This document shows positions 1 through 64,000 of a stretch of 64,000 bases of DNA, in pieces. Position numbers and translations under genes: made by a program. The notes under the pieces are model-generated. The model saw only the letters and a list, made by a program, of their open reading frames with translations, had not been told where the DNA came from and ran no database searches. The first letter of the stretch is position 1. Every line of letters begins with the position of its first letter. The stretch is taken from positions 7,100,197-7,164,196 of the forward strand of contig NC_090789.1 of NCBI RefSeq assembly GCF_040054535.1, written 5' to 3'. Source of the DNA: Antennarius striatus (taxonomy: Eukaryota; Chordata; Actinopteri; Lophiiformes; Antennariidae).

Positions 1-300
1 ACAGGGTTGCGCTCCTGCCCTTTCAGATGGTGATTCTGCGTGACAGAGACTGGCGAGGTCCCGGCAGCGATGTGACCACACTGACACCCGAGAACTGGTT
101 AAAAGGGTGCCGGTGGACACTGATGAATCGGCGCGGTGAGGAATCGAACACAAGCCTAATCAGCGCATGGATTCCCCTGCAGCAACATTTTTCAGTTTTG
201 TCCTGCCTTATCAGGTGCAGGCCGTCAGCTATGTCAGATCCCATTGGCACTGCCCCTCTGTCACTCGCACCCACCGGTGATTAGGTGCATTTCAGATTAG
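1..300. other. Unique, CpG-containing non-coding block at window edge
   Basis: High-complexity sequence with TGACAG (41-46) and TTATCAGG motifs. No frame looks coding. Possibly part of a conserved element cut by the window edge. Confidence 0.25.
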
Positions 301-2120
301 GGGTTGCGATTGCCACAGGAGTCCAGTGCGTTCGTAGATAAGCGTGCATTTCTGGATAACTTGACATCAGTATGATCAGAACCGCTCGTCGTCTGGTTCG
401 TATTGAGGATGTCGTGCTGTATTGTGAACACCGTAAACACAACAGCCAATGATCTACTCCACCAGAATGATGTTGAGGTATATATTTCAGTTTTTTAAAA
501 AAACTTTTAAAAAACCTAGATAAATGATTGTCTGTGATGTCATGAAGAATCATGAAGATTTGATTAGTGTGACTTATACACATCATATATCTATGACCTT
601 TGCAGTAATCATATCTCAACTCCATAGACTCAATGAGTTTGTTTTGGAAGAACAACAAACTCAGTTATCCAGGAGAATTCCAAAGATTTGTCAAATCCAT
701 GGACCACTGAGGTAATTCTAATGGTGAGGGCAGGGGGGGGGGGCAACACCTGTAATTAAAACTGGTCGGTAAGATTTGTAGGAATTTACTCCCAAAGAAA
801 CTAAAGGTAGGCTGCAAAGCTTTTGCTGTCAAAGAGGTGAGACACTTTAAATGTTCATTACACTCTTGTTACATCTGCTTACATTTGAAGAAAGCAATGA
901 GTGAAATTGTGTGGAGAATAAAAAACAATTTAAAGAAGGAATTTATCCCCCCCCCCCACACACACACACACAACCATAAACACAAACATACGCACACACA
1001 CATACACATGCGCATCTATCAAACTGTGTGAAACTGATGCTTTTCAGATTATCTCAGAAAGTTCTATTTAATTGATAACCTGGCCAGCAACTTTGTGTGA
1101 AGGTTACTGTTATCTTATGCTGATGTGTTTTTTTTTTGTCTCACATGTGTATCCCATGACTAAATGAGGAGCAGGAAGTCAGCGTCATTTATCAGTGTCG
1201 AGAAAGGGGGAGACCTCGGGAGCTGCATTTTTACTCTGATCACAACCACAGCAATATAAAAGGTGACAATTTAAAGTTGAAGTTTTGCCTTGAAAGTGTC
1301 TTCTCCTTCTGGGGGAACAGGCTTTCCTGATGAGCCGTGCAGGAGGAAGAAGAGAAGACTTCAGGGTCTTTCTCTAGTGGGTTTCTCTACGAAGCTGTCA
1401 GAGAGGGAGATCCTGGGAGGAGGAGGAGGAGGAGGAGGAGGAGAAGATCCCTCCTGTCCCTCCAGGCCATTGAGGGATGAAGGATGGAGAGACAAAGGGA
1501 TGTGTAGTTTGGTTTGAGGAAGATTATGTCAGGGCAGTAGAGGCAAAGGAAGAGCCTTGACTAATTATAGTCATCTATTACAGACACAATTAAAACCTGG
1601 CTAATTTACTGCAGCCTGACGCTCTTACACCCAGCTGATTTATACCGAAGCTCAATGACACCCAAAGGACACACACACGCGCACACACACGCACACAGCA
1701 ATATGTGTCCTGCTTCTTTCTTTGGTATTTTAAAATATGAAACTGATCTAGGATATTGACGGCATTCAGCTGTATCGTAACGGTGAAACAAATTAACTGA
1801 TCCGTCTTGATCATGTACCTTTGAACAAATGAAAAGCCAAAAGGCAAAAGGTTGTTGTAGCTACGGTATGTTGCATCATTTTTATTTAATCCTCCTCAGT
1901 CTGAAGTACAAAGTTGTCCTCAAAAAAATGAAAGGTTCGCCTTTACATGACAAGAGTTGGTATTCTTGTTTATTGTGTTACAGAACAGTGTTGTTGAGGT
2001 GGAAAGCTCAAAAGCACCGGTGCCATTGTCACTAAAACCTGAACAAATGGAAAATTGCTGTCTCACACAATGCCCTTTGGGCAATAGCCATAACCATTAG
2101 GAACTGAAAGTGTAAATTAG

Positions 2121-2191
2121 CGTGCAAAATATAGGCATTACATTTTGTATCACCGTGAAGAGATCATCAGTTGTTTTAATATTGCACCCAG
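2121..2191 (+). repeat. Dispersed repeat, copy 1
   Basis: Similar to 45,552-45,622 in the same orientation. Over a 47-bp core (2,144-2,190) I count 8 differences (about 83 percent identity). Family not recognised. Confidence 0.5.
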
Positions 2192-3202
2192 GGCATAGAG
2201 CACACCATGACAGGAGACATCCATTAGCCTGCTGGCCGAATCCAGACCGCAAGAGGCTTCTGTCCTGACCATGACTCCGTTTGATGTAACAAAAAAATAT
2301 ATAATTCACTTTTTTAAAAAATATTTGTCATTCATGAGTGTATTGTCTAAGAATACAGTGGTTTGTCTGAAAACACACACAAAAAACTTTACAGATAAGG
2401 TCATAGAAAAATAATACATGGATGCTCTGTCTGAAACACTTCTAGATGGAATAGAAAGACATGAACTGAGAAGAAAAAAAAATTAATTCCTCTTTCAACC
2501 GTAACAGCTTCAATTTGAGCTTGGATATTAGCAAAGGATTGACGGTCACAGTACTGAGCTTCTACTCAGAGGGCACCTTGCAAAATTTTAGCTTTGGCAG
2601 GTATTAGCAGGTCTTTTCATGATTTGAAATGAAATATAATTTTTTGACACAACAGAAATATCATAAGACCAGTTTTTGGAAGATGAGAGTAAAATGGATA
2701 TTATAGTTCTCCTGACTGACACATCATCACAACTCAACTTAGAGTTACAGGTCAACAACTGTGCATAATTTTTTTCTTCTCATAATCTCATTTTAAGTTC
2801 TTACAAAAACTGAGAGTATAGTATCAATGATGGAGAGCAGCTTCTTATTTTTATTCATTATCTTGCCATTTTCGTATTTTATGCAATGAAATTGATTTCT
2901 TAACTAGCAAAATGTGTCAGCCCACGTTTGTCAGTATGTCTGTTAGGACACCAGCAGGGAGGAAGGCTGACTGGAATGTTTGGACGGGACTGGACTGATC
3001 TTATTATAGTGATGTCACCATGGTGATGTCATATTATTTGGATCTTCATTTGGAATCACATCACCGGTGGTTAATCATTTCCAAACTTTTTATTCTTAAG
3101 ATGTTTTCGCTGCTGGTATTTGCCTCCAGTTCCTTCTAGTATTACATCATTCTCACAACCCCTGTGTTTGTAAAGTGCTTAAGTGTGCAAGACTTTATCT
3201 CT

Positions 3203-3222
3203 TGACCCCAACATTGTGACCT
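3203..3222 (-). promoter_or_regulatory. DR8 nuclear-receptor repeat
   Basis: The plus strand has TGACCC, eight bases, then TGACCT. Both half-sites match the consensus at eight-base spacing. DR8 is a reported, less common RAR/RXR arrangement. Confidence 0.35.
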
Positions 3223-3503
3223 GCGTGTAAAGACCGCCTTCACACACCTACAGGAGAGATCAAACCACCTTATGAGAAAGAGAAAGAGGAGGAGAAAGAG
3301 GGTGACTGCAGCAGGCAAAAACAGATAGAGAGAAAGGAATATAGGACATAGGTGGAAAAATGAAGTAAGAGTGAAAGAGAGCGAGAGAGCAATATGTCAG
3401 CAGTTTTGTTCTGCCAATAGGTTGTCAAGGTGTGGGGTTGCTGCAGTAACTAGGCTCCGCCTCCTGCCTGGATTGGTTATATATTTCTACATTTGCTCCT
3501 CCC

Positions 3504-3506
<3 letters not shown>

Positions 3507-3542
<36 letters not shown>
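3507..3542. repeat. (TA)n microsatellite
   Basis: Uninterrupted AT dinucleotides, about 18 units. Confidence 0.95.
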
Positions 3543-3544
<2 letters not shown>

Positions 3545-3800
3545 ATGAAGATAAAATCCTGACATGAGGCCCGCCCATCTCTCTTTCTCTTTCTCTTTCA
3601 CTCTCACTCTTTCTCTCTCTTTCTCTCTCCCCCCCTCTGTCTCTGAGATAGCAACCCTCAGGTGATGCGGTACGTTAAGGGTTAAGTCGGCAGCATGCTG
3701 GATCTCTGCAGAGGTGACAGATGCTTCCTATCCCACCCAACACCACAGGGGAACTGGAGACAGTCAGCATACCAATGAGACACTCTATGACACACACATG

Positions 3801-3803
<3 letters not shown>

Positions 3804-3874
<71 letters not shown>
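3804..3874. repeat. (CA)n microsatellite
   Basis: Nearly pure CA for about 70 bp. CA-rich imperfect sequence continues to about 4,280. Confidence 0.95.
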
Positions 3875-3879
<5 letters not shown>

Positions 3880-5143
3880 AAACATGCAAGCATTCACACA
3901 ATGGCATAAATATGCATATGTGAACACACAGAATCACAAACGTACCCAAACACACCTCGGATGCATACACTTTGTACCTTCTGGGGTATATAAAAGATGC
4001 CATATTTATGATAATAACCCACATGCACATCGTTTGAGCATCTCCCTGCTTTGCAACGTTGCTGCTAAAACTAATACATGTGCATGGCTTCACTTTCAGC
4101 ACGAGTCAAGCAGATATGATCCTTTGTCTGAACACATGACCTGCGGGATAGGGCCACTGCACACAGCAATACAGTTACAGGCACACACACAGACACCCAC
4201 ACATACATGCGGTCACACACGTGCACACATGCATGCAGATAGGTTCAAACATATGGTCCAAACACAATATATGCACAAAGCAGACGCATACGCGCAATAA
4301 AAATGACAGCTGTCGTTATGATGGAGCACTCTGAGAAAGGGAAGTGAAGGCTTAGCCACCGCTCAACATGGTGTCGAGAAGACCTGCTATTCATTTTCAG
4401 CTTAATATGTTCCAGCCCATTGGAAAAACATTGCAGCATATAATGTAAGCAATTTCATATGCGCACACCACCTTTCACAGCTTTCTCTCTGAAGCACCCA
4501 GCAAAATGAAGAGACCAGATTTAGCTGATGCTTGACTGACTTCAAAAATAACACACAGCCTGGGAACATGTGTGTGTGTGTGTGGATAGATGCCTGCATG
4601 TGTTTGTGTGTCCGCACATTTGCATATGAGTTTAAATGGCCATGCACATGTATGCACACTTGGATGTGTTTGTATGTGTGTGTGTTAATAAAGCTAATGC
4701 CATCCACGTCTCTTTTGTGCATCTCTGTGTCTTTACTCACCAGCATCACTTGATTGTGATGTTTATCCACCAAAGCAACAAAGATGATCATCAGAAAGCG
4801 GGATGTCGTCTTCCATCTCAGATGCAAATAAGATAGAAAGATTTAGTTTCAATGTGCATGCAAACATGTTGCCATATGATGGGTAGCACATTCTTTCTCG
4901 CTGACAAAAATGCTTACACACACACTGGTACACACACACACACACACAAGCACGTTGAACCCCAGACGGTCCCATAGCATCTTTATCTGGGTAAATAAAT
5001 GGTGTGCTTGGCGGTGGGTAAATGCATGTGCTCTCAGCCTGCGGGCCCAGATGGCAGCCCAGTCGTTTGCTTTACCTTGTTTTGTTTAATTACTACAATC
5101 AACTTTCTATTTCTTCAATTAATCACCACCAACCTGTTCCATT

Positions 5144-5145
<2 letters not shown>
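3875..5145. other. Non-coding DNA with scattered CA/GT runs
   Basis: No gene seen. Short GT tracts at 4,568-4,583 and CA tracts at 4,917-4,948. Confidence 0.5.

Positions 5146-5188
<43 letters not shown>
5146..5188. repeat. (CT)n microsatellite
   Basis: About 21 TC units. Confidence 0.95.
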
Positions 5189-5197
<9 letters not shown>

Positions 5198-5773
5198 ATG
5201 TCCACACAGATCCCACAGCCACACAGCTCTATGCACACATTAAATATGGACACATGGCAAATACATGTGTTAATATCAAGAGAAACTACAAGGACGATAT
5301 TAATGCAAATGCCACACGCAGGCACATTTTAATAATTTGTTTTATGTCTGCACAGAGGAAAACAATTCCAGGACACAAATAGTGAAGATGCATTAAAGTG
5401 TATTCACAAATCACCCATCAGTAATATGTAAGTAGACTTCAAAGTAAGAAACAATCAGCAGTTCTCAGGGGTATACTCTAGGTGTAGCCATATATGATGG
5501 TTCTCAATACTATAATCAAGATGTTGCAAATTATGTAAACTAAATTTTGGCCATTCCAAGACATTCAAATGCTTTATGTCCAGCTTTATGTGCTGTAACA
5601 AGTAACCCACACCCATGACACAGGCCTCAAATGATATTTAGGAGTAACAAGTGAATCATGAAGGCCTGCGAAGACAAAGATGCAGGCCAGGAGGAAATAC
5701 TGATATTCACTCTTCAGTTGTAGAATTTAGGGGTGGGACCATCTGAGTCGCTCTGATAAAGACGAAACGTAAA

Positions 5774-5787
5774 GGTTCAGTAGGTCT
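5774..5787 (+). promoter_or_regulatory. DR2-like retinoic acid site
   Basis: GGTTCAgtAGGTCT has two-base spacing and one mismatch (final T). DR2 is a known RARE type in Hoxb1 control. Confidence 0.3.
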
Positions 5788-5814
5788 ATGTGCATTATTG
5801 TTGTACTAACAAAT

Positions 5815-5816
5815 AC

Positions 5817-5873
<57 letters not shown>

Positions 5874-5890
5874 AACACACACACACACGC
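5815..5890. repeat. (CA)n microsatellite
   Basis: CA repeat with GC interruptions near its right end. Confidence 0.95.
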
Positions 5891-5974
5891 AGTTAGTGCC
5901 ATCTGAAACGATTCAACATCACACTGACGTAAATAAAACGCTGGAAAAAAAGAAAAAGAAAACAAGGACACAAT

Positions 5975-6350
5975 AATAGGGTGGGGGATGGTGAGGGGGG
6001 GGTGGGGGATAGTGAGGGTGGGGTGGGGGGGTGGAGGATCAGGGGAACGAGGAGGTGGCTGACAGGAGCCGGGCACACGATAATAACGGGGCGGAAAGCA
6101 CTTCATTACGTCCTTTTATTCCGTTATAATCACCACACGGCCATCACTCCCCGGCGACACCGGGGCCCAGCCACTGACACGAGGATTGATGCACCGGAAA
6201 AGCGGGGCTCCTGCAGTACAATAAACAACACCATTAACCAACGTGGCCCCATCGACGCCGTAAACAGCTCATATTAATTACAGTCTGCCTGAAGCGCGCC
6301 TGCACGTTAACCTGCCCTAATATGATGACAGCCGAGAAGATTATAGTTTT
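5975..6350. promoter_or_regulatory. G-quadruplex-prone tract followed by CpG-rich unique block
   Basis: 5,979-6,035 is a run of G-blocks on the plus strand, including two imperfect copies of GGTGGGGGATRGTGAGGG. It is followed to about 6,350 by CpG-containing unique sequence with ATTAATTAC and ATGACAGCC motifs. Confidence 0.4.
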
Positions 6351-8589
6351 ATATGTAGATGATCGTGGATGCAGGATCAGTAGCTTGTAATAGAATTAGA
6401 TGGAATTAATTTGAAACGCAAAAGCGAGGCAGAGATTAAATCACACACAAGCAGGCCTAAGTAATTTTATCGCCAGCAATGGGTACATTTAACGCAAGTA
6501 AACACTTTGGAAACCGGTTTTTCGTTTTTATGACCATCCTAGGTCCTTGATATGAGTGTTTTGTTGCTCGTGATGAGGTGTATGGGAAATCGCCAGTGCG
6601 TTCCCATTAAAGTAGACCTAATCGCAGTTTCATTCGGGTTATGATAACATTACAGTGTTAATTCAGCGTGAACCTTTCTAAATGAGATCTCCGGCTCTTT
6701 GTTAAGGTTTCAACAACCTCAATGTGACAGTACAGCGATGTGAATTCTCAGGGCGACTCACCTGGTTTAGTGAGGGGGATACTTTTTGGTCTTTGCTGCC
6801 ACCTACAGGTCAAATTGTGGTATGTCCTCCGCTTCATCCGAGCTGAAAAATGAGCTCAATATTTTCGCTTTGACTTGATTTTTTTTTAAACCTGTTTTCG
6901 ACATAATATGTAATTATATAATTTTTTAAATTTCAATTTATTTTATTTGATATGTCTGTGTTATTACTCTATTCATTGTATTCTATTCGTCTTGATTGTT
7001 CTTTGTCACTGGGGACATCTTGACCTGTCACAGTCGGAAAACTGCAGGTGTAAATAATAAAAAAAAAATCAATGAAGGCTGAATTGCGTTTATCTGTGGC
7101 AGGATTGTGTACGCTGTCACAACGTCACACTCTTGTGACTCTCTGGTTGAATTTGATGCAACAGTTTTTAGTAATAAATCAAGATTTCTGGAGTCTAAAA
7201 GGTTTTGTATTAAGCATGATTTCATGATTTCATACAAATTAAAAACAGAACAAAATAAGAAAAAACAAAATTAAAAAAGGAAGCAGCGATTCCATTGTAA
7301 TCAACATTCTAATCTGGTTTCTGGTGAAGGTGGTTGCTTGGAAACCTCATCTCATTTAAATGTCAGACCTATTGCTTTGGAGCATAATTATAGTTTACAT
7401 GTTAATGTGTAGTGGAAATAAACAAATCAATACATGCACTTATCAATCATATCTAACTGCATTTTTGTGTTTAAAACACAGCAGGGTTTTTGCATGTAAA
7501 ATAAGTTTCTCAATTCCGACGCAAAGAAGAAACACCCTTTGTACAGTGACCTTTAATATATATATATTTCAAACTCAGTACTGTATCATGTTTTGTCTGA
7601 AATGCTTTACTGAAGATCTTTGCTCAAGTTAATTCCTTGGTCCCATACATGAGACAAGCCAAAAAGCTGAAATACAATCAGACTTTGTCATGATTTAAAT
7701 GCCTACCTCCCCCTTGAGCCCTACACAGAGGTATTTTGTGCTCCCACTTTGATCACATGGAAGTAGCAATAATCAGAGAAAATACAGGCTCAGGACTGAC
7801 CTTCTCAACCCCTATATGATCAAAAGCATACACAGTTTGAGATCCATTAAAATGGAATGTAAAAAATTACATTGCCATTTAAGAGCATTAAAGCTTTGGG
7901 GTAAAGATGACTCCCAAAAGGCTTTACAGAGTAAGAACTCTGCAACACTCCCTTTTTAAGATGACCTTCATCACCTCTCATATGATATAAGGATGAAACA
8001 ATGCGGTGATTTAATGTTTTCTTCAACATGATTGTGTCTGTTCTCAGGAGTCTAATAGGGAGGCTTTTATTTGCATGTGTAATGAACAGATTGTAAAATT
8101 GTCCACTGTTAAAATGCATCCGAGGCCAACTGGGAGGTACTGTCCTTTATATTATCAACAAAATTTGTAAATACTGTCATGTTGTGTGGTATTAAAAGGA
8201 ATTGTGAAGCAATTTTAAAGAAGAACCCATTGGGGATTTTATATTCATAAATACAGTTATCTGTATTAAAAGGAATATCTCCAAAACATCCGAAATATCA
8301 TAGGATTTCAACACCTGGGATGAATATGCTGGTGTTAATGCAAAGAGAATTCATAGGAAGTTATAAAAAAATGTTTTAAGCTATAGATTCCACATTATCT
8401 GCTTAGCAGGTGCAACAAAAGATTGCAAGAATATAGGAAATAATGCTCTAATTATATTCGAGCGATAATGGGCCTGTGTAAATACAAGAAACTGTTTTCA
8501 AATTCTATATGATCCCACATGATACTTATTTATTTATACCTCTAATGTCGCACAGTCCGCTCTTAACAAAGCTTTACCTTTTCATATCT
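6351..8589. other. Non-coding, AT-rich DNA
   Basis: No gene seen. X-box-like GTTGCTTGGAAAC at 7,333-7,345. Confidence 0.5.
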
Positions 8590-8800
8590 GCCGGTGTCGT
8601 TGCATTTTCCGGTCGGTAGATGGCACACTTGAATGAATTATTGTTACTGGAACAGAGGCGCGTCCGTGACGCTCCAGGGAGCGCGCAGACGCGTTCCGCA
8701 TCCTCATAGATTCCGCCTCCGCGTGGCGTCTCGCCGCCGTTCCGTACCCGGGTGAAGAGTTCACGGTGCGGGCTCGTCGGCAGATGATCCGGGACCCATG
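8590..8800. promoter_or_regulatory. CpG-island-like patch
   Basis: I count 18 CpGs in the 120 bp from 8,641 to 8,760, within AT-rich flanks. No convincing coding frame crosses it. It could mark a promoter of a non-coding transcript or a gene lying beyond the window. Confidence 0.4.
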
Positions 8801-9118
8801 ACAGAATCTAATTTTATTTTGCAGAGCAAGAGAGATGTTATATTACTGGAATAAGTGACGGGACCGAAAGAAAGCATGCCTATAAACAAAAGTCACGGAC
8901 AGCCTCTCATTTATAACTATTAGGAACACTTAACCTTATGGTCAGGTTACGGTTATAGATAAATCCAGTAGCCACTTATACTGCGACATTTTATTGAGAG
9001 GCTGCACACTGAATCATTATTAGATTTTAAACACAACAGATATTTTATTGAGCCTATTTGCATCTTTTACCGTCCACTGCAACTTATGATGAAATAGACG
9101 TACTCACGTGGCCTTTCA

Positions 9119-9121
<3 letters not shown>

Positions 9122-9210
<89 letters not shown>
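9122..9210. repeat. (CA)n microsatellite
   Basis: About 44 uninterrupted CA units. Confidence 0.95.
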
Positions 9211-9215
<5 letters not shown>

Positions 9216-9322
9216 AGATGGCAATCCACTGTTAATGCACTAGTTATAGTTAAAAATTCACTGCGATACCCACTCCACCTGCTTCCCATTTTGTTTTCAT
9301 CCCATTGGAAAACTACGTCTCC

Positions 9323-9338
9323 ATCTCTCTCTCTCTCT

Positions 9339-9415
<77 letters not shown>
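9323..9415. repeat. (CT)n-(CA)n compound microsatellite
   Basis: Short CT run joined to about 36 CA units. Confidence 0.95.
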
Positions 9416-9416
<1 letters not shown>

Positions 9417-9577
9417 TTGTGCCATAGTGTCTGAGCCAAACAGGGTTAGCTGTGTCCTTCAGCGTAAAGATGCACTTGAACGATAATGGCCAGTGGGGAG
9501 CACTCTGTGTAATCATAATGACCTATCTGCTATGAGTTATATCAAGATTTGTCCACATGAGTTATGTTTCTGCATAC

Positions 9578-9600
9578 AACACCAGTCAAAAGTTTGGACC
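9578..9600. mobile_element. Tc1-like terminal-repeat remnant
   Basis: ACCAGTCAAAAGTTTGGAC is the well-known end sequence of a fish Tc1-like transposon family. Only this end is recognisable here. Confidence 0.6.
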
Positions 9601-9615
9601 AGGAAGGTGTGTGGG

Positions 9616-11119
9616 AACTTTTAACTGTACCCCTCCTCTCTCTGGCTTTTAGTTTCTAAGAATGTTTAAGTCTTGTTTGCATTGTAGGGAATTTGTGTTG
9701 TGAACAGCAATAGTAATAATTGTATTTGTTATGAATATATCCTGTTGTTGCACTAATGTGCTGTATCGTAATGTGTTTTTGGCAAAGAAAGGCCAACCAT
9801 CGCACAGGGACACCGCGGCTTATAAAATGAGCTTCAGATGTCCTCAGACACTCCCCAGAGTCAAATGAAAATACAAATGGAAATATTTCATTCCAAAGGA
9901 AAAAAAGTAGGGTAATAGCCAAAAGAATGAAGGTGGTGGAAATAACATTACTTATAGAAATAATAAGGTTTGGGGAATATCGTAAAGTTAGATTTCAGTC
10001 AAGCACAATAGGAATTTATTTCTGTTGTGAATTTAAAGAAGAAAGTCGCTGCTTCTTTCCTCCGAAATTCTTGACAAATCCATTCATTCTCATATCAGCC
10101 ATTTTTTCTTCTGCATGTAAAACCTCCACTAATGATATTTTTAAATCCTCACACGTTTTCCTGTTCCTGGATCGAGCTAATTGATTTATTTTGAATTCAC
10201 AGCGTCTGACTGAGGTCTTAAAGGAACAGAATCAAAGTGTAGAATCCTCCTCAGTGTGGGATTCTGCTATTCCACCTGTCCACCAGTAGTAGGCAGCAGA
10301 GGACTACAGCTGTGAATCATGGTTCCATCCCATTCCTCATTCAACCTTCAGGTATTCCCATGCATATACTATATCTACTATTTAATATTCTAGAATAATA
10401 TTAACCGTGTCCTGAAACATAGTAGGTCAAATTCAGTATGCTTGTGCCCAAAAGTCACGTATTGCATTATGCAGGACATCAAACTTTTTCCTGGTTATTC
10501 TGATCTATAGAGATAGACCTGAGCCACCAGAAGAGGGAAAAAGAGATGACAGCGTGCACATGTAATTCATGTAATGATATGTGAACTTTATAATGTAGGA
10601 GTGTCAATTTTAAAAGCTTATTTTTATGAAATATTCCATAAGTCTATGCATACTACATGTAAAAGTATGAATTTAATAAGTTAAGTGAAAAGCATGTGAT
10701 TACAAAAGCAACCTTCTTTTGCTGCTTGCATCACCTGAATGTGATGCACATATTGTTTTATTCCACTAATTTGTTCAAGGTTAAGTGTGACATTCTGAGA
10801 ACTGGTTGGTACTGTGTTATGTTACTACTGCAATGTGGAACCTCATGGTAGAATAAAAACTAGAATAGATCATCCATCTATTTTAAATCCTTTGCAGGTT
10901 CCAGGGGGGCTGAAGCGAGACGTGAGGTTGCAGTGCTGTGTTGGACCCCCTCCTGATTTCTTCTATTTTTGTGTTCATCTCATACTAAACTGTGTCAGAT
11001 CTTCAAACTAAAATTAACACAAAATAAGGGCAACCTGAGCAAACACAAAATGCAAGTTTTTAAATGATTATTTTGTTTAACAAAGCAAAAAAGTTATCAG
11101 ACACCAAACAAACCAGTTT
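9616..11119. other. Non-coding, AT-rich DNA
   Basis: No gene seen in this stretch. Confidence 0.5.
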
Positions 11120-11900
11120 GAAACGGCATTCGCTTTATTGAACTTGTCAGACAGAGGTGCCACCTTTAGCAGCAACAACTGCCACTAAATACGCCCAACA
11201 GCTGGAGTTCAGTCCCTGACATTGCTGTGGTAAAATCTGGACCCTCTTCTTTGCAGAACTGTTTTAGTGCAGCCAAATTTAATGAGTTGTGAGAATGAAC
11301 TGCATCCCAGTGGCCTTCAAGTCTGGAGTTTGACTAAACCTTTCCAATACTTTATAGTTTGACTCCATATGAAACATTTAGAGGTGGACTTACTCTGATG
11401 CTAGGGATTATTATCTTTCCAACTTCCAACTTGTGACTCATCGGTCTATAAATCTTTCTCCTAACAGCTCTGAGGGTCATCCAGGTGTGTTGTGGTAAAA
11501 TTCAGATCTGGGTTAGCAGGGGCTTTCTCTTCACCACTGTCCAATGGATGCAAGCTTTGCCCGCTGTGTTTAGACCCGTTTAGCCATGAACGCTGACCTT
11601 TACTGAGGTGAAAGAGGCCTGCAGTTCCTTTGGATGTTTTGTTTGGCTCTTTTGTGACTTCCTGCATGAGTGTTCATTGTGCTCTTGGAAGAATTCTGGA
11701 AGGTTGGCTGCTTCTGGGGAGGTTTGTGATTGTTCCAAATCTTCTCCATTTGTAGATGATTCGTCTCGTTGAGGACCTGTAGAGCTCCAGAACCTCAGAA
11801 AAAACTTTACAGCCCTTTCTGGACTAACGTACTTCATTACCTTCTTCCTCATTTCTTCAGAATTAGTTTTGATTTTAGCTTTGTGTGCTACTGGTCAGAG
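11120..11900 (-). mobile_element. Degenerate Tc1/mariner-like transposon
   Basis: On the minus strand several frames carry Tc1-like transposase pieces: KELQASFTSVKVSVHG (about 11,580-11,630) and HLDDPQ (about 11,464-11,485), in the correct order with stops and frameshifts between them. The DNA also follows a common fish Tc1 repeat across this stretch. Not functional. Confidence 0.8.
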
Positions 11901-12320
11901 CTCCTGGTCAACTTCATGCTTCTGAAACACTCTATTTAAGTAATGATTTGTTGATATGACTATACTGGGCAGGTAGTAATCTGGCCTCAATGTGTCTAGT
12001 CTGAACCATATATAAATGCAGTTTGGTAGGTTATTAGATTTAGGTTAGATAGTTTTACACACAAATGATTTAGATATTGTGTATCCTTTTTTCTCTGTGA
12101 AATAAACTCGTTTAAAAAGTGGATCCTGTGTTTACTCAGGTAGTCTTTGTCTTATGTCAAGTTTTGTTTAAAGATCTGACGCAGTTTAGTTTGAGATATA
12201 CACAAAAGCAATTGAGATCAGGAAAGTGATAACCGCGTTACCACCACTGACGATCCGCTGTGTCACCGCTTTCTGGCATCACTGTGCTTCAATATTATCT
12301 TCTTTTGACTTGATTAGTAT

Positions 12321-12330
12321 CTCTCTCTCT

Positions 12331-12369
<39 letters not shown>

Positions 12370-12401
12370 ACACACACACGCACGCGCATGCGCACACACA
12401 A
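12321..12401. repeat. (CT)n-(CA)n microsatellite
   Basis: CT run then CA with GC-containing interruptions, an alternating purine-pyrimidine tract. Confidence 0.95.
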
Positions 12402-12512
12402 AGAGAATTAGAAAATGAGACAGACACTTAAGGCTCTACTTCATATGTCACCAGTCTGACCCTGACTGCACTTCCTGCTCACCAGACAACTATCGCCCTG
12501 CAATGTCTGGTG

Positions 12513-12537
12513 ACACACACACACACACACACACACA

Positions 12538-12574
<37 letters not shown>
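12513..12574. repeat. (CA)n microsatellite
   Basis: CA repeat with one GACA break. Confidence 0.95.
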
Positions 12575-12579
<5 letters not shown>

Positions 12580-12672
12580 AGACAGCTGACACCAAATGGA
12601 GCTGACACAGACAGAGCTGATAACAGGGGTTACCCTCATCATTCCCACTTACACCCTCACGACTGTGAGTCA

Positions 12673-12752
12673 AACACACACAGACACACACACACATACA
12701 CACGCACGCACGCACACACGCACACACACATACACACACACACACACACACA

Positions 12753-12791
<39 letters not shown>
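12673..12791. repeat. (CA)n microsatellite, interrupted
   Basis: About 119 bp of CA with CG/TA/GA interruptions. Confidence 0.95.
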
Positions 12792-12793
<2 letters not shown>

Positions 12794-12902
12794 TGTGTTA
12801 TCAGTGGTCATGGGCCCCTGCTCGCGTCACACTCCTGTCCCCTTATCGGCACTGCTTTGCTCTGAGGCTGTATAGCTCATCCTCCTGAGGGAAACTCAGG
12901 GA

Positions 12903-12904
<2 letters not shown>

Positions 12905-12980
<76 letters not shown>
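12905..12980. repeat. (GT)n microsatellite, inverted to the preceding CA tracts
   Basis: About 38 GT units, complementary to the CA tracts 110-390 bp to the left. Confidence 0.95.
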
Positions 12981-12982
<2 letters not shown>

Positions 12983-13839
12983 AGATGTGTGGATGTGCCA
13001 GGCGATACAGGGAGGAAGTGTTGAAAGAAGCTGGTGCAGAGGGCAGCAGACAGACTCCCCGTCTGGCAAGAGAGACGTTTTAAGACAGGACGGCGAGCGG
13101 TGCTGCAGAGGATGTGCGATCTGTTTGTGGAGGCAGTCAGACGTGCTTTACCTTTATATCCCTCGGTGCTCCTGTAGTTTCGCTCTAATTCTGTCTCTCT
13201 GAAACAGCCCATGCTTAGTGTTTTGAAACCAACTGTGACTCTTGGCCCTTTGCTCAGCTCTTTATCCTTCCTGCTGCGGGGCCCCTCCTGTTTTCACTCT
13301 TTTCCACAGCTGCGCTCACTCAACTGCTGTGTGCTTTTTTTTCTGTCACCGTTTCAGACGTAAAGGAAGGACTTTGGGAACAAGGTAGAGGGGGAATTTA
13401 GAATCTCTGCATTTTTCATAGGGTGAAAATAGTGGTTATAGATTGCAAAGTATAAATCTCTGTCTTTCCTTTTTTCCACTTTTTCAACCTGAGATCTGGT
13501 CTGTTTCACCTCCCCCCTCCAATCCACCTCTCTCCTCTCTCTGACCATTTAGCTCTAACAAGTGCTCTCATAGTTAATGAAATTTCCCTGTCTCTGCTCA
13601 AATTTCTGCAATTAATCTTCGTGTGCCTACTCCCACTTCTCATCATCTCACCTCTTAATAACATCCACTTCCATCCTCTCCTTGGAGAAACAAGAATTCC
13701 TACCTTCACCTCTCCTTTCCCATCTTTTCTTTATCCTTTCTTCCTCACTCCGTCCCTGTCCCCACGCTCCCTGTTTTAATTTGCAAGTGTGTAATCATAT
13801 GCACAGGAGAGGTGGAGGAGAAGGAAGAAGAACAGGATG
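12981..13839. other. Non-coding DNA
   Basis: No gene seen. Pyrimidine-rich stretch at 13,500-13,760. Confidence 0.5.
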
Positions 13840-14280
13840 AGAAGGAGGAAGGCTCAGCCAACATTTGCCTAAGGCTCTGCAGCCTGGATCGATAAGTGGT
13901 CTTAAGTTTATCTGATTTTTATCAACGAAGTCGACAGGGGGGCAGGTCGATGGGCTATGCCTGCGTCAAGTTGACCTTTTCAGGGACGACGGCGAGAGAG
14001 GTCCCCCTGAGACCCCCACGGTCCCTTGTCACCGTCTGACTGGCATAAGTCTGTTGCGCTCAACGACAAAGTCTGCAGAGACGTCTATATCAGAGCCTGG
14101 CGTGTCTGACAGGGCCTGGCTGTTGTATTTATAAACTGTCCTTTGGCCGTGACACTTTGCCAATGATTGGGGCCTAATTTATGCAGGCAAATCTCCTCTG
14201 TGCAAAAATGAAAGCTAATAGAGTCATTAGCTGCTAATTCGAGCCAGGATACCTTGTATAAATTGGCTTACTTTGTAAAT
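13840..14280. promoter_or_regulatory. Conserved-element-like block
   Basis: Dense unique sequence free of microsatellites. The core 14,160-14,250 contains CCAATGATTGG, an 11-bp element with PBX-like TGATTGG, then TAATTT and GCTAATTC motifs. Enhancer-like by composition only. Confidence 0.3.
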
Positions 14281-14589
14281 CCCTCCCTTGATAATACCCT
14301 TCTCCTCCTCACCCCACCACCCTTCCTTGTCTCTCTCATCTCTCACCCCAGACCACGGCATAACATCATACACACTCTGAGCACACACATTATTTCAGTG
14401 CTTAAATGGTTGATGGAATGTGTTTGTTTAATGGCGTGAAGCAAGCTATGTGATGTGGTATTCATGTGTTTCCACCTCTGTGGCTGTGTTAAATATACAT
14501 ACTCAATGTACCAGAGCTGTTGCACTAACAAAGCGAGCTTGTGCATGCATTTGTGCAGCAGCGTGTGTGTTTACGTTCGCGTGTGTGTC

Positions 14590-14800
14590 GCCATCCTGCT
14601 CGCCAAAGCTGTTAATGCTGATGTGCTATTGTGCTGCCTGATGGCTACCTTATTATGACATTAAATGTTTATGAGCATTGATCAGCGGTAGCCCTAAAAT
14701 GAGAGCCATTTCATATCTGCGCTGGCCATTGCTTAACGGCATAGTGATGGATGCACAATAATCTCCAATGGAATGGCAAGAGACCTGCACACACAGCATA
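14590..14800. promoter_or_regulatory. Conserved-element-like block
   Basis: Unique sequence with TGATCAGCGG and ATGACATTAAATG motifs between two GT/CA-rich stretches. Suggestive composition only. Confidence 0.25.
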
Positions 14801-17715
14801 TAAACCAGCACACACAAGCACATATGCAAAACTTTGACTAAGACTCATGTGCACATGCTGGAGGATTAATCTGAGTCATTGAACTTTTAATTTTTATTTC
14901 TCATTATCCTTAGTTGAGTGGTTGCTATGAGGACCAAATCAGGAAGAGAAGATAATTGTAGGGTGAACCTGGCAGGACAGAAAGAACATTATCAATGTCA
15001 TACATAAAATTAAGGTTAGGGAACATCATGCAATTGTTGCTTTACTCATCTTATTTATACGTCTTGTGATGAAGCAAGAACTGTAGACGTGAACTGGATT
15101 GTTAGTGGATACTACAGGCACACAAGCAACCACACAGGAAGCATCGAGGCAGGAAGACAGCACTCTGTCCAGTTTCCTTATAGGTCCCTGTTACGCCATC
15201 ACTTTGTGATCACACGTGTAACTTTGTTAATGCTCCTGCATATTTCTGTCTCCCTATGAATGATGTCCATTATGGTCCAACAGTTGTCTCCAGTTAGAGA
15301 AGTGAAGGTATAAAGTAAAAGTCTGGAGGCTTCCCAGGGAGGAGTTTGCGCATACCTGTCCTTCCTGTAGAAGTTTGTATCTTTTAATTTTCCACACATT
15401 CTTTTCCAACTTACTGCTTTACTGTCTATTTCTAGTGTCTATTTCATTTTTGAATTTCAGTGCCAACACTTTTCTTTCTTTTCTACCTGCCCATGATGCT
15501 CTACTGATAATGAGCTTTACAGTACATTCCTATAAATTATAGAATTCTGATGTTTATTCTGTTATCATGCATTATTTTTCCCAGCCTGCATTGTAATTTA
15601 TAGCTGTATGATATTAACACAGGAGGACTCTGTTTAGATCAGATAGAAATATATTGAAGGCAGAAACTTGTGCATTATGGCAGCAATGGACAGCTATCAG
15701 TGTCTCTACATATAACAGTGGGGCTGTAAATCAGGTTATAGCGTAAAAAAATTGTTAAAAAAAATTGTCCGTGCACCCATTAAAATCCTTCCTAGCATCA
15801 AAAGATTTATTTTACTAGGCTTTCAATTCTGTCAGTCGAGAGGAAGATGGATGGATAAGATGTGCAGATATGTGGGTTATTCCTGGAATGAACTTCTGCA
15901 GTGTCCAACAGTGTTAAAGTTAAGATTGTCACCAAGCTGGCACAAACAATCCCTACATCATCCTCACAATGTGAGGTATGTGAAATTCGAACATCTTTTT
16001 TGTTTTAGTTGGTGTGAGGTTAAGACTTGAATACCAGGTATGACATCTGCAGGCACTAAGGGAGGAAGACGCAGCAGCGTTTTAAAGGAAGACCCAAAAT
16101 TACTGAATGTTTTCCTTGAAAAATCTCAGTCCTGACAGCAGGTCCAGGAAAACTCCCACACACATCAAAACAGCAGGTACCAGATGGAAAAGACTGGATG
16201 GAATCATAAAATGTATTTCCAGACATACTAGGGAGTCTCAAATACGGTAGTAAATCATTTATGTCCATCACTTATGTTATTAACAACTTGGAAAATTGAA
16301 ACAGTGCTCATGGTACCGACTCCGCACATGATAATTAATCTATCTGATCATCTAATTGCCAAATTATTCCAAAACATCCACTTTGACTTTGCCATGTGCT
16401 GCTATTTGATTTCACAGCAAAAACACCCATGAATTGGGCTAACAATTGAATAAAAAGCTATTTTCTTTTTTGGTTAAGCCTTAAATAAAAGGTACTTTCT
16501 CATTTCTGGTTGATGCTTTTGTTCTGCACACATGAGCGACAATGACTGGGAAGCAGAATCAGAACACAGCTTAATTTGAATATACAATCAAACTTTTCAT
16601 TTTTTGCTTCAAAGATTGTGAAATGAATAACAAAGTCACTCCTATTACTTCATTTATTACTTCATTAATCATGTGCTCACACATTTCCTTAGCCACCATT
16701 CGTCATGTGGCTCAATGGCATCATTATAGATCAATGAGGAGCCGTCCCCATCAAGAGTCAGACTGTCATCATTTAGAATAATCAAGATGTTGCCTGCATG
16801 CAGAATATGCTGCAAAGCCAATGCTGTGATGAGAATCTAACGCCAATCTGAAAGTCCTGAGAGACGACTCAGTGATGGGATGTTTGCATGAAAGTAAATT
16901 TTAAAAAGTTTGTTTTCTGTTTTCTCACTCTGCTTTTTTTTATGTGAGTTAAGTATATGATTATGAGTTCAGTAATGAAGTAAAATTGCTTTTTACAAGT
17001 ACAGGTTGTTCAGTGGGTTCAAACAATGCAGCACAAGTAAAGCATAATGTAATACATATTGGAAAAACAAAAAATTATTATCAGTACATTTTATATTGAA
17101 TATTAATTGAGATTTTCTAGCCTACAGCTAACAGCATAAGAATAAGAATTGTCTCACCACAGTCAAGACTGTGGTGAGAAATGTGTACTAAGATTAAAGA
17201 TTTAAGAGCTGGAGTAAATATATATATTTAAAAAAAACCAAAACAAATACATCCTACTGATGTCATAGACTAACAGTGGGACTTCTATTCTTGACACCCA
17301 CTGAAAAGCCATAAACTGCATCTTTATCCTGTTAAAGCATCAAAATCTCTATTCTTAATTTTCAGTACTAAGTTACCATAAATACTAATAACATGTAGAG
17401 AGCGTGTCCAGCAGTATTTTTCTAAATAAGAAATAATATGGGCATAAACGACATGAAACATACGTGTTCTAATGTGTTAATAATATTAAGTGTGTTTTTG
17501 GGTGTCATCCCCCTTTCACTGCAGAAGTTTAGTATGCTCATTTTGCAGTTCTGTTCTTAAACATGTCTACTTTCAGTGCTGAGGGACAGTAACGTGTTTA
17601 TTGGCTTGATCTTGGTGGACCCTTTGCCCCATCATTCCCAATCTTCTGTCCCATGTATGCAAGCAAATACATCAGTTTTTATCTGATTTGTAAGAGAAAG
17701 AGCTCTGCAGTGGTT
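14801..17715. other. Non-coding, AT-rich DNA
   Basis: No gene seen. Contains the hairpin at 17,152 and a DR3-like TGTTCAgtgGGTTCA at about 17,008-17,022. Confidence 0.5.
17152..17179. other. Perfect inverted repeat
   Basis: TCTCACCACAGTC, a two-base AA spacer, then its exact reverse complement: 13-bp arms. Confidence 0.85.
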
Positions 17716-18397
17716 CCATCCATCCATTTTCTTGCAGACGAGATTATTTCAATCATCCGACCAAGGAGCAGCCTGATATGTGTGAAACAATGAACGCAAT
17801 CGTCTCGTCTATAGCTGCTTATCCGCTTGTGGATCACAAATCTGCTGGAGCCTATCTCAGCTGGCCATGGGAGGCTGGATAGACCCTGGATACGGACACT
17901 TTGTGTTACCAATCACCTACGCTGCACGTTTTCAGAGGTGGGAAGAAGCTGGAGATCCTGGAAAGAACCCATGCAGACACGGGGAGAACATACAAACTCC
18001 TCATAGAAAGTAAGATGAGGATTAAATCAACTTTATTAATCGTCGGAGGGAAATTATTTGTCCGCTCTAGTTAATCTATGTTAATCACATGCATAGTATA
18101 TACATGTACAGAGCCATGACACACACACAGCAGGCCTCTAACCATTCAGATTACAGGTAGAGCAGCAGGCAGCTCCTTAATGGTGCACCCCAATGATCAA
18201 CTTATAAAGGGGATGGTGCCTTGCTCAAGGGCACCTCAGCAGTGCTCGGGAGGTGAACTGGCACCTTTCCACTGCCAGCTCACACCCCAGTCCAGGACTT
18301 AGTGGACTGAGCTACTGCCGCCCACATAGAAAGTAATTGAACCCACAACCTTCTTGTTGTATGGCAACAGCGTGCCAATGCGCCACCTTGCTGCCCC
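17716..18397. repeat. Common teleost dispersed repeat, split by a SINE
   Basis: The left part (17,716-18,013) has the signature CCATTTTCTT...GCTTATCC...GGAGCCTATCTCAGC...CAGACACGGGGAGAAC. The right part (18,325-18,397) continues with the CCAATGCGCCACC...CTGCCCC end. It is interrupted at 18,014-18,324. Class not assigned. Confidence 0.7.
18014..18324 (-). mobile_element. tRNA-derived SINE, full length with target-site duplication
   Basis: The 311-bp insert is flanked by identical CATAGAAAGTAA (18,002-18,013 and 18,325-18,336). In minus-strand sense it begins GGGCGGCAGTAGCTCAGTCC (box A-like). A box B-like AGTTCACCTCC follows, and a 3' tail (complement of CTTTATTAATCGTCGGAGGG). It inserted into an older repeat. 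Confidence 0.8.
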
Positions 18398-20108
<1,711 letters not shown>

Positions 20109-21659
20109 TAAATACATGTCATCATTGAAGGCATGAACAAACAACATGTATTAGTGGGGCAGTCCAGTGCTGGAAAGCATAACATTAAAACAATGGTTAG
20201 TGTAAGATGAGTTTTTGATAATGATATATGGTGGCCTATAGGCTACCTACATCATTTCCTTTAAAAACTGGTGAAAAAAATGAATCTATCTGTAAAAACA
20301 TATACCTACTGCAGTTACAGATAATGGATAACAAAGTTAGCCCCAGGGTAGGACAGAAAAATGGGCCGCTTCAAATGCTCAGGTGAGCACTCAAGCAGAT
20401 AAATATGCTAAAACCAGCTGCCCTTCTGCCTTAGAGATGAAGCGATCCTACAAACCTATTGTTGATGGAGTCTCTACTGGAAAAGGTCAGTCAGAGACTT
20501 TGAACCAACTCGCATTGTTGATGACTTTAGGGTTGACAGAATGACATGCAGACAGTTGAGGTCATCATCTACAGAGACTTATGCACTTATGCGCTTAAGA
20601 TGTGTGTGTCGGCTCTGAATTAATCTGAATCTGCATGCATAAATAAACCCCGCAGCCACCATCTACTCAAACAAATTACTTTCTTTTTTAACCGTACACT
20701 GAAAAACAAAACTGCCACAACGATCCATAAAGTCACCATTCCATAGAGCAGAAATGAGCTCTGCATTGACACCAAAAACATGCAACAACACGGGATGTGA
20801 GCAGCTAAACCATTAGTGATGCTACAGTTGTCATGCCTGTTAGCATTTCAAAGTTATGGGTTTTCTACTTTATGATCCGCTGACAGAGTAACCATCATAG
20901 TGTGTAAATTTTGTTTGCACTGACATGAAATGGGTTGCTTCAGTAAAATATTGCAAAGAAATTTTGTGTTGTTTTATTCTGTAGCCCTGCTTTCTCAGCC
21001 AGACCAGTGCCAGCAAGCAACATCTGGTGTTAAGCGAAACTGGCTGTGAGGAAGCTAAAGCTTTGAAACGTGCAGCGAGTGTAAAATAGCTTGATATATG
21101 AGTGGATGAACGTCAGACATGTCTACCTGAAGCTGCTTTGAAGCATACCTCACCTGCAACCGCACAGGTAGCTGTGGAAATGTATGGCTGCCTGCACCCC
21201 TGTATCCCTGAATGTGCTAGTGTCAGTATGCCTGAATGTAGAAGAGGAAAAACGCAGGAGCTACAAGATGGGGAAATGGATGAAAGAGGAGGGGATGGAG
21301 AGAGAGAGAGAGATCTCTTCCCTGTTTAAGTCTAAATCTCTCGTTTATTTGTTTGATTAATTTGCACGACAGTGTGCAGTAACCCTGTTCTGTCACTCCT
21401 CTTTCACTGGGGTTTATTTTTGCAGGGCGGTACATGGCCCCATAATGTCACTGTAATACTGGGTCAGGCTCTTCCGACTGGAGGGATGGGAGTGGGAAGG
21501 AAAGAGAGAACACGGGATGAAAATACGTGATATGGGAGGAGGATAAGAAAAACGTGCCTCGTTCATCTTCCCAAACTTAATGTTGAAATAACACCTGGTC
21601 TGACTGGATTCGCTGTGGGTGTGCTAGAAGGATATGCACAGCAGGCTGACAGGGACTGT

Positions 21660-21662
<3 letters not shown>
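20109..21662. other. Non-coding DNA
   Basis: No gene seen in this stretch. Confidence 0.5.

Positions 21663-21697
<35 letters not shown>
21663..21697. repeat. (CA)n microsatellite
   Basis: About 17 units, followed by CTCACTGACACA repeats to 21,722. Confidence 0.95.
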
Positions 21698-21701
<4 letters not shown>

Positions 21702-21859
21702 TGACACACACACTCACTGACACTAGCTGATGCTAGGCTGTAAGTGTGAGAATAGGTATTGCTGACACACAAGAGAACTGAACCTGCAAACCTTCATCTA
21801 ACAATATCTTGGGAGGTCAAACTTGGTGACAATGGTTGAAAATATATCATTTTACAAGG

Positions 21860-23079
<1,220 letters not shown>

Positions 23080-23390
23080 TGCAGCTGCATCCCGTCATAC
23101 CCACTTGGCAGTCACTATGGCAACAGTTGTAACTCTGGTGATTAATGCCCCAGGAAATAAAAGTGTTGCCAGAGACGATGTGGGAACATTGTAACTTCCA
23201 ACGTTGTGAGGGCCTGGAATCCTTAGGTGTCCAACAACAAGCCCTTAGCTAATTAGCCAAATCAGCTCACTGGGGTTTAATTACAAGCAGCTCACAGACA
23301 CACCCGTGTCCAGGGGCACTTTAATTACCCTCAGGTTTTTTTTAGGAAAAAAGGGCCTCAAGCTCTAATTATCTGGCTCTGCACACTTCT
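23080..23390. promoter_or_regulatory. Conserved-element-like block with homeodomain and X-box motifs
   Basis: High-complexity sequence with repeated TAATTA/TTTAATTA cores (around 23,250, 23,278 and 23,321) and an X-box-like GTCACTATGGCAAC (23,111-23,124). It ends at a 124-bp GT tract. No ORF of note. Looks like a developmental enhancer; conservation not tested. Confidence 0.35.
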
Positions 23391-23394
23391 GGGC

Positions 23395-23521
<127 letters not shown>

Positions 23522-24299
23522 GTCACCTTAACCAAAAATAAAAATGTAAAAACCCCACAAGGTATGCTATTACCTTGTTAATCTTTGCTGCAAATATAGT
23601 GAACACATCTTTTTTTTTTTTTACATAGGCTCAGGGGGAAAAGGATGGGGAATGATAAGAGAAGCAAAAAGAGTGGTGAACGACAGGAAGGATAACTGGA
23701 TAAGAGATTGTGAGAGAGATTTCTGCATCTAGTGAGTGACAGCTTTGTAGAGGAGTAGAAAGGGGATGAAGAGGCAGAGTGAAGGAGTGTAACAGAGTGT
23801 GTGAGAGGACGTGATGAAGATGGAAGGAGAGAGATGGTGCCAGTCTAGTGTAAAGTAGGAGTGTGTTATCTGTCCTTTCGTGGCGGTTGTCAAGCAGAGA
23901 AACCAAATGCTTTCATGTTGTCTCACGGTGGACAAACAGCAGTAATTAGAGAGACAGGGTGATGGAGCGAAGACACACTCGCATTACGGTGCGCAACATT
24001 ATTCTCACAGACAGCTGCAAAAGCCTCTCTGAATGTCATACCCTTCTGTGGAATGTTCTCTCCATGCTCGGGATAATATTTTGCAACTTAAACACTTATG
24101 TATCACAAAACATTTCTGAATTTTCTCACAGCAGCAGAGAAGTATTTCCAATTCGTGACATACTTTTTTGTCTCTTCCAGCTGTGATTGGTCCAGTGAAA
24201 AGACCAAGAATTTTTAAAAAAGTCAGTGTAGTTATCAATTTTTAATGATTTACTGATGATCTTAATTTTACCAGCAACAAAAACAATTACATTTATGAA
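23522..24299. other. Non-coding DNA
   Basis: No gene seen in this stretch. Confidence 0.5.
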
Positions 24300-24680
24300 A
24301 AACAACACAAAAATGTATGCATCATAAATATCTCAAGCAACACAAGTGCACATTTTACTGAGCCAGTGAACTCTGTCTCTCATCAGCATTGATTACAGCA
24401 GTAATCCTCCTCCTCATGGACTAGCACATCCTCCAGGCAGTGGCCCAGTCTTCAGACAGAGCTGCCCGGAGTCGCTGCTGTGTCTGTTGAAGATGTTCCT
24501 TCTGTCGCACTTGCTCACTCAGCCAACACCACAGATTTCCAATGGGGTTTATGTAGCAGCTCATCCCAGGAGTTCCAGAACCTTATCCAACATAACAATG
24601 GCACAATCCCAGTCATGTTGCTCTTGCAGATTTCATTTTCTCCCCAATCTCTATGCTGGTCCAGTTAGTTTGGCATGGAC
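24300..24680 (-). mobile_element. Tc1-like transposase C-terminus relic
   Basis: The minus strand reads NPIGNLWCWLSEQV and then SMRRRITAVINA in the order found at the end of Tc1-like transposases (NPIENLW...MRRR..AVI). At least one internal stop. The N-terminal part is not seen. Confidence 0.8.
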
Positions 24681-25300
24681 TAGTTGGATGAAGTCATCAT
24701 TATTTTCTAAAAGATATATTTTCAGACTCAAAACCACTGTCTATCTGATTTATGAGCGATCAAATCCATCTGTTGAGAATTATTGCAAATCATGTCTCAT
24801 AGAGATGAAACCAATTTTGGAATAGAGAAAAAGTTTTCTAAACTTGAGTCAAACAAAATACTAGTTAATTTTTAAGTCCCGTGTGTTCACTTAATCTGTT
24901 TTTTTTTGGCTATGTCTCTATCGTTCAGAACTCAGGTGCAGATCTTGATGAAACTTACTCTCTTAGTGTTGTCGCAGACAAAGCAGAGTTATGGTGCAGT
25001 AATTATGACTTCCATGCTCTTCAGAAAATGCTGTGCCATACTATGTCAGGTGCGGGTGAGACGAGCTTCGTATGGATTCATTGATTGACAAGATGACTGG
25101 GAGCTGCCAGACTTGAAGCATTGAGTTGGATCAGTCGATTTGTCCTTGGCTGACAGAGAGGACTGCGATGACACAGAGCGCGCGCTGTAAAAATACAGAC
25201 TCGGTGAAATTAGGTAGCACAGAGATAGCAATGCATACACAGCGAGGGTAAGACACAGGTCTGATTGTGATGATGAGAATAAAGATAAAAGCAACAACTG
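24681..25300. other. Non-coding DNA
   Basis: No gene seen; may include eroded parts of the transposon on its left. Confidence 0.4.
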
Positions 25301-25321
25301 TGATGATGATGATGATGATGT

Positions 25322-25360
<39 letters not shown>

Positions 25361-25362
25361 GG
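25301..25362. repeat. (GAT)n trinucleotide repeat
   Basis: About 20 GAT units with one TTG break. Confidence 0.95.
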
Positions 25363-25698
25363 ATGAGGACAGTGAAGATAATATACATAAATACTTTCTA
25401 TTACTAGAATCCACATGGTCCCCATGAAAAGTAATAATCTTTTATTTGATGGTAAGTTATGCTTGATCTAACAGATCATTGAAAACAAAGTGATCCAGAG
25501 GGGGACTGGCCCCAGCACTAATCTGACTGGCCCCTGAAGTACACCTGTGTGCTTAAAAAACGCTGTCTTTGCAAAATGTATTATGTGTGTCCAAGTATGG
25601 GACCAAACAAGGAAATAAATGTATGTATACATCTACTGAATAAGAAAATGATTATGGATATACTTGGCCCCAAAATTGGGTAAATCCTAGGACCGTTT

Positions 25699-25805
<107 letters not shown>

Positions 25806-25859
25806 ATTGCAGCTTGACAGTCCTCCCTTTCCTTCCAACTGTAGAGAACACACCTTCAG

Positions 25860-26120
25860 CCATTCATCAGTGTCACTGTGTCGCCGTCGGTTACAGCCCG
25901 GGGCCCGTCGCGTCTTCATTACGGTCCGAATAAATCTGAAATAAAACCTCAGATGATTTATTAGCTTCCGATAGCGTCGCGCTGGTTAGCATGGTCTGCC
26001 GCCACTCGGGCCTAGAGAGACAGTCCTTCGACAAGGGCCACAGAAATCTGATGTGACAGGGAGATGTTTGCGTGATGATATCAGTCTGTGATCGCAGGTT
26101 CTGCCTGATGAGAGGAGGAG
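25860..26120. promoter_or_regulatory. CpG-enriched unique block
   Basis: CpG dinucleotides cluster at 25,880-25,930 and 25,970-26,035, directly after a CA microsatellite and unlike the CpG-poor surroundings. It could be an enhancer or an unannotated promoter; no ORF supported. Confidence 0.3.
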
Positions 26121-26545
26121 GGCACCCAGGAGAGCGGTGTTTACTTTCTGCATGTTTGTGTGATACATAAATTCTTGAGGCACAAGGTGCCTTTCAAACA
26201 AATGAAAATCTTTACTTGGGTGAAGTTTCATTCCAAATCTCAAACATCTGTTTGGAAATTATTATTTTTTTAAAGAAATAATTCGTTTGTTTTCATTTTA
26301 TGCTTGAATTAATCTCTTCATTTCACATTTAATCACAAAAGCATATTGGCTGATGAGATGATGTTTCACATTACTACACCCATCAATCTGCATGGAAATG
26401 GGGGAAAAAACAAAAAACAACTGCAAATGTGCAACAGATGTGAAGAAGTCTGTGAGAAGTCAAGTGACAAAGACTAGGATGGTTTTCACAACAGGCAAGT
26501 AAATATATACATAAACAGAAATATAAATATGGATGGATGGATTAG
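26121..26545. other. Non-coding, AT-rich DNA
   Basis: Nothing recognised. Confidence 0.5.

Positions 26546-27932
<1,387 letters not shown>

Positions 27933-27966
<34 letters not shown>
27933..27966. repeat. (GT)n microsatellite
   Basis: About 17 units, inverted relative to the CA tract at 28,107. Confidence 0.95.
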
Positions 27967-27968
<2 letters not shown>

Positions 27969-28103
27969 CTAATGGTGTTTAATGCCCAGACTAATGGTTT
28001 CAGCAGGGAATCCTTGTGCGGAGTTTGAGTCCAGGCCTGGGCTGATCGCTGGCAGGACCATCCCTCATCCTGATACCGCATGGAGGTGAGTGCCAGGGGA
28101 CCG

Positions 28104-28106
<3 letters not shown>

Positions 28107-28194
<88 letters not shown>

Positions 28195-28204
28195 ACACAC
28201 ACAC
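28107..28204. repeat. (CA)n microsatellite
   Basis: About 49 units with one TA break. Confidence 0.95.
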
Positions 28205-28413
28205 AGTGTCTGCTTCTGACTGGCTTGCTTGCTCACTCTCAGATTCTCGTCCTTTGTTTCCTCATTGACTTTTATTCAGCACATCTCACTACCTCAACCA
28301 TCATCCTCATCGTCCTCCCACTATCACATCTCCCAAATTTGTTTTGTGCTCAATATATATGATTCACTGTTATAATTTTTTTCTTAAAGTTGATGATACT
28401 AAATATCTTTGTT

Positions 28414-28419
28414 TGCGCA

Positions 28420-28470
<51 letters not shown>
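28414..28470. repeat. (GC)n-(CA)n alternating tract
   Basis: 57 bp of alternating purine-pyrimidine beginning with GCGCATGCGCGCGCGC. Z-DNA-prone. Confidence 0.9.
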
Positions 28471-28472
<2 letters not shown>

Positions 28473-29639
28473 TACACTATGAACACTTCTTTAGAAAGTA
28501 ACACATGCTAAAAGCTACAGTCCCCACCTATTTCGATCAAATCGCATTGTTTTGATAAATTTTTTTGGATAATTTTTTGTAAAATTGTGTATCTTTTGAA
28601 TTGCTGTTTACTTTCCTCAATATTCTCCTGCATGTGACTAATATCATAAAGATGATTTTTGTTTTTACTCTTATAATAACAATAATTGATATAAAACCAT
28701 GATGTGTGCTTGAGGTACATGTTGAAAGAAGGATGATTCAAACAAATAGATCCTCATTAAAAAATGCATTAAGACTTGACTTAAGATGTTGCAGCACAAA
28801 TCCTGGATAAAAAGCCTCCATAAATACAATTACAGCTGTTATGTTGATGGTACCATATAGAACACACAAAAGGGCAATTGCTTAGATTCAAGGTTGCTAG
28901 CATGTAGGATTAATGGGTGCTTTGGGCCACGGGGAATCACATGATCTCAGCTGGCATGTGGAGAGGGCAACAGATCCTTTTTAAATGCCGAGACTTAAGT
29001 ACGGTTGAGGCTTTTTGTTTGGGAGTGAAGATTGTGAGTTTGTGCATGTTTTGTGTAACGATAAATATACTGTATGGGTGTGTGAGGGATTCAAGAAAAG
29101 GGTTGGTGTGGCTGGTATATAAAAAAGAGAGAACAGATGGGTCATAGCTTTTGTGAAAGGGGGAAACAACAAGGTTAAAGGTGATAAGATCAAAACAGCA
29201 AGACTTTGGTTAATAAGAATCTGTGGGTCGCACTGAAATGGCTTGAAAAGGAAAGGTTATGTGATAGGAGCAACATGAGGGAGTACAGAGGTGGAGAGTT
29301 CAAAGTGGTAAAGACAAGATATACGGTTGGTGGTAAAGGTGTGGAGGGATTAGAGTAGGACAGTTGAGCTAAGATATAACAGGAGTCAGAGGGGTATGGG
29401 GGAGGCAAAGCTGATGAGGAAGAAAAGGAAAAGATAAGAACTGTGATGTTAGAGAGGAGTGGATTGTAGAAGGTAATGGAGTGTTGGGGAGGAAGTAAGA
29501 GCAAGGCAGGGGCAATCGGACCCATGTGTGGCTGTGTGTAAAAGATGTGGGCAGTATGGGGGTACGCTGGAGCGAGCCAGTGGGGCTACGGGGGTGTGCC
29601 AGTACAGATGCTCTGTGACCAAGTGTCGCACCTCGAGCC
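28471..29639. other. Non-coding DNA
   Basis: No gene seen; purine-rich from about 29,150. Confidence 0.5.
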
Positions 29640-29735
29640 AGGAAGCTGAATCCAACGATTAATCACAGAGCCCCTCCGCTTGTAATCAAACGGGCTGTGG
29701 CCATGATGTATGAGCCATGTCACAATTACTGACTC
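29640..29735. promoter_or_regulatory. Conserved-element-like block
   Basis: Short high-complexity stretch containing GATTAATCAC and TTGTAATCAAACG, ending at a CA microsatellite. Homeodomain/PBX-type cores; composition-based call. Confidence 0.25.
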
Positions 29736-29739
29736 GCAC

Positions 29740-29742
<3 letters not shown>

Positions 29743-29791
<49 letters not shown>
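29743..29791. repeat. (CA)n microsatellite
   Basis: About 24 units. Confidence 0.95.
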
Positions 29792-29795
<4 letters not shown>

Positions 29796-32159
29796 GTCAG
29801 AGTTGATCACATGCACACATGCATTCACACATGTATAAGGATGAATGTACACACACACAACACACACTTAACCAACTCTGGCGACTCACCGGGATTATGG
29901 CTGTCTTCCAAAAGGCCACTGGGGCAATCTTCAAAGACACAAACATAAACAGCCTACAAAGCCAACACATTATAATCTTAGTCAGCAACATGGGAATAGC
30001 AGAGGAGAAAATGTCAGCGAGGACAACAACAGGAAGAAAAAAATGGGAACAAAATAAATAGGAAGTTAGTCAGTGGGAGATCAGGACTAATGAGTAAGAC
30101 AGATATACTGACAAATGGTGGAAAACAATAGACAGATGAAAAGACCGGAGAGGTGAGGAAGGCTGAAAGAAGAAGTGAAAGTGAGAGTTGGTAAATGAAA
30201 AAATCTGAGAAGAGATAATGAAAGAGAGAGAGGAGGAAGTGAGGGCCAAGGAGGGGATGAAGAGGTGAATCCGTAGGGATGGGGGTAAAGCTCTTGGTCA
30301 GCGGTTTCCACTGCGATGGTGGACAGGCCGGTTGACAGGATGAATAATTTAGGATGAGGTGTGGACATCGATCCCACAATGCACTTCTGCCTGACCACAT
30401 TTTCCTAAGCACATATTCACAGACACACACATTCAAACGCATCATCCTCAGCAGTTCCTCAGATCAGAGCTGACCTTTATCAAGCCGACATCCAGACAAA
30501 AAAAAACAAGTACGGATCTTTCCGTAGAAACATGAGTATGAATATTTAGATTCATTTAAAATGTGATATTTGATTAACATATTTAAGTCGCATTTAACAA
30601 GTTAATGTCGATTTCATGCAAATTATGGAAGCAAAAAAAAAACCCAGTACAAATATTTAAGCCATAAATAAGACAAATGCTTGTACATACATTTATACAT
30701 ATCTATGTCTTGTCCTCATGTTGTCAGACGCTGACCGATGCTAGCTTTCAGTAGTCTCCTCTGAATTGAGTCCTTCCTGTTTGGTCGACCAACTTCCTGT
30801 CTACTGCAACCTGATACTTCCTGTTTGAGTCAGATGCCTTTGACCCCATCAGCCTGTCATCCAAACCAAACACAACCACTTCCCTCTCATTTCACCAGTA
30901 GGAAAAAAAGAAATGAACATAATAGGAGCTAATTTCAACTACTTTGTTCAGATACTTTGCATCAAATAACTGATATTAATATTTTAGTAGTTTACTACAT
31001 TGCCGAGCTTGATATTACACATCAGATATGATGAACATCAACTTAAGTGGCAGCCGTCCTTTTCTTTTTCCTCTCTTTTTTTTCTTGTTACATTCCCCTC
31101 TGGCACAACATAGGATCATTTTTAACCCCATAGAACAATGTTTCTCCCAAATCTCTCTGGCTTTGCCGCACCTCTCTTCTTCATTCATCACACAGACTGA
31201 ACGGGTGACCGGGGAATGACCTCACCTCGAAGACGTGTGCACGTACACACACACGCGCACATACACACACACACACACACGCATTGTAAACACGTACAAA
31301 TACAAACTCTCACACACACAAATTGACAAACACGGCATAAACTCACACAAAAGCACGATTCATTTATCACAAACAATGGAAACCTTGGAACACATGCTCA
31401 AACAAACGTGTCTACACTCACGCACACACACACACTCACACATGGCGGTTCCTATCACATCCGTTACAGATGGGTTCTCCTCCTCCTCAGTCCTAAATGA
31501 ATATAAATATGTCTGTTTGACATCATTCATCTGCCAGAGAGCATTGCATTGACCACATTTGGCCTGAAGGGGCAGTGTTGCTCTCTGCACTGGCGAGAGG
31601 GGAAGGGAGAAAATACTAGTAGTAAAGTTGATCAAAGGGCACATAGTAAGGGTGATGCAAGGTAGTAAATTTTGTCTCAGTATACTTTGTGATTTTTTTT
31701 TCTTGAAGTTATTAGGCAGCCACACAAACAAGACTCCCAGCCTTTTTAAATACATTTCAGTTTGCAACTGTAGTCCCTAATCAAATCTGATCCTATCTCT
31801 TCCCTCTTGACAGTTTGCATTCACAATAAACCATTTGAAAACCCATTAGCTCCACTTTCCATAACCGTAAAGCCAACAGAAAACCGATATCATCAGTAAC
31901 AGTCCAGGAGAAGATGATGACCAGATGACAAGCGAGATGTGGACAGACCGAAGGAGCTGAGAGGAGGAAGAGATATCAGTGATGGGAACAAATTGAAACA
32001 AAATGGTGGGTGATATGCCACTGGGAGATTCTTAGAGAGGTGTCATGCAGGCCAGTGGTGAGAATTTAGAAAAGAAGGCATTTCATGATGTGGTGTTTAA
32101 GATAATGATCATCAGAAATTGAGAAAGAAAGTATCGCACCTGTTGAGAGCCATTTAAAA
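29792..32159. other. Non-coding DNA
   Basis: No gene seen. Three TTCCTGT (ETS-type) cores within 51 bp at 30,774-30,824. Scattered CA runs at 31,245-31,280. Confidence 0.5.
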
Positions 32160-32881
32160 AAGATGTTTGAGGTCATTTAAAGATCCTCTCAGTTATCATT
32201 TGAAAACCATTAAAGTTCACCAGATATGACCTGTGTCATTAGTCACCGCATCTTCATAATGTAGTATTTGCAAAGCCCTGAGGGAGGCGACAGTACTTTC
32301 AAAGTGAGCCTTCCCCTGCTGCAATCTGTGCTCCATATGTCATTAAGCCCATTAGGGAAACACTAGGTTAACATTACCGAGAGCCCCAACCGACATAAAA
32401 GCGCCGACTGACTTTGTGTCGCTTCCTCCCCTTTGCTGGCTGCCGATATTAACAAGCCATTGTCTTTTTCTCACCACTATGCTTTTTGAGCTGCATCCGC
32501 AATTTCCTCGCCTTGAGTCATTTCTCTTATTCTAAGAGCTTTTTATGCTTCTCCTTGTTTCACCTTCACTTTCCCTACAACCCACCATGGGGGGCTGTAA
32601 AAAAAAAAAAGATGTTGACTATTTTAGAAAACTCGTAGGCAGTGCCATCTGTCAAAATGAAGGAATGACAACCCATGCGACTGTCCTTCCTCTTGCTGTT
32701 TTGGATTTCAAAAAGTATAGGATACTGTATAAATGTCTAATAAAACAACAGGAACTTTGGGCGTGCATTTATGATTATGTGTCAAACTTAAAAACAGATG
32801 TTTAGATAGATCTAATCAAAATTGATCGATCACGTTGCTCCCTCCAGGAAAGCAGCGAACCAATACGGCGTGTTCACGTAG

Positions 32882-32898
32882 AGGTCAGGTGGAGGTCA
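32882..32898 (+). promoter_or_regulatory. Perfect DR5 retinoic acid response element
   Basis: AGGTCAggtggAGGTCA, the optimal DR5 with both half-sites AGGTCA. It lies in a CpG-containing, high-complexity block about 21.9 kb 3' of hoxa1a. A further GTTCAC half-site-like sequence lies at 32,871-32,876. Confidence 0.7.
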
Positions 32899-32986
32899 GC
32901 GCGGACTGTGATGCCTCCACTCAGCCCCCACTCCGTTGCCTGCCTCCTCCTTCTTCTCCATTCCTGTGACAAAGAGAGACCGTTTG

Positions 32987-33000
32987 GTTGCTAGGGAAAC
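32987..33000 (+). promoter_or_regulatory. RFX X-box-like motif
   Basis: GTTGCTAGGGAAAC fits the imperfect inverted-repeat X-box (GTTGCC..GGNAAC type) bound by RFX factors. It is 88 bp from the first DR5. Confidence 0.4.
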
Positions 33001-33473
33001 AGCCTTTTTCCGTGGCGATGTTGAAACACGTGGGGAAGGCAGGGCGGCTTTGTTTCGCCCTGTGATGAAGGATTCACCCTATGCATGTTTAATCACCAGA
33101 CTTATGGTCCCGAACCCAGCAGCCGAGACCATCCACCACAGCCTGATTATGTTCAATGAAGCTTCTGACACCGTCATTTTACCAGTTTTATCATGCTGTG
33201 CAGCTCCCACCGTGGGCACCTTCGCTATTGTTGCACAGGATTGCTGATGAGTACAGCTGAGACCACAGATAGTCAGACCAAACAAGGAGGGCACACAAGT
33301 CTCTCTTGCGGTAACCAAATTACAACTGGCCAAATAAACACACTCCCTTTTTGCAGACACACACTCTGAAACATACACAACACAGGACACACATTCATTT
33401 TTGTCTTTTCTTGTATCTCTGCACCCACCCACCACTGTTTGGCTTAGCACAGCAGTGGAAAAAAAAATGGCAG

Positions 33474-33487
33474 ATCACCATGGCAAC
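33474..33487 (-). promoter_or_regulatory. RFX X-box-like motif
   Basis: The minus strand reads GTTGCCATGGTGAT, close to the X-box GTTGCCATGGNAAC. It lies 46 bp from the DR5 at 33,534. Confidence 0.4.
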
Positions 33488-33533
33488 GGTGTGTGCCGTT
33501 CTGCTACAGCAGTGATGTATGTGGTGACACTTT

Positions 33534-33550
33534 TGACCCTCTAGTGAACT
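33534..33550 (-). promoter_or_regulatory. Perfect DR5 retinoic acid response element
   Basis: The plus strand reads TGACCCtctagTGAACT, so the minus strand reads AGTTCActagaGGGTCA. Both half-sites match RGKTCA with five-base spacing. It is 636 bp from the DR5 at 32,882, in opposite orientation. Confidence 0.65.
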
Positions 33551-33560
33551 CTGTAATGCA

Positions 33561-36104
33561 GGAGCTGTGCAGAATCCGGATAGACTGTGGATGCCCTGCC
33601 TATCCTGCTACTATAGCGTATCATATATAATGTTAGCTTTACATGACCAGGGCACCATGACAATAGATCCTGCACTGGCAAACAGCATCAGTGCTACATA
33701 CCTTTGTCTCAAAAGCAAAATAGTCTCAACAAAGTCTTCATCCACGACACAACCTGGCGCTTTAAGTATTACATATTAGCTGATGAGTGTGGATATATTT
33801 TTTATTCACTTCAGGTACACATTGGATTATATGATTATATGATTGGACAATTCTATCTACTTTCCCCAGGTAATGTAAACATGCAAAAGTGTTTTCTTGC
33901 ATTTTCCTCAAGCATTGGAGAGACAAATACAGATGGATATCATCTTTGTTCAACATCTTCACATTCATCTTGAAAGGCAAAGACAGTCTGCTGTGGATTC
34001 TGAGAGGACTCACGGTTCATTTGGATCTAACCATTTGTCTCTCGATTACATATGTAATTTATTATCACGCAACATAACATATATTCAGACCCTCTCTTGG
34101 TATTTATAAATCATACATACTGCCTCACACATAGAATGAGTTGAAAGCACATGATCTGAGGCAGGTTGTGTAAGTGGACACACAATGAGCCATATACTTT
34201 TCTTTTTGCACTCAAACACACGTGGGCTCACATGCACGGTTTTGTGATAAGACAAAAGAAAAAAGATTGTCTCTCATGCTTAAAACACATACATGATTTG
34301 TTTCCATGGAGAAACACAACCTTCAATTGACACTTGTCTCCACCTGTTAAGATGATTCTCCACACTTCCTCCCCCATCCCCCCACTGTATGTTCCATTGT
34401 CCACCACTAGGGGTGCTGCAGTTTAGCACAAGAGAAGCGCTCCCAAATCTGCCACAGCTGCTGCTGCTGCTTCTCTCTCTGAAGGAGGAGAGCTTGTTTC
34501 AGTAAATGCGGACAAGCAGACACCTTCTAAATCATTCACACTGGCCTTTTCTAAAATTAAAAAACAATTGGTTCCACATGGTTGCAGACGCATAGCAAAA
34601 ACATATATAATGTGGGATGTACAATGCATAATGTATAATGCAGACAAGTGACAATGCTAACACCAAAAATATGTTCTCAAAGACAAAGTGCAGCTCTTAA
34701 ATAAATTACTTTTTCAAAGGCATAGACTACAACAATCACAAAGAGAAAAGAAAGAGTAATGCATCGTCAGTGAGACACAAAGCATCGCCTGAGGTTTTAT
34801 ATTAGTTTTGCACTAACGTAATGTTTCTAATGTGTACTGCCTCTGCCACAGCCAAGAAAATGTTTTCCTTAGCTCCGACAAACGCAGATAGAGGAATTTT
34901 CCACCTGCAGCAAAAAGGAGAAAAGAAACAAAAGGAGAAAAGACATGACATATTGTGCTGCAGCTCTTCAGACCTGTTAGTCCAGGTCATAGTTTGGGTG
35001 GGTCATGACCTGTAAGATACACTCAGACCTGCCATACAGTGAAGAAGTCATGCTGCAAACAAGCAGTCTTGTACTGTACCTGTAAATACTCTACCTTGCA
35101 TAGTCGTTATTTATACACAAGTTGATTATTTTTACTGTTCGTTTAAATATAGATGATAATTTTGCTGGCTTGAGTAAATCTATAGGTTATAAAAAAGTCA
35201 CACTTACAGTTTATTGTAAAGCCCAGAGGAACATGCTTTCAAAGCAAATATCATGTGACAGTGACACAGTGAAAACGCCCATAATCCTAAAAAGATAATT
35301 TTTTTAATCCAAGGTTTGATCATCTAAAGCTGGATCACCTTTTTATTTATTATAACGAATCCTTTTTGCAAATTAGTCAGATTGGGTTATTCAAATAAAA
35401 TGAAGTAATTTCAATTGTAAAGTTGTTATATGTTAATTAATTAATAACTCAATTATGAATTCTTCAATCATTGTAACAATGAACAGTTTTATTTATTTAA
35501 TACTTTTTTCTGTGCCCTTTTCTTTGTTGTTAAGTCCTGCATCGACACTACACATGATGAGACTTAACAGCCAGTTTGGTTCTAAATCTGTGCTAGGCTG
35601 CTAACAACTAGCATTAAGCTATGATGGACTGTGGACTACAGAGGTAAGATCACTTTGTCGTAGTCCATGGCCTGAATTTCTTTTTTTTGACTGATCAGAT
35701 TTCCAATCTTCAGCCATATTTGACATCTACATCTTTTTTGAAACAACTTCGACTTTCCCATCTGTAAAGTAGCTTTGAACAACTTCAGCCAACTTATTTT
35801 GAAGACAAAATGAAGGCATATGCTGCAACTAGCTACACAATTGTGTCCAATTTTCAATATTACCATGTTTCTCTGGAATTACTATGATGATTATGGTTTT
35901 ATCTTGAGTAATACCACAAAATTGATATTCATCTTGCAGAAAATTGGTATTATCCTGCAACCTATCTGTTCTTCAAGTTCTGCATGTTTGTATATATCAC
36001 TGCATACATGTCTCAGGGACTGATGCTCATCATGTTTGGGGAACGTCCCCTCCACCCATGCACCCCTCCCTGTCTCTGTCCCCTGCCTGTGGTCCTGCCA
36101 CTGA
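33561..36104. other. Non-coding DNA
   Basis: No gene seen. Contains the palindrome at 35,000; very AT-rich from 35,100 to 35,520. Confidence 0.5.
35000..35011. promoter_or_regulatory. Palindromic nuclear-receptor site
   Basis: GGGTCATGACCT is an inverted repeat without spacer, one base from the thyroid-hormone palindrome AGGTCATGACCT. A further AGGTCA lies at 34,984-34,989. Confidence 0.35.
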
Positions 36105-36250
36105 AGTTGAGCGTGTGACCTTTTCTCTCAGCTAATCCACACCAAAAAGCCCTAATTACTGCTGCCGCTCCACCAACCTCTCCTGGCCCAATAATCAATA
36201 CATCCGATTGGGCGGCGGATCACCCCATCAGACAACAGCGCTTTACACTG
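36105..36250. promoter_or_regulatory. Conserved-element-like block
   Basis: Unique sequence with CTAATTACTGC, CCAATAATCAATAC and CCGATTGGGCGG. It has a CCAAT/PBX-like character. Composition-based call. Confidence 0.25.
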
Positions 36251-36384
36251 GGAGTGTGCGTGCGTCTGGGAGATGTGATGATAATGATATCTCAGCGTGA
36301 AAGAGAAAACCAAAAATAAATAATAGCAAGAATAAGAAAACAAAATGGCACAAGAGCAACTGAAAGGTAAACAGAAGACGAATG

Positions 36385-36387
<3 letters not shown>

Positions 36388-36447
<60 letters not shown>
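36388..36447. repeat. (CA)n microsatellite
   Basis: About 30 units. Confidence 0.95.
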
Positions 36448-36448
<1 letters not shown>

Positions 36449-39400
36449 TCCACCCTCCAACCTGAATGTTTTGACACCAGTTGACCTTATTGAGCGGCTG
36501 TTCTGTAAAGAGTCCCTGATTAGAATATCTTGCCTTTAACCTTTAGCAGAGTGACGCGTCCCCCGAAAGTAAGGAAATAAGCCAATGGTTTATGCAGTGG
36601 GGTAAATGTATTCTGTCGTTATTTCATTAAGGTGTGGCATTTGTGTAAATGCCTTGATTGCATTGTTGAGAATGTTGTTTCTCAACAAAGATACTTCCTT
36701 CATGTTAGCATGCAGGTGCTGTTAACATTCTATATGAAGAGCTAGTATCATAGAATGTATGCTGCCCAGAGCACAATTGTCTTTATTGCTACATTTTTTT
36801 CATGTGTGTGTGTGAGGGTCTGTGTGTGAGACACGCATTTGTGTGTTCGTCAAAGGACATTTCAAGGGTAACAAAAAAAAAGGCCAAACACAATGTTATC
36901 AGGAGGAAAGAGGAAGTTCAGTTTCAGATGAAGATTCTTGAGTCATATATTTAAAAAGAAGAAGCCATCTCCCTTGTTTTTCTTTTCTTTTCTTTTCCTT
37001 TTCTTTCCTCTCCTTTATTTCTTCTTCTGTCATCCATGATGACAGTCTTTGATTGTACTGGACAAGTTAATGAAAAGCAACACAGAAGGAATGACTCACA
37101 GCCCTTCGCACAACCTGCACCTGCCAACATGTATGTCTGAGTGTGCATACCTGCTAGAGCCTGTGTCTGGCTCTCACGTGTCCTCAGGTATGCCTTCAAG
37201 CCGGCCGGCTCGATGATGAGACAGTAAGAGAGTGATGAGAAGCTCCTCCGTGCCTTACGGGTGAGGTCCATGACATGGTTATGAATATAAATTATTCCCA
37301 CACGGCATAGTAAAAAAAACTAAGACTACATTCTTTGTACAAAATAAAAAGTGTCAGTATTGCACATTGCGTATAAGACTTGCTGAATTACACATTTATC
37401 TCTGTCACGTATGTCAAATGTTTGCATTTCAATCCATCAAGAATTCTATTAAAGCTTTTAGTAGGGCTCTGGGTGAAGTTTGTAGCTAATGCTCTTATTC
37501 AACATGTGAAACTCACACAGACCACCTCAAATGCCCCATAGACACAAACAACTAAAAGTGAGCATTTGAAGCTTGTGTTGAAACAGAAATTGTAAAAAAA
37601 AATTTTAAAAAAGTCTTTCTGGGCATATTTGGGATCAGAACAGGTCATGGGAATATAGTGTATATTTTTTATGAATTATTAAAAGGTTATGCTTTATTGA
37701 GTACTATTTGCAACAAATGATCTCAAAAGCATTTTCCTGCATAAACAAAAAATGCATCATATTCACTGGTGGAATAGCTCAGGGCTTCATTTTGTCCATT
37801 CATCACTGGGGTTTGATGCAGTGAAACCACCCTGTGACCTGCAGCCAGCTGTGGTTAATCTATCAGCTCTAGCTGGCAACCAGGTCTGAAGGAGTCAATA
37901 ACTTCTGAGTATCCGCTGTTATGACATTCAATATCAAATTCTAAAAGTGGGAAAACAGTTTCTGATATGTAGTTGCATTTATTGGCATCACAGTAAGCCA
38001 TAATTGAATGTGAAGATGAAAAGTTAGGAATCAATTCTACAATGTCATCCACTAACAATGATATGTGTGTTCTTCTATTGATTTTATGTATTAACAAGAA
38101 GGTACAATTGAGTGTCTCATAGATGTTTAGTCTACGATAACAGAACCTCAGCTCAACGCAAGTCCAAACTGGTCCATCTCTAGAGACGGAGGAGTGGTAG
38201 ACCAGCCCTGAACTTGAATTAACAAAGACGTTTGCCAGCAATCACGACTTTCTTTCATAGTCAGGGTAAAGTTGGACAATGAAGAATGCTCAGAAGGTAT
38301 GACAGCAATTTCAAAAATTAGACGCACAAAAATCTGTCAGGTCCTTCTCAAGCTCAAAAACTGTAAATGTTTCTGTATGACTAGAAACGCAGAGCAGGGA
38401 ACTTACCAACAGCCTGCATATATGTTAAGTATGTATATGTGTACATTTCTGGGTGAGTGTTAATGTAAGCCATGTGAGTGCATGACGGTCGACTGAAGAC
38501 ATGCAGTCCCGCTGAGAGCTGCCCCCGTCAGCGCGGCCTGCTGAGTGAAACCCTGTGGTAATGTTTAGCTTAAGGGATGAAAAAGAGGGTGAGCGGAGGG
38601 GAAAGGAAGGCGGGACGGATGAGAGGATGACAGAGTCGGGGTTCTGTGGGTTGGCAGAGTGTGAAGATTGTGTAGAGGGTAGCAGTTGAGCGTTGGGGAG
38701 GGCTAGATCATGGAGGAGTGATGAGGAGAGAGAGGGATGAAAGGTCCAAGCGGGACGGAGGCAGGAGAGGTCCCGCTTGGTCTTGTCAGTCAGTCGTCTC
38801 TCTCTGACACCTGAACCTCCAATGACCGGGTCGTGACTGCCTCATTGGCCCAGCAGATATCAGTAGGGGGGCTGACCTTTCACCTTTCACCTCCTCATCA
38901 CCACTGCAAACCTCAGCCTGACTCTCAGCCACACTCTTACTCGCGTCACCACCTTTCCTTTCAGATGTCTTTGCCAAAATTCTGCCAAAAGCTTAGTCAC
39001 CCAGAGCTCTCAGAATGGTGATGAGTCATCATTAAGTCTTCACTGACAATAAAATTATAAACCGTTTGGTTCTGATCTTTGTCATTGGATAAATCCCTTT
39101 CCAAAAATAATAATTATTAAGATTATATCTGTTGGTTTTGTTATCTGATACAATCATTTTATCATTATTTCATGTGAGGGAAGACAAAGGACGTGTTTAG
39201 ACAGACATTAGTCATGAGGGAAAAGGAAACCACATATTCACCTCAAGCTGTGTTAAAACAACAGGGATCCTGACTGAAGAGAAAGAAAATGCATTTGATC
39301 CATTTACTATACGCTGATGCTGAACGATTCATTTTGTTGAAGGAAAATTGTTCTTTTTTAAAATTTGACAGCCTGTTTTAAAACCTGTATACCATGTTGT

Positions 39401-41529
39401 AGATGTAAGAAACCAGGGAACTATGGATTTAATGCACATTTAAGATGTATAGACACACATTCAGATACTTACATGGATTAATTGGGACCTGCACAGTTAA
39501 CACAACACACACACAACCATGTACACACGTGTCCCTGGACAATCAGACCTAATCCAGGGTTTATATTGTTAGGACAACAGGGATAATCCTGCTAAAAGGG
39601 TGTTTATCCAGAAACTGCAATTGCTGATTCCTCAACACACACAGTATTGACCCAGAGATAGAAATAACAAAGAGTGAGGGAAGCAAAGCTGGAGAATACA
39701 AAAGACAGGATGATAATGAAAGGCAAATGAAAACCAGAGAGAATTCAATGGGAAATGTAAAGAAACTGTAGTTAAAAACGGAACAGGTGGAGATACACAT
39801 GCAAGGATGAACGAAAAGGAGGTGGGAAGACGGAAGAAGATCCATGCTGTCAGGTATGTTGATAAGACATCAATGCAGGAGAGGATGCAGCCAGTCTCTA
39901 AGGAATACACTCTGCAACCAGAACATACACACCGAATGGCATATCGGCCTACATTAGATATAGAAGTAATAGAGACCTATAAGAAACAAGCAAACAAAAA
40001 AACAAAAAAACAAAAAAACAAAAAACAAGTAATCCTTTTCTTTTTGTGACATCTCAATTACTGAATCAGGTGTTCTATTTTAAATAAATATGATTTGAAT
40101 ACACATAAATGATATATGACTGTAATACGATCTGCCAGAATGAAATGAACAGTCGCCCTACCTGCTTGTCTACTTCTGCGCAATGATCCACACAACCAGA
40201 ATCTTTGGTTGTTCAGACATTTTCCTTGAACTGTTAGTGGGCTAGTTACACAAGCAAAGTAGAGGAGTAAAATTTTCCAGTCCCAGTAGAACACAATGAT
40301 GGGTGTGAGTATCAATGGTCATGTTTATCGTGTGCATTCTTTATTATGTTCGCACATGGGGAAATGTGGAAATGGTTAGCACAGTCAACAGACATTAAAA
40401 AAAAAAAAAAGTAACTTTGTTAGGGTACTTGAACATCAACTCAGGGAAGTTTTACTGCGGCGGGAACCCCAAAGGACTTTATCTATACACTTACCTGCAT
40501 AAGTGACGTATCTATGGCAGTCACCCCCTGAGGCACTAAAGTTCAGTTAGCAGAAAGCACACATGCACAGCAGTCAAAATTAATTGCTGATTTGTTTAAA
40601 TCTTAGCCAGAAATAGCTGCAAGAGATTAAAGAACATGACAAACTCTCTACTTGCGCTTATCTTAGAAGGGGTGCTACGTGGCAGACAGTCGCTTTCCTA
40701 TGTTGCATGGGAGCACGTTTAGAGGGAGGTAAACTGGGAGGGAGGGTTGGATGGCAGATGCTTTGAAACTCTAGATACTGTTTTGGATCACCCCAATTTC
40801 CCCCACCTAGGTTTTAAAGTAATAATTCACATGATAATTTCTTCCTGTTTAGAACAGAATATTCTTAAATGTAGTATTATGTGTAGAGGGCGTACGTCCC
40901 TACAGATCAGATTTAAAAAAGGAACCCAGCATATTTAGTCGTTGGAAGCAAGTAGTTATGCTGATAGCATTTTGGTTGGTTGATAGCCCACCACCTTGCG
41001 TGTCTTACTCATCTAAAGAACATTTTCGGCGAAGTTTCTTCTTCTGTGATTTAACTGCTAGCTGCTACTAGCTGTTTTTTAAATGCCCCATTTGTTCTGC
41101 AATTTTTCTACATCTGCTGCCAGCTCACAGGCAGAATAATGAGGTGCAATAAAGATATGATAAGGCCTGATCATAAGCAGTGCACCTGTTTATCATGTTT
41201 ATCTTATGCTATAAATCTAAACCAACACAAGTATCTACTCTTTACTACTTTCAAATTTTTACTATAAAAGAAACATTCAAGAACTAATGAAAATGAAGGG
41301 TACTTTACATTCAACAGTGACTACACAACAACAAAAGATGCAGCACCACACACTCATACATTCATTCATACACACAAACCATCTATACTTGTCTCTACAG
41401 GGGCTCGAACTTCAGTGGTTAACTGCCATTCCAGTATCTAATGCTGCCTGTCGGAATATTGCGCTGGCTGGCATTAACTTATTGTTGGGGGACGTAAGGC
41501 GGGCAGGGAGGATATCGGCAGACCAGTGG
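36448..41529. other. Non-coding DNA
   Basis: No supported gene. Contains the triple DR1 at 38,873 and a moderately GC-rich stretch at 38,480-38,960. At 41,391-41,535 a short stretch is bounded by CTACAG and GTAAGC in the style of an exon, but with no recognisable product. Confidence 0.45.
38873..38892 (-). promoter_or_regulatory. Triple DR1 nuclear-receptor half-site array
   Basis: On the minus strand three half-sites follow at one-base spacing: AGGTGA-a-AGGTGA-a-AGGTCA. DR1 sites bind COUP-TF (NR2F), HNF4, RXR and PPAR/RXR. Three in register is unusual. Confidence 0.5.
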
Positions 41530-41697
41530 TAAGCTTTAAGATTCATGTCAAGGCCCAGGGACGCTCTCTGAGCCAAATGCCAGTCTATAGATCACAGTGG
41601 GGGCTAAAGATCACATCATCGTCCACCCGGACACGGTTGACATGGGACAGCAGACGTGGGAGAGAGGGAGGACCAAATGATCCCTGCCAGTGCGAGT

Positions 41698-41845
41698 CAT
41701 TATAGACAGCCACTGTCATTATAGGGCAAACATACACACACACAGAGCGCACACAAAGACACACACACACACACACACACACACACAGCAACAAACATCC
41801 ACGCTAGCCGTGACGACGACATTATAGACAAGCGCTGTCATTAGA
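41698..41845. promoter_or_regulatory. Duplicated palindromic motif with MEIS-like cores
   Basis: Copy A (41,698-41,724) begins CATTATAGACAG and ends CTGTCATTATAG. Copy B (41,820-41,845) begins CATTATAGACA and ends CTGTCATTAGAC. Each can fold on itself, and each carries CTGTCATTA, a MEIS/PREP core next to a homeodomain ATTA. A CA microsatellite lies between them. Confidence 0.45.
41759..41787. repeat. (CA)n microsatellite
   Basis: About 14 units between the two copies of the palindromic motif. Confidence 0.95.
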
Positions 41846-41971
41846 CGAGTCTCTGTGGAGCTCAAATGATAAGGGGGGAGGCGAGAGTAAGAGGAGGGAG
41901 GTGTTGACGAGGGTGACTGTCCAGCAGGTGAGCATGTGGTGTTGGTGAGGTCAGCACACTTGAACACATGT

Positions 41972-42017
41972 GCACACGCACACACACACACACACACACA
42001 CATGCACACACACACAT

Positions 42018-42050
<33 letters not shown>
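41972..42050. repeat. (CA)n microsatellite, interrupted
   Basis: CA with several ATG interruptions. Confidence 0.95.
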
Positions 42051-42625
42051 CAGACATATACGTGAAGCATTGCTATTTATTGTCTTTCAAAACTCTGCTG
42101 ACTACCTGGTATGACACTCGTGTGATACATATACTAAGACCATAAACACTGTAACATGTAAGCATGTGAACTAAATCATCCCAGGATGGTCCAATCACAT
42201 AACATGTCCTCCTGTTAGCAATATAAACAAAAGCTATATTAAAATAAAATGTTGAAAAATAGCTCTACCATCTCCGACAAAACCAAATGCATCACTATGG
42301 ACTCAGGAAAGGGGAAAATGTTTTTAGAAAGGAAAGTCTCTCACCAGATATTTGTTTTTGTCTATTTTGTGTTAAACTTTGAAACTCAGTGCAGGAAACT
42401 CAACTGTCAAACTCGGCTGTGGTTTGTTTGAACTTGTTTGACAAGGGGTTGAATGTAATTAGTGTTCATTTTGTACTCCATGTTTAATATTCAAAATGCC
42501 ACTATGTATTAAATATCTAATTGTGTCTCCTCGCCCAAATTGGCTTCTTAACATTGGCTGCTTCTAAAATTAAAATCCTTCCCATGAATGAAGCCCATAA
42601 TCGCCAGGAATCCAGAAGCCTAATC

Positions 42626-42670
42626 AGAGTCAGAACACTTTACTGAACCCCAAGGGGGGAATTGATTATA
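42626..42670 (-). mobile_element. Retroelement 3' tail fragment
   Basis: CACTTTACTGAACCCCAAGG is the same tail type as at 18,028 and 20,083. Confidence 0.5.
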
Positions 42671-42671
42671 G

Positions 42672-43305
42672 ACAGGTACTCCTCAACCTAAGGACACAAT
42701 TGGTGTCGATAGGCTGTTTGTTAGCTGAATTGTTTGTACGTTGTTATTTATAAAATGTCAATCTGTAACTGCCATGCGAGGTCATTTAAACGTTATTACT
42801 TCTCTTATTTACAAAAGTACTATTCTCTGGGACTTACCAGAAACGTAACCGGACATCAAAACAACACATGAACAAAATACAATAGTGTGTTACCGTAATG
42901 TAACTTTTAAATCTCTACGTCTGCTGAATGAATTTTATCTTCTGGGGTGTGGAGGTTAATCCAAGCTTCAATCCACTGAGGTATTCCACCGCACTGACTT
43001 GAATGACGTGTTTATGCGCTTCCCAGTAATCAAAAGTCTGACACGCCAGTTTATGTCTGATTACTCTGTTTTATTTTATTTAGTTTTTCAGTTACCTCGA
43101 AATATATTTAACATCAAATAGCAAAACATTCAGCATTCAGCGGTTAATGCCTCTGGACATTAACCTAACCTGGTCAACATTGGTTCCTACATCATTTAGC
43201 TCCTACAGGGGGGACAACCCTGTGGGTTGTGACGACCGCGGTGCGCGGTTATTTATATCCCCGAATGTTCGTAAGTTGCTTGTTCGTATCTTGAGAACTG
43301 CCTGT
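42672..43305. mobile_element. Degenerate MITE with terminal inverted repeats
   Basis: The left end ACAGGTACTCCTCAACCTAA and the reverse complement of the right end ACAGGCAGTTCTCAAGATAC pair imperfectly. It resembles Tigger/pogo-type ends. No coding capacity in 634 bp. Confidence 0.6.
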
Positions 43306-43371
43306 TTAAGGAGCTCATAATACTGAGGGCGCTATTTCACAACTAAAACATTATGTTCCTTACACACAGGG

Positions 43372-43836
43372 TTACTCATTATACAGTGAGCCTTCAAAAG
43401 TAGAACAGGAGTGAAAGTATTCAGTTATCAAGCTCCTTACCTGAGATTTGCCTATAGTTGTGCTTCCATTGGCTAAGGTCCATTTCTTGATCCTTGGCTT
43501 CCAAAAATTGATCTGTGAATGTGTACACGGTCCATCCAGCAACACTTTCATACTTACATCCTTTACACCGTCACTGTTACAACCACTGAAAGTCAGTGAA
43601 AGGTCAAAGGATTTTAGAGCGACAAGTACAGTTATAGTCGGAGGAGGCCGGAATAGTACTCCTGGTGAATACGAAATAGCAAAGAAATCAAATATCTGGC
43701 AGTGTCCTGTGAGACCGTTAGGTACAACGAGACATGAGATTTTCGCACTTCCTTGCTTCACCTTTTTATTCATTATGTCTGTATACATACAGTGCCTTGT
43801 AGGTACTTTGCCTTCAACCATTTGTGGTGTTATCAC
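43372..43836 (-). CDS. Unassigned 154-residue open frame, doubtful
   Basis: A 154-residue frame with ordinary amino-acid composition but no family I recognise. A canonical donor-like CAGGTAAGG lies inside it at 43,434-43,442 (minus strand). The opposite strand is also open over 43,448-43,894, which weakens the case for either. It lies just 3', in element sense, of the Ty3/Gypsy relic at 44,580-45,500, so it may be part of that element or another transposon. It is not a Hox-cluster gene I know. I see no promoter, and the surrounding sequence shows no other exon that joins it convincingly. Confidence 0.2.
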   Translation of the reverse strand: MITPQMVEGKVPTRHCMYTDIMNKKVKQGSAKISCLVVPNGLTGHCQIFDFFAISYSPGVLFRPPPTITVLVALKSFDLSLTFSGCNSDGVKDVSMKVLLDGPCTHSQINFWKPRIKKWTLANGSTTIGKSQVRSLITEYFHSCSTFEGSLYNE

Positions 43837-44579
43837 TCTACTTTGTCTTGCTTGTATCTATAAGCTCACTGGGAATGTGACCAATTATGTATGAAATGAA
43901 TGCAGAAGACAAATGGAGGGCTCCATAAGTCTCAGTGTCCCTCTTTAATATACAACATGAATGTGCCTTTAGACAGGGTCTTCTCTGTTATTCAATAGGC
44001 GTAGCTCTCCCTCTCCAACTGTACACATTCATGTCCCATTCATGAATCTTACTACGTTAGCATCTTCCACAGAGTCGTTCCACATTCTCTCCTGGCAGGT
44101 TTACATGAACTGAGGTCAAACCTTCCACTGTGGTTGATTCTACTCTTATTATCACCACCACCACAACAACAATATGGTTGTGTGATCAATACAGTCCAAA
44201 ATTCCTGCTCGTCCAGAGGGGATTTTTATTTTCTCCTCTCACCAAAAGTTTGGAAGAATCGTGGCTATCAGTTGAAGAATATGATTGAGACTTGCTCCAC
44301 CTAAAAAGTAAGCTAGCATGATTAGATGCTATACAAATATGTAAATTAATTAACAAAAATTGGTGAATAACCAAAAAAAATCAGCAATTCCATAGCCCTA
44401 ACAGAGTAGATTAGAACATCAGTGATAGTTAATGTACACTACAAAGAACTTCTGTTGTAAGGTATCAGAAACAATTTACATTTACTAGACGGGAAAAATG
44501 ACAATGTGTCAAGGTTTCATGGTCAATCTGCAATTAATAAATAATAATAATAGTGTTAACACCATTAAAGAATTATTTT

Positions 44580-45500
44580 TGTGCCCTGCTCTCTGAGGCT
44601 CACTGATAGACAGGCTTGTGAGAAATGATGTGTTTGAATCACAAACCATGGAAAGATTTTGTAAATCCTGAATTGTGTAGCTTGTCTGAATGCTTCCATC
44701 TGTGTACAGCTGTTCTTCAGCTGTGTCATTTGTCATGTAGGACAGATGAGCTGCTTCCAGACAGACATCAAAATAGTCGATGACAATCAAGAAGTTCAGA
44801 TTTCCATGTGAACAGATGTCTGTTCGTTCTTTTGTAAGGTCTTTAGTAGTGGTTTTGTGGTTAGACGCGACTCATTTTGAGTTGGTTTGGTCCGCATGAA
44901 TTCAGGACACTTTGTTACCAGATGTTAGATCTTGATTTCCTTCCAGAGTCAACACATTGACATGTATGTCATTTTGCAACACTTGGTGATACTCTGGCGT
45001 CCATACGGTGGAGTATATCACTTCTCATGCTGCGAGGGATGAAGATGCAATCCCCCATAAAAGACAAATCCCTTTGAAGCTGAGAAGCTACTTCCCTGTT
45101 GGTGGTAAACTGTGGCTTGTTCCAGTTTTAAGATAGTATGGACCAAACTGTGCAAGCTGCCTCTTCAAAAAATACCTCACGAGTTTGTTTAAAACCTACA
45201 CTCCACATTTCAGGGCATGGCTGTCTGGATAATGTGTCAGTTGCTGTTGATGTTGTCCTTGGCATGCAGTGTTTACCGGGGTTGCATCATATAAAAGTGC
45301 TGGAACATCAGAACAGCCACGATGTGTTCTTGGTTATTGATCAGAGGGATCTGTTTGAAATGTGTCCAAACTATGAAGTTCCAAAGGAAAAATATTCTGT
45401 AGGAATCTTTCACATGTTCAAACTGCTGCAAGGTGCTTGTTATACCTCCACTAATAAGACTTAGAGGAGAGATGTCTTCTTTATACTGGACTTTTCATAT
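44580..45500 (-). mobile_element. Ty3/Gypsy retrotransposon relic (RNase H and integrase)
   Basis: Several minus-strand frames, in the order expected for pol, give eroded matches. RNase H-like NFIVWTHFKQIPLINNQ lies near 45,350-45,400 and TDTLSRQP near 45,220. An integrase zinc-region-like IFIPRSMRSDILHRM lies near 45,005-45,050, then the integrase core IVIDYFDVCLEAAHLSYMTN near 44,730-44,790 with its first catalytic Asp, then VCDSNTSF near 44,630. Stops and frameshifts separate the pieces, so it is dead. I saw no LTRs. Reverse transcriptase and gag are not recognised. Confidence 0.75.
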
Positions 45501-45551
45501 GAGGGTCGATCTTGATCCCTGGAAGAGTTGAAAACATTTTTAATCTGATCT

Positions 45552-45622
45552 GGGTGCAGTAATATGTATTTCGTTTTGTATCATCGTAAGGAGATCGTCA
45601 GTAGTTGTATTATTACACCCTG
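45552..45622 (+). repeat. Dispersed repeat, copy 2
   Basis: Partner of 2,121-2,191. It lies just upstream, in element sense, of the Ty3/Gypsy relic, so both copies may derive from that or another transposon. Confidence 0.5.
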
Positions 45623-45959
45623 AGGTTGAAGACCTTGCTATATTCATTTTGCTCCTTAAGAAATTGACCCTCATTTGTTTGTCACCAGTAACTTATCATG
45701 GGCGATTGTAGTATTATTTACTTCATTCATTCATTATTATTGGAAAACATCGAAATCCTGAACATAAAATTGACTTTTATTTATAATTCCCATGATAAGT
45801 ATGTCACCAGACATACTTTAACATGATTGGAATACATAACTAAATCAAAGACTAGGAAGATGTACACTTTATGTGGTCTGATAAGTATATATATACTGTA
45901 CATATATATATAATATGTAATAAGAAGCTTCTATCTACTTTGTTTACACAACCATTAAC

Positions 45960-46330
45960 TCAGAGCATCTCCTGATTTGTTTCAGAATCAATTTGTCTTA
46001 CTAAACTCACTGTTACGGGTGTTGCAGTTTTAAATCTAAACTGTTGTTTGCCTACAGGTGACAAGCAGCCTTTCAATACATAGTTTCTCGCTAAGAGCGT
46101 GTTGCACCTCAGGTCATGTACAAATGAGAGGCTTAGAGTTACACGAAGCCTTACATCTGTCACTGAAACATCTCTGTCATTTACAATAACAAGCTGCTGT
46201 TTTCGCCTCTTTGAACATTTGTGCTACTTTTCCAGCTGTATGTGTAATTTCTGGCATTGAAATGCTTAAAGATTCACTGTTGTACTCCAGTAACTGGATC
46301 AGCAAACTTGATTTTGCCTTTGCTTTTTTT
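45960..46330 (-). pseudogene. Coding-like sequence with a frameshift, unassigned
   Basis: Two overlapping minus-strand frames read as ordinary protein. One covers about 46,180-46,330 (ends QMFKEAK...) and the next about 45,960-46,200 (LVIVNDRDVSVTDVRLRV...). They meet near 46,195-46,205, which suggests one frame broken by a frameshift. No family recognised. It lies upstream, in element sense, of the Ty3/Gypsy relic and may belong to it. Confidence 0.3.
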
Positions 46331-47625
<1,295 letters not shown>

Positions 47626-47724
47626 TGGGGAGTGCATATAGATAATGCGTATTGCATGTCTACATACGTGTACGGTGGGAGGCTTTAGTTATGGGGAGAG
47701 GGCGCCTCATTGGCTGCCATGTTG

Positions 47725-47741
47725 GGGTCAAGCTGAGGTCA
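47725..47741 (+). promoter_or_regulatory. Perfect DR5 retinoic acid response element
   Basis: GGGTCAagctgAGGTCA. Both half-sites match RGKTCA with exactly five bases between. It lies 7.1 kb 3' of hoxa1a in a unique, GC-richer stretch (47,690-47,880) just after a long GT microsatellite, with ATTGG (inverted CCAAT) at 47,710-47,714. RAR/RXR heterodimers bind this class of site. Confidence 0.65.
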
Positions 47742-48639
47742 GGACATGGGTGATGGATGGACCCCTGTCTCCAGATCACAGTCCTTCTCCCAGTCCTCGC
47801 TCCTCTGGGCCTCAGACCTACCGAGGCATCCTGGCGGTGCTCTTGTCTGTTCACAAGTCTTTGTGCGACTCTATTTGGTGAAGTGCTGCTTCCCCTGAGA
47901 CAAGGAGTGAACTAACACTGAGAGCAACTCTTGAAGGTGAGTTCTGCTATGGATGTAGCCAACCTCTAACCTAACACCTAATCTCTGCCTTTCCTCACTT
48001 TGAGCTGCACATCGCACTTTTGTCTTTCAGGCACTGTTTCATCACGTACATACAATAAATACCCACTAACCACATGATGTCATCTCTCTTCTCTGTACCC
48101 TTGTTCTCTTCCTCCATCATACTGTCAATCCCTCTATTGGCTCTGTCCCTTTATCGGCACATGGTGATGCACATCTGTCAATGGAGGAATTCATTTTGGG
48201 TGCCAATCACAACAGGGGAGTGGTCAATGAGTGCAGAAGTGCCAATACCTCGACTACCCTGATGAGTTGTGGTGGAGGAAGTAGTCAGATCTGTTTCTGA
48301 AGTACAAGTAGTTTGCAAATAGCACAATGCATAAATATTCTGCTAGCATTAAAGTCCTTCATCACTATATGAGTAACAGAATGTGATTAAAATCAGGAAA
48401 ATGTATTTGAAACACCAGTGGTGAAAAATAGTCCCTGTGTTGAATAAAAATTTTAAATTTAGACCATTATATTACTGTTTCTCAAGGGTTAATGTAATGA
48501 GATGGCAAAATTTATTTTGGTTTTTTTGATTTGATGTTTTGGATTTTTATTAAAAATAATGAATTGGCTAATCAACTGATCTTTAAGTTGTGTGGGGGGG
48601 GGGGGGTTTGAGCTCTTGGGTAAATTAAATTATGGCTCT

Positions 48640-48790
48640 GTGATGAACTGGTAACTTGTCCAGGGTGGATCGGCCCATCACCCGTAGTCTGCTGGGATAG
48701 TCTCCAGATTATCCTGTGACCCAGATACAGATTAGTGACTGAAGATGGGACGATTATGATTGTCTCATCTTCAAGAAGATGAATGGATGA
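48640..48790. repeat. Teleost dispersed repeat fragment, opposite orientation
   Basis: TGATGAACTGGTAACTTGTC, then CCAGGGTGGAT and GCTGGGATAGTCTCCAG, matches the complement of the family at 17,716. Confidence 0.65.
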
Positions 48791-48968
48791 ATTAAGTTAT
48801 GTTAAAATATAGTATTTTATAAATCCTTCATGTGTTGCGTGTAAAAATAATATTGATGACGCAGCCACTGTCTAAATTCTCAATCTAGTGAAGTGAAAAG
48901 TTTTCCTCTGAGACAATAGATGAAGAGAACGTGGCATTAAACAAAAGCATTCAAGTAAAATACAAGTA

Positions 48969-49319
48969 CAGTGCACCCTTGTTCGTCGCGGTTAATGCGT
49001 TGCAGGAACCACACGTGACTAACAAATTCCGCAATATGGAGACAAACTTAAACTTATTATTTACAGTAATTTAAATGTTTATGACCCTCCCCATGCTGAT
49101 ATTAAACCACCTCCTATCTGTATTACCTTTTCCCATACTCTGATCGACTGTTTAAAGCAATTTTGTGTCTCACGTAAGTCCGAGACTCACGGAACATAGC
49201 ACACTCCCGGATGCCATCAGCCAATAGAATGCGCATATGGTATCACCTGACTGCCTACCAAAAATCCGCAATGAGGTAAAGTCGCGAACGTTGATGCGCA
49301 AATGCACGAGGGCGCACTG
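48969..49319. mobile_element. MITE with TA target duplication
   Basis: The 351-bp element is flanked by TA on both sides. The left end CAGTGCACCCTTGTTCGT and the complemented right end CAGTGCGCCCTCGTGCAT match at 15 of 18 positions. Tc1/mariner-superfamily type, non-coding. Confidence 0.8.
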
Positions 49320-50597
49320 TACTCCCAGTCTGTGGAAGGAGGACGCCTCATGAAAGCTTAATTTAAATTTGCATTTACACCGGTAACAGTGACTTAATGT
49401 CAACTGCAATGCATTCTGGGAAAAGTAAAGGACCACTGCATCACTTTAAGTGATTATGTTCAGGAATGCCATATACTTACCTGTAAAAAGCAGAGCATCA
49501 TGGGAAAGTAAAACAAAAGTGAAGGGACTAAATTTAAACACTACTGACAGACTATGAGCTGCTCACCCTGTTGTCATGGATGTTCAAATCTGCACTAATA
49601 AAATATGAGATATCTATTCTATTTTAAATTTGACTCAAAAAGTTCCAAAATGTTAATTTTTTAAATTTTATTTTACCAGTAATATGCGCTGGTAGAAATT
49701 AAACAGGGACAGATGTCAGGGATCAGAAGGAAACTGTGGACTTATAAGGATGTGGGCGATTCGGATCCCAGATCCAAGCAGAAGGGCCTTGGTAGCCCCT
49801 GCCGACAGTGTTGAACTTCATTAATAGATGTTGACTAGTGTTGTAAAGGTTTCTCACACCATGAGATGCTTTACATATAAAGGCCTATTCCATTTCTGTA
49901 GTGGTATTGCATTATCATTCTTTAAACATCATTAAATACAGAATACACATTAAAATTCATAGATAGTTTAGATAAAGTTACTGTCATTTACTGATTAAAC
50001 GTTCACTTCTGTTGTTTTTTTATTGTATGGGAATAGAGCAAGGATGGCATATTTATATCTAGTAGTGTCTAAATTACAGTTAAATATTAAAAAGTATTAA
50101 AGGGTTAACAGCTTAAACACTCCTCTTAGTTCTCAACATTCCTGATGTCTCTCAAGGCTTTGAGCATCAATTGTCTGGACAGAGATCGCCTGCATCAGTC
50201 TTTTTTGTTTTGCTTTTCATGTTGCACACAGTTGTGTGTGTGTGTGGGGGGGGGGGTCAAGAACAGACCACAGTAACACACATACCTGCACATATACACA
50301 CACTTACACACAACAATGTTGTCTCTAGAAAATCCCAACATGGATGGTTGACAAGCTCAAATAAATGTCAGTCGAACGTGGTAAAGCAAAAAAGCGCCTT
50401 TGAACCTGCAGATTCTTGTGAGTCCTTATCACATAATTCTATTTCTTTTCAATGGGGAAACAGTGAACAGTTGGGTACACAAACACACTCACAAAGCCTC
50501 TCAGACACATGAAAAACTGAAATCAACAGTGTCAGAATCACAGGCACGGTCGTGATTTCAACATTTTCTGGTTGATATTTTTAAACATAATAGGCAT

Positions 50598-50712
<115 letters not shown>

Positions 50713-50972
50713 CCTTTGTACATGCATGTTCAAACAAGACCCAGATCTTATCATCTATCTCATGCTGTATTTGAATGACTAAAATATATTTCATGTGTTG
50801 CTGCTCTGTGTGGGTTTGAAATAAATATTTGTGGTTTACCACTAATTAATGTGAAGCCTTTGTCATGTAGCCACAGACAATAAACTTGGGGATTCAACCA
50901 GTTATACAGAATCCTGTCACGGGTTCCGTCACAGCAGGGATTCTGGTTGAGATCTTAATTTTTATATATTAA

Positions 50973-51010
50973 ATATATATATATACATATATATATACAC
51001 ACACACACAC

Positions 51011-51057
<47 letters not shown>

Positions 51058-51087
51058 CTGTATACTGTGTATATATACAGTATATAT
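50973..51087. repeat. Palindromic (AT)n-(CA)n-(TG)n-(TA)n compound repeat
   Basis: AT, then CA, then ATATAT, then TG, then TATATACTG units. The CA and TG arms are complementary and only six bases apart, so a long hairpin is possible. Confidence 0.9.
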
Positions 51088-51409
51088 TCAAATGTGTGTG
51101 TGCATAAATGTATGTAAATGTATTCAAAATTATAATATAAACATATTCAATGTTTATATATGTTAATGTTTAACTAAACAGTACATAAACGTCTGTTTTT
51201 CCACTGATGTTGTGACACAACTGTGGATATTCGACGATGGTGGATGTGAGCTGTGTTTCTCATCATTACAATGTAGTTTAATTTACAATCAGAATGGATG
51301 AATTTCCCCAAACAGACACAAAATTTAATTATTCGTTAAAATAATGTTCCCTTTTTACCTTAATGTCAGATAACCTAAAGATTACTTCCATCACCTCCGC
51401 TGTTGTGAA

Positions 51410-51960
51410 GGCAGGTTGGTTTGATAATTTGGCCCATCAAAGTTAAAAGAGCAGTTTGTTCAGCTGTCCCATGGCAGAGGTGTGGTTGGCACAAGACGCA
51501 CTCCTGTATTAAACCGCGCGTCAAGGACGCAACATGAATTCTGCGTCCAACTTCTGGGTCACCTCGTTAAAATCAAAAGCTTTTAACATCTTTTTCCTCC
51601 CTCACAAAGCCTTAATGGTTTTCGTCAAACATCTGTCATCGTCCATGTGTTTATCCAGAGGCCCTTATGGGAACCATCAGCCACGTGGGGCCAGATTGTG
51701 GAGGTCAGGCAAAGCCGAGGTTTGGGTTCTTTTTTTAGCATTTAGCAACTGGTGTGAAGGTGTTTTGGTCAAACAGGCCGTCGGAGCAGGGCTGTGGCCC
51801 CGCTGTTGAGGGGTTTGTTTGCCCAGTGTGATCTGTAAACTTTTGTTTAGGTGTGGGCGGTGATGTGACAACAAACTGTGACCGACGATTGACCCCGGAG
51901 TCTCTTTTGAGGATCAGCTGCGTTTCTAACACGTTTCCTGCGTAGCGCGTCAGGGACGGG
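51410..51960. promoter_or_regulatory. High-complexity block 3' of hoxa1a containing a near-perfect DR5
   Basis: About 550 bp of non-repetitive, CpG-containing sequence that stands out from AT-rich neighbours. It carries a CTGTCA MEIS/PREP motif (51,632-51,637) and, at 51,879-51,895, TGACCGacgatTGACCC, a DR5 on the minus strand with one mismatch. It begins 2.8 kb past the hoxa1a stop, comparable to the mouse Hoxa1 3' RARE enhancer. Conservation is not tested. Confidence 0.5.
51879..51895 (-). promoter_or_regulatory. DR5 RARE-like site, one mismatch
   Basis: Minus-strand reading GGGTCAatcgtCGGTCA. Eleven of twelve half-site positions fit RGKTCA-N5-RGKTCA, with C for R at the first base of the second half-site. 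Located 2.9 kb 3' of hoxa1a. Confidence 0.5.
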
Positions 51961-54793
51961 AAGGAGAAATGAACCTTTATTTAGAGAGTCTGACAGTTAG
52001 GACTATTGGAGGAATTTTGGGGGGAGGGAGATCCTTAAACACTTCTGCTTTAATTTTAGTACAATATCCAAATGAATTAATAGTATTTAAGAGAAAGTCA
52101 TTTCTTTGTCTGACTGCAACTTTCATCTTATCCTAATTCAAAAGAATTTAATGTAGAAAAATTTTTTTTTTTTTTAAAGCAAGGCAAAAACAGGATTCAG
52201 ATGTAATCTGTGCTCAAATAAATATAGTTAAACTGGGCCTACGGAGGAATTATTGTCAATATGTGATATAGTTTATTGTTTGCTGATTGAAATTTAATCG
52301 ACGATCGTTGAAAATAAGACAGAATGACTCTCACAATTACTGTCGTCAAACATAAAAATGCAGGTAATGCAGTGAAATAAATAATTTTAAACATCACATT
52401 TTCCATCTTCCCATGTCCAAAATATTGTGATGATTTTTGAGAGCTAATTTGCCCTGAATATTTTTAGGTGTTCTTTACTGTTGGTAAATTTAGTTATTTT
52501 CATATTTTTCTGAATTTTAAATTCGAAAAAAAGTAACATTATACGGATTCTTTTTTCAAAATAATCTGTGAATGAAATAGTAAAATAAAATAAGAATTTA
52601 ATAATTTTGCCATATTCACTGACCCCTCAGTTTAAACTTTTAATTCTATTTTTCCTTTAAAACGTCTCGAATAAGCCAAATATATTTCTTTGTAACTGAA
52701 GAACATTGCGATGGCATTGTAAAAATACATATTTCATGGAGGTTCATCTAAATAAGCCTACTGCCCACGTCTTTGTTCAAAATTTCGAGATTTGTTTAAA
52801 AATGTATATTTGTCAGAGCACATGAACGTTTTGTTAGGTTTTTTTCCTCCCACCTCATTCACTTTCAGGAAGGCCTGACGAATACAAACAGGCTCTTGAG
52901 CAATTGGCCTGTGTGCGTAATTCCTTATTTACACCGAAACAACTCTGACAAAATGAGGGCATCTGTAGTGACCACACTAACCCTGTCATAGGAGTCTCAC
53001 CAACTACTGTATCTCGAACATAGAAAAACAGAATGCAACAATATTTTTCGAAAAATATTATGGTCCAAAGATGTTGGCTAAAGATATTACTCCCATTTTT
53101 CCGAGCTCGCTCCTGTTGAATTTGACTGAGCAGCCTGCGATCCAGTCTCTCCAACTCCGACACAACAGCTGCTGCAGGTGGATCCAAGGTGAAGGTGAAC
53201 GCTGCGCATTAATCATGGCTCTTTTGGCGGTTTTTGCCCTTTTATGGTAAGATGGATGCGCAGTCTGCACACCAGGAATTAAAACACCAAAACAATCAGG
53301 ACCCCCCCCCCTTTTTTTTTCGGTTTTGAAATAGGACAGGGAATAAACAGACTGGCCTGAAATGTTGTGGATGAAATTAAACTAAACTAAACTTTCAGTT
53401 TTGCGTGATTTCAGTGTGATTTCAGGATTAACTTGTCATTAAATGATCCTTATCATATAAAATACATCAGGTATTAAGTATAAAAAAGAAAGCTTATTCG
53501 AAAATGTTTCAGGACAATTAAAGTTCCGTTTGAAATTTTAATTACATTCCTGACTGTGTGACATGTCGAGCTGCAAGTTTTCACTATTCATCGTGTAGAG
53601 ATGGTGACACCTCCGTGTTGAACTGAGGAGTTAACGCTGACAGGGACCGTGGGGCCCCGTTTTTGTCGATATAGCCTAACCTCTATGTTTTAATCAATAG
53701 AGTTTTCTTTTTTGTCCCTTCAATACGCCCAGAGCTCGATAAGGTTGTCATCAAAAATGACGCTGACGTCCGCGCTCTCATCCCCTCCTGGATAAACATG
53801 CCTTTATTTTGCCGATAACATTTACCCCCAGGGACGGGAGCGCGCATGGACGCATACATTGAGAGACTGCGCTGTAAAGGAACCACGTGCGATGGATGAA
53901 CACTCTGGGCTTTCCTTCTGAAGTTTAAGATAAAGATCTTTTGGAACATTCTAAATCTGTCCGTGCGAAGACTCAGCAATGACACAGGTTAAAATTATGT
54001 TTAGAGCTAAACGCACTTTAATACACATAATGGACCCGTAAATGTCTATCTGGACAAAACATTCTGCATGTGCGCCACTTGATTAAATAGATAACAGATA
54101 AAGCCTGGACCATCCATGGCAAACAAGACTGGTTCCCCAACTGATAAAACTCAGCGCTTTGCTAATAATTCATGAAAGCATTACGCATCATGCAAATCTC
54201 ACACAATGAACACTCAGACAACACACAAACACAGGCCTCAAACGCAAAAGTGACAGTATAGTAACCAGGTATCTGATTACAATACACTCTATCAGGGTGA
54301 AATCGTCCCATCTCTTCTGATTTTGCGTTGCTTACTTGACGACATCCAACGCAATCAGCCTGGCTATAGAGTCAACGAGCACATCTTTGGCACATGTGAG
54401 GTATTTGTTAGTGTGCGCATCTTTGTGACTTAAAAATCGACAAATTGCACTTTAGGAGCAGGTATGCGGAAGTCCCAGCTGTTTGGGGTTTTGTTTTTTT
54501 TCAACAATGTCGTGGCGCAAAACGCATATCATGTCAAATGTGTGTGCACTTTAAATCACCATTTACACTGCACGGTAATGTCACTCTTCTTATATACACA
54601 ATGGGCAATATAAAACTAATATAGAACTCAGAAATGGTCCGTTATAATGTCCAAAGTCATAAATAGTGCATTAACCCATCCTAATTGTCCACATATATCA
54701 TTCATTGTACGACTTTGGCTTTGATATATTAGGTATGAGCTCTGATATATGCAGGTCGCCTGTGACCCGATGAGGTAAAGAGGCAGTGGGTTC
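51961..54793. other. hoxa1a 3' flank, mostly AT-rich
   Basis: No gene seen. The hoxa1a 3' UTR must occupy its right end. A patch at 53,090-53,260 and another at 53,740-53,900 are GC-richer and unique. Confidence 0.5.
54017..54022 (-). terminator. Candidate hoxa1a polyadenylation signal
   Basis: ATTAAA on the minus strand about 770 bp past the hoxa1a stop. A variant hexamer, so weak support. Confidence 0.2.
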
Positions 54794-56198
54794 TCAGTTG
54801 GAGGCGTAAGGATCAGCCCCAGTGGATGATAGTGAGGAGGATGTGGGAGATGGACTAGAAGGAACTGACACAGATTTCTCAGAATCTACATCGTCTATTT
54901 TCTCTGGAATCCTCTCTCCTTGATCTGATGGAGTTTTGGTCGGAAGCAGTCCTTCTTTCTCTCTCTTCTTCTGCTTCATCCTACGGTTTTGGAACCAGAT
55001 TTTCACCTGAGTCTCATTTAGGTGCAGCGCAGCCGCGATTTCAACACGCCGCGCTCGGGTGAGGTACTTGTTGAAGTGGAACTCCTTTTCCAGCTCGGTC
55101 AGCTGCTTGGTGGTGAAGTTGGTTCTGACCGTGTTCGGCTGACCTCCATAACCGTACTCCCCAGACCTCCCTGTAAACACAAACATGTCAACTTAAACTT
55201 GCCAAACATTTGTTCAACTCATGAAATCTGGTTACATCACCCCGAAAAAAAAGAAACTTTCGAAGTCATTCCTGTCAGTTGCAGTTTAAACGCTATATTA
55301 CATGTAACTCTCCTGTTTACACTTTAATAGCTACAACAGTGCTTCTATATTTAGTTTAAATCACTTATATTAGCTATTAAATAGTGCACAATCAGATATA
55401 AACTATTAAATGCCGAAATTGAACTGATAACTTGGCTGAAAATGTCTTTCCATTCCCGTGTCTCAGATAGAAAACATCTGTCAACACCTCTGACTTTATA
55501 AGAAATAAAGCCATTATAAAAAATGTATAAAAAAATATAAAGCCATTATAGCCACTGCGTGTATTTGTCACGGGCACAGCATGGCACCCACCCGTTTTTG
55601 GAGGGTTTCTCTTGACTTTCATCCAGTCGAATGTCTGTGCAGAAGATGCGCCCTCAGACAAAGGTGAGCAGCAGGCTTCCAGGTGGACTCCGTGCAGCGG
55701 GGACAGTGGGTTTGTACACCCAGGAAAAGTTGTTGCTTGCTCGTGTCCACCTCCATACGCAGCGTGCGCATATTGTAGTTGACCCAAAGGGCCGGCACTG
55801 TAACCCTGGCGATGCTGAGAGACCATGGATGAGGAAATATTACCCGAATACATCAGCGGGCCGCACTGTGGGAATCCAGCTGTGGAATCTACTTCCTGGT
55901 TGAGCGCGTAATGGTTGTACGTAGTGCAGAAACTTTGGGGTCCATAGCTGGAGCCACAGGCCGGATGGGGCCCGTAAGTGAGACCCAGTGTGCTCGCTGT
56001 AGACTGGTATGACCCCGGCTGGTGAGAGATAGCATCAGGAGAAGCCCTGCTCGCCACGAAGCGCTCATCCGCCCCACAGTTGTTGACAGTGACAGCACAG
56101 GACTGGAATGTTGTAATCCCGTGGTCCGAGTGGAAAGCCCTGACGGAACATGAGCCACCTTCACCGCTCATTACCGAGTAGTCTAGGAAGCTACTCAT
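54794..56198 (-). CDS. hoxa1a: Hoxa1a homeodomain transcription factor (two exons)
   Basis: Exon 1 runs 56,198 down to 55,592 and exon 2 runs 55,170 down to 54,794. They are joined across a 421-bp phase-1 intron with donor ACGG|GTGGGT and acceptor TTTACAG|GG. The product is 327 residues, against about 335 for human HOXA1. The start is fixed by an in-frame TAG 15 nt upstream. Visible parts are the N-terminus [12 protein letters not shown], a HOXA1-type ITTFQSCAV block, the PBX-binding hexapeptide FDWMK (about residues 190-194) and the homeodomain (about 214-273, recognition helix [13 protein letters not shown]). A Ser-rich C-terminal tail ends in DPYASN. Human HOXA1 has a long His tract that is absent here. 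The family comprises nuclear, DNA-binding Hox1 factors that act with PBX/MEIS partners and specify rhombomeres 4-5 and early hindbrain. HOXB1 is excluded by the N-terminal match. The 'a' suffix is inferred from linkage to hoxa2. Confidence 0.97.
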
Positions 56199-56206
56199 TG
56201 TAGCAT
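56195..56206 (-). other. Minimal upstream ORF overlapping the hoxa1a start codon
   Basis: On the minus strand the sequence reads ATGCTACAATGAGT. An upstream ATG-CTA-CAA-TGA frame ends in a TGA that overlaps the hoxa1a ATG (ATGA overlap). It can matter only if the 5' UTR includes it, which the spacing makes certain. Confidence 0.6.
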
Positions 56207-56610
56207 TGTTCTACCGGGGGGCCGAGGGACCGTCCAGTCTCTAATCACCCGCTGATCTCTTCCTCTCTGTTACCCTGATTGACCGTGCCAACCCTCACCT
56301 ACACTACGTCCTTATCAACGGGAGGATGGGCGTGAGCCGGCCGATATCAATGAACGGGCGCTGTCACGTGGACCTGGGTCAGCCAGTGAGATACTTGTCC
56401 TTATCCCCTTAACTGGTGACAGATTGGTGTTTGAGTGGCTATTTAAATTCCAGGCGCTCGTCGATCAAGGTGACGCGCGTCGCCACTAATGTATTGGCCG
56501 AGTAAACAATGAGCTGGGAGTCAGACGGTGGTGGACAGCTCCGGGGTCGCATGACAAGCGGAGAACTGCAAACACGGCGTCCTCTAAAGCCCCGCTGTGC
56601 AATCTTATGC
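56199..56610 (-). promoter_or_regulatory. hoxa1a promoter-proximal region
   Basis: This GC- and CpG-rich, high-complexity sequence lies directly upstream of the hoxa1a start. It contains TGATTGACCG (56,276-56,285, PBX-like), CTGTCACGTG (56,361-56,370, MEIS/PREP overlapping an E-box), TGACAG (56,417-56,422) and a TATA-like ATTTAAAT (56,441-56,448) about 245 bp from the start codon. The extent is judged from sequence complexity; promoter status is inferred. Confidence 0.5.
56441..56448 (-). promoter_or_regulatory. TATA-like box candidate for hoxa1a
   Basis: ATTTAAAT in an otherwise GC-rich setting, about 245 bp upstream of the start codon. It would give a 5' UTR of roughly 210 nt. No transcript evidence is available. 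Confidence 0.25.
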
Positions 56611-56845
56611 CCCCGGGGAAGATTGGCGTTTTACCCTCTGCAACCTGTCCACGAGAAGGACGTGTCCGTGTGACTCAGGTATGGTATTTTAGGAATATAC
56701 GGGAGAGTTGATGTAAAAGCAGCTTGTGTGTCCGTCTGTGCGCGCACACCGTTATACTTGTCTGTCGTCGTCCGCGCGTAATGACGCAAAATGGTACAAA
56801 ATATTTCAGTGTCATTCTCCATTCTCTCCGGGATGTATGATAGTT

Positions 56846-56847
<2 letters not shown>

Positions 56848-56915
<68 letters not shown>
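56848..56915. repeat. (GT)n microsatellite
   Basis: About 34 units in the hoxa1a upstream region. Confidence 0.95.
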
Positions 56916-56918
<3 letters not shown>

Positions 56919-57196
56919 TGTGCGTGTGTGCACGCGGGTGCACTTGCGCGTGTGTGTCTCAGCGCCACAGGCTATGGTTGGCCATCAGTGTCCCATTCCA
57001 GTGAGAGGTGTTTCACGCTTTAACGCAGCGCGGGATTTGCTCAGCAAATATTGTAACAGTGTGATACTGAAAGAGAGGCAGGACGGTTTGGCTCGTCACA
57101 CAAGCCTCCTCTAGTTCAACCAGAGCAGAACCCATTTTTATTTAAATGCTTTATGATTTCGTAAATAAGTCGAATTGGAAACGCTCCTCAGCTGAG

Positions 57197-57209
57197 AGGT
57201 CACAGGTGA
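57197..57209 (+). promoter_or_regulatory. DR1 nuclear-receptor site upstream of hoxa1a
   Basis: AGGTCAcAGGTGA is two half-sites with one-base spacing and one mismatch from the DR1 consensus. It lies 1.0 kb upstream of the hoxa1a start. Possible binders are RXR, COUP-TF (NR2F) or HNF4; a chance match is possible. Confidence 0.35.
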
Positions 57210-58563
57210 TGTAGCGACAACATATTACACATCAAGATGTCGTGGTATTTAATTGTCTTTCCTGGGTCATAGAGTCCGCTATCTAGTTGGATTTCTCTCC
57301 CATATGTATTCATTATGCATGTATAGTGATCAAATGATCTGATAATGCGTGGTTCGCCGTGAAGTTAATGCGCCCATATAGCCCGGGGTAGGAGTGTGGG
57401 CTGATTATCCCGTTAAGTTCATCAAATAAAGCTGTTGGAGAAATTAATGGCCACTAAATACTGCTTTGGATAGAAAAAAAAAGACATCCAAAGGCGGGGG
57501 GGGGGGTGAGCGTGGGAGAGTGCGGCGTAAAGACAGCCAACCTCTCACTGAGGAAGGAAAAGAGTGGGGAGGGAAGGGGGAGAAAGGAGAGGATCACGTG
57601 GGGGAAATTGCGCCCCTACTGGTGGTATGTGATAAGACACCTCAAATGCTTTTTCGTGTGTAAAAACGTGTGATTCCACAAAAAGGTTTTTTGTCAGAGT
57701 GTACCCAAAACGCTCTTTAAAGGTGGTAGAATAATATAGTAATTAAATACTGGGCTGGGGTGCAGTTTTGGGGTTCTATAGACTACTATACTAGAACTAT
57801 ACTTCAAACAGGAGATACACTGTATGTCTTACTTCATTGCATTTCTCCAATTGTCAACTTTTCAGACTATAAAATTTTATTGACAGGCTCTTTATTAAAT
57901 GTCATGTAGTACAAGACAAATGCACACCCTCTACTTCAATGCTGCTGAGATAGTATTAGTAATAATCTGAAAGTGTATGATAAGGCATTATGTCACTGAC
58001 AGATGATATTCTGCTTTATAATGATTTCAAGTGACTTTTAAAACAAATCGTCGCTAATTTTAAGCAGTTTTGCAAAAATAATTGTTCGATGATGTAATGG
58101 ATTGTAGATTTATATCCCTTCCATTCATTTATTTTTTTTAATTGACAGTCATGATAATAAGCCAATATTTGCAGGTATAATAAATGATCTAGATTTTTAA
58201 TTTTTTTCAAACTCGTGGGATATCAGAGAAAAGGAAGAGGTTGTGCAAACTTCCTACCGGAGAACAAAAGCGCACTGAGGAGGTTAACGCCCCTAAAGTC
58301 CAGCCTCCCTTCGCCGGCTTCCCAGCTGCCTTTGCGGCACTACTGAGTGGGTGCAGAGGATCGGTGCGTTTGCCTGCCCGTGGAAACTTCGTCAAGAGTT
58401 TTTTTTTTTTTTTGGCTCTTTGTGTGAACACATGTGCGCAGAAAGGGCGCGCTGTCTCGGAATGATTTGGTTATAGCCTGCTGGTCCTGTGGCTGCAGTC
58501 AGTGGGAGCTGGAGTGTAGGAGTGGAGAGGATCCCTCTTCCCCCCGCCCTGAAACCCCCTTCT

Positions 58564-58673
<110 letters not shown>

Positions 58674-59213
58674 AGAAGGCTATTCAGCCAGTCGATGGAC
58701 TGCTTACGGTTTCCAGATTATTCAATAAAACCACGGCTGAACACTCGATCTGGTATTTTGCACGACTAGATGAGTTTCTGAATCGATGTAGGCAGGCCGG
58801 AGTCTCAACCAGTGGTTGTTGTTTCTTTCTTTCTTTCTTTCTTTTTATTTCTCAGTCATAAAGCTGTTGCAGAGAAGAACCAACTGGGTCAAATTGCGAA
58901 CGAGATAATAACTGATTTCAAAAAGCAAATTCAAATGCAATATCACTTGTAGAATCTTCAATAGTGCTTGCATTTAGCTTCACTACTTCATTATTACCAG
59001 AATAATTTTATAATAAAAACTAATAATAAGGAAAAACAATCCCAAAAAAATCCACATATAAACTCATTTTCTTCCTTCTGTTCTTATTTTCACCAATTAC
59101 CGTATAAGGATTATTTCTCCAGGGTAATTCTTTTTAATGATTTTTGAAAGTTTTGAAAATTCCATCTTCTCCAGAAGTAGCCCTGAAGTAACGCCCGGTG
59201 CTACTTTTAACAC

Positions 59214-59234
59214 TGGGGGTGGGGGTGGGGGGGT
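59214..59234 (+). other. G-quadruplex-prone tract
   Basis: Three G-runs of five or more separated by single T residues, the last run long enough to count twice. Confidence 0.5.
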
Positions 59235-59895
59235 GCAGCCTCATAACCAGAGCAGGCAGCTACTACTGCTGCTGCCGCCGAGGCAGAGCCGTGTTTAAAC
59301 AAGCTATAAAAATGAATTATTACCAAACGAATGCATAAACTCAGCCCCTTTTAGTGCAGGAGTTGGGTAGTCCCGTATGAAAATGTAAGTGGGGTTTTAT
59401 TTGTGCACATTACGCCACAATTGGTCTCCTTAATGTCCGTCTCATTCATGCCAGGGAATGATTTATGAGCTCCTGAAGGCAAACATGGTTCGGGCATTTG
59501 CCTGCAACATGCATACAATGTTAAGAGCCCTGTCATTGAGAGCCGTATTTGTTTTCACTCAGCAAAATGCTAAAATTTTAAGGCAGAAATAAAATATAAG
59601 CATCTGGGCATCTGCACGTTTATGTATTTAAATAAATTTCAGAAAGTAAAAGCCACATTTAGGGTCGACAACCGATAATTATCTGCTATCTTGTGGACAT
59701 GTACACTTTTATCATTAAAAAAGTTTAATTTATAATTAATAGAATGAAAAGACTTCTTGTATTTGTGTAAACATTTTGAAATAATATATCTATAAAATAA
59801 GTTGTAATTAAACTTTTTAATAGAATATAAAAGTGTGTGCATTCAAATCACAACGCGCATCATACCATTTATACACAATGCCAACCTGTTGAGAA

Positions 59896-59901
59896 TTTAT
59901 T
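59896..59901 (-). terminator. Candidate hoxa2a polyadenylation signal
   Basis: AATAAA on the minus strand, 460 bp past the hoxa2a stop, in AT-rich sequence. It is the first canonical hexamer I noticed on that strand; no transcript evidence. Confidence 0.3.
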
Positions 59902-60315
59902 TTGATGTACTACTACTCATTTTTATCTATTTTGTATATTTTCTATACCTTATTCTTGCAAAAATATATTTAATCCGTAAATGAAAGAAGAAACCACTCA
60001 AACCACCAGGAAAAGAGATTGTAGCAAGTTAATTGTATTCTAACAAAAATATCCAAGACATTGGAAGCTATACAAAAATAAAAATGACCAGGTTCCATTG
60101 GCCTAATATTGTATTATAATTCACACTCATAATTTCCATTCCAATAGATCAGTTTGTTATGGTAATTACAAGTCACGTTTGAGTAGAGCTATTTCAGTGA
60201 TTTAATTTCATCCTTACCTTGTAATTAATCGTCAAGTCAAATATCAACAGAATAAATGTGACGAATGTACAAACAACATCAGTTGATACCATCGTAGCCT
60301 GATATTCATTGTCCC

Positions 60316-60350
60316 AAAGAAAAGAAAGAAAGAAAGAAAGAAAGAAAGAA
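60316..60350. repeat. (AAAG)n microsatellite
   Basis: Lies 10 bp past the hoxa2a stop codon, so it is in the 3' UTR as a CTTT run. Confidence 0.9.
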
Positions 60351-60360
60351 AATATTTTAG

Positions 60361-62065
60361 TTAGTAGTTCAGATGTTGTAGGTCGATTGTAGTCAGGGAC
60401 TCCGAGAAAAAATAGAAACTCTCGGTGGATATGTCCACGGGGCTGTCCAGAGACTCCGACAAGCTCGGAGAGGCTGCATCGGAGAGCTGTAGGCAGGAAT
60501 CCGAGGAGAAAGGCTGAAAATCGTGTATAGAAACATCCAGGGCCGCTGGACTATCGCCATTGTCCGGGCCAGATGCCGAGCCTGGCCCCATTGTTGACAT
60601 GCATCCCGGAACAGTGGGTGACGGGTTGGGAAAATGTTTCAGATTTTTGTCATTGCTGTTCAACGGCGCAACAGCAAATCCCATGGACTCTCCATTGTGG
60701 AGCTGCTGTGTGGCTCCATGAGAGTTGTTCTGAAAGGAGCAGGTATCTCTCTCCAGAAGGGCCCCACTCCGGTCGAACAAGGGGCCTTCGTCCTCCTCCT
60801 CGCTGTGGATGCCGTCCTCCTCCGCGCCCGCTCCTTTCCCCTCTCCGTTGTGATTCTCCTTGCTCTGGGTTTGCCGCTTGTGTTTCATGCGCCGGTTTTG
60901 GAACCAGACTTTGACCTGTCTTTCGGTCAGATCCAACAGGGCCGCTATTTCCACCCTCCTCGGCCGACACAGATACTTGTTGAAGTGGAACTCTTTCTCC
61001 AGCTCCAGCAGCTGCGTGTTGGTGTACGCGGTCCTCAGCCGACGGGAGCCCCCTCCTCCCCCGGCGCTCTCCACAATCTCAGGCGAGCCTGGAAAAACAA
61101 GAACCGGAATGTGAATAAAAAAAGGAGAGCAGTTTCCCTGCCCCGCTGCCCGTGAAACTAATGTTATGGCTCTCACAGGTCACTAGACAGTATCTTATAA
61201 CACACTGCAGCAAAATGGCCGCTGGAGCCACTGACCCAGCCTTATAGCCAGTAAACAATGTATCAAAATAAAAAAATAAAAAAAATCATCCCAGCGTATA
61301 TATCAGATTGCTTCACATAGAAAATAAAATACGACAATGCACTATAAACGCAGTGAGGTCCACGCTGGCTCCGGATAGTAATGAATGCTCCAGCTGCCCT
61401 CCACGGCAACGGCACTCCATCACTCTTCATTACTGTCACACATCAAAACTCTGCCACGGCTAAGGGAATAAATCATCTCACATTGTCAAACTTTACCCAA
61501 AGTTTTTTTTAAATTGTTATTATTATTATTATTATTATTATTAGATTCATTCACAACTAAGGAGAAACCATAAATCTGTCATCGCAAAATCTCTCCGAAC
61601 TATTTTTTATGGAAAGGCCTCAGCACTTGAGCTCCTGTTACAGCAACAGATAGTAAACACCCTCTGCAGTAAAAAAAAAATGCTTTGAAATCACCCACCT
61701 TTCGGGGAAAAGCACACAGACGGTCCATTGGAGATGGTGGTAGCGGTGGAGGTCGGCAGGTGGTTCCTCTTGGAGGCTTTCTTCTCCCGCATCCAAGGGT
61801 ACTCCGGGGGTAAGGAGGCTGTGGGCAGCGGGCTGCATCCGTCGGGGCTGTGCCTGGGCCGGCCGTGCCGCGGATGGCTGCCCGGATTTAGGCTGGGAAT
61901 GGTCTGCTCAAAGGGAGGAGGAATCAGTGTCGGGCGTGAAAGCGTCGAGCTCTTGATTGATGAACTTTGAAATGAATCAGCGACAGGGGGGAAAGATGTC
62001 AGGCACTCAGCAAGCGACGGCTGACTATTGATAAAACCGCTCTCTCGCTCGAATTCGTAATTCAT
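60361..62065 (-). CDS. hoxa2a: Hoxa2a homeodomain transcription factor (two exons)
   Basis: Exon 1 runs 62,065 down to 61,699 and exon 2 runs 61,088 down to 60,361. They are separated by a 610-bp phase-1 intron with donor AAAG|GTGGGT and acceptor TTCCAG|GC. The product is 364 residues (human HOXA2 has 376) with no stop or frameshift. The start gives [17 protein letters not shown], the family N-terminus. The hexapeptide YPWM is at about 89-92. A glycine run (132-136) leads into the homeodomain at about 137-196, with recognition helix [14 protein letters not shown]. The C-terminus ends [10 protein letters not shown], as in HOXA2. It is a nuclear transcription factor that gives second-pharyngeal-arch neural crest and rhombomeres 2-5 their identity. 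It lies 4.16 kb upstream of hoxa1a in the same orientation, the normal cluster order. Zebrafish and medaka hoxa2a are reported as degenerate or pseudogenised, so the intact frame here is informative. Confidence 0.97.
61089..61698 (-). promoter_or_regulatory. hoxa2a intron with PBX/HOX- and MEIS/PREP-type sites (candidate rhombomere-4 enhancer)
   Basis: The intron carries two clusters. The first is the PBX-HOX-like TGATGGAGTG (minus strand, 61,413-61,422) with MEIS/PREP CTGTCA at 61,433-61,438. The second is minus-strand TGACAGATTTATGG (61,568-61,581), in which a TGACAG site abuts AGATTTATGG, a match to the bipartite WGATNNATNN form. In mouse the Hoxa2 intron holds a rhombomere-4 enhancer built from PBX-HOX and PREP/MEIS sites, so position and content agree. 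An (ATT)n tract lies at 61,517-61,542. Function is inferred from position and motifs only. Confidence 0.5.
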
Positions 62066-62139
62066 CTCCGCTCCCTGAGAGCCGAGGAAAGTTTGTACGC
62101 GTGTTTTTAGAAATGTTGCGGCTCAGCGCGGAAGAGAAG

Positions 62140-62350
62140 GAAAATATCATTAAAAAAATCTCCTGGTGGTGTTTTTTTTTTCTATTTCACTTATTACGGC
62201 CGTGTGGGGACCGAGCTACTATTAAACTATTGAATTCATGGAGACAAGGTTGAAATTGGACAGAATTGCCTGTCACATGATTACCTCTGCCCAATGACAA
62301 TTTGGGGTTTAATCAAAAGAAGCCACTGTCTGCCTGATTGATCCAAAACC
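62140..62350 (-). promoter_or_regulatory. hoxa2a proximal upstream block with PBX/HOX and MEIS/PREP sites
   Basis: About 75-285 bp upstream of the hoxa2a start the sequence is dense and non-repetitive. It contains TGATTGATCC (62,335-62,344, a full match to the bipartite PBX-HOX form TGATNNATNN), CTGTCA (62,270-62,275, MEIS/PREP) and CCAAT (62,291-62,295). No clear TATA box was seen. The block probably contains the core promoter and proximal enhancer; this is inferred. Confidence 0.45.
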
Positions 62351-64000
62351 CTCGAATGAAGAACGCCTCGCTCAGATGGGAGACGACTGTTTTTATTTAC
62401 ATCTTTGTCCGATCAGTTTATCCTCCTCTTGCCCCCTCCAGTCCAGTCCACTAAGCTACAAAATGTGTTTTTTAAGAATGGCCGACGCTCTCTACATACA
62501 GGGAAGGAGCCCAGCCTAGGGTGCGCGGATTCGTGCACTCCTTTTTCTTGTATTGTTTGAGGATGTCGGTCGAGAACGCCCCCACCACACACACGCGTAA
62601 CGCGCACACGCACATACACACAGAACAACCAGCGCTGGCCAGAAGTCTTGGCCACAGTCTTCTGTGGTGAAAAAAAAAAAATTACACCCCCCCTCAAAAA
62701 AAAAAAAAAAGATATTGAAATTTCTCGACAGACGCAAACCTCAACAATCCGGCATGTTCAGTAGCTGTGGAGTGCAGAATGGATTTGATACTTCAAAGAT
62801 GTATAATAATGAAATATGCAGTGCAACCATTGACATGTGTTGCAATAAAAAGACCATACATTAAGTCAGGGCTGACGTCCAGACCATTTCATCTCGTAAC
62901 AGCTGTTAGACATTTACAGATAAGGTCCACACAAGATCCGCATGCATGAACACATTTGCTCTTGCACAAATTATTTTTTATTTTATGGGGCTGCTGTAGA
63001 TGTGTTTATGTTAATACTGACTAGTTTATTTCAATAAATGTTGATTTTAATATGAGGTCATACCCGCCCATGTGCGTTAATGTACCTTCAAATACCAGAT
63101 TGAAGTCACAGTCGGTGTTTTTGTGACTGCTAACACTAAACAATTTCCATAACCATAAGGTTCCATAATTTCTGATTATTTAAATTATTGTCCTTGTACC
63201 TATGGGTTTCATTTCTTTAAGAATGTAAAACCACAGTGTCCGGTTTATTAAAGAGGATAACATTAAGCTATATGCTGGGAATGGCATCACTGTAAATGCA
63301 TTATTAACTTTCCTTGAAATGGTAATGACACAAATACTAACACATTCACAAATTACCGTTTACAACGAATCCATTAGCAGCATTAATGTGCGGTTGTGTT
63401 ACCGAGTGACTCGGTTGCAGTGGTTTAAAACACTCAACTGAGGAATCTGTGAAATCCACATTCGGTGTATTTAAGCAGAGGGTGTTGTATTTTTATTTAA
63501 AAACAATATGAGTAACCAAGTAAGAGAGAGGAAGGAAGAGAAGTGGTAGGCCTCTCTCGGTTTGTTGCTTATATAGCAAACAAAGAGTCCTGGAAGCCTG
63601 TGCGCGATCAATCTTACTCGCCAAAAGGTCTGACAGCTCGGTGCCCTCACAACACATTTAAGGCTTCTAACTCTCCTTCGGATCAAATGCAGCCAGGAAG
63701 CGGCGAGAAACAGTGGTCACTCAGATTAGAACCAGTTTCTGCTCGCAGACATAGCCGGGTTGTCGCTCAAGGGATATTTTAGAAGATAAATAAGACCCCA
63801 GCTAAAACAAGATGCGCCCATTACCTTTTCTGAGAAGGAACCAATGCGCCAACGGTGAGTATGGCTCAGGAGCTTCTCCCCCTTGTTTTCGTTTTTGATC
63901 TGTGCATGCAATTTACGCAATGGCGTGAATTTTGTCGTTTTGGTCAACATGCAGGATTTGTGAGGGAACCAGACCTTGTGTTGAAGGACAGAGTTGCGAG
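62351..64000. other. hoxa2a upstream region toward hoxa3a, no gene seen
   Basis: Non-coding on both strands by inspection. A C-rich, CpG-bearing patch lies near 62,560-62,640 and A-runs at 62,669-62,711. The block at 63,540-63,760 is moderately GC-rich. In mouse the rhombomere 3/5 Krox20-dependent enhancer of Hoxa2 lies in the comparable interval. I saw only one weak EGR-like site (62,577-62,585), which I do not call. Confidence 0.5.

Follow-up and report, generated by a model that had tools for sequence, protein, structure and literature searches.

A perfect DR5 in conserved, apparently non-coding DNA 22 kb 3′ of frogfish hoxa1a is a candidate distal retinoic acid response element

The 3′ side of mouse Hoxa1 carries a DR5-type retinoic acid response element (RARE) described as GGTTCA CCGAA AGTTCA (PMC7259794). 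Heater is reported about 50 kb 3′ of mouse Hoxa1, flanked by the RAR/RXR-bound sites H-AR1 and H-AR2 (PMC4510006), and retinoic acid (RA) induction of Hoxa1 is described as requiring a distal enhancer 150 kb downstream (PMC6649716). At the zebrafish hoxb cluster, a conserved RAR-bound site of DR5 type is reported in intron 4 of skap1, 25 kb downstream of the cluster, and the element drives RA-dependent GFP in neural tube and gut with the highest level in posterior hindbrain (PMC8608873). A review of Hox RAREs found none that was obviously homologous to the Hoxa1 element among the fish examined, suggesting that it may have been lost there, and notes an uncertain 3′ DR5, likely at zebrafish hoxa1a, that is opposite in sense to that of other vertebrates (PMC4009813). 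The conserved-sequence survey of teleost Hox clusters is described as extending, as a rule, only 3 kb beyond each end, and a site at 22 kb would for that reason fall outside it (PMC2080641). No title or abstract opening in the literature searched describes the frogfish element presented here, and its 17-base sequence occurs in none of the full texts searched, a collection that mostly excludes subscription papers. As a distal 3′ Hox RARE the site would belong to an already known kind and add an instance to it, with a function predicted from its sequence; a conserved distal DR5 beyond hoxa1a is a definite, testable candidate for RA input to a fish HoxAa cluster.

The window analysed is a stretch of 64,000 nucleotides of DNA from the striated frogfish, Antennarius striatus. 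It contains the two-exon hoxa1a coding region at 54794..56198 on the minus strand, located by ORFs and a protein match (100% identity over 327 aa to A. striatus Hox-A1a, the next listed protein reaching 90%) and proposed as the target of the element, together with the hoxa2a coding region at 60361..62065 on the same strand, a possible further target recognized by homeodomain ORFs and named from sequence and position. Positions 32882..32898 of the plus strand read AGGTCAggtggAGGTCA, a direct repeat of two RGKTCA half-sites, both exact AGGTCA, spaced by 5 bp (AGGTCA ggtgg AGGTCA), which is the proposed RAR/RXR site. The first-pass annotation had reported this sequence with its coordinates, strand and spacing, all of which were exact on direct reading, and had placed it about 22 kb 3′ of hoxa1a; the distance measured from the hoxa1a stop codon to the end of the DR5 at 32898 is 21,896 bp. 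The DR5 runs opposite in sense to hoxa1a. That annotation had overlooked two further DR5 sites, at 33534-33550 and 47725-47741, and a degenerate half-site, TGTTCA, at 32871..32876 on the plus strand, 11 bp upstream. Since this half-site keeps the same 11-bp spacing, three half-sites stand in a row. The DR5 itself consists of an 11-bp unit repeated in tandem, GTAGAGGTCAG GTGGAGGTCAG, preceded by a degraded third copy; it may have originated by local duplication, an event that would predate the split of the lineages compared below if the DNA of those relatives agrees. The spacer also forms a CAGGTG E-box (32886-32891; 41 such hexamers occur in the window) that overlaps the first half-site, and at which a factor of ZEB/SNAIL type could compete.

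Compared with the described systems, the frogfish site resembles the skap1 element in being of DR5 type, in lying in conserved non-coding DNA and in being about as far beyond the 3′ end of its Hox cluster. However, the skap1 element is intronic, RAR-bound and reporter-active, whereas the frogfish site is a candidate recognized by its sequence, and a search of the window for SKAP2 gave no significant match or exon (best E 2.4). SKAP2 may have been lost from this neighbourhood or may be located beyond the window. The site is likened by description to the flanks of Heater, both being direct-repeat RAREs in the distal HoxA 3′ flank, but receptor occupancy and RA-induced transcripts are reported for mouse Heater while the frogfish site is a predicted RARE. 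With the mouse Hoxa1 3′ RARE it shares a DR5 arrangement on the Hoxa1 3′ side, but its half-sites, spacer and distance of 22 kb differ; all three RGKTCA DR5 sites in the window depart from GGTTCA CCGAA AGTTCA and 32882 is 21,896 bp away, so that it does not correspond to the proximal Hoxa1 3′ RARE. Like the uncertain zebrafish hoxa1a DR5, as far as its published description allows comparison, both 32882 and 47725 run in the sense opposite to hoxa1a.

The second and third RGKTCA DR5 sites were found by motif search. AGTTCA ctaga GGGTCA lies on the minus strand at 33534..33550, 0.64 kb from the first, and GGGTCA agctg AGGTCA on the plus strand at 47725..47741, 7,053 bp 3′ of the hoxa1a stop codon. 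The latter is, from its sequence, a candidate for the proximal Hoxa1 RARE in fish and, at 7 kb, a better positional candidate for a match to the mouse Hoxa1 3′ RARE than 32882 at 22 kb. When the window was ranked with a RARE matrix built from 12 mouse DR5 sequences (one present twice, from a source table that is possibly incomplete; PMC7259794), 47725 came first, 32882 second and 33534 fourth. Third in this ranking was GGGTCA atcgt CGGTCA at 51879-51895 on the minus strand, about 2.9 kb 3′ of hoxa1a, in which one half-site breaks the RGKTCA rule.

These motifs were compared with chance expectation. When the window was dinucleotide-shuffled 1,000 times, a strict AGGTCA DR5 turned up in 1.1% of the resulting sequences, at least one strict repeat of the DR1, DR2 or DR5 class in 3.5% and any strict DR0-DR8 in 10.9%, and a single strict DR5 is therefore only moderately unusual. 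The relaxed RGKTCA DR5 occurs three times in the window against a mean expectation of 0.236, and at least three were found in 1 of 1,000 dinucleotide shuffles. In a separate set of 100 shuffles the mean was 0.29 and one shuffle reached three (it had four); under an order-4 Markov model of the window the mean was 0.07, and none of 200 sequences reached three. Among spacings 0-8 the excess is confined to 5: counted from spacing 0 upward, the RGKTCA direct repeats number 0, 0, 0, 0, 0, 3, 0, 0 and 1, and over spacings 0-1000 just 5 and 78 reach three repeats. Chance accounts poorly for the DR5 at 32882 together with this excess.

The DNA around the site had been characterized as a unique, CpG-bearing block in a gene-free flank. 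Uniqueness holds within the window, where blastn of the DR5 block returned, besides itself, one match of 23 bases (E 0.1), and the CpG content is modest: 18 CpG in 32751-33150, observed/expected 0.71, with flank values per 400 bases averaging 6.75 (95th percentile 16, 99th percentile 23). The block ranks 11th among the 25 CpG peaks listed, tied with three others. The absence of genes is borne out for SKAP2, for SNX10, CBX3 and HNRNPA2B1 (no significant match in the window) and for 10 picked ORFs of the 68 listed, none of which reached the Pfam cut-off (one sub-cut-off match, E 0.03), but this stops short of proof for the entire flank. A tandem-repeat scan of 20000-56000 in the 3′ flank turned up numerous microsatellites of CA/TG and ATAG type. 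A repeat or transposon origin of the block was considered and rejected, the block being single copy in the window and 32700-33700 containing no repeat of at least 12 bases. No CTCF core was present in 32400-33700. Within the conserved block, 32987-33000 is an X-box-like sequence of RFX type, GTTGCTAGGGAAAC, one of 6 such pattern matches in the window. A palindromic sequence at 32823-32832, TGATCGATCA, 50 bp from the DR5, matches the PBX-HOX pattern TGATNNAT, a common one with 70 occurrences in the window.

Since gene prediction also yields meaningless ORFs in non-coding DNA, the predicted proteins of relatives were used to read conservation, at the DR5 block only and as translations. The query ORF, 32912-33244, starts 14 bp past the DR5 and thus excludes it. 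It matched 14 predicted proteins (13 lgn, 1 ena) with 57-82% identity and E values from 3.1e-45 to 2.7e-19, from relatives that are themselves related to one another. The outermost ends of the translated matches delimit a block of about 550 bp at 32781..33334, to which no strand is assigned. Eight of the 14 proteins (130-190 aa) extend upstream across the DR5 in two reading frames; the other six start downstream. Over the DR5, the five proteins in frame A read EVRWRS (two, as in frogfish), EVRLRS (two) or EVRWSS (one), and the three in frame B read RGQVEVS, matching the frogfish DNA. All eight relatives reaching the site are compatible, in the correct register, with RGKTCA-N5-RGKTCA, compared with 0.26% of random draws of 14-residue stretches. 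This compatibility is permissive, only 0.1-0.7% of codon choices for the relatives' peptides spelling a DR5, and two offset controls were also compatible (1 of 24 for P0129 and 1 of 23 for P0131). At the third half-site, 32871-32876, NGKTCA is compatible in seven of the eight relatives that reach it.

Codons identical to those of frogfish were found in 48 of 51 comparisons over the DR5 versus 168 of 317 over the flanks of the same alignments, rows that are not independent and that include a 14-residue stretch of P0133 aligned by hand, tblastn having put this protein in another frame. Of the six-codon windows that all five frame-A proteins span, the one over the DR5 is the most highly conserved (27 of 30 cells); one window with only 8 cells scores above it. 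Other stretches of the block are also conserved. The conservation to which the first-pass annotation had looked for a check is thus found for the block, with a compatible DR5 in all eight relatives reaching it, in organisms that are likely to be related fish. When the ORF that spans the DR5 (32806-32994) was used as query, no matches were found among proteins of approximately 34-108 aa (0.55-1.75 times the query); this is no evidence against conservation because that length range excludes all eight DR5-reaching proteins. Searches for DNA-level relatives in prokaryotic and viral contig collections gave 17 and 14 pattern matches, none confirmed by tblastn, and a near-exact DR5 pattern at 9 loci in viral contigs was taken as chance.

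Among plus-strand matches to the window with E <= 0.01, those of 12 of the 14 proteins are spread over two or three frames, with switch points that differ between the proteins; three of these 12 frame switches (P0121, P0128 and P0132) rest on matches overlapping in the protein. Five of the 14 read through codons that are stops in frogfish. No Pfam family was detected at E <= 1 in the six matching proteins scanned; a search of 31500-34500 against Rfam likewise returned nothing at E <= 1. The frame switching among the matches indicates that it is the DNA, rather than a protein, that has been conserved, and the simplest reading of 32781-33334 is that of a conserved non-coding element under DNA-level constraint.

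The motif, its excess over chance, its location and the DNA-level conservation of the surrounding block are observed, and a perfect DR5 in non-coding DNA kept by several genomes is probably a distant Hox switch of known kind. The reading that we favour, with moderate confidence, is that the site at 32882 is a RARE within a conserved non-coding distal RAR/RXR enhancer of the HoxAa 3′ flank that acts on anterior HoxAa genes. An RAR/RXR heterodimer would bind both AGGTCA half-sites; its response to ligand would be to hold corepressors at the DR5 without retinoic acid and to recruit coactivators with it. The predicted enhancer activity would then raise transcription of anterior HoxAa genes, the most likely targets, across approximately 22 kb, with looping and a tissue of action both presumed: of hoxa1a first, and possibly of hoxa2a, hoxa3a or a HOTAIRM1-like RNA. 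The proposal of a distal enhancer for hoxa1a/hoxa2a made in the first-pass annotation is strengthened by the conserved DNA and by the DR5 being its best-conserved part (among windows covered by the five frame-A relatives), but its choice of target calls for caution. Zebrafish hoxb1b is described as the functional analogue of mouse Hoxa1 in the hindbrain (PMC4009813, PMC4061917), so the element may chiefly serve hoxa2a, hoxa3a or a HOTAIRM1-like RNA, whether in place of hoxa1a or alongside it. More tentatively, and on balance doubtfully, teleost HoxAa may have kept RA control via a conserved DR5 enhancer, distally placed and with three half-sites repeating every 11 bp, perhaps a remnant of an ancestral HOXA/HOXB 3′ RARE once located in a SKAP gene.

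Repeats of AGGTCA are common to many receptors, and the block could be a conserved enhancer in which the AGGTCA pair serves mainly other nuclear receptors (COUP-TF/NR2F, or NR4A with RXR), or else an RAR/RXR silencer. The CAGGTG E-box made by the spacer, overlapping the first half-site, fits such a role, as does the report that mouse has RARE silencers beside RARE enhancers (PMC7259794). However, of the repeat spacings 5 is the one most closely associated with RAR/RXR, and it is at 5, not at 1 or 2, that the window shows its excess; we consider these alternatives unlikely while worth keeping in mind.

The RFX-like X-box, the PBX-HOX-like site and the further conserved stretches of the block would fit a block that served another purpose (other factors, an exon of a non-coding RNA or a different gene) and in which the DR5 were incidental or disused, and the mouse Hoxa1 3′ flank is reported to yield transcripts (PMC4510006). 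Against an incidental DR5 stands the codon identity over the site, which within the stretch covered is well above that of its flanks (48/51 against 168/317), and this explanation appears quite improbable.

A chance origin of the DR5 in DNA under no constraint, perhaps by an 11-bp tandem duplication, draws on the repeat structure of the site and on the shuffles, 1.1% of which had a strict DR5 and 10.9% some strict DR0-DR8; the conservation of the DR5 in relatives (eight of eight compatible) largely refutes it, the DR5 excess being moreover specific to one spacing, and it is very unlikely. A protein-coding exon in which the DR5 is kept for its encoded amino acids is the least probable of all, the in-frame match of 32984-33244 in 14 of 14 proteins being outweighed by the multiple frames of 12 of them, the frogfish stops crossed by five, the use of two different frames over the DR5 itself and the lack of any Pfam family at E <= 1 in the six scanned.

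Two further features of the window were recorded. On the plus strand between hoxa1a and hoxa2a, antisense in orientation to both, an Rfam search matched HOTAIRM1_2 at 59268-59494 with 69.2 bits (gathering threshold 37; E 5.4e-07); by its sequence this teleost HoxAa cluster appears to hold a conserved region resembling HOTAIRM1. About 46 kb 3′ of hoxa1a, 8501-8900 contains 32 CpG per 400 bases (observed/expected 1.33), tying with 56451-56850 for the window maximum, and includes a DR2-like GGGTGA ag AGTTCA at 8750; this region is possibly the promoter of an unrecognised transcript.
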